Of a stretch of DNA of 32,543 bases, positions 1 through 32,543 are shown piece by piece. The position numbers were made by a program, and so were the translations under genes. The notes below the pieces were generated by a model. The model was not told the DNA's origin and did not search any database. It was given only the letters and a program-made list of their open reading frames with translations. The number at the start of each line of letters is the position of its first letter. Within the stretch, counting starts at the first letter, position 1. This DNA comes from Microcoleus sp. GA_180221_E-2-1-MAG-45_12 (GTDB taxonomy: Bacteria; Cyanobacteriota; Cyanobacteriia; Cyanobacteriales; JAAUUE01), in assembly GCA_020692245.1 (NCBI GenBank), contig JAIMKT010000046.1, positions 1 to 32,543 of the forward strand, written 5' to 3'.

Positions 1-222
1 TATCAGTTATCAGTTATCAGTTATCAGTTATCAGTTACTCGTACTGAGTGTAGCCAAAGTATCAGTTATTAGGAGGTAAAGGAGGTAAGGGGAGATACAG
101 GGAGGTAGAGGCGATACAGTTATCAGTTACTCGTACTGAGCGGAGTCGAAGTATCAGTTATCAGTTGTAAGCTCTTAATGTTTACTGTTTACTGTTCACT
201 GTTCACTGTTCACTGTTTACTG
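1..222. repeat. Block of three short tandem-repeat families
   Basis: Five exact copies of the heptamer TATCAGT fill 1-35. A 12-bp string ACTCGTACTGAG follows at 37-48 and recurs at 129-140, each followed by a related tail and more TATCAGT units. Between them, about 64-115, lies a GGAGGTA-rich array of roughly 10-bp units, the same family as the arrays at 15791, 16527 and 16738. From 181 to 222 there are six copies of the heptamer TTTACTG/TTCACTG. These are STRR-type repeats, common in cyanobacterial intergenic DNA. The third array overlaps the last codons of mntC. There are no spacers of constant length, so this is not CRISPR. Confidence 0.9.
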
Positions 223-1232
223 TTTTTTAATCCTTTAACTAGAGTATTGATATTGTAAGTAAGCAAATCTAGATAGGTGGGGGCGACTCCTCCGGGGGTG
301 GTGAGAGAATCTACATAGAATACGCCAGCAAACTTGGCTCCGGTTTCCCTAGCAACTTGTTTTTGGGTATCAGCACTAACGGTACTTTCACAAAAAACGA
401 CGGGGATTTGTTGGCTTTTTACCTGTTCAATTACGTTTTGAACTTGCTTGGGAGTAGCCTGTTGATCCGAATTTACTGCCCAGAGATAAAGCTCTTTGAG
501 TCCATAGTCTTTGGCAATATAAGAAAAGGCTCCTTCGCAACTAACAATGAATCTTTTTTCTGGGGGAACTGTAGCGATCGTCTCCCGGAGTTTTTGGTCT
601 AGGGCTTTAATTTTTTCGCCATAAGCTGCCGCATTACTGTTATAAACACTGGCATTAACAGGGTCTAAATCTCCCAAGGCTTTGCGAATATTTTCGACAT
701 AAATAAGAGCTGCTTTTGGTGACATCCATGCATGGGGATTCGGTTTGCCCGCAGCTTCATCTTGGGCAATATTAATGACCTCGACCCCTTCGCTAAGAGT
801 GACACGGGGAACATCCTGCAAGTTTCCATAAAATTTTTCTGCCCATCTTTCCAAATTCAAGCCATTATCCAGAATCAAATCTGCCTGTTGTCCTCGTTGC
901 AGATCGCTAGGAGTTGGTTCATAGCCGTGAACTTCTGCACCAATTTTGGTTAAAGACTGAACGATCGCCCGATCTCCGGCTACCTGTTGAGCCATATCAG
1001 CGATCACTGTAAAAGTCGTCAGGATAACTTTTTTGTCTTGATTTTGGGATAAATTTTGGGTTGGATTTTGGGTCTTACTCCCCGCCGTTGGGGTGATGTT
1101 GGTCTCCACAGAGCTGCAAGCACTGCCTAATAACAGGAGGAGAGCGATCGCCCCTCGGCTACACTTACTCAAGCTTTGCAACAAATTACTGACTTTACTG
1201 GCTTTTTTGCTTACATCATGAATATCTTTCAC
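210..1232 (-). CDS. mntC: Manganese-binding lipoprotein of an ABC importer (MntC-like)
   Basis: This is the periplasmic solute-binding lipoprotein that captures Mn2+ (possibly Zn2+) for an ABC importer. A signal peptide ends in the lipobox LGSAC with lipidated Cys39. The expected cluster A-I metal ligands are visible: His102 (VHGYEPTPSD), His167 (NPHAWMSP), Glu233 (SCEGAFSYIA) and Asp308 (FYVDSLTTPGG). Cys232 and Cys281 are 49 residues apart, the same spacing as the regulatory disulfide of Synechocystis MntC (Cys219-Cys268), which favours Mn over Zn. The start is GTG with an AGAGG ribosome site about 7 bases upstream. The last residues, NSKQ and stop, are encoded by the heptamer array at 181-222. 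ATPase and permease genes would lie beyond the left window edge; they are not seen here. Confidence 0.92.
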   Translation of the reverse strand: MKDIHDVSKKASKVSNLLQSLSKCSRGAIALLLLLGSACSSVETNITPTAGSKTQNPTQNLSQNQDKKVILTTFTVIADMAQQVAGDRAIVQSLTKIGAEVHGYEPTPSDLQRGQQADLILDNGLNLERWAEKFYGNLQDVPRVTLSEGVEVINIAQDEAAGKPNPHAWMSPKAALIYVENIRKALGDLDPVNASVYNSNAAAYGEKIKALDQKLRETIATVPPEKRFIVSCEGAFSYIAKDYGLKELYLWAVNSDQQATPKQVQNVIEQVKSQQIPVVFCESTVSADTQKQVARETGAKFAGVFYVDSLTTPGGVAPTYLDLLTYNINTLVKGLKNSKQ

Positions 1233-1242
1233 GGCAACCTCT

Positions 1243-1286
1243 TAACAACTCATATTCTTCTCATGTTCTTTTCATAGTCTTCTCAT
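1243..1286 (-). promoter_or_regulatory. Four 11-bp phased direct repeats upstream of mntC, candidate operator
   Basis: Read on the mntC strand, four contiguous 11-mers occur: ATGAGAAGACT, ATGAAAAGAAC, ATGAGAAGAAT and ATGAGTTGTTA, with ATGA starting every 11 bases. They end 10 bases before the mntC GTG. A possible -10 (GATAAT or TAAGAT) lies just upstream of the first unit at about 1288-1295, so the repeats would sit at or below the transcription start. Direct repeats with an 11-bp period are typical targets of OmpR/PhoB-family regulators. In Synechocystis the mntCAB operon is repressed by the OmpR-type regulator ManR under Mn sufficiency. The assignment to ManR is inference. Confidence 0.5.
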
Positions 1287-1472
1287 AATTATCTTAGCAT
1301 AGCCTAGAATTAACCAAAAAAACTTAACAATCTGCCAAAAAAAAGGACTCACCCTACGATGTGTCCCGTTGTTTAGAGTAGATTATTAAATTTAGTTAAA
1401 TATGAAATTTTGCTTGATATGTGGTTATCTCAGGAATTATCTAGGACAGAAGTCTAAGAATAGATTGTGGGA

Positions 1473-1673
1473 TTAATTGCAGATTTTGATTAGACCACGG
1501 CGGACAGAGTAGAGAATGCGATCGAGATGGCTCCGGTCTTCGGGATCAAGATTCTCGTTAAGGGTTGCAGCTAAGAGGGCATAGCGATCTTCCAAGGTCA
1601 CAATCCCAGTAGTAGCAACGGAGGCAAACACTTCAGAAATAGTTCCGGGAACGAGATGAAGATTGTAGGACAT
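1473..1673 (-). CDS. Small conserved-looking cyanobacterial protein, function unknown
   Basis: This 66-residue protein begins MSYNLHLVPG and ends YSVRRGLIKICN. It has no signal peptide, membrane segment or cysteine pair. The middle (TLEDRYALLAATLNENLDPEDRSHLDRILYSVRRG, described by its ends at residues 26-60) looks like two helices joined by an acidic turn. It resembles a class of short cyanobacterial proteins built around an L..EDR..L..A.L...L..E.R..L.R.LY.VRRG pattern, recalled without a family name. It stands alone between mntC (-) and sepF (+). Codon use looks like that of its neighbours, which supports a real gene. No function can be given. Confidence 0.65.
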   Translation of the reverse strand: MSYNLHLVPGTISEVFASVATTGIVTLEDRYALLAATLNENLDPEDRSHLDRILYSVRRGLIKICN

Positions 1674-1986
1674 GGCTTTACGAGGGGGGTTACTACTCTT
1701 CTATCATCATCGATTTTCCCAGAAGCGTTGGTGATATGAATATCAAATTTTCGTGAGGCGATCGGGCAACAGTGGTGATAGACATCATAGGAAATCTATG
1801 TATTTCATGATACAATTTTATAATTGCTTAAAATTTTTTTTTGAATCTTGGCTGAACTTCACTTCATTTCACTAAATACTTGAGAATAAATAATTCAAAC
1901 TACTTCAAATATCTAGCAAATTTCTAGAGCTTGGGCTAATATGTTGACAATCCAAGGAAAACCCATCGCATAATGGAGTCGTTACT
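1674..1986. other. AT-rich intergenic region between a small gene and sepF
   Basis: About 310 bases separate the divergent small gene (-) and sepF (+). The region is AT-rich with homopolymer runs near 1837-1850. A TTGACA at 1944-1949 and a CATAAT at 1969-1974 are 19 bases apart, a weak promoter candidate. The only clear signal is GGAG at 1975-1978, correctly spaced as ribosome site for the sepF GTG. No RNA gene or repeat was recognised. Confidence 0.5.
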
Positions 1987-2586
1987 GTGAATAATATATT
2001 TACCAAGCTTAAGGATTTTGTCGGTTTCGGAGAACCACAAGATTATGAAGAATACGAAGAAGAGGTAGAAACTGCCCCTTCTTATCAAAATCTCTATCAG
2101 CAGGAACATCCACCTGTCGCCCAAGAAGAAACTCTTCCCCGCCGCCGGAGCCGGGAGAGATTGAACATTGCTAATGACGGAGGATTAGGGGGATCTACTA
2201 TGAATAATGTGATTGGAATGCCCGGTTTAGCCAATGGAACTTCTGAAGTTGTGGTGATTGAACCCCGCTCCTTTGAAGAAATGCCAGAGGTAATCCGGTC
2301 ATTACGAGATCGTAAGGCTGTAGTCCTCAACCTGACTCTGATGGATCCCGACCAAGCTCAAAGATCTGTGGACTTTGTTGCTGGTGGTACCTATGCCATT
2401 GATGGCTATCAAGAGCGGATTGGAGAAAGTATTTTTCTCTTCACTCCCAGCTGTGTTCAAGTTAGTACCCAATCTGGCACTATCCAAGATTTGCCTAGCC
2501 CTCAATCGCCTTCCATGCCCCAAGTTCGTGTCAGTCGAGCCGTCCCTCCCAACCCTTGGGGAGAAAGCACCCGCATGGCGCAGTAA
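1987..2586 (+). CDS. sepF: Cell division protein SepF
   Basis: SepF (Cdv2 in cyanobacteria) bundles FtsZ filaments and tethers them to the membrane at mid-cell. The N-terminus [20 protein letters not shown] matches the membrane-targeting amphipathic helix. An acidic and arginine-rich linker (residues about 20-65) follows. The SepF/DUF552 fold starts near residue 77 with [20 protein letters not shown] and includes the conserved [15 protein letters not shown] turn and FLFTPS strand. A Pro-rich tail closes the protein. Length (199 residues) fits cyanobacterial SepF. The start is GTG, supported by GGAG 8 bases upstream and by the fit of the helix. It is transcribed alone and is not in a division cluster. 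Confidence 0.95.
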
Positions 2587-2592
2587 CTACAC

Positions 2593-2622
2593 GATAACTG
2601 CCTAGAAGATAACTGCCTAGAA
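2593..2622. repeat. 15-bp tandem duplication just after sepF
   Basis: The 15-mer GATAACTGCCTAGAA occurs twice with no gap at 2593-2607 and 2608-2622, seven bases after the sepF stop. The string TAACT that starts each unit also overlaps the sepF TAA stop (TAACTAC). A 12-bp perfect palindrome CCCCGATCGGGG follows at 2654-2665 and could form a stem. It is not followed by a T-run, so it is not called a terminator. Confidence 0.85.
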
Positions 2623-2853
2623 GAACAAAAAGAAAGACAAAAGAATACTAAGACCCCGATCGGGGCAGGAGTTTTGAGTAGCCGATAATCTTGTAAAAGT
2701 TTTTGGAGTTCTACTCAAAATTTTTTTATATCTAGTATTTTATACCTAATAACTGTGAACAAAAACACCAGTTAGGGGTGATACCCATCACTCGTCGGCG
2801 ATCGAACTATGAATTAGTGTAAGGGGAGAGACTTGGAAGAGGGGCAATCGTAT

Positions 2854-3396
2854 ATGGATGTTTTTACTATCTTAAAACTTTATTCCACGGGAATTAGAGA
2901 CTTCAGTAAAGTAAATCTGAGTGGGGCGGTGTTGAGCCAAGCCAACCTGAGTAGAGTCAATTTAAGCCTTGCTAACCTAAGTAGGACTAATCTGAGCTTG
3001 ACAAACTTGAGTCGATCGAATCTTAGTGGCACCAATCTTAGTGGCACCAACTTGATCGGCGCAGACCTCAATGGCACGGATTTAACCGGAGCAAAGTTGA
3101 CTTGGGCAAGCCTGATGGGGGCAGATATGGTGGGAGTAGACCTCACCCTCGCCGACATGATTGAGGCAAATTTGGGATTAGCAAACATGAGCTTTGCCAA
3201 CCTCCATGGAGCCTATCTGATCGGAGCCAACCTCAATGGAGCCAACCTGAGTGGAGCCAACCTGAGCGGAGCCAACCTGAGCGGAGCCAACCTGAGCTGG
3301 GCAGACCTCTCGGAAGCTGACCTCACTGAAGCAAACCTGACCGGGGCAAATATCAATGGAGCCACCATGCCTGATGGCTTAAAAATACTAGCCTAG
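2854..3396 (+). CDS. Pentapeptide repeat protein
   Basis: After a leader MDVFTILKLYSTGIRDF nearly all of the protein consists of A(N/D)LSX-type pentapeptides (residues about 18-175), which fold into a right-handed quadrilateral beta helix. There is no signal peptide or extra domain; its role is unknown, as for most of the many cyanobacterial members. The start chosen is ATG at 2854. A TTG at 2833 in the same frame would add seven residues, but the M-D-V leader matches how such proteins usually begin, and AGGGG lies about 10 bases before the ATG. Repeats near 3240-3300 are almost identical at DNA level (GAGCCAACCTGAGCG units), which suggests recent unit duplication. Confidence 0.88.
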   Translation: MDVFTILKLYSTGIRDFSKVNLSGAVLSQANLSRVNLSLANLSRTNLSLTNLSRSNLSGTNLSGTNLIGADLNGTDLTGAKLTWASLMGADMVGVDLTLADMIEANLGLANMSFANLHGAYLIGANLNGANLSGANLSGANLSGANLSWADLSEADLTEANLTGANINGATMPDGLKILA

Positions 3397-3493
3397 AGCC
3401 TTAGTTTGTTTTTCCTCTTCCCTGTCTCCGTTACGACTTCAAAGATAACTTTGATCCTAACTTTAACTCCTGACTTTAATTTTTAGGGCTTCT

Positions 3494-4393
3494 ATGCAAC
3501 TGGTGAAAAGAGAATTGAAAAAAGAGTTGATGGACTACCTAGTGTCAGAGCTAGAAAATTGTGTAGCCCAGCAATTCACTGGCAGACTGGATATCTCTAC
3601 ATCCAAAGGAGACTATAGCCTCTATTTTGGCTTGGGGCGTTTAGTTTGGGCGACTGGGGGCTGGCATTCCCGGCGACGCTGGCAGCGAAATTTGACTCAA
3701 TTCTGCCCTGATCTAGATGTGGCTCAATTGCGGATGCACCGAACTGAGGAGATGGATAACTGGGAGTACAGTTCTTTGGTGAATTCTTTGCATCGGGGTT
3801 ATTTAAATAAAGAGAATTTGTTGATGGTGGCGACGGGGGCAATCCGGGAAGTATTGTTTGATCTGTTGCAAATTATTGCCGCTAAGGAAGCGATCGCCTC
3901 TTCCCACTCTTCTGCCCATTCCAGAAATAACCAAGATATTCCTAGAGATATGTCTGGAGAAAGTCGAAAAAATATTTACAAAGAGCATTTACAAATAAAA
4001 GCCCATTGGGGGAGTCGCCCCGCCGGAAACTATACTCTCCCTAGAGCTTTGACTATTGACTTGGCAGAAATCTTTGCAGAAGTGAGAAAAGAATGGCGAT
4101 GCTGGGAGCGAGTGATCGGTATAGAAGCCATAAAATGCTCCCCGAACCAAGTTCCAGTCCTCAGAAAACCAGCTAATCTTAAGCAAAAAATCTCTGCAAA
4201 GTCCTACAGAAATTTATCCGTGCTGGCTAGTGGGAACTATACGATCCGGGATATTTCTGGTATTTTACATAGACCTGCATGGCAAGTGATGAATTTGCTC
4301 CTGCCCCATGTCCGGGCTAGTGATATTGGCTTAGTTGATGTGGCAGATTTGGATAATATTGCGGCAGTTCCGGGGGTAAAAACTAGTGCTTAG
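3494..4393 (+). CDS. PATAN (DUF4388-type) domain protein lacking a receiver
   Basis: The protein looks like the N-terminal module of PatA/PixG-type cyanobacterial response regulators. Residues about 20-120 contain the QQFTGRLDI start, LYFGLGRLVWATGGWHSRRR and the NLLMVATGAIREVLFDLLQI helix. A second part (about 200-285) has the C-terminal half of the same module, with VPVLRKPANLKQKI and GNYTIRDISGILHR. In PatA and PixG a receiver domain follows; here the ORF ends a few residues later in VKTSA. No receiver is encoded directly downstream. PATAN proteins act through protein-protein contacts in phototaxis and heterocyst patterning, so this may be a partner or competitor of full-length regulators (inference). 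The stop codon lies in the first, diverged unit of a 17-bp tandem repeat. Confidence 0.75.
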   Translation: MQLVKRELKKELMDYLVSELENCVAQQFTGRLDISTSKGDYSLYFGLGRLVWATGGWHSRRRWQRNLTQFCPDLDVAQLRMHRTEEMDNWEYSSLVNSLHRGYLNKENLLMVATGAIREVLFDLLQIIAAKEAIASSHSSAHSRNNQDIPRDMSGESRKNIYKEHLQIKAHWGSRPAGNYTLPRALTIDLAEIFAEVRKEWRCWERVIGIEAIKCSPNQVPVLRKPANLKQKISAKSYRNLSVLASGNYTIRDISGILHRPAWQVMNLLLPHVRASDIGLVDVADLDNIAAVPGVKTSA

Positions 4394-4428
4394 TCTGGTG
4401 CGTAGTAAAAACTGGTGCGTAGTAAAAA
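4381..4428. repeat. 17-bp tandem repeat starting at a stop codon
   Basis: CTGGTGCGTAGTAAAAA occurs twice without gap, at 4395-4411 and 4412-4428. The 3' end of the preceding gene (ACTAGTGCTTAGT at about 4382-4394) matches the unit at 11 of 13 positions, so the gene's own stop region appears to be the ancestral copy. Confidence 0.85.
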
Positions 4429-4441
4429 TTGTAAAAATTAA

Positions 4442-4465
4442 GGACGCAAAGCCTTGCGCCCCTAC
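4442..4465. repeat. Dispersed hairpin repeat, copy 1
   Basis: GGACGCAAAGCCTTGCG followed by CCCCTAC. It can fold through GGACGCAA pairing with TTGCGCCC (one mismatch). A second copy with a one-base shorter loop lies at 29780-29802. It sits between converging genes and may act as a bidirectional transcript end or be a REP-like element. Confidence 0.75.
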
Positions 4466-4498
4466 GGTTGACTCATATCTAACTTCAAATATTCAGTT

Positions 4499-5458
4499 CT
4501 AACTGCCCGATCGAACAGCCCGAAACATCCCAAATCGGCATAAGCCCGTCCCAAAAGCCAAACGCATCAAGATTAGGGTGGGGACTTCCCGGAGAGATTT
4601 GAGAAAACCAGAAATGCCAAATCGTACCAAGCCTTCTGGTCTGATGATCCCCTGCCAGATAGAATCTAGCCAAGATGGGAGAGTGGGGATTGTCCAGTCG
4701 GCGGTGGTGACTTCTCCAGCAGCGAGTCCAGTGGCGGCGAGGAGTTCAGAAAATCCTTCAATACTCGAAAAAGCAGGGTGTGACCATTGGTCTAGGAGTT
4801 GTTGCATGACGGGCTTTTCCCAAAAGTTGAGGGGAACTTGTCGATCGTCCCTCTGGTTCCAATCTGCCACTACCAACACACCACCAGGTTTGAGGACTCG
4901 GAGTAATTCCTTGGCAAAAATAGCTTTGTCTGGCATGTGCGGTCCGGCTTCGATCGACCACACCACATCAAAACTGCCATCAGCAAAAGAAAGATTCATG
5001 GCATCATCCACCAAGAATTGAGCATTGAGTCCCTCGGCTGTCAATTCCTGTGCCCTTTTCACCTGTTGGGGGCTAATGGTCACTCCCGTCACCGCAAATC
5101 CATAATCCTTGGCAAGAATGCGGCTACTACCGCCAATGCCACAGCCCACATCCAGCACAGTTGTTCCTGCCGGAAGGGTATCTAAGCCACCCCAGCGCAC
5201 CATCTCATGGACAAAATCAGCCTTAGCCTCCAAGAAATCCTTCGATCGAGGCGGGGAGCCGTAGTGACCAAGATGAATATGATCGCCCCAGTAAAACTCA
5301 AGAATGCCATCTTCTGTCCAAGCATCGTAGGAGTTTGCCACGGAATCAGCTGACTGGTAACGGCGGGCAGTCAGGAAATATGCAATAGTCGCCACCATCG
5401 CGATCGCCCCTAGGCAACCCAGCCCAATCAAAACTAGGTAAAGTAAATTCATAAACAA
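4499..5458 (-). CDS. MPBQ/MSBQ methyltransferase (Sll0418-like)
   Basis: This SAM-dependent methyltransferase very probably methylates 2-methyl-6-phytyl- and 2-methyl-6-solanyl-benzoquinol, the shared step of tocopherol and plastoquinone synthesis. An N-terminal membrane anchor covers residues 4-30. The stretches YQSADSVANSYDAWTEDGIL, YWGDHIHLGHYG, DVGCGIGGSSRILAKDYG (SAM motif I, near 103-120), VEAGPHMPDKA-type (here IEAGPHMPDKA), FWEKPVMQQLLDQWSHP and the C-terminal MRLAFGTGLCRFGMF agree closely with Synechocystis Sll0418 as remembered. Length (319) matches. gamma-Tocopherol methyltransferase, the nearest paralogue, lacks the YQSADSVA segment. It stands alone, converging on the PATAN gene, and would act at the thylakoid or inner envelope membrane. 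Confidence 0.92.
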   Translation of the reverse strand: MFMNLLYLVLIGLGCLGAIAMVATIAYFLTARRYQSADSVANSYDAWTEDGILEFYWGDHIHLGHYGSPPRSKDFLEAKADFVHEMVRWGGLDTLPAGTTVLDVGCGIGGSSRILAKDYGFAVTGVTISPQQVKRAQELTAEGLNAQFLVDDAMNLSFADGSFDVVWSIEAGPHMPDKAIFAKELLRVLKPGGVLVVADWNQRDDRQVPLNFWEKPVMQQLLDQWSHPAFSSIEGFSELLAATGLAAGEVTTADWTIPTLPSWLDSIWQGIIRPEGLVRFGISGFLKSLREVPTLILMRLAFGTGLCRFGMFRAVRSGS

Positions 5459-5543
5459 GCCTTAATAATTCTCTACAAATCTTTTTGTAGCACAAAATAC
5501 AGGCTAAATTCTTTCTATGATTGTCTTATCCAATTATCCTCAA

Positions 5544-6770
5544 TTATCCTAAAAGAGACTCGGTGGCAGTTTCAGCCTTGACGGGTTTAGCAAAGAAGTA
5601 GCCCTGTCCGTGGACGCAGCCAAGTTCGAGGAGTCGATCGCACTGTACTTTGGTTTCTACTCCCTCCACGATCACATCCAAGCGCCGACTGTGGGCAAGG
5701 AGCATCAAGGTATAGATCAGATCCCACTTTTGTTGCTGAATAAAAGATTTATCAATCTTCATCACATCTAAGGGCAGTTCGTAGAGCCGCGAGAGGGAAG
5801 AGTAGCCCGTACCAAAATCATCAATGTATATTTTAATGCCCAGTTTCTTGAGTTGATGGAGAGTTTCTAGCACTATGGCTTGATTCTCCATTAAGACACT
5901 TTCAGTAATTTCTAAACGCAGAGAATTGGGAGCTAGGGGAATCTCTTGGAGTATATTTTGGACTTCTAAAATAAATTCTGGGTCTTCTAACTGTCTGCCA
6001 GAAACGTTCACACTCATGGTCAAGGGAATCTCTCTCGGAAATTCTTGCTGCCATTGATGTAACTGTTGACAGGCAGTTTTGAGAACAAAAAGACCGAGGG
6101 GGATAATTAAATTAGATTCTTCGGCGATGGGAATAAATTGATCTGGGGGGACAACTCCTAAGCGTTGATTGCGCCACCGGACAAGGGCTTCAAAACCCAT
6201 AATTTCTGTAGTTTCTAGGTTGACTATGCTCTGATAATGAACCTCTAATTCTTGACGATTGATGGCTGATCGCAGGTCATTGCCTAACCGCAATCGATCG
6301 AGGTCTTCCGTGGTGATCAACTTTGCTTGAGTTTCTGGATCACTTTCAATGACATTAGTTAATCTTTCGAGGCGATCGGTGTTGCTGAGGGCAATTTCTA
6401 GCATCCTCTGCCCTTTTTGGGAAACATTTCCCAGTTTTCCAGACAGTAACAGCCCGATCGCCCCCCGAATCGAAGTCAGGGGAGTCCGCAATTCATGGCT
6501 AATAATGGCAATAAATTCTTCTGTGGAGGCTTCAATAGCAATATCATCGAGGTGATTGAGGTTGTCAATAATTTTGTCAGCAAAATGGGAGCTAAGGTTG
6601 GGGGTAAGGTCCTGATTAGAATTATCCTCAGCACTATTCTCTGGTTGATCCTCAACGGTGAAATTTGTGAGGACTTCCTCCCAGTCTAGGGTAGTTTTTT
6701 CCCACGCCATCAATCGTGATGAATCCATTTTGCTCACATCCTCTACTTTTTTGTCTGTGGTAGCCAGCAT
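5544..6770 (-). CDS. HisKA-EAL fusion, putative c-di-GMP phosphodiesterase
   Basis: The first 80 residues are acidic and have no recognised domain. A dimerisation/phospho-acceptor domain follows (about 84-140) with SHELRTPLTS, acceptor His92, continuing to the usual RMLEIALSNTDRLERLTN helix. The histidine-kinase ATPase domain that should come next is absent. Instead an EAL domain begins near 155 (LRSAINRQELEVHYQ). Its catalytic residues are present: E184-A-L, Asn245 (SVNVSGRQ), Glu277 (LEITES), Asp307-Asp308 (IDDFGTGYSSL), Lys328 (MKIDKSFI), Glu359 (EGVET) and Gln379 (GQGYFFAKP). It should therefore hydrolyse c-di-GMP. There are no membrane segments and no GGDEF. The HisKA could dimerise the enzyme or accept phosphate from another kinase (inference). 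Confidence 0.88.
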   Translation of the reverse strand: MLATTDKKVEDVSKMDSSRLMAWEKTTLDWEEVLTNFTVEDQPENSAEDNSNQDLTPNLSSHFADKIIDNLNHLDDIAIEASTEEFIAIISHELRTPLTSIRGAIGLLLSGKLGNVSQKGQRMLEIALSNTDRLERLTNVIESDPETQAKLITTEDLDRLRLGNDLRSAINRQELEVHYQSIVNLETTEIMGFEALVRWRNQRLGVVPPDQFIPIAEESNLIIPLGLFVLKTACQQLHQWQQEFPREIPLTMSVNVSGRQLEDPEFILEVQNILQEIPLAPNSLRLEITESVLMENQAIVLETLHQLKKLGIKIYIDDFGTGYSSLSRLYELPLDVMKIDKSFIQQQKWDLIYTLMLLAHSRRLDVIVEGVETKVQCDRLLELGCVHGQGYFFAKPVKAETATESLLG

Positions 6771-6950
6771 TGAGTCCCCTATAGATTGTTCAGTGCGCCC
6801 ATTGTAGTAGAAGAAAAGTGAAAAACTAGGGAAGTATTCTAGAAATTGCCAAGTTTCTGGTGAAAATATTTTTCTCCCCAGGGATTTTGAGCTAGAAATA
6901 ACTCAGGCAGAGCCAGATACAGTCCGTTGCTATTGGAATTAAGACTTTAG

Positions 6951-7994
6951 CTAGATTTTGAGCTGCTTTTGGATTTGTTTGAGAGACTGATAAATTTCTG
7001 GTAACTTCCGTTGAATGGCGGCAACTTTGAGAAATAACTTATGGGGTAGAGCCGGACTTCCCGTCACGATCGCTCCCGGTTCCACATCGTTATGAACCCC
7101 TGCCTTTGCCGTGGCGATCGCCCCATCCCCAATCACCGCCTGATTTGCCACACCAACCTGTCCGGCCAAAATTACCCGATTCCCCACCCGGACTCCCCCC
7201 GCTAAACCTGCTTGGGAAGCAATGGCACAGTTAGCCCCGACTTGGCAGCCATGACCAATCTGCACAAGGTTATCCAGTTTCGTATTTTTGCCGATTCTGG
7301 TTTCGCCGACAGCGGGTCGATCGATGGCAGTATTACAACCTACTTCTACACCATCTTCTAGGACTGTGTAGCCCGACTGCTGCATTTTTACCCAGCCAGT
7401 GGGTACGGGGACAAACCCAAAACCCTCGGCTCCAATTACTGCCCCGCTATGAATCACACAATCCGCCCCAATTTGGCTCCGTTCATGGATGGTGCAATGG
7501 CTATGGAGGACAGTGCGATCGCCGATCTGGACACCGGGATAGATCACAACGTGGGGATGAACACACACGCCGTCTCCCAATTTCACCCCAGCTTGCAGCA
7601 CACTGTAGGCTCCCACATGGATATCTTTGCCGAGGATCACACTGGGATCAATCACAGCAGTGGGATGGATCTGGGGCTGGGGTTGGTAGGGTTGATAGAA
7701 GAGAGCGATCGCCATGGCAAAGGCTAATCGGGGTTCGGGGCTGCTAATCCACGCAATTTGACGGGCTGTGGCTTGCGCTTGGAGAGTGGTATCTGGGGGC
7801 AGAATCAAGGCACTGGCTTCGGTAGTTTGCACCATAGAGGCAAATTTTCCACCTTCAATGTAGCTCAGGCTGCTGGGTGTGGCTCGATCGACCGCCGCCA
7901 CCGAGGTAATCTCTAAGGAAGAACCCAATCCTACCGCCAAGCTATTTGCCTCTGCCCCACTCTCTAGCTTGTTAACGATTTCCTGAAACTGCAT
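6951..7994 (-). CDS. lpxD: UDP-3-O-acylglucosamine N-acyltransferase LpxD
   Basis: LpxD adds the second acyl chain, from acyl-ACP, to UDP-3-O-acylglucosamine in lipid A synthesis. Residues 1-100 form the uridine-binding N-terminal domain. Residues about 105-310 are hexapeptide repeats of a left-handed beta helix, with the family motif GAEGFGFVP (188-196) and catalytic His248 in NLVQIGHGC. The C-terminus ends in a helix (KVAAIQRKLPEIYQSLKQIQKQL). At 347 residues the length is normal. It is not clustered with lpxA, lpxC or fabZ here. Cyanobacteria have unusual lipid A or none, so the exact acceptor is uncertain. Heptamer-like ACTGAA/TTTACTG repeats lie in its leader (about 8014-8060). Confidence 0.93.
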   Translation of the reverse strand: MQFQEIVNKLESGAEANSLAVGLGSSLEITSVAAVDRATPSSLSYIEGGKFASMVQTTEASALILPPDTTLQAQATARQIAWISSPEPRLAFAMAIALFYQPYQPQPQIHPTAVIDPSVILGKDIHVGAYSVLQAGVKLGDGVCVHPHVVIYPGVQIGDRTVLHSHCTIHERSQIGADCVIHSGAVIGAEGFGFVPVPTGWVKMQQSGYTVLEDGVEVGCNTAIDRPAVGETRIGKNTKLDNLVQIGHGCQVGANCAIASQAGLAGGVRVGNRVILAGQVGVANQAVIGDGAIATAKAGVHNDVEPGAIVTGSPALPHKLFLKVAAIQRKLPEIYQSLKQIQKQLKI

Positions 7995-8093
7995 GGAAAC
8001 TTGGCTCCTTGATTAATTTGCTGAATTTACTGAACTTACTGAAATTTACCAAACTTGCTGGATATATAAACTGGTCAGATTAACCTGCTCTAG

Positions 8094-8350
8094 ATGAGTA
8101 TTCCTGAAATAGTTCTTCCCAGACTAGATTTTATTTCTGAGACTAATCTTACCAAAAAAGCTTGGTCTAGAATGGTGCGGTTTTTAGGCAGAGTAAAAGC
8201 TGTCCCTCATACAAATGTAATCAATTGGATGAAAGCAGTGGGACAACTTCTTCTTCCCGAAGCCTATAATCCAGAAAAAATTCCCGAAGTAGGAGAACTG
8301 GATGAGATGGGAACTTTTGTTGGTCAAAAAAACAAAATCTGGCTATGGAG
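8094..8350 (+). pseudogene. IS1-like transposase fragment
   Basis: The readable segment SHTNVINWMK-like (here PHTNVINWMKAVGQLLLPEA) followed by YNPEKIPEVGELDEMGTFVG and QKNKIWLW matches the middle of cyanobacterial IS1-family transposases: a helix-turn-helix, then the first catalytic Asp in the ELDE.TFVG motif. The remaining catalytic residues are missing because the similarity stops near 8346, where a TnpB fragment takes over in another frame. The first 15-20 codons do not look like IS1. No inverted ends or target duplication were identified. The product would be inactive. Confidence 0.7.
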
Positions 8351-8468
8351 AATTTTACCTAGAACTTGTCTATAAAGTAGAAGCTATTCAAGCTCAAGTA
8401 GATAGCTCCAGAGTTCTAGGAATTGACCACGGGCTTGATAACTGGTTAACCTGTGTTTCTAAGGTGGG
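8346..8468 (+). pseudogene. TnpB (IS200/IS605) fragment, RuvC-I region
   Basis: In the frame one base away from the IS1 remnant the sequence reads YLELVYKVEAIQAQVDSS, then RVLGIDHGLDNWLTCVSKVG. This is the segment of TnpB that leads into the RuvC-I motif, with its catalytic Asp in GID. Nothing of the RuvC-II or RuvC-III motifs or zinc finger follows; the similarity stops at about 8468, immediately before the end of the DUF3611 gene on the other strand. It is clearly less than a third of a TnpB. It is from a different TnpB lineage than the intact gene at 12355 (GIDHGLDNWLTC versus GLDVGLESFYTD). Confidence 0.75.
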
Positions 8469-8480
8469 AGTATCAAGGAT

Positions 8481-9056
8481 TTACTTATAAAGCCTAGTGA
8501 GTAACCACAGCGCCGCAATCACCCCCGCAAAGTGGGCAAAAATCGTGTTGGTGTTCGCTTGAACCACGAAGAGGTCTAGGGGTTGGATAAACTGCACTGC
8601 CCCGCCGGGGATAAAAGTACCGGGTTGCTGGGAAAGCGATCGAGCCAAAGTACTACCGATAATCGCCTGCGCCCCCACCAGAGTCAACAGCATCCCCGAT
8701 AAATTAATAATGACCCCCACCCGTACCGCTTGGATTGTATCTATCTTACTAGGACGGAGGGAAGCCATGGGATCCTTAAGCTGGGTGGCAATCTTGGTGT
8801 AGCGAAAAGCCCAGAAAATACTCATCCCCAAGGTGACTAAACCCGAAATGGCAAAGAAAATCCCAAACCCAGTGCCTTGGGCTGTTTCTCCGGCTCGACT
8901 GGTGCTACTAGAAAAGGCATAGAGCAGCAAAATAATCGAAGAAATTACCCCCAACACTAATTGGATCCAGAAAGCAGCCCACCCAATTCGTTGGAGAGAC
9001 TGGGAAATTTGTTTAAGATTTGTGGGGATTGGGGAAATATCTGGCTGTTCTGACAT
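8481..9056 (-). CDS. DUF3611 family membrane protein
   Basis: A 191-residue integral membrane protein with four hydrophobic helices, at roughly 25-50 (WAAFWIQLVLGVISSIILLL), 62-85, 110-133 and 165-187. The helical pattern and the KIATQLKDPMASLRPSK loop agree with DUF3611, a family shared by cyanobacteria and plant plastids whose function is not established. There is no signal peptide. The stop codon lies directly beside the transposon wreckage, so the 3' flank has been rearranged, but the C-terminus (LWLLTRLYK) looks intact. Confidence 0.8.
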   Translation of the reverse strand: MSEQPDISPIPTNLKQISQSLQRIGWAAFWIQLVLGVISSIILLLYAFSSSTSRAGETAQGTGFGIFFAISGLVTLGMSIFWAFRYTKIATQLKDPMASLRPSKIDTIQAVRVGVIINLSGMLLTLVGAQAIIGSTLARSLSQQPGTFIPGGAVQFIQPLDLFVVQANTNTIFAHFAGVIAALWLLTRLYK

Positions 9057-9763
9057 GAGTTAGGCGGAAATTGGGTCTGGGTTGATGATTATAATATCGA
9101 GGGAGAAAATTTTACCTAGTTGACTTACTTAGCTGATTTTTGTCTAATTTTGGGTAGTTTTAGTTTAGATCCAACTTAAAAATTCAAGTTAAATTCAACT
9201 TAATCTCAACTAGGGAATCTCAACTTGCTAATCTAAATCTATAGTTTGATTAGACTATTCTTTAAAACTATCTTTATCAAGATTAGCACAGCAGCCCTCA
9301 TCTACTCATTCCTTCGGCTGTATCTCTATTTGGGTTCAGGATTCAGGGTAAAAATCCAGAATAAAGATTCAGGTCAAATTTAAGCTAGAAATTCAGGGTG
9401 TAAGTTTAGGATACAGATTTAGGGTGCATTCAGGGGTAAGTATCCCCGACCTTTGGTAAGAACGTTCAGGAATAATGGACAGTTAGTTTTGCTAATGCTT
9501 GGCTTGACGGTTGAATTTTAAGACAGCATCTACATCAGCGTTTACCGTCGCCTTGTCTCCATCGCATTATCCCAATATTAACTGACCTATATGACTGACA
9601 TGAGAATTCAGGCTCTCAGCCTTTAATTTGTCTTGGCAATCAAGGCGATCGCTCAACTATTAGCTCAACTATTAACCGTTAGATTCTGGCTGTACTTAGA
9701 AATCTAGAAATTTAACTTATAAATTTAACCTAGAAATCTCAGGCGGCTATCAAGGTGATTGTA
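9057..9763. other. 707-bp region without a gene
   Basis: No ORF with a plausible protein, tRNA or rRNA was recognised. The stretch holds CAACTTA-type near-repeats (about 9170-9225), a degenerate series of ATTCAGG-like units at irregular distance (about 9335-9450), and an exact 12-bp tandem duplication GCTCAACTATTA at 9651-9662 and 9663-9674. A region around 9698-9742 repeats AAATTTAAC and TAGAAATCT. Promoters for the divergent genes at either side should lie here but none is convincing. Confidence 0.6.
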
Positions 9764-10117
9764 ATGAAATTTGACGATATTTATCAATTTTTTGAAAACC
9801 CCCCTCCCCACTATCTCAATCGAGAACTAGCCGTATGCTATATTCTTGCCATCCTCGTCCAGGGAGAATCCTACGGAACCCAAATGCTGGAAACTTTGGA
9901 GCGGAAGTATATTGCCTATCGGATTTCGGATACGGTGCTATACGGCTCTTTGAAGTTTCTGGAAGACAATGGCGTGATTGCTGGTTGTTGGAAAAAAGTT
10001 TTAGGCAGGGGCAGACCCCGGCGGATGTATAAAGTTGAAGGCGAATGGGCCGATCGAGCCAAAGAACTAGCAAATCTCTGGCATGATTACACCACCGGGG
10101 AGCGCAAAGCTATCTAG
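9764..10117 (+). CDS. PadR-family transcriptional regulator
   Basis: The protein is a small winged-helix DNA-binding protein. The PadR core is visible: LAVCYILAILVQGESYGTQM (helix 1-2), RISDTVLYGSLKFLEDNGVI (recognition helix region with the typical S.TVLY..L..LE..G.I) and the wing KVLGRGRPRRMYKV. At about 117 residues it lacks the longer C-terminal dimerisation helices of full PadR proteins. Cyanobacterial Pex, which represses kaiA and lengthens the circadian period, is a small PadR-like protein and is a possible relative, but I cannot prove orthology. The start chosen is ATG 9764, eight bases after AAGG; a GTG at 9755 would add three residues and remove that ribosome site. Confidence 0.82.
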   Translation: MKFDDIYQFFENPPPHYLNRELAVCYILAILVQGESYGTQMLETLERKYIAYRISDTVLYGSLKFLEDNGVIAGCWKKVLGRGRPRRMYKVEGEWADRAKELANLWHDYTTGERKAI

Positions 10118-10172
10118 ATTCAAGTCCAAATTAGATTCTAGATTGGGGTTTTGAGGACTGGTGATTTGGGAA

Positions 10173-10643
10173 CTATTTAATCAGAGTAAAGAAGTCATCT
10201 TCTAGTTCATAACCCAACATCTTTGCCATTCCTTGTACCCTTGCTTTTCCGCCCATCCCCTGCTTTTCGAGCCAGTTAGTGAGGATAAAGACTTTTTGCA
10301 TCACAAAAATTTCTAGGGCTTCAGGATTGTACTGGATGCCTTCGGTACGGTGAAACTCGTGGGGAACCAACATGGCAACATAACGAGCAAATTCTCCCCC
10401 TTTCCAATCCAAGAGAAATACAATCCACGGATACTGGGCATCAAGGCGAATATACCAGAGGCGAATTTCCGGGATTTCCGACAGTTCCCTAGGGTCTGTG
10501 GGTTCTTGGGGAAAATCTATGGTAAAACTAAGCTGTTGTTCTTGGGCAGCGATCGAGCCTGTACTTAACCAATCCTCCACCAGTTTAGATACCGGAGACA
10601 GGTCAAGATTAAAAATATCTGCTTGAGTAATATCAATTTTCAT
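10173..10643 (-). CDS. CRR6-like protein (DUF1817), NDH-1 assembly
   Basis: The 156-residue soluble protein carries the DUF1817/CRR6 signature: DPRELSEIPEIRLWYIRLDA, QYPWIVFLLDWKGGE, YNPEALEIFVMQKVF and the closing MAKMLGYELEDDFF. In Arabidopsis, CRR6 is needed to assemble subcomplex A of the chloroplast NDH complex, through NdhI maturation. The cyanobacterial protein is expected to help build NDH-1, used in cyclic electron flow and respiration. No ndh gene is close by. There are no cysteines or membrane segments. Confidence 0.85.
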   Translation of the reverse strand: MKIDITQADIFNLDLSPVSKLVEDWLSTGSIAAQEQQLSFTIDFPQEPTDPRELSEIPEIRLWYIRLDAQYPWIVFLLDWKGGEFARYVAMLVPHEFHRTEGIQYNPEALEIFVMQKVFILTNWLEKQGMGGKARVQGMAKMLGYELEDDFFTLIK

Positions 10644-10646
10644 AAG

Positions 10647-10730
10647 TCTCGAATTATTGTAGTTACGACTTGTAGTTACGACTTTAGTCGCTCTTTGGTC
10701 TCGAATTATTGTAGTTACGACTTTAGTCGT
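10647..10730. repeat. 25-bp direct repeat with internal TAGTTACGACTT units
   Basis: An exact 25-base direct repeat lies at 10647-10671 and 10700-10724, 53 bases apart. Its core GTAGTTACGACTT occurs a third time between them (about 10672-10684). The copies that continue to AGTCG form a short hairpin, CGACT-TT-AGTCG. A further hairpin GGCTAAAGCC sits in GCGAGGCGGCTAAAGCCG near 10871-10888. Together with plain AT-rich DNA these fill the gap of about 300 bases before serS. Confidence 0.85.
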
Positions 10731-10949
10731 TCCTTTTAGGCAATGCTGGTATATAGTAATGTATTTTTATGAGGGGCGATTTATAAAGTTTCCCCAACAG
10801 GTAATATCTTTAAAATATTCTGAAATAGACTCTACATTGATATTGTAATTTTAATTCTGACCCGAAGCTGCGAGGCGGCTAAAGCCGTTACTACTTTTGG
10901 GGTGAGATATATGCTTAATTATATTTTTTAAACATACTAGGTAAACTTT

Positions 10950-12233
10950 GTGCTTGATCTAAAACTTATTCGAGAAAATCCCTCCTTGGTGCAAGAACTG
11001 CTCGATCGCCGGACTCCGGGAGCCTATGACTTACAAAAAATTTTAGAACTAGATGCACGATCGAGGGAGCTAGAAACTAGCCGCAGCCAAATCCAAGCTC
11101 GAAGCAACGAAATTGGCAAGCTCATCGGGCAGAAAATGCAAGCCAAAGCAGACCCCAAGGCTCCAGAGATTCAAGCCCTCCGCACCGAGGGGAACCAACT
11201 CAAGGAACAGCTTGCTGCCCAAGGAGACACAGAAAAAGAAATTAAAGCAGCGATCGAAGCCCTCCTTTTGACTCTGCCCAACTTACCTAATCCCCAGACT
11301 CCCGTGGGGAAAGATGAAACTGCCAATGTGGAGATCAAGCGATGGGGAGATGAATTTATCCCCAAACATGATGGAATTCTGCCCCATTGGGAAATTGGGG
11401 AACGGTTAGGGATTCTAAACTTTGAGAAAGCGGTGAAAGTTGCTCAAAGTCGTTTTGTGAACTTGATCGGGGCAGGGGCAGCCCTAGAGCGAGCCTTGGC
11501 AAGTTTTATGCTCGATCGCCAAATTGCGGCGGGTTATGTGGAAGTGATTCCCCCCATTTTAGTCAACACCCAAGCCTTGACAGGCACAGGACAGTTACCC
11601 AAGTTTGCCGAAGAAAGTTTTAAGTGCGATCGAGATGACCTCTGGTTAATTCCCACCGCCGAAGTTCCCATTACCAATCTCTACCGAGAAGATATCCTCG
11701 AAGCCGCCCAACTCCCCATTTATCACTGCGCCTTTACCCCCTGTTTCCGCCGAGAAGCAGGCAGCTATGGACGAGACACCAGAGGACTGATTCGCCTCCA
11801 TCAATTCAACAAGGTAGAAATGGTGAAATTTGTCCACCCCGACCAGTCCGAGGCAGAACACCAGAGCCTAGTTGCCAATGCCGAAGCCATTCTCCAAGCC
11901 CTGAAACTTCCCTATCGAGTCTTGCAACTCTGCACCGGGGATTTGGGATTTAGTGCGACCAAGTGCTACGATCTAGAAGTTTGGATTCCCACAGCGAATA
12001 CTTACCGAGAAATTTCTAGCTGCTCCAACTGTGGCGATTTCCAAGCCCGCCGAGCCAATATCCGCTATCGGGAAGCCGGAAAGAAGGGAACCCAGTTTGT
12101 CCATACTCTCAATGGTTCTGGCTTGGCAGTAGGTCGAACTATGGCAGCAATTCTCGAAAACTATCAACAACCAGACGGCACGGTCAAAGTCCCGGAAGTT
12201 CTCCAACCTTACCTGCATCGAGAGATTTTATAG
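10950..12233 (+). CDS. serS: Seryl-tRNA synthetase
   Basis: SerS charges tRNA-Ser (and tRNA-Sec where present). The N-terminal [18 protein letters not shown] and the following helices (about 30-100) form the long antiparallel coiled-coil that grips the tRNA variable arm. Class II motif 2 is [20 protein letters not shown] and motif 3 lies in the region of [20 protein letters not shown]. The active-site segment [15 protein letters not shown] is also present. Its 427 residues are the normal length. The start is GTG; the N-terminal MLDL fits other SerS proteins. An IS200/IS605-type element begins directly after the stop, so any original terminator has been displaced. Confidence 0.97.
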
Positions 12234-13585
12234 AAATCGCCGTAAAACCTATGCGCTTTAGTCGTGGGATATAAGGCGGGTTAGCGTAGGCACGTAGCCA
12301 ACCAATACTACCATGATAGTACACATCTTATGATAAACTTGCTATCATAAGAACATGATTACACTTGAGTTTAAAACCTACGGTAAACTTCCCCAATTCA
12401 GTGCCATTGACGAGGCAATTCGTACAGCCCAATTTGTACGGAATAAATGCTTGCGTTTGTGGATGGATGGGGAAGCTAAAACCTGTTTTGACCTCAACAA
12501 ATATACAAAGGTTCTTGCTGAAGAGTTTGATTTTGCTGACAAGCTCAACTCAATGGCAAGACAGTCTAGCGCTGAAAGAGCTTGGGCTGCGATTACTCGT
12601 TTCTACGAAAACTGCAAAAAGAAGATTTCCGGTAAAAAAGGATATCCTCAATTTCAGAAAGACTGTAGATCGGTAGAGTATAAAACTACCGGATGGAAAC
12701 TAGCTCCTGACAGAAAATCAATCACCTTTACCGATAAACACGGGATTGGCAGATTGAAGATGAAGGGAACTCGTGATCTTAACTTTTACCAGCCTGAACA
12801 AATCAAGCGGGTAAGGCTAGTTAGACGGGCTGATGGTTACTATGTCCAGTTTTGTATCCAAGTAGATCGGAATGAAGTAATCGAACCTACTCACAGAACC
12901 ATTGGTTTAGACGTAGGTTTAGAGAGCTTCTATACTGATTCCCTTGGCAACAAAGTAGAGAATCCTAGATTCTACCGAACTGGTGAGCGGAAACTTAAAA
13001 AGTCACAACGGAGGGTTTCCAAGAAAGTAAAAGGCTCTAGCAATAGAAGAAAAGCTAGAACTCATCTAGGAAAAGTTCACCTCAAAATAAGTAGGCAGCG
13101 TAAAGACCATGCTGTAAAATTAGCACGGTGCGTAATCACGTCTAACGATGTTGTCGCCTACGAAGATTTGAGAATTAAGAACATGGTCAAGAATCACTGC
13201 CTAGCTAAATCCATTAATGATGCTGGGTGGTATCAGTTTAGAGTTTGGCTAGAGTATTTTGCCAAGGTGTTTAAGCGGGTAACTATTGCCGTCCCCCCGG
13301 CTTATACATCTCAGCAATGCTCTATCTGTGGCGTAATTGTGAAGAAATCTTTATCTACTAGAACTCATATTTGTCAATGTGGATGCAAATTAGACAGAGA
13401 TCACAACGCTGGTATTAATATCCTTAACTCAGGGTTGGGTACAGTAGGACATACTGGAACCTTTGCACTAGATGCAAGCAACGCTTCTGGAGATGTGACC
13501 TCTACTTTGGTTGGAGTAATCCAGTCAGGGCAAGTCGTATCTATGAAGGAAGAATCCCACGCTCTTTAGACGTGGGAGTGTCAAA
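12234..13585 (+). mobile_element. IS200/IS605-type element with tnpB only (IS1341-like)
   Basis: The left end is proposed near 12238: CCTATG (12248-12253) pairs with CGTGGG (12263-12268) using two G-T pairs, inside an outer stem CGCC (12238-12241)/GGCG (12275-12278). The right end has CCCACG (13556-13561) pairing with CGTGGG (13571-13576), followed by AGTGTCAAA, the usual kind of right end in this family. Both subterminal hairpins share CGTGGG. There is no tnpA, so transposition would need an enzyme in trans. No target duplication is expected. Exact ends are uncertain by about 10 bases. A hairpin-forming AT-rich stretch with TATGATA/TATCATA lies just before the tnpB start. Confidence 0.8.
12355..13569 (+). 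CDS. tnpB: RNA-guided endonuclease TnpB
   Basis: TnpB is a compact Cas12-related nuclease that uses a guide RNA made from the right end of its element, and favours retention of the element. The 404 residues appear complete. RuvC-I is at D186 (TIGLDVGLESFY), RuvC-II at E270 (VVAYEDLRIKNM) and RuvC-III in DRDHNAGINIL (347-357). A zinc ribbon has Cys322, Cys325, Cys340 and Cys342 in CSICG and CQCGC. All key residues are present, so it is likely active. The ATG lies in AAGAACATG after a hairpin. The stop codon (13567-13569) falls in the loop of the right-end hairpin, so the last residues ESHAL are encoded by the element end itself. Confidence 0.95.
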   Translation: MITLEFKTYGKLPQFSAIDEAIRTAQFVRNKCLRLWMDGEAKTCFDLNKYTKVLAEEFDFADKLNSMARQSSAERAWAAITRFYENCKKKISGKKGYPQFQKDCRSVEYKTTGWKLAPDRKSITFTDKHGIGRLKMKGTRDLNFYQPEQIKRVRLVRRADGYYVQFCIQVDRNEVIEPTHRTIGLDVGLESFYTDSLGNKVENPRFYRTGERKLKKSQRRVSKKVKGSSNRRKARTHLGKVHLKISRQRKDHAVKLARCVITSNDVVAYEDLRIKNMVKNHCLAKSINDAGWYQFRVWLEYFAKVFKRVTIAVPPAYTSQQCSICGVIVKKSLSTRTHICQCGCKLDRDHNAGINILNSGLGTVGHTGTFALDASNASGDVTSTLVGVIQSGQVVSMKEESHAL

Positions 13586-13605
13586 GTCTTTGGTTGCTAG
13601 AAAAA
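13430..13605 (+). ncRNA. Candidate omega RNA with guide from flanking DNA
   Basis: In studied IS200/IS605 elements the guide RNA comprises the 3' part of tnpB, the right-end hairpins and about 16-20 bases of the flanking DNA. By analogy the RNA would end after the hairpin 13556-13576 and carry a guide starting near 13585 (GTCTTTGGTTGCTAG). The 5' limit given is arbitrary and no promoter was identified. Confidence 0.35.
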
Positions 13606-13647
13606 ATCCTTAAGGTTTGGTTAAGATAGCGATCGAAGTTCTAGACT

Positions 13648-13689
13648 GAAAGTCGAAAGTCAAAAGCTAAAAGTTGAAAGTTGAAAGTT
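13648..13689. repeat. Six heptamers GAAAGTY/AAAAGYT
   Basis: Units GAAAGTC, GAAAGTC, AAAAGCT, AAAAGTT, GAAAGTT and GAAAGTT run without gaps. This is an STRR-type array in the leader of the following pentapeptide-repeat gene, 43 bases before its ATG. Confidence 0.88.
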
Positions 13690-13732
13690 AAACACTGATG
13701 TTTTTCTGTATCCCCCATTCCCAAATATATTT

Positions 13733-14377
13733 ATGAATGCAATAAGCACAGATATCGACCTAGAAGCGATTAAGAATGGTAATCTCAAAAATTGTGCTGG
13801 GTTGGATTTAGAAGATGAGGATTTTACTGGGGGAAATTTGAGCCGGGTGAACCTAGCGGGAGCTTCCTTGGTGGGAACCAACTTTACCAAATGTGACCTC
13901 CGGGGAGCCAGACTAGATGGAGCCAATGCGATCGGGGCAAAATTTACCGATACCGATCTCCGAGCCAGCCTAGCCGGGGCAAATTTAATGCAGGCAGATT
14001 TTTCTGGTGCAGACCTACGGGGTAGCAATCTCCGGGGCAGTAACCTGATGGGAGCCAAGGTAGATAAAGCCGTGTTTGCGGGAGCTTTCTTGAGTGGGGC
14101 AAATCTCCAAGGGGTGAACCTCCAAGGGATTGATTTCCGGGGAGCCGAACTGCGGGGGACAAATTTCAACGGGGCAAATCTCCAAGGGGCAGACTTAACG
14201 GCAGCCGATCTCCAAGGAGCAAGTTTAATCGGCACAAATCTTGAAGAAGCAGACCTCCGGGGAGCTAATCTGGCGGGGGCGAATCTATCGGGGGCGAATC
14301 TTTTGTGTGCGGAAATGGAGGGCGCAAATTCCTTGGGAGCAAATTTTGAGGGAGCTTGCTTGGTGGGGGTGCATTAG
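13733..14377 (+). CDS. Pentapeptide repeat protein
   Basis: After a short acidic leader (MNAISTDIDLEAIKNGNLKN) the protein is nearly all A(D/N)LXG/X pentapeptides, residues about 30-210, predicted to fold as a right-handed quadrilateral beta helix. It is soluble with no signal peptide. The second pentapeptide gene of the window (2854) has mainly LSG/LSR units, whereas this one has LRG/LQG units, so they are not a recent duplication. The stop TAG (14375-14377) directly touches the ATG of the EamA transporter gene, so the two are almost certainly cotranscribed and translationally linked. The role is unknown. Confidence 0.88.
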   Translation: MNAISTDIDLEAIKNGNLKNCAGLDLEDEDFTGGNLSRVNLAGASLVGTNFTKCDLRGARLDGANAIGAKFTDTDLRASLAGANLMQADFSGADLRGSNLRGSNLMGAKVDKAVFAGAFLSGANLQGVNLQGIDFRGAELRGTNFNGANLQGADLTAADLQGASLIGTNLEEADLRGANLAGANLSGANLLCAEMEGANSLGANFEGACLVGVH

Positions 14378-15337
14378 ATGGGTAATCCCCAAGCCCCTAA
14401 TTTTGGTTTCCAGATTTCTCCGGGAATTTTGTATGCGCTGATTGCCTGTATTTTGTTTGGCAGTAATGCCCCGATCGCCAAAGTCTTACTCCAAGAAGTT
14501 TCTCCCCAATTGCTAACAACTCTGTTGAATACTGGGGCTGCCTTTGGGTTATCGGTGCTGATGGGGATCAAATATTCTCAACAAAGATTTTTTTCCTCTG
14601 AAGATACTTCCCTAATTGATCGATCGACCCCAGCGACTCCAGCTAATTTTCTCCAAGGGCGGGATTGGTTCTGGTTTTCCATGACAACGCTCTTAGGGGG
14701 AGTAATTGCCCCGACATTGTTTGTCTATGGGGTTAGTCAGATTCCGGCTTCTGTCGCTTCGTTGTTGTTGAGTTTTGAAGGCATGGCGACAGCGGTGATA
14801 GCTTGGGTATTGTTTAAGGAAAAATTTCACTGGTTGGTGGCGGTGGCGATCGCCTTTATTTTAGCAGGAACAATTATTCTTAATGGTGGGAGTGATATTT
14901 CTGGAGGGAATTTTTGGGGAACCTTAGCGGTGGTAACTGCTGGTTTTTGTTGGGCGACGGACAATAATCTCACCCGGAAAATCTCCCATCGAGACCCCCT
15001 GCCCATTGCTCTGGGGAAAAATATTGCTGCGGGGATCATTAATGGCTCGATCGCCTTCAGTCTGGGAACAATTTTACCGCCCCTCGGTTGGATTCTCCTT
15101 GCCTGTACCCTAGGAATTTTCTGCTATGGCTTAAGCTTTACCTTCCTGATTATGGCGTTGCGCCTGTTGGGAGCCTCTAGAGCCGGAGCCTATTTTTCCA
15201 TCACTCCCTTTGTCGGCACGGGGTTATCAATTATCTTCCTCCGAGATCCCATCACCCCCAATTTCCTCGTGGCAGCAATCCTGATCGCCTTGGGAGTAAG
15301 CTTATGTATCTATGAACAACTCCGCAACCCTAGTTAG
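14378..15337 (+). CDS. EamA/DMT-family transporter
   Basis: A 319-residue inner-membrane protein of the drug/metabolite transporter superfamily. About ten hydrophobic helices form two EamA repeats. The first starts at YALIACILFGSNAPIAKVLL and ends with the conserved LLSFEGMATAVIAWVLFKEK stretch. The second starts at NFWGTLAVVTAGFCWATDNN and ends in TPFVGTGLSIIFLRDPITPN, close to the usual repeat end P..A....FL.E. The substrate is not predictable. The start codon immediately follows the stop of the pentapeptide-repeat gene with no ribosome site of its own in clear view, suggesting coupled translation. Confidence 0.9.
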   Translation: MGNPQAPNFGFQISPGILYALIACILFGSNAPIAKVLLQEVSPQLLTTLLNTGAAFGLSVLMGIKYSQQRFFSSEDTSLIDRSTPATPANFLQGRDWFWFSMTTLLGGVIAPTLFVYGVSQIPASVASLLLSFEGMATAVIAWVLFKEKFHWLVAVAIAFILAGTIILNGGSDISGGNFWGTLAVVTAGFCWATDNNLTRKISHRDPLPIALGKNIAAGIINGSIAFSLGTILPPLGWILLACTLGIFCYGLSFTFLIMALRLLGASRAGAYFSITPFVGTGLSIIFLRDPITPNFLVAAILIALGVSLCIYEQLRNPS

Positions 15338-15442
15338 TAACCTTTAGGAATTCCCAATATCTTTAAACAACACGGGATGATTTGTAAACAGTTAGGATGA
15401 GAATAGAAATTTAGAAATCATCCCTAGTTTGTAGCTATAGCT

Positions 15443-15784
15443 ATGCCTAGATTGTTAATAAATTCACCAGAAAATATAACCAAAAATCTACTCAAAACTC
15501 CTATGGCACTTACTCAAGCAGAAATTACAGAATTGGCAAGACAGTTACCCCCTAGCTGGTCGGTAGTAGAAAAAGAATTGCAGTGCGATCGCAAGTTCCC
15601 CGATTTTGTGACAGCGATGAATTTTGTCAACCAAATCATTGCTCCAGCAGAAGCAGCGGCTCATCATCCAGATCTATATATTTCCTACAACAAAGTAAAA
15701 ATCACCCTCACTACCCATGATGAAGGAGGTTTAACCCAGAAGGATTTCGACTTAGCCAAAATCATCGCTGACCTCCCAAACTAA
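15443..15784 (+). CDS. Pterin-4a-carbinolamine dehydratase
   Basis: The enzyme dehydrates 4a-hydroxytetrahydropterin to recycle pterin cofactors; in bacteria without aromatic hydroxylases its role is less clear. The family signature is visible: AEAAAHHPDLYISYNKVKIT (catalytic His-His-Pro) and TTHDEGGLTQKDFDLAKII. The start is uncertain. ATG 15443 gives 113 residues, but the extra 20 (MPRLLINSPENITKNLLKTP) are not seen in the family as I know it, and ATG 15503 (MALTQAEITELARQLPPSW) gives a typical 93-residue protein. Neither has a clear ribosome site. A decamer array begins seven bases after the stop. Confidence 0.9.
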   Translation: MPRLLINSPENITKNLLKTPMALTQAEITELARQLPPSWSVVEKELQCDRKFPDFVTAMNFVNQIIAPAEAAAHHPDLYISYNKVKITLTTHDEGGLTQKDFDLAKIIADLPN

Positions 15785-15790
15785 AATCTC

Positions 15791-15838
15791 GTACCTCCCT
15801 GTACCTCCCCTTACCTCCCTGTACCTCCTATACCTCCT
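15791..15838. repeat. TACCTCC decamer array upstream of the lplA-like gene
   Basis: Units of 10 bases: GTACCTCCCT, GTACCTCCCC, TTACCTCCCT, GTACCTCCTA, then TACCTCC. The segment 15802-15829 is the exact reverse complement of 16544-16571, a perfect 28-bp inverted repeat enclosing the lplA-like gene. CCTCC equals the anti-Shine-Dalgarno core. Confidence 0.93.
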
Positions 15839-15846
15839 TCTTCCTC

Positions 15847-16572
15847 ATGTTCCTCCGAGTCATTCCCCCCCTCCGAGCTAATGGTCAAAGGCAAATGGCG
15901 ATCGACCTCTGGCTCCTCAATCAGCTAAATCAACAGATCGATCGAGGTTTCACCCCCAATCCGGTTCTCCGGTTCTACACTTGGTCAAAACCAACCATTT
16001 CCCTTGGTTATCATCAAAAATCCTATCCCGATCATTGGGCAGGAATTGACTCTGTAGACATTGTGCGACGACCCACCGGAGGCAGGGCGGTGTTACATGA
16101 CGGGGATTTGACCTATGCCGTAATTATGCCCAGTTCGGGGAAGACTCATCGAGATAGCTATTGTGAGATTTGTCGATTTTTGGTGCAGGGATGGCGATCG
16201 CTGGGCAGAGAATTAACTTTTGGTTCAGCAGGCAAGGGTTATATTCACAATCCTAGTTGTTTTGGAACAGCCACGGCAGCAGACCTGATTACCACGGATG
16301 GTGAGAAATTTATCGGCAGCGCCCAACTCCATCGGGGTCATGGCATCCTTCAACACGGCTCTATGCTCCTGAATATCAATCAAGCTCTATTCACAGAAAT
16401 TTTCGCTACTCCTGCCCCCAATCCCCCCAAGGTTTCGATCGACCCAGAAATCATTACTACAACTCTCACCCAAGCTGCCAGTAACTGCTTTGGTCTAGAA
16501 ATTCTGTCGCAATCATTGTCGGAGAAGGAGGTAGAAGAAATAGAGGAGGTACAGGGAGGTAAGGGGAGGTAG
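15847..16572 (+). CDS. Lipoate-protein ligase A family protein
   Basis: The protein belongs to the BPL/LplA/LipB cofactor-transferase fold. It shows the family segments LRFYTWSKPTISLGYHQ, VRRPTGGRAVLHDGDLTYAV and the EKFIGSAQLHRGHGILQHGS strand with the lysine (K in EKFIG) that contacts the lipoyl/octanoyl-adenylate. The length of 241 is in the range of single-domain ligases or amidotransferases. It may attach lipoate or octanoate to lipoyl domains of pyruvate dehydrogenase or glycine cleavage H protein; which reaction is uncertain. The ATG is eight bases after a TACCTCC array and lacks a ribosome site. The last residues EEVQGGKGR and the stop are encoded by the GGAGGTA array, so the C-terminal tail is repeat-derived. 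Confidence 0.85.
   Translation: MFLRVIPPLRANGQRQMAIDLWLLNQLNQQIDRGFTPNPVLRFYTWSKPTISLGYHQKSYPDHWAGIDSVDIVRRPTGGRAVLHDGDLTYAVIMPSSGKTHRDSYCEICRFLVQGWRSLGRELTFGSAGKGYIHNPSCFGTATAADLITTDGEKFIGSAQLHRGHGILQHGSMLLNINQALFTEIFATPAPNPPKVSIDPEIITTTLTQAASNCFGLEILSQSLSEKEVEEIEEVQGGKGR
16527..16571. repeat. GGAGGTA decamer array at the end of the lplA-like gene
   Basis: GGAGGTA occurs at 16527, 16545, 16555 and 16565, the last three at an exact 10-base period. The array encodes the protein's last nine residues and its TAG stop. 16544-16571 is the perfect inverse of 15802-15829. Each unit is a full Shine-Dalgarno sequence on the + strand. Confidence 0.93.
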
Positions 16573-16737
16573 AGAATGAGGAGAAAGAAGAAGGTCATGA
16601 GTTAGGATTTTGGGGCATGTTTGGGGGAAATATTGGGACTGTTTACGATCGCAGGATAATTTGCAATCAAGATAAAATGTCTCCACAGCTAAATACAAAT
16701 TACCATCACCATCTTTCCACCTAAAAATAATTCCTAA

Positions 16738-16794
16738 ACTCCCTCTACCTCCTTTACCTCCCCTTACCTCCTTTACCTCCCTTTACCTCCTTCT
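16738..16794. repeat. TACCTCC array at the end of alaS
   Basis: Same family as the arrays at about 64, 15791 and 16527, here with mixed 9- and 10-base spacing. On the alaS strand it reads GGAGGTAAAGGGAGGTAAAG and encodes the last residues GGKGR and the TAA stop (16773-16775). A 23-base stretch is identical to the inverse of part of the array at 64-115. Confidence 0.9.
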
Positions 16795-19430
16795 CCTAAT
16801 CTCTCCTTCGCTAAAGCCAATGCTTCTGGCAACTTACCGACATCCTTACCGCCAGCTTGAGCTAGGTTGGGGCGACCACCACCACCACCGCCGCAGAGTT
16901 TGGCAATTTCTCCTACTAGTTTTCCGGCTTGAATACCTTTTTGATTTAGCTCTGGACTGAGGGCAGCGACAAAGTTGATCTTATCTGGTTCTGGGATGGA
17001 AGCCAGCACCACCGCCCCTTGACCCAGCTTTTGCAGGAGACGAGTCGCCGCAGCTTTCAGGGATTCGGCATCGGTGTCTCCCATTTGAGCAACTAGGATC
17101 GAGAGACCATCGATCGAGTCCACCTGTTGCAGGAGTTGATCGGATTGGAGGATTGCCATTTCCTGTTTTAGGGTTTCTAGTTGCTTCTGGGCTGTTTTTA
17201 ATTCTGCTTGGAGATTGCTGACCCGTTGGGGTAATTCCTCTGGTTTTGCCTTAAAGCGATCGCCCAATTCTCGGACTACTTGCTCCCGCACTTGCAGATA
17301 ATCTAACACTGCTGCCCCTGCCACCGCTTCGATCCGCCGGATGCCTGCGGCAATGCCTGTTTCCCCAATAATCTTAAAGACCCCAATTTCCGCCGTATTA
17401 TCCACATGAGTTCCACCACAAAGTTCCATGGAAACTCCCGGATAATCGACCACCCGGACTTCGGCTCCGTACTTTTCCCCAAACATAGCGATCGCTCCCT
17501 TCGCCTTGGCAACATCAATGGGCATCACTTCCACTTGGGCGGGATGGGCTTCACTAATCCAAGTATTCACCAAGTCTTCAATAGTTTGTAATTCCTCGGT
17601 TGTTACGGATCTGGGCAGATTAAAATCAAACCGGAGGCGATCGAAATCTACTAGAGAACCTGCTTGGGAAATGCCGGGATCAACAATTTTTCGCAGGGCA
17701 GCCTGTAATAAATGGGTAGCTGTATGGTTTGCCATAGAACGACGGCGACAAGCTCGATCGACCACCGCCATCACTTCCTTGCCAGTTTCCAGAGTCCCCC
17801 GCTCCACGACTCCCAAATGGATAAATACTCCCGCTTGTTTTTGGACGTTTGTAATCCTCACAAAGAGAACTGATCCCGGATTTTCCTGCCCCGAATTTTG
17901 GTTAGGAATCAAAGCCCCGCGATCGCCAATCTGTCCCCCCGATTCTCCGTAGAAAGGAGTGCGATTCAGGATAATTTGTACCTGTTCCCCTACGGTTGCC
18001 GTACTTACAGGCTCTCCCGCTAACAAAATTGTCTGTACCAAGGCCGGGCTACCTAGATCTGTATAACCAAGAAACTCCGTTGCCTTGATCCCCATTTGTT
18101 CTAGGGATTGGTGGGCGGTTAGATCAATCACCTCGTGGGCAGACTGCGATCGCTCCCTTTGCTTCTCCATTTCCACGGCAAAGCCCTCAGTATCCACCGT
18201 TAACCCTTGCTCCTCGGCAATTTCTTGGGTCAATTCTAAGGGAAACCCGTAGGTGTCGTAGAGGATAAAAGCATCAATTCCAGAGATTACCTGCTCAGAT
18301 TTAGCAATAATTTCTGTGAGTAACTTTTCCCCCCGCTCCAAGGTTTCTAAAAATCTCGCTTCTTCCCGAGCCAACTCATTTTTCACCACCTGCTCCCGTT
18401 CCCGAATTTGGGGATAGGCTCCTTCTCCGAGGGCGATCGCTGTCTCTGCAACTTGGGTAATAAAAGCCGTGGTGATCCCCAGTAACCTGCCGTGGCGCAC
18501 CACCCGCCGAATTAATCTGCGGAGAATATAGCCCCGCCCTACATTTGCTGCCGTAATCCCGTCTGTAATCATCTGCACCACCGATCGCACATGATCCCCG
18601 ATCACCTTCAAGGAAACTTTTTCACTCTCTGAAGCTTGGCTGTAGTCAATTTGGGCAAGGTCGGCAGCTTTGGCAATGATGGGGAAAATTAGGTCAGTTT
18701 CGTAATTATTGGGAACTCGTTGCAGAATCTGCGCCATCCGCTCCAAGCCCATCCCCGTATCAATATTTTGCTTTTCTAGGGGCGTGAGATGACCATCCGC
18801 ATCCCGGTTGTACTGCATGAAAACAAGATTGTAGAACTCAATAAACCGAGTATCATCCTCTAAATCAATGTGTGCATCTCCTAGCTCTGGATGAAAATCG
18901 TAATAAATTTCTGAGCAAGGACCACAGGGCCCCGTCACCCCCGAAACCCAAAAATTATCCGCCTCATCCATACGCTGAATCCGGTGGGCAGGAATGCCAA
19001 TTTGATCCCGCCAGATGGCAAAGGCTTCGTCATCTTCCCGAAACACGCTGACTACTAATCTTTCTGGGGGTAATCCATAGACCTGGGTTGACAGTTCCCA
19101 AGCGTAGGCGATCGCCTTTTCCTTGAAATAATCCCCAAAGCTAAAATTCCCCAACATCTCAAAAAAAGTATGATGGCGGGCGGTGCGTCCCACATTCTCA
19201 ATATCATTGGTGCGGATACACTTCTGTGCAGTAGTGGCTCTCAGAAATTCGGCTCGGCGTTGCCCCAAGAAAATTGGCTTAAACTGCAACATCCCGGCAA
19301 TAGTTAACAACACTGTCGGATCTTCGGGGACAAGGGAAGCACTAGGCAAAATCTCATGCCCCCGTTGAGCATAGAAATCGAGGAATTTGTGCCGAATTTG
19401 GCTGCCAGTCAGAAATGGGGGAACAGTCAT
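16773..19430 (-). CDS. alaS: Alanyl-tRNA synthetase
   Basis: AlaS charges tRNA-Ala and clears mischarged Ser and Gly. The class II catalytic core starts at SQIRHKFLDFYAQRGHEILP, with PTVLLTIAGMLQFKPIFLG and the FFEMLGNFSFGDYFK segment. The tRNA-recognition region covers roughly 240-450. The editing domain has its zinc-binding residues in NHTATHLLQAALR and ELCGGTHVDNTAEIG. The C-terminal C-Ala domain ends with the glycine-rich LCGGGGGGRPNLAQAGGKD. At 885 residues it is full length. The terminal GEGGKGR is made by the repeat array at 16738-16794 and probably replaces the native last residues. The gene converges on the lplA-like gene; the 200 bases between them carry no strong terminator. Confidence 0.97.
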   Translation of the reverse strand: MTVPPFLTGSQIRHKFLDFYAQRGHEILPSASLVPEDPTVLLTIAGMLQFKPIFLGQRRAEFLRATTAQKCIRTNDIENVGRTARHHTFFEMLGNFSFGDYFKEKAIAYAWELSTQVYGLPPERLVVSVFREDDEAFAIWRDQIGIPAHRIQRMDEADNFWVSGVTGPCGPCSEIYYDFHPELGDAHIDLEDDTRFIEFYNLVFMQYNRDADGHLTPLEKQNIDTGMGLERMAQILQRVPNNYETDLIFPIIAKAADLAQIDYSQASESEKVSLKVIGDHVRSVVQMITDGITAANVGRGYILRRLIRRVVRHGRLLGITTAFITQVAETAIALGEGAYPQIREREQVVKNELAREEARFLETLERGEKLLTEIIAKSEQVISGIDAFILYDTYGFPLELTQEIAEEQGLTVDTEGFAVEMEKQRERSQSAHEVIDLTAHQSLEQMGIKATEFLGYTDLGSPALVQTILLAGEPVSTATVGEQVQIILNRTPFYGESGGQIGDRGALIPNQNSGQENPGSVLFVRITNVQKQAGVFIHLGVVERGTLETGKEVMAVVDRACRRRSMANHTATHLLQAALRKIVDPGISQAGSLVDFDRLRFDFNLPRSVTTEELQTIEDLVNTWISEAHPAQVEVMPIDVAKAKGAIAMFGEKYGAEVRVVDYPGVSMELCGGTHVDNTAEIGVFKIIGETGIAAGIRRIEAVAGAAVLDYLQVREQVVRELGDRFKAKPEELPQRVSNLQAELKTAQKQLETLKQEMAILQSDQLLQQVDSIDGLSILVAQMGDTDAESLKAAATRLLQKLGQGAVVLASIPEPDKINFVAALSPELNQKGIQAGKLVGEIAKLCGGGGGGRPNLAQAGGKDVGKLPEALALAKERLGEGGKGR

Positions 19431-19930
19431 AGGTTTAAGGAGTAATAATTAAATAAAAATTTACATATTCACAGTCAATTTCACAGTCAATTCAGGAAAA
19501 AATAAAAATTCTGGAGAAAATCTACAAAAACTCTATACAAATTAAGATAACTAATTTTCCTTGTCTTCGGGGAGCAGAAATAAGACCAGAGCTAATCTTA
19601 GCAGAGGTTTATGGTGATTAAAACCCAATTAAAACCTTAAATTAACGGCTACTTAGTCCCCTACTTGATCCATTGATTGAGACGGTTTGCTAGGCTCCCT
19701 CGATTATGAGTACGGGTTAAATCTAATCAACAGCATATATAATAATTTGATATCGCTGAGATTGCCCAAGGATTAGCTCTACAGTAAAAAATCATCAATC
19801 TGCGACCATATACCAAAAGACTATTTTAAGGATAAGTTGAGGATCGGGATTCAGGGTAATAATTTGGAAGTAGTAGTCTAGGATAGAAGTCTAAGGCATC
19901 AGTCTAGGATAGTAATTTGAGGAGGAAGTT
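19431..19930. other. 500-bp region between divergent alaS and MCE genes
   Basis: No gene was recognised. There is a 12-base-period duplication, TTCACAGTCAATT at 19468-19480 and 19480-19492. AGTCTAGGATAG occurs at 19875-19886 and 19901-19912, with a weaker AGTCTAAGG copy between. GGAGG at 19921-19925 is a strong ribosome site for the MCE gene at 19931. Promoters for both genes must be here but no clear pair of boxes stood out. Confidence 0.6.
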
Positions 19931-21364
19931 ATGCGATCGCGCACGATTCAGGAAGGCTCCGTAGGGCTACTAATCCTAGTAGCTATTAGTATTTTTGGTG
20001 GGGCGATTCTGTGGCTGAGTGGGGTAAGGCTGGGGAATCGAGGTTATAGCTTTACGACAGAATTTGATGATGCCAGTGGGATGAAGCTTGGCTCTCCAGT
20101 GGTTTATCGGGGGGTAAACGTAGGTCGGGTTTCTGAGATTACCACCAGTAGTAACGGGGTGATCGTAAAAATTGAGATCGATCGATCAGACCTAGTAATT
20201 AGCACCGATTCAGTGATCGAGGTTAACCAGTCGGGATTAATTGGTGAAACTTCCGTGGCGATCGTCCCCAAAACCGAACTAGACACCGCCACCCTCCAAG
20301 CCAATCCCTTAGCTTCAGACTGCAATGGGCAAGTGATTATCTGTGATGGCAGTCGTCTTCGAGGCGAGCTGGGAGTTAGCTTTAATCAACTCCTCCAAGG
20401 AACTCTGAAAGTTTCTAATCTCTATACCAGCGATGAATTTTTTGAAAATATTAATGAGCTTGCCAAAAATGCTAGCGAGGCAGCAGAGGGGGTAGCCAAA
20501 CTTACCAGAGATTTTTCCGACGTTACTGGTGATGTTAGAGCTTTAACTGGTACAACGGGTTTGTTAATTAATAATGCGAACCAGTCTGTAGGTCAGATCG
20601 GCGATGCAGCCACCATTACCTCCCTGGCGGCGGCTCAAACTGCGTCGAGAATTGGGGACACTGCCGATGAATACCGAGTGACAGGGGCCCAACTAAACCA
20701 GTTATTAGCTAATGTCAATGGCTTAGTTTCTGACAATCGAGGGAGTTTAGTTAATACGCTCAATGATCTGAGCCAAACTAGTGCTGCCCTCCGCTCTACG
20801 GTGGTGGAGTTAAGCCCCGCCATCAATCAGTTTGCTTCTGGACAACTATTACAAAACTTAGAAACCCTCTCTGCCAATGCTGCGGAAGCCTCTCGCAATC
20901 TCCGGGATGTAAGTGGGGCTGTAAATAATCCCACAACGCTGGTGGTCTTGCAGCAGACCCTAGACTCGGCCAGAGCCACCTTTGAGAATGTTCAAAAGAT
21001 CACCGCAGATGTCGATGAGCTGACTGGGGATCCGCAGTTTCGGAATAATCTCCGGCAGTTGGTGAATGGCTTGGGAAGTTTGGTTTCTTCTAGCGAACAA
21101 ATTGAGCAGCAGGTACAGGTCGCCCAACAACTAGAGCAGATTGTCCCCAGAGCCGCCCAAGCTGGTGTCCCCAATCTTCCTTTGACCCCGACCCCGAATC
21201 CTCTGCCCACAACTCCTAATCTCAATCCTGCTCCCCTGCCAACAACCTCGATCGGCCAAAGTTCCCCCTTTCTGGAATCTACGCCCCGACAATTAGCCAA
21301 TAACTATCAAATTCTCCCCCGCCTAAGTGAAACTCAAATCCAGTTAGAGGACTTACCCGAATAG
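19931..21364 (+). CDS. MlaD/MCE-domain lipid-transport protein
   Basis: A membrane-anchored substrate-binding protein of an MCE lipid transporter (MlaD in bacteria, TGD2 in chloroplasts). A single transmembrane helix lies at residues about 9-30 (GSVGLLILVAISIFGGAILW). The MCE domain spans about 37-115 (YSFTTEFDDASGMKLGSPVV, YRGVNVGRVSEI, VNQSGLIGETSVAIVP). A long helical region (about 150-400), poor in Pro and rich in Asn, Leu and Thr, fits the periplasmic helical bundle or tube of such proteins. The tail is Pro-rich (TPTPNPLPTTPNLNPAPLPT). The permease and ATPase are not adjacent, as is usual in cyanobacteria. A strong GGAGG is five bases before the ATG. Confidence 0.9.
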   Translation: MRSRTIQEGSVGLLILVAISIFGGAILWLSGVRLGNRGYSFTTEFDDASGMKLGSPVVYRGVNVGRVSEITTSSNGVIVKIEIDRSDLVISTDSVIEVNQSGLIGETSVAIVPKTELDTATLQANPLASDCNGQVIICDGSRLRGELGVSFNQLLQGTLKVSNLYTSDEFFENINELAKNASEAAEGVAKLTRDFSDVTGDVRALTGTTGLLINNANQSVGQIGDAATITSLAAAQTASRIGDTADEYRVTGAQLNQLLANVNGLVSDNRGSLVNTLNDLSQTSAALRSTVVELSPAINQFASGQLLQNLETLSANAAEASRNLRDVSGAVNNPTTLVVLQQTLDSARATFENVQKITADVDELTGDPQFRNNLRQLVNGLGSLVSSSEQIEQQVQVAQQLEQIVPRAAQAGVPNLPLTPTPNPLPTTPNLNPAPLPTTSIGQSSPFLESTPRQLANNYQILPRLSETQIQLEDLPE

Positions 21365-21404
21365 ACCCATGGGCAAAGCATAGCTTGTCAATCTAGCCTG
21401 AATC

Positions 21405-23759
21405 CTAATCCTGAAAAACCCAAATACTGCCGGAGTAGCAAGCAACCCACACCTGTCTGGTTTCGGCATCGTAGGTAATCCCGATCGGGTCAGCCGCCAC
21501 CCGCACCGTCTCCACAATTGTCATATCTGCGGCTCGGACTTTGCTAAAACTTTGGGAATCGTAGTTAACCACATAAAGAAATTCGCCATCTGCCGATAAC
21601 ACCATACTCCGGGGGGCTTTTCCTGTGGAAATCTTCTTGAGGACTTTCCCAGTGTTGAGGTCAATTTTCCCCACTTGGGCTTCCCCATTGAAACTAACGT
21701 AGAGGTACTGGTCATCAGGAGAAATTTGTACATGGCGGGGAGCATTACCCATCCCAGCTAACTTGCCTAGGCTCAGGTCTTGGAGATTTAGCACTGCGAG
21801 GTCGAGGGAACCCATGATGGCAATGTAGGCTTTTTGGGATTTGCTGTCAATGGCGATCCCTCTGGGGTAGGCTCCGAGGTATAAACGTTTGACTTCTTGG
21901 CTGGTTTGGGTATCAATGATGCTCAGATCCCAGCTACACCAGTTGGTAACGAGGAGATAGCGATCGTCCGGGGACACGGCTGTATATTTAGGCACGGCTC
22001 CGACTTTGATGGCTCGATCAATCTGCAAACTCTGGGTATCTACTCGGTAAACAAAACTAGGATCATAGTTGCCCTTGGGGTTGCAAATATCCTGCCCCGG
22101 ATTATTAAACCCCGCCCCAGACATTTCATAGTTCGACACCCAAGCATAGAGACCTTGATGGGAAAAAGCCGCCTCCACTGGGGAGCCTTGAAAAGTACCG
22201 GGATGGCTTGGATGACCGAAATCCGTGAGTTTAATTTGATCCTTAATAGTTTTCACAAGCTGAAAGGCTCGATCGTACACGGTGATGGTGTGGCGATACA
22301 TCATGTTTTGGGCAAAAAATAACCCCTGCCCCGAATGCACGATCGATTTCGGTGAAATTTCTCCTTCAATCACCTTGAGGAGGGTCAACTTTTGGGGATT
22401 GCTGGGACTAGTTATCTTTGCTTGGGCAGCGGCTTGGTACCGTTGGTATTCCTTGATTTTGCCTTGAGCAGTTTGATAGTTGCTATGCTCCTTGGGGACA
22501 GTTTGCATCTGCTGAATAGCCTGCTGCCAGAGGTCTTGGGCTTGCTGCCACTGGGGAGAAGTCCGGGCAGATTTCCCCACTGCCACTGCTTGCTTGGCTT
22601 GCTGCATTCCCACCAGAAACGGATCAAAATTTTCTTGGATTTGGCGGAGATAGCCTTGGTATTCCTTGACTTTCTCTTGGGCGATCGAGTATTTGGGGCT
22701 GTTGGAGGGAATTGCTTGCATTTGCTGGATTGCTTGTTGCCAAAGGGGAGTAACCTCTCTCCAGTTTTTTTGCTGGGGGAGATTTTTTCCAAGGGCGACG
22801 GCTTGGCGGGCAGTGGCGATCGCTCGATCGAAGGCTGGATCAACATTGCGATCCTCGCTATTTTCAGCAATTTGGGGGGCTTGGGGAAAAATTGATAGGG
22901 AAGGGATTTGCCAGAGAGAGGCGGGATTAGGGCTGGAATTAGCACCTGAATTAGTATTTAGATTTGGTTCTGGATTGGAATCTGAGGGGAAATTTAAGTC
23001 TGGATTTGGGTCTAAATTTGGCTCAGGAGTTTGGGGATCGATCGAGGAAATTTGCCAGATTTGTTCGGGGATCACTAAGCCTAGGGCAATGGAGGCTCCG
23101 ACTAGCAAGTTACCGCAGATCAACATTTTTACCCAAGGGTAAGGAGTAGTTCTAGTTGGGGATTTAGTTGCAGATTGAGAATGGGATTTAGTTAAAGGTT
23201 TCGATCGAGTTTTAGTCCGGTCACTAGGGACTGGATGGGAGGAAGACGGAGCGAGGGGAAATTCGGGAGTAGAAACTGGTTGTTGAGTTTTAAGGCGTTG
23301 TTGGAGGGCGTTGAGGATATGCTGTCCCGTGGGGAAGCGGTTGTTCCGAGAGCAGTAGAGGGCTAGGTCAATCAAATCTACCAGATCGGGGTCTAACCCA
23401 GTGGTGTATTCATACCAAAGAATGTCCCCCGTGTCTCGATCGAGGCGTAGTTGTCCCGGCAAGACCGATGTAAGTAGATAGATACCCATCAGCCCAAAGC
23501 CCCGCAGGTCGCTAAATTCTGGCTCCGGCTCTAGAAAATATTTAGTCCGAATCCCTGCCATGTTGAGGGCGATCGCCTGCTCTAGATTATTTTGGGGCAA
23601 GTAACCATAAATATCTTGGAAAATTGTCGAGCCATCGAGTGACTGGTGATAGTGGCTAACCAAGAGCCGCAATAGCAAAAACTCCGCCTGCTGGGGATGC
23701 TCTTCAACTCCCAGTCGATTTAATATATTCTCTTGCTTACCCAACGTCTGCCGCATCAC
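21405..23759 (-). CDS. Kinase-remnant, TM and YVTN-type beta-propeller chimera
   Basis: A 784-residue protein of four parts. (1) Residues about 65-155 resemble the end of a Hanks-type Ser/Thr kinase C-lobe: FSDLRGFGLMGIYLLTSVLP and the RF....HILNALQQRL ending. The ATP-binding lobe, HRD and DFG motifs are missing, so no kinase activity is expected. (2) A basic/Ser-Thr linker and a transmembrane helix at about 210-230 (VKMLICGNLLVGASIALGLV). (3) An Asn/Pro-rich spacer and two copies of a helical repeat (about 309-370 and 380-441) sharing LWQQAIQQMQ.(I/V)P and AQ.K.KEYQ. (4) A beta-propeller (about 455-784) of YVTN/YncE type with repeats such as ISPDDQYLYVSFNGEAQVGK. Topology would put the propeller in the periplasm or thylakoid lumen. 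Ligand and function are unknown. Confidence 0.75.
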   Translation of the reverse strand: MMRQTLGKQENILNRLGVEEHPQQAEFLLLRLLVSHYHQSLDGSTIFQDIYGYLPQNNLEQAIALNMAGIRTKYFLEPEPEFSDLRGFGLMGIYLLTSVLPGQLRLDRDTGDILWYEYTTGLDPDLVDLIDLALYCSRNNRFPTGQHILNALQQRLKTQQPVSTPEFPLAPSSSHPVPSDRTKTRSKPLTKSHSQSATKSPTRTTPYPWVKMLICGNLLVGASIALGLVIPEQIWQISSIDPQTPEPNLDPNPDLNFPSDSNPEPNLNTNSGANSSPNPASLWQIPSLSIFPQAPQIAENSEDRNVDPAFDRAIATARQAVALGKNLPQQKNWREVTPLWQQAIQQMQAIPSNSPKYSIAQEKVKEYQGYLRQIQENFDPFLVGMQQAKQAVAVGKSARTSPQWQQAQDLWQQAIQQMQTVPKEHSNYQTAQGKIKEYQRYQAAAQAKITSPSNPQKLTLLKVIEGEISPKSIVHSGQGLFFAQNMMYRHTITVYDRAFQLVKTIKDQIKLTDFGHPSHPGTFQGSPVEAAFSHQGLYAWVSNYEMSGAGFNNPGQDICNPKGNYDPSFVYRVDTQSLQIDRAIKVGAVPKYTAVSPDDRYLLVTNWCSWDLSIIDTQTSQEVKRLYLGAYPRGIAIDSKSQKAYIAIMGSLDLAVLNLQDLSLGKLAGMGNAPRHVQISPDDQYLYVSFNGEAQVGKIDLNTGKVLKKISTGKAPRSMVLSADGEFLYVVNYDSQSFSKVRAADMTIVETVRVAADPIGITYDAETRQVWVACYSGSIWVFQD

Positions 23760-23977
23760 TATTCCTCACAACTAAAACTCCCTGCTATTATGCCTATTTT
23801 TTTCCTCTCTGAGGACTAGATTAAACAAAAGTTATAGAAATATTTAGGCGTGAGTTCGATCGCCCTGGTGATTCTCCTAAGGGTTTTACCAGCCAAGGTT
23901 AGAAGGCTCACAAGATTGGTTAAATTGGTTAGATCCAGAGTTTTTCAGCTAAATGAAGATACGCTTTCTCCATATAA

Positions 23978-23997
23978 CAAGGGGCTTAAGCCCCTTG
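23978..23997. repeat. 20-bp perfect palindrome
   Basis: CAAGGGGCTTAAGCCCCTTG is its own reverse complement and would form a 9-10 bp stem in RNA. It lies 31 bases after ppk1 on the transcribed strand, before the propeller gene. It is followed on that strand by TTATAT, not a T-run. It could end or process the ppk1 transcript, or be a dispersed REP-type element. Confidence 0.8.
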
Positions 23998-24028
23998 CCT
24001 GTCATCCACAAACCAGAAAAGTGCTGTA

Positions 24029-26224
24029 TTAATTAGTTCCGACTGCAATATCCATCAATAGGTTTTGGCTACTTTGTTCTTGATCCCCACTGGTAGGGCG
24101 GCGTTGCTTATAATCACCATTGGGCTTGAGATCCCAGCCTTGACGATTATCAGCCAGCATAATTCCCAAAATCTCCTGCAAATCCTTAGCGATCACCGGA
24201 TCATCCACAGGGGTGATCACTTCCACCCGTCGATCGAGATTCCGGGTCATCCAGTCCGCACTGCCAATATAGACCTCCTCAGCCCCCATATTATGGAAGT
24301 AAAAAATCCGGGAATGCTCCAGATAGCGCCCCACCACACTCATCACATTAATATTTTCACTCAGCCCCTTCACCCCCGGTCTGAGGCAGCAGATACCCCG
24401 GATGATCAGGTCGATTTTTACCCCCGCCAGAGAAGCCTCGTAGAGAGCCGCAATCACCTCTCGATCGACCAGAGAATTCATCTTGGCAACAATTCGGCCA
24501 CTGCCCCCCTGACGGCAATGTTCTGTTTCTCGGTGGATCAGAGCCAGCATTCGATCGCGGAGACTCACGGGAGCAACTAATAATTTTCGGTAGGATTTTT
24601 GGCGAGAATAGCCCGTCAAGAAATTAAACAAATCTGTCAAGTCGGCTCCCAACTCTTCCCGGCAGGTGAGAATGCCCAAATCTGTGTAGAGTTTAGCGGT
24701 TTTGGGATTGTAATTCCCCGTGCCGATGTGCATATAGCGACGAATTTTCTGCTGTTCCCGGCGGACGACTAGCATCACCTTGGAATGGGTTTTGAGTCCT
24801 GCTAACCCATACACCACATGTACCCCAGTTTGTTCTAGCTTCCTTGCCCAGTTAATATTATTTTCTTCATCGAATCTTGCCTTTAGTTCCACCAACACCG
24901 CCACCTGTTTTCCCAGTTCCGCCGCCGTCATCAGAGCTTGAAGAATGGGGGAATCTCCCGAAGTCCGGTAAAGAGTCATTTTAATCGCCAAAACATCGGG
25001 ATCTTGGGCAGCTTGGATAATAAAACGCTGCACTGTTGCTGAAAAAGAGTAGTAGGGATGGTGTAGGAGTAAATCCCCTTGACGGATCACTTTGAAGATA
25101 TCAACTCCATCAGATAAGAGATCCGTCATCCCGTTGTAGTTGCCAGAGTCGCTATTCCCTTTGTCTGGAGAAACTTCACCTTGGTCAGCCCGGAGCCGGG
25201 GTGGGATTACAGCAGTCCAAGGAGCATCCTTGAGTTCTGGCAGGGGAATTTCCATCAGGGACATGAGATCCCCCAAGCCCAGCAAGCCTTCTACGGCGTA
25301 GATATCCTGATCTTCTAGCTCTAGTTCCCTTTGGAGCATCGATCGCACTGTTTCTGGGGTAGAAGCGTAGAGTTCCAAACGGACAACAGAGCCTCCCATC
25401 CGGCGTTTTCTGAGTTCCTGCTCGATCGCCAACAATAGATCATCCGCCTCATCTTCTTCCACTTCCAGATCAGCATTGCGAGTCACCCGAAATATGTGGT
25501 ACTCCTGAATATTCAATCCCGGAAACAAAGAATCTAAATTGTGCGCCATCACCTGCTCCAGAGGCACATAGCTAAACAAGGTGGTTTTGGATTTTTTGCT
25601 ACCCTCCGAAATCGTAGTCGGTAACTTCACAAACCGGGGCAGGGATTTTCGGGGGACTTTGATCCGGGCAAACATTTCCTTACCTGTGTCTGGATCTTTG
25701 ACCACCACTGCTAGATTTAAGCTCAAGTTAGAAATGTGGGGAAAGGGATGGGAAGGATCCACCGCTAGGGGAGTGAGGACAGGGAAGATTTGCTCTTCAA
25801 AGTATTGATGCAGATAAACTCGCTGCTCTTGGTTTAAATCCACATAATCCATAATCTGGATGCCCTGCTTGAAAAGTAGCTGGCGCAATTCCTGCTCAAA
25901 ATGTTGGTGCTGAATCTGGACTAGGGGGCGGAGGTGTTGGCTAATAGCTTCTAGCTGCTCCACAGGGGTTAAACCATCTATGCTCAGTTTCGTGACTCCT
26001 GCCTCTATCTGCTCTTTAATCACCGCCACGCGTACCATAAAGAACTCATCGAGATTATTACTAAAAATAGCCAAAAATTTCAGCCTTTCCAGTAGTGGGG
26101 TACGGGGATCGAGGGATTCTTGGAGAACCCGGCTATTAAATTGCAGCCAACTAATTTCCCGATTGAAGTAATACTCTGGATTCTGAAGATTAATTTTCGT
26201 GGCGATTTTTTGAGATTGAGTCAT
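24029..26224 (-). CDS. ppk1: Polyphosphate kinase 1
   Basis: PPK1 reversibly builds polyphosphate from ATP, storing phosphate and energy. The family start PEYYFNREISWLQFNSRVLQ, the LDEFFMVRVAVIKEQ segment and the two PLD-like catalytic domains are present. Candidate phospho-acceptor His lies in GLKTHSKVMLVVRRE, and the nearby conserved HIGTGNYNPKTAKLYTDLG and IYIGSADWMTRNLDRRVEV motifs are intact. The start chosen is ATG 26224 (MTQSQKIATKINLQNPEYYF), giving 731 residues, near the usual 690-740. A TTG at 26332 would add 36 residues without similarity and overlap the upstream small gene by 26 bases. No ppx is nearby. Confidence 0.95.
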   Translation of the reverse strand: MTQSQKIATKINLQNPEYYFNREISWLQFNSRVLQESLDPRTPLLERLKFLAIFSNNLDEFFMVRVAVIKEQIEAGVTKLSIDGLTPVEQLEAISQHLRPLVQIQHQHFEQELRQLLFKQGIQIMDYVDLNQEQRVYLHQYFEEQIFPVLTPLAVDPSHPFPHISNLSLNLAVVVKDPDTGKEMFARIKVPRKSLPRFVKLPTTISEGSKKSKTTLFSYVPLEQVMAHNLDSLFPGLNIQEYHIFRVTRNADLEVEEDEADDLLLAIEQELRKRRMGGSVVRLELYASTPETVRSMLQRELELEDQDIYAVEGLLGLGDLMSLMEIPLPELKDAPWTAVIPPRLRADQGEVSPDKGNSDSGNYNGMTDLLSDGVDIFKVIRQGDLLLHHPYYSFSATVQRFIIQAAQDPDVLAIKMTLYRTSGDSPILQALMTAAELGKQVAVLVELKARFDEENNINWARKLEQTGVHVVYGLAGLKTHSKVMLVVRREQQKIRRYMHIGTGNYNPKTAKLYTDLGILTCREELGADLTDLFNFLTGYSRQKSYRKLLVAPVSLRDRMLALIHRETEHCRQGGSGRIVAKMNSLVDREVIAALYEASLAGVKIDLIIRGICCLRPGVKGLSENINVMSVVGRYLEHSRIFYFHNMGAEEVYIGSADWMTRNLDRRVEVITPVDDPVIAKDLQEILGIMLADNRQGWDLKPNGDYKQRRPTSGDQEQSSQNLLMDIAVGTN

Positions 26225-26306
26225 AGAATTTTGCCCAAGGTTTTCTGAGTCTTGCCTATCTAACCAAATAGTCCTACCAATTTTGCCAGTTTTATTAGCT
26301 GCAACC

Positions 26307-26513
26307 CTAAAATACTTCCTGCTCTTGACCAACCCACCACTCCCCCAAGTTCATGAGGTCTTTATGGATATCAGCCAACTCCTGTAAGTATTCCTCGGCA
26401 GAAATCTCAGCTTTGCGTTCCTGAAGTTTACTAAGGCGTAACTGTACTAAGAGCCAAGATTTGGCAGCACCATCGGTACTAGTAATATATTTACCTAAAC
26501 TGTCACTATTCAT
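26307..26513 (-). CDS. Small cyanobacterial protein of unknown function
   Basis: A 68-residue soluble protein, MNSDSLGKYITSTDGAAKSW to LMNLGEWWVGQEQEVF. It is highly helical, with charged segments KLQERKAEISAEEYLQELAD and two Trp near the end. It has no signal peptide or cysteines. I recall similar short proteins in other cyanobacteria but no established name. It lies between sodB and ppk1 on the same strand, with 82 bases to the ppk1 ATG, so the two may share a transcript. Confidence 0.7.
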   Translation of the reverse strand: MNSDSLGKYITSTDGAAKSWLLVQLRLSKLQERKAEISAEEYLQELADIHKDLMNLGEWWVGQEQEVF

Positions 26514-26571
26514 AAAAATTTAATCCCCTGTTAACCTGCCTTATCTGCTAGGCTGACTAAAATTCGCTAAT

Positions 26572-26600
26572 AAAAAAAGAGGAGCAGTTGCCTACCCCTC
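26572..26600 (-). terminator. Rho-independent terminator of sodB
   Basis: On the sodB strand GAGGGGTA pairs with TGCTCCTC (eight pairs, two of them G-T) around a six-base loop, followed by seven T. It starts 21 bases after the sodB stop. This is the best terminator in the window. Confidence 0.85.
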
Positions 26601-26621
26601 CCCAATTAATATTTACAGAAT

Positions 26622-27230
26622 CTAAGCAGCTGCTAGGTTTGCTGCCACGAAATCCCAGTTAACTAGGCTATTCAGGAAATCGCTGATGTAGACTGGACGC
26701 TTGTTTTGGTAATCCAAGTAGTAGGCATGTTCCCACACATCGAGGGTGAGGAGGGGAGTTTGACCGAGGGCGATCGGGTTTTCGGCATTCCCGGTTTTAG
26801 TAACTTTGAGAGTGCCATTGTCGAGGACTAACCAAGCCCAGCCACTGCCAAATTGAGTTGTCGCTGCGGCGGTGAAGGCTTCTTTGAATTGATCATAGCT
26901 ACCAAAGTCAGCATTGATCTTGTCAGCCAAGGCTCCTGTAGGTGTGCCGCCGCCACCGGGCTTGATGGAATTCCAGTAAAAAGTATGGTTCCAAGCTTGA
27001 GCACCGTTGTTAAAGATTCCAGCTTTGCTAGCATCACCATAAACTTCCTTGATGACTGCTTCTAGGGACTTATCCGCTAGGGGGGTGTCTTTAACTAGGT
27101 TGTTATAGTTGGTGACGTAGGCAGCATGGTGCTTGTCGTGATGAAATTCTAGGGTTTTTGCCGTGATGAAGGGTTCTAGGGCGCTGTAGTCGTAGGGTAA
27201 TGCTGGAAGTTCGTAAGCCATTGTGTTCAA
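26622..27230 (-). CDS. sodB: Iron superoxide dismutase
   Basis: Cytosolic Fe-SOD converts superoxide to oxygen and peroxide. Metal ligands, numbered from the first Met, are His30 (LEFHHDKHH), His82 (WNHTFYW), Asp164 and His168 (DVWEHAYYLDYQ). Gln78 (NNGAQAW) is at the position that marks the Fe type; Mn enzymes carry the Gln in the C-terminal half. The absence of a signal peptide agrees with a cytosolic enzyme. A second in-frame ATG, MAYELPALPYDY at 27221, is the more usual start, and the first three residues MNT may not be translated. A strong terminator follows. Confidence 0.96.
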   Translation of the reverse strand: MNTMAYELPALPYDYSALEPFITAKTLEFHHDKHHAAYVTNYNNLVKDTPLADKSLEAVIKEVYGDASKAGIFNNGAQAWNHTFYWNSIKPGGGGTPTGALADKINADFGSYDQFKEAFTAAATTQFGSGWAWLVLDNGTLKVTKTGNAENPIALGQTPLLTLDVWEHAYYLDYQNKRPVYISDFLNSLVNWDFVAANLAAA

Positions 27231-27637
27231 TCCTTAATTTAGTGATTAGTTTCAGTGATTAGTCAGTAACTAGTCTGTGACTTAGCCACACCGGAAATTT
27301 TATCAACCTTGAATTCTCTTTTAAAGAATATTTGCGACAAAAATCTGAGTTGGCTTGTAATTGAGTAGTAATAAATCTTAATACAACCATTCTAACTCAA
27401 CTGGGATAGCTTTTGCCCAGAACAACCCTTAAGTTTTGAGATTTCAAGAAAAATTCAAGAGTTTAGGTAAGCTGGATACTCTTGCTGTTAACATTCCCCA
27501 TTAACATTATTAACATTTTTCCGTTATCTCTGCCTAGATAAACTAATTATTATTGAAATAGTTTCCTTTCCTACTAAAAATCGGCAAGGGAACTAGCAGT
27601 AATTTAAATCAAGTTTATAACTAGGTTTTAGATAACT
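27231..27637. other. 407-bp intergenic region upstream of sodB and the lipoprotein gene
   Basis: It lies between two divergent genes and must hold both promoters. AGTGATTAGT is repeated at 27241-27250 and 27254-27263 directly upstream of sodB. A run of ATTAACATT-like units lies at about 27490-27520. No RNA gene or ORF of note was recognised. Confidence 0.5.
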
Positions 27638-28240
27638 ATGAAATTTCCTTGATCGATCCTACTCATTGCTCCCCTACTTTGTTTAACTATACTTACTGGT
27701 TGCCAAACCCCAGAGGAGATCGCCCAAGAAAAAATTGCTAAAGAGCAGAAAGCCAAAGCAGAGGAAGAAGCCCTTACCAAGAAAAAAGCTTTGGATGAAC
27801 TAGAGTCCCAGAGTGATAAATTTGCAGCGATCGCCCCGCCAGTAGAAGAAGTAGCAGAACCCTACGTCAAGAGAAAAGTAGTTTTTGTGTATAAACGGGC
27901 TGAGAATAAGAGTGAGTTTCTACCGGCCGATCGGGCAGATTTAGGAGAATTGTATGCCCAGTCGGTTGCTGAAGTGGGGACTGTGGTGCAAATCAATTGT
28001 TTTAATATCGAAGAAGGAGAATATATCATGGAGAAAACCCAAGAGAGGATTCCAGCTTTTATTGTCCGGTGTGAAGTTGATGTGATTGATAATACGATCC
28101 CGGCAGTGATTGTCCGCAAAGAGTTTGTTAATGATAAATTGCCAGATACAACAACAATTAAACCGGGAGACACAAGAATTGTTGCTACTTCACCCTACAA
28201 AGAAATTAGAGATTTTGTTCGTAACTTGCCCCGCCAATAA
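27638..28240 (+). CDS. Putative lipoprotein with in-frame TGA at codon 5
   Basis: Frame reading from ATG 27638 gives M-K-F-P, then TGA (27650-27652), then SILLIAPLLCLTILTGCQTP. The part after the stop is a textbook lipoprotein h-region and lipobox (LTGC). Next comes a helical Glu/Lys/Ala stretch (EEIAQEKIAKEQKAKAEEEA) and a folded domain with KVVFVYKRAENKSEFLPADR and PAFIVRCEVDVI. A single C-to-T change would turn CGA (Arg) into TGA; MKFPRS would be a normal n-region. No ATG, GTG or TTG lies in frame between the stop and TTG 27791, and that start would lose signal and lipobox. The gene is therefore disrupted, read through, or misread in sequencing. The domain is not recognised. Confidence 0.7.
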
Positions 28241-28278
28241 ATACTTGAGATTTTAAGACTTTTTAAGCAAGAATCCCA

Positions 28279-29175
28279 TCAATCAGACAAAATTGCTATG
28301 GATTTTTGGAGTAAGCCGATAAATACGGCGGGAGTTTCGAGGTGGGGTAATATCCCCGTGGAAGCGATCGGCCAGAATTTTTTAATGACGCTCGGATTTA
28401 ATCCTGCCAATCTCTGCCCTAGGTTAATATCCGTGAATTGAGCCTCTTCTCCCCAAAATATCATCGTGGGGGTTTGTAGTTGCCGCAGATACAAGCTCAG
28501 ATCAAAATACAAATCTCCCCGCAAAAAAGCCAACGCCGCAAATTTCCCATTGGGCTTTTGAGCAGAACTCAGGTAAGCAGCAATGATTTCTGGAGAGAGT
28601 CTATCGGGATTCCTAAACAAAAAACTCCGTAGAAAATTTTCCACCGCCAATTCATTTTCCGCCCCCAGACCATAGAGCAGATCATCAACTATGGGCAGAC
28701 TAATTAAGCCCTTGGGCAATCTCCGACCCGCATCCTGACCAAAATCAGCAAAACCCGATGGACAAACTAAAAATAATTTCTGACATAGTTCTGGATGCTG
28801 AATAGCTAACCGGATAGCGATCGCCCCAGTCAAAGAAGAGGCAATAATATTGATCGGTGATTCGGCACAAGTCTGTTCAATAAATTCGGTAATTGTGCTT
28901 AGGTAATCTTCGATTTGATAGTTGCGCTGGGGGCGATCGGAGTCTCCCCAACCCAGCAGATCCGGGGCTAAAATTCGATATTCTGCGGCAAAAGCTGGAT
29001 AAACCTTTGACCATTCGTAGGCAGAAGCTCCACCCCCGAAGTTGTGCAAAAACAGCATAGTTGGCAAGTTATTTACTTCTCCCCAAAAAGCACGATCTTG
29101 GGTGTAGTATGCCATGTTTCCCAGATAGGTATTGACTGTTTTTTGGATAAATCCGGGGGGATGAAATTGCAACAT
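28279..29175 (-). CDS. Alpha/beta hydrolase
   Basis: A 298-residue protein with the alpha/beta-hydrolase fold. The oxyanion region is FLHNFGGGASAYEW, the nucleophile elbow is IIASSLTGAIAIRL (Ser in S-S-L-T-G, a variant of G-x-S-x-G), the acid is probably in FWGEEAQFTDIN, and the catalytic His is in GILPHLETP. PDLLGWGDSDRP is the usual strand-4 turn. The G-to-A change at the elbow start (ASSLTG) also occurs in other cyanobacterial members. There is no signal peptide. Substrate unknown; plant and cyanobacterial relatives include pheophytinase-like and lipid hydrolases, but no assignment is possible. Confidence 0.85.
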   Translation of the reverse strand: MLQFHPPGFIQKTVNTYLGNMAYYTQDRAFWGEVNNLPTMLFLHNFGGGASAYEWSKVYPAFAAEYRILAPDLLGWGDSDRPQRNYQIEDYLSTITEFIEQTCAESPINIIASSLTGAIAIRLAIQHPELCQKLFLVCPSGFADFGQDAGRRLPKGLISLPIVDDLLYGLGAENELAVENFLRSFLFRNPDRLSPEIIAAYLSSAQKPNGKFAALAFLRGDLYFDLSLYLRQLQTPTMIFWGEEAQFTDINLGQRLAGLNPSVIKKFWPIASTGILPHLETPAVFIGLLQKSIAILSD

Positions 29176-29245
29176 ACGAACTCTGTTATTTAATTTTTAA
29201 TCAACTAAATACTAACTTGCTATTCAAAGTATTTAAGTTAACGAA

Positions 29246-29734
29246 TTAACCTGTAACCTGAGTTAATTGATTAAGCTGCTCCCCTTCGACAGCATAGGCA
29301 GCCCCAAAACCAAGGACGAATCTGCCACTCGTGGGTCTAAGTTGAAAAATCCGAAAATCTGGCAGACTCCGCAACATGACAATAATTTCTCCAAATCTTG
29401 CTTGGAATCGATCGACAATTTCTGTCCATTGCTCTGTATCTCGATCGAGGAGATTAGCCTCACAATCAAAAGTCAATCGCCGCCTCGCAAAAATTTGTTT
29501 AGTTTGAGCTTCATCTTCAATGAACAAGATACTAACTAGGGGATTTTCGTAGAGATTTTTTGTATGCGTAGAAAGCCCACTCACAAAGATATAAATATTT
29601 TTTGCTTCATCAATAATGCAGGGAGTGTAACTGGCATTGGGAACTCCTTGGGCATTCACCGTACTAATGATTGCGCTTTGGAACTGGTCAATAAAAGTAG
29701 CATACTCGGCTTGGGCTTTTTCAAGGGGACTCAT
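29246..29734 (-). CDS. HugZ-like / pyridoxamine-phosphate-oxidase-fold protein
   Basis: A 162-residue split-barrel protein of the FMN/heme-binding family that includes HugZ heme oxygenases. Visible features are FIDQFQSAIISTVNAQGVPN (barrel start), YIFVSGLSTHTKNLYENPLV with the THTKNL turn, and SILFIEDEAQTKQIFARRRL. The Pro-Asp-Phe-Arg-Ile-Phe-Gln-Leu-Arg-Pro segment and GFGAAY near the end are typical of HugZ-type members. ATG 29734 is chosen. The open frame extends to 29887 but that extension reads through a hairpin repeat (RGRGARLASRKF) and overlaps the next gene. It might bind heme or flavin; activity is unproven. Confidence 0.82.
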   Translation of the reverse strand: MSPLEKAQAEYATFIDQFQSAIISTVNAQGVPNASYTPCIIDEAKNIYIFVSGLSTHTKNLYENPLVSILFIEDEAQTKQIFARRRLTFDCEANLLDRDTEQWTEIVDRFQARFGEIIVMLRSLPDFRIFQLRPTSGRFVLGFGAAYAVEGEQLNQLTQVTG

Positions 29735-29779
29735 GACTGTGGGGATAAATCTGTAGGTAATTTTCAGCTTAAACTTTCT

Positions 29780-29802
29780 GGACGCAAGCCTTGCGCCCCT
29801 AC
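29780..29802. repeat. Dispersed hairpin repeat, copy 2
   Basis: GGACGCAAGCCTTGCGCCC with CTAC following, matching 4442-4465 except for one base missing in the loop. It lies between the sulfite-oxidase-like gene and the HugZ-like gene and falsely lengthens the open frame of the latter. Confidence 0.75.
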
Positions 29803-29834
29803 CTCTATAATCGAACTTGGTATGAGAGATACCA

Positions 29835-30428
29835 TTAATTGCTGTACCTTTCTTCTGCCCAAGGTTCCCCACGAGTATGATAGCCATTCCGTTCCCAGAA
29901 GCCTAACTTTTCTGCGGCGAGAAATTCCAGCCCGTTAATCCATTTGGCACTTTTCCAAGCATAGAGATGAGGCACAACTAAGCGGAGGGGCGCACCGTGA
30001 TCTGGGGGCAGGGGTTCACCAAAAAGGGTATGGGCAAAGAAATTTTCTTCTCGCAGGAAATCCCCAATGGCAATATTCGTGGTGTAGCCGCCGTAGCAGT
30101 GTTCCATGATGTGGGCTGCCCTGGGATCAATGTCGATCGACTGCATCAAATCCATGACTTTTACTCCCTGCCACTGAGCATCAAGGCGAGACCATCGGGT
30201 GACACAGTGAAAATCGGCGGTAAATTCATGCTGGGGCAGATTCATGATATCTTCCCAAGTAAATATCTTTTCTTGAGCTAATCCCCATACCCGTAGTTGC
30301 CAAGTGGCTCGATCGACCTGGGGTGTATCTCCATAGGTCAAGACCGGAAAACCCTTGGTGAGATACTGTCCGGGGGGAGTGCGATCGCTATCTTCGGCAG
30401 TAGGCTTTTGAAAAAATTTACCAAGCAT
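29835..30428 (-). CDS. Sulfite-oxidase-like molybdopterin protein
   Basis: A short (197-residue) member of the sulfite oxidase/YedY molybdopterin fold. The Mo-ligating Cys75 is in TADFHCVTRWSRLD. Other conserved parts are PVLTYGDTPQVDRATWQLRV (start of the domain), EHCYGGYTTNIAIGDF, the DHGAPLRLVVPHLYAWKSAK motif and the ending GFWERNGYHTRGEPWAEERY. It lacks a Tat signal, heme domain and dimerisation domain, so it is cytoplasmic and not a classical sulfite oxidase. Substrate and electron partner are unknown. It is followed on the same strand by the HugZ-like gene about 100 bases away. Confidence 0.9.
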   Translation of the reverse strand: MLGKFFQKPTAEDSDRTPPGQYLTKGFPVLTYGDTPQVDRATWQLRVWGLAQEKIFTWEDIMNLPQHEFTADFHCVTRWSRLDAQWQGVKVMDLMQSIDIDPRAAHIMEHCYGGYTTNIAIGDFLREENFFAHTLFGEPLPPDHGAPLRLVVPHLYAWKSAKWINGLEFLAAEKLGFWERNGYHTRGEPWAEERYSN

Positions 30429-30441
30429 GTATTTAGTAGTT

Positions 30442-30651
30442 TTAGATATAGCTCAACCCCAAAAGTTCTTGACTAGGGCAGTGGGCTTCCCTTTGGACTT
30501 TCCCTAGGTCTACGGCTTCTTGGAGTTCCGTTAGGGCTTTGATATCTTGAGATTGATAGGCATTGCAGTTGATAACTTGGAGCATTAAACCTTCGGAGGC
30601 AACACTCAAGCACCCGGTTTGGAGAGCTGATTTTACTAAGTTTTTGATCAT
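30442..30651 (-). CDS. Small cyanobacterial protein of unknown function
   Basis: A 69-residue protein starting MIKNLVKSALQTGCLSVASE. The central part (about 20-52) reads MLQVINCNAYQSQDIKALTE, then LQEAVDLGKVQRE. It resembles short cyanobacterial proteins of the pattern ...L..AL.TG.LT...E..L......Y...D..A...LQ.A...G.V... but no function is established. There is no signal peptide. It is 13 bases upstream of the sulfite-oxidase-like gene on the same strand, so cotranscription is likely. Confidence 0.65.
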   Translation of the reverse strand: MIKNLVKSALQTGCLSVASEGLMLQVINCNAYQSQDIKALTELQEAVDLGKVQREAHCPSQELLGLSYI

Positions 30652-30901
30652 GGTCGTAGTGCGTAGATGTCCCTAATGAATCAGTATGACTACCGATGGA
30701 TTTATTTTTACGCAAACAACTAATTAAGTCAATGATTCTGCCCCATGGATCTGTGAATTTTTTCGATCGTTAAACAACCCCAAAAAAATACCCCCGCCCA
30801 GAAATTGCCTCTTGACGGAGATATTTACGTTAAATCAATTTTAATAAATTAACCTATAGTTGGGATGACTAGAAAATAGACCATAGGTATATTACTAAAG
30901 A

Positions 30902-31720
30902 CTACTCTGGCAGGTTCGGCAGTTTGACTTTTTGAGCTAATCCAAGGGTTTGTAAAAGCTGGATCGTCATCCAAGTTAGGTCAATTTCCCACCAAGCCAA
31001 GCCATGGCGAGCCGAGTATTGAAAAGCATGATGGTTATTGTGCCAGCCTTCTCCGTAGGTCAGGAGCGCAACCCACCAGCAATTTCTAGATTTATCGTTC
31101 GAGTCATGAGTCCGGTAGCCAAAGCGATGGGTGGCACTGTTGACAAACCAAGTGCAATGGAAAACCACAACTAGACGTACGAAGATACCCCAAACCACGT
31201 AGGACCAACCGCCGATCGCAAACAAAACTAGCCCCAAAGCTATTTGAATTGGCACAAAGTAATTTTGGCAAAACTGATAAAATTTATCATCGCTGATATC
31301 TTTGGTAAACCGAGGAAGTTGCTCCTCAGCAGGAATTTCGTGGAGCATCCATCCCATGTGGCTCCACCAGAAACCTTGGTTAGAATCGTGGGGATCGAGA
31401 TTTTGATCAGAGTGGGCATGGTGTTGACGGTGAAGACCAACCCAAGTAATTACGCCTCCCTGACAAGTCAAGGCTCCACAAAAAACTAAGAAGTATTCTA
31501 GCCACTTGGGAGTTTGAAAACTGCGATGGCTGATTAATCGATGCCAACCGAGGGTAATTCCTAGACCGCCAGTAATCCAGTGGAGCAGCAGTACGAGGGC
31601 AACTCCATCCCAACGAAAGTTACCGGGCAGTAGGGCGAATAAGGCTCCTATATGAATTAAGCCAAAATAAGTAATATTTACCCAATTTAGGGGATATTTA
31701 GCTGATGTTGCAATTGTCAT
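30902..31720 (-). CDS. desC: Acyl-lipid delta-9 desaturase (DesC-type)
   Basis: DesC puts the first double bond into stearoyl or palmitoyl chains of membrane glycerolipids using ferredoxin and oxygen. Three His boxes that hold the di-iron centre are present: HRLISH (about 60-65), HRQHHAHSD and HNNHH. Four hydrophobic helices flank them (YFGLIHIGALFALLP, ALVLLLHWITGGLG, FFVFCGAL-like YFLVFCGALTCQGG and IALGLVLFAIGGWSYVVWGI). WHNNHHAFQYSARHGLAWWE matches the usual third-box surroundings. At 272 residues the length is typical of DesC. Cold-induced control is usual for such genes, but no cold-box element was identified here. Confidence 0.94.
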   Translation of the reverse strand: MTIATSAKYPLNWVNITYFGLIHIGALFALLPGNFRWDGVALVLLLHWITGGLGITLGWHRLISHRSFQTPKWLEYFLVFCGALTCQGGVITWVGLHRQHHAHSDQNLDPHDSNQGFWWSHMGWMLHEIPAEEQLPRFTKDISDDKFYQFCQNYFVPIQIALGLVLFAIGGWSYVVWGIFVRLVVVFHCTWFVNSATHRFGYRTHDSNDKSRNCWWVALLTYGEGWHNNHHAFQYSARHGLAWWEIDLTWMTIQLLQTLGLAQKVKLPNLPE

Positions 31721-31941
31721 TTAATAACCTATGATCAAATTTGGTATTTTTTGCCTAGTCTATGGTTTTGTCGAGCTGATTGGAAAAAACCTCTTTACTT
31801 CTTCATTTTAGACATTCTAGACGAGTGGCTGCGAGATTTGGCTTTATAAATCTTAACAAATCATCTAAAAAGTACAAGCAAAATTACCAGCAACCAAGTC
31901 CAACCTAAAAAGGAAATTAGAAGCAAATTCAGGTAGAAATT

Positions 31942-32543
31942 ATGTCGAGTATGAGTTCAGAGTTAGTCCAAGCTGCCGTTCAAGCCCTCCAACCTATTTT
32001 TTCTGGAATTGATAATACAGTCAAGAGTAATTTAGCAAAAGTCTTGGCAGCTTTTCGAGAGCAACGGGTAGGAACCCAACATTTTGCTGGGGCGAGTGGC
32101 TATGGCTATAGCGATTCTGGGCGGGAAACCCTCGATCGAGTCTTTGCACAAATTGTGGGAGCCGAGGCAGCGATAGTTCGATCGCAGATTGTGTCGGGAA
32201 CCCATGCCATTACCTGCGCTCTGTTTGGGGTGTTGCGTCCGGGGGATGAGATGCTATCGGTGATGGGGGCTGTCCACGATACCCTCGAAGAAGTGGTAGG
32301 TTTGCGGGAGCAGGGACAGGGTTCCTTGATGGAATTTGGGATTTCTTACCGAGAAGTTCCCATGACTGCGGAGGGCAAACCAGACTGGGATAAAATTGCC
32401 ACGGCAGTAAGTAGTAAAACCAAGATGGCGTACATTCAGCGATCGTGCGGCTATGCATGGCGGCGGACTTTGACCATTGAAGAAGTAGGCAAAATTGTCC
32501 AATTAATCAAGCAGCAAAACCCGAAAGTAATTTGTTTTGTCGA
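31942..32543 (+). CDS. Methionine gamma-lyase / aluminium-resistance family protein, 5' part
   Basis: A PLP-dependent, cystathionine-lyase-like enzyme of the family named for aluminium resistance. The window edge cuts the gene after 200 codons of about 400. Read directly from the frame, it starts MSSMSSELVQAAVQALQPIF and contains HFAGASGYGYSDSGRETLDR, QIVSGTHAITCALFGVLRPG, GAVHDTLEEVVG and QRSCGYAWRRTLTIEE. The GASGYGY.D.GRE and SGTHAI segments are hallmarks of the family. The PLP lysine lies beyond the edge. No clear ribosome site precedes the ATG. It is divergent from desC. Confidence 0.88.
   Translation, partial: MSSMSSELVQAAVQALQPIFSGIDNTVKSNLAKVLAAFREQRVGTQHFAGASGYGYSDSGRETLDRVFAQIVGAEAAIVRSQIVSGTHAITCALFGVLRPGDEMLSVMGAVHDTLEEVVGLREQGQGSLMEFGISYREVPMTAEGKPDWDKIATAVSSKTKMAYIQRSCGYAWRRTLTIEEVGKIVQLIKQQNPKVICFV

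Follow-up and report, generated by a model that had tools for sequence, protein, structure and literature searches.

Each arm of the inverted repeat around the lplA-like gene of Microcoleus sp. GA_180221_E-2-1-MAG-45_12 is very probably a member in its own right of an STRR family that is dispersed and restricted to the genus; the polarity of this family at gene edges brings the two arms into inverted orientation. The pair most likely has no lplA-specific role. The window analysed here comprises positions 1 to 32,543 of contig JAIMKT010000046.1; it was compared with the rest of the genome and with a sister species, a Coleofasciculaceae cyanobacterium MAG (87% complete).

A script check of the sequence agreed with an earlier note on this DNA, which had described an exact 28-bp inverted repeat at this gene: 15802-15829 (TACCTCCCCTTACCTCCCTGTACCTCCT) and 16544-16571 are perfect reverse complements of each other. 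When mismatches are allowed, the arms grow to 15799-15832 and 16541-16574 (34 nt, 94%). The array holding the left arm lies in the gap that separates the pterin-4a-carbinolamine dehydratase gene from lplA, and its last unit ends at 15837, nine bases ahead of the ATG at 15847. The right array overlaps the 3' end of lplA and, as the note had also claimed, contains the stop codon (TAG, 16570-16572). A third array (16746-16790) overlaps the alaS stop and is complementary to the right array too (29 nt, 83%). This third array and a further one at 72-107 were absent from the earlier note. Heptamer STRR arrays of the TATCAGT and TTACTGT types are found beside the latter at the contig start (1-37, 152-166 and 175-225). 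The coordinates are collected in the table.

Table. Features of the window around lplA and further arrays of the family.
Feature	Position	Strand	Remarks
Pterin-4a-carbinolamine dehydratase gene, upstream neighbour	15443-15784	+	Pfam; ends 7 nt ahead of left array
Left STRR array	15792-15837	+	five TACCTCC cores, 9-10-nt spacing; TACCTCC in lplA sense
Left arm of exact 28-bp inverted match	15802-15829	+	same 28-mer 10 times in genome
LplA-like gene, 241 aa	15847-16572	+	lipoyl/biotin ligase A/B catalytic domain, Pfam LplA-B_cat, E 1.3e-24
Right STRR array	16527-16571	-	four GGAGGTA cores in lplA sense
Right arm of exact 28-bp inverted match	16544-16571	-	exact-match check
Third TACCTCC-family array	16746-16790	+	five TACCTCC cores on + strand, i.e. 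GGAGGTA in alaS sense
alaS (alanyl-tRNA synthetase), convergent neighbour	16773-19430	-	Pfam
Further TACCTCC-family array in window	72-107	-	beside heptamer STRR arrays

Matches to LplA homologues in other cyanobacteria start at residues 1-5 and mostly stop near residue 232. It follows that the lplA start codon is credible and that the right array encodes the final ~15 residues (...EVEEIEEVQGGKGR). The C-terminal ...EGGKGR of AlaS is encoded by the third array, and the stop-overlapping arrays (16527-16572, 16773-16790) give two unrelated proteins one C-terminal tail, GGKGR in both LplA and AlaS; the tail of the sister LplA reads GGTGR. Elsewhere in the window, an OrfB_IS605/TnpB-type gene with a Cas12f1-like TNB domain (12355-13569) lies between the seryl-tRNA synthetase gene and a pentapeptide-repeat gene.

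The repeat unit is a seven-base core, TACCTCC or GGAGGTA depending on the strand, followed by a spacer of 2-3 nt, which results in a period of 9 or 10. When all 132 contigs of the genome (4.2 Mb) were scanned for two adjacent units, 112 forward and 84 reverse matches were obtained, 196 together, versus 1 match for the reversed-pattern control. The sister genome gave 162 and 106 (268 matches), and the other 118 of the 120 genomes sampled from the order gave at most 6 each. The family is thus a genus-restricted amplification, abundant only in this genus among the 120 genomes sampled. Array structure was examined in sampled stretches for 74 arrays of this genome and 50 of the sister; the loci of this genome were picked for holding arrays, which should leave orientation unbiased but makes conservation figures unusable as rates. 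The earlier assignment to STRR-type arrays agrees with the genome-wide dispersal of this tandem family: short head-to-tail units recur at many places (196 versus 1; 74 arrays examined), the arrays are mainly intergenic, and unit number varies between relatives. Classical cyanobacterial STRR sequences are heptamers, e.g. of the CCCCAGT type; they share dispersed intergenic tandem arrays and variable unit number with the present family, whose period of 9/10 makes it STRR-like in the broad sense only. Four is the commonest unit number in both species (28/74 arrays here, 18/50 in the sister). Two arrays within long open frames are common to both species and differ in unit number (L140/L206, 4 versus 10; L164/L222, 4 versus 5). 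The nonamer form ACCTCCTTT (15792-15837, 16746-16790) resembles the 3' tail of 16S rRNA, which makes its opposite strand AAAGGAGGT a full Shine-Dalgarno complement; this may be coincidence.

Within such a family, the exactness of the lplA match loses its weight. The same 28-mer occurs ten times in this genome and nine times in the sister, and of the 2701 pairs that can be formed from the 74 arrays, 137 (5.1%) share 28 or more consecutive nucleotides. In unrelated DNA such a match would go far beyond chance. Between two family members it does not, given how frequent the 28-mer is and that 5.1% of pairs match to this length. The family is dominated by a small number of arrangements of few unit types, and two arrays therefore often agree exactly over 28 nt. 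TACCTCC arrays were also seen inside blocks of TAACTGA heptamers with the recurring junction CAGTTATCAGGGAATAGGAGGTA (L137, L164, L192, L193 and L219, from this genome and the sister), which hints that composite TACCTCC/TAACTGA blocks are copied.

The inverted orientation of the arms follows from the way in which arrays lie at gene ends, taken here from a simple codon-based caller with some of the genes checked by Pfam. Of the arrays no more than 80 nt from the closest gene end, those before starts had TACCTCC in sense in 26 cases and GGAGGTA in none, while after stops GGAGGTA was in sense in 30 and TACCTCC in four. The sister showed the same polarity (20:0 at starts, 16:1 at stops). The left lplA array is itself one of the four exceptions after stops, since the upstream stop, at 7 nt, is closer to it than the lplA start, at 9 nt. 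Most arrays are intergenic and tight against one gene end, and the abutting gene lies nearly always on the 5' side of the array, as read on the GGAGGTA strand, whether it presents its start or its stop. On this strand the closer ORF was the 5' one in 59/66 arrays of this genome (p=2e-11) and in 34/37 of the sister (p=1e-7), the statistics treating arrays as independent although some arrays of the two species are orthologous. Median distances to the 5' and 3' ORF are 12 versus 140 nt here and 18 versus 193 nt in the sister. Because the repeat faces outward at either end of a gene, a gene flanked by two arrays necessarily has them as an inverted pair. With ~35-45 arrays of each kind and ~4000 genes (a number estimated from genome length), chance would give 0.3-0.5 such doubly flanked genes per genome, and one, lplA, was seen. 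An exact inverted pair bracketing one gene had been called unusual; given the genome-wide polarity, an inverted pair arises automatically wherever a gene has arrays on both sides.

Opposed arrays across one intergenic region were found six times in this genome's sample (L141, L160, L173, L174, L187 and lplA/alaS), against a rough expectation of ~0.5, so that array placement is not fully independent. The recurrence of such pairs ~100-400 bp apart would suit a small mobile element that carries its cargo between such arrays as terminal inverted repeats. Paired-array interiors, however, showed no meaningful similarity except between orthologues, and most arrays are single, which makes a mobile element exceedingly improbable.

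The sister species retains all three local arrays in the same places and orientations, with different unit numbers. Its lplA is not inverted; gene orientation is unchanged. Its right arm has changed by substitution with no compensating change in the left arm, and the longest exact match between its arms is 21 nt. Unrelated positions in relatives, together with missing covariation between the arms, had been named as signs of chance expansion of one repeat family: the positions turned out to be conserved, but covariation between the arms was not found. The earlier proposal that the arms could drive inversion of the gene starts from the perfect 28-bp inverted arms, between which recombination would flip lplA. 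An invertible switch would be expected to occur in both orientations and to have dedicated repeats absent elsewhere, yet in the one sister genome neither the gene nor any of the three arrays is turned round, and the 28-mer, with its ten copies, is present at eight other genome sites. Pfam hits in the adjacent genes examined included no recombinase, which also counts against recombination between the arms, a reading that we regard as next to impossible.

Pairing at the level of the mRNA was considered as well, in which the CCUCC leader of lplA would bind the GGAGG trailer and thereby hide the leader or make the transcript circular. Leader and trailer are indeed strongly complementary, in line with the pairing that the note had proposed; the cis duplex is predicted at -83 kcal/mol (-71 in the sister), random leader-trailer pairs average -61.5 kcal/mol, and both arrays are kept in the sister. 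Yet a duplex at least as strong is predicted for 9.7% of random array pairs, and the sister pair is unremarkable, being matched or beaten by 31%. The sister arms lack compensatory change and match exactly over no more than 21 nt, the right array can pair with the nearer alaS array as well, and other repeat families have the same polarity. The notion of a dedicated cis pair thus found no backing, and functional pairing is very unlikely. Neither gene-specific mRNA circularisation nor DNA inversion is supported. The left array forms a pyrimidine-rich leader beside the start codon, and lplA takes its stop codon and a short, new C-terminal extension from the right array.

The polarity itself has a published precedent. 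GGGNATC heptamer repeats of Xanthomonas and Nostoc sp. PCC 7120 are dispersed and mostly intergenic, and their G-rich strand lies antisense up to 50 bp upstream of ORFs or sense up to 50 bp after stops (Rehm et al. 2015, PMC4692102). Their mean distance is 28 nt to the 5' ORF and 160 nt to the 3' ORF, four units are commonest, two Xanthomonas genomes hold 70 and 75 convergent pairs, and some repeats overlap stop codons; quadruplex-related roles were discussed and no function was assigned (PMC4692102). The TACCTCC family resembles these repeats in that the G-rich strand abuts the 5' ORF whatever the ORF direction (59/66 and 34/37), in its distances (28/160 nt as averages there, 12/140 nt as medians here), in the mode of four units (28/74, 18/50), in opposed pairs and in overlap with stop codons. 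It differs in its core, GGAGGTA instead of GGGNATC, in its 9/10-nt unit instead of a heptamer, in its abundance in one genus only, and in that the four GGG tracts of a quadruplex are present in few arrays (7/74, 8/50); moreover, repeats free of G-runs obey the rule in the same genome. TAACTGA direct repeats of Beggiatoaceae and cyanobacteria lie just upstream of starts in one orientation and occasionally reversed after a stop (MacGregor 2015, PMC4679880). They share this placement with the present family and occur in this genome also, beside TACCTCC arrays, but their unit and period are different and they have forward-frame stop codons, of which TACCTCC has none.

Several causes of the polarity were considered and set aside. 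Local composition or a seed bias does not account for it, as array-free leaders (503) and trailers (388) showed no strand bias (purine ~0.5), and TACCT in array-free leaders was found 40 times in sense and 43 times in antisense. Stop codons within the units were rejected because TAACTGA and TACCTCC differ in them and have identical polarity. An enrichment of TAG stops beside 3' arrays (20/43 versus 239/638) is too small to rely on.

Repeats of unrelated sequence follow the same rule. In this genome and the sister, it holds for TCAGTTA (23/27) and ACAGTGA (18/19), neither of which has G-runs. It is also followed in two other genera (TCAGTTA 23/28 in one, ATAGTTA 7/7, GGGGATT 11/11, ACTGGGG 13/14), with TCAGTTA being weak in the second of them (G004) alone (7/10). 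Because few TACCTCC arrays have at least four GGG tracts (7/74 here, 8/50 in the sister) and G-run-free repeats obey the rule, quadruplex formation is unlikely as the cause. Selection at the RNA level, purging GGAGG from leaders as a stray Shine-Dalgarno or quadruplex sequence and favouring pyrimidine-rich leaders for S1-type initiation, competes as a cause of the polarity, not as an account of what the arms are. It would explain why the 80 nt upstream of starts are free of GGAGG-sense arrays and why many arrays end at the ribosome-binding position, and it accords with the translational role proposed for TAACTGA repeats (MacGregor 2015, PMC4679880) and with the quadruplex effects discussed by Rehm et al. 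(2015, PMC4692102). It leaves the near-absence of CCTCC-sense arrays after stops unexplained, however, and two further points speak against it: arrays with four or more GGG tracts are scarce, and TCAGTTA and ACAGTGA, which are neither Shine-Dalgarno-like nor rich in G-runs, adhere to the rule. We therefore regard RNA-level selection as possible but doubtful.

As repeats of unrelated sequence share the polarity, we infer that it originates at the DNA level rather than in selection for leader-trailer pairing. A rule common to unrelated units and to both gene ends is more simply read as a matter of array placement or growth than of translation or pairing; the polarity may arise if STRR cassettes are placed, or grow, in one direction against the constrained gene edge. 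Degenerate units are found more often at the ORF-distal side of an array (62 versus 21 here, 39 versus 19 in the sister), and with available room controlled the asymmetry was 13 versus 2, with few informative arrays left; one-sided array growth is suggestive only. That one shared directional DNA process places unrelated repeats of cyanobacteria, and of Xanthomonas, with the same strand outward, the lplA pair being its by-product, is put forward tentatively.

Array turnover between the two species, as gain or loss, was seen directly in this two-species comparison. At the 3' end of a leuB-like gene (name read from sequence), a 39-bp array at the stop codon is present here and absent in the sister. 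For 20/20 sister arrays without a counterpart in the sampled array loci of this genome, the flanking gene is present here. Several of these sites are array-free, e.g. L192_3849, L192_8340, L217_10761, L200_12178 and L219_4776. At others, the array is shorter or degenerate (L198, L202, L203, L204, L212). Two sister contigs (L200 end, L223 start) end at STRR blocks flanking a site that is empty in this genome; the repeats probably break the sister assembly there.

No description of TACCTCC 9/10-mers was found in the STRR literature searched. New are the non-heptameric, genus-restricted family and the repeats without G-runs that obey the same rule; the polarity itself was already published (Rehm et al. 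2015). The lplA locus as such is ordinary, and the wider polarity rule across mostly non-quadruplex repeats weakens the quadruplex explanation. The spread and orientation of STRR arrays, an old question, thereby becomes testable across genomes.
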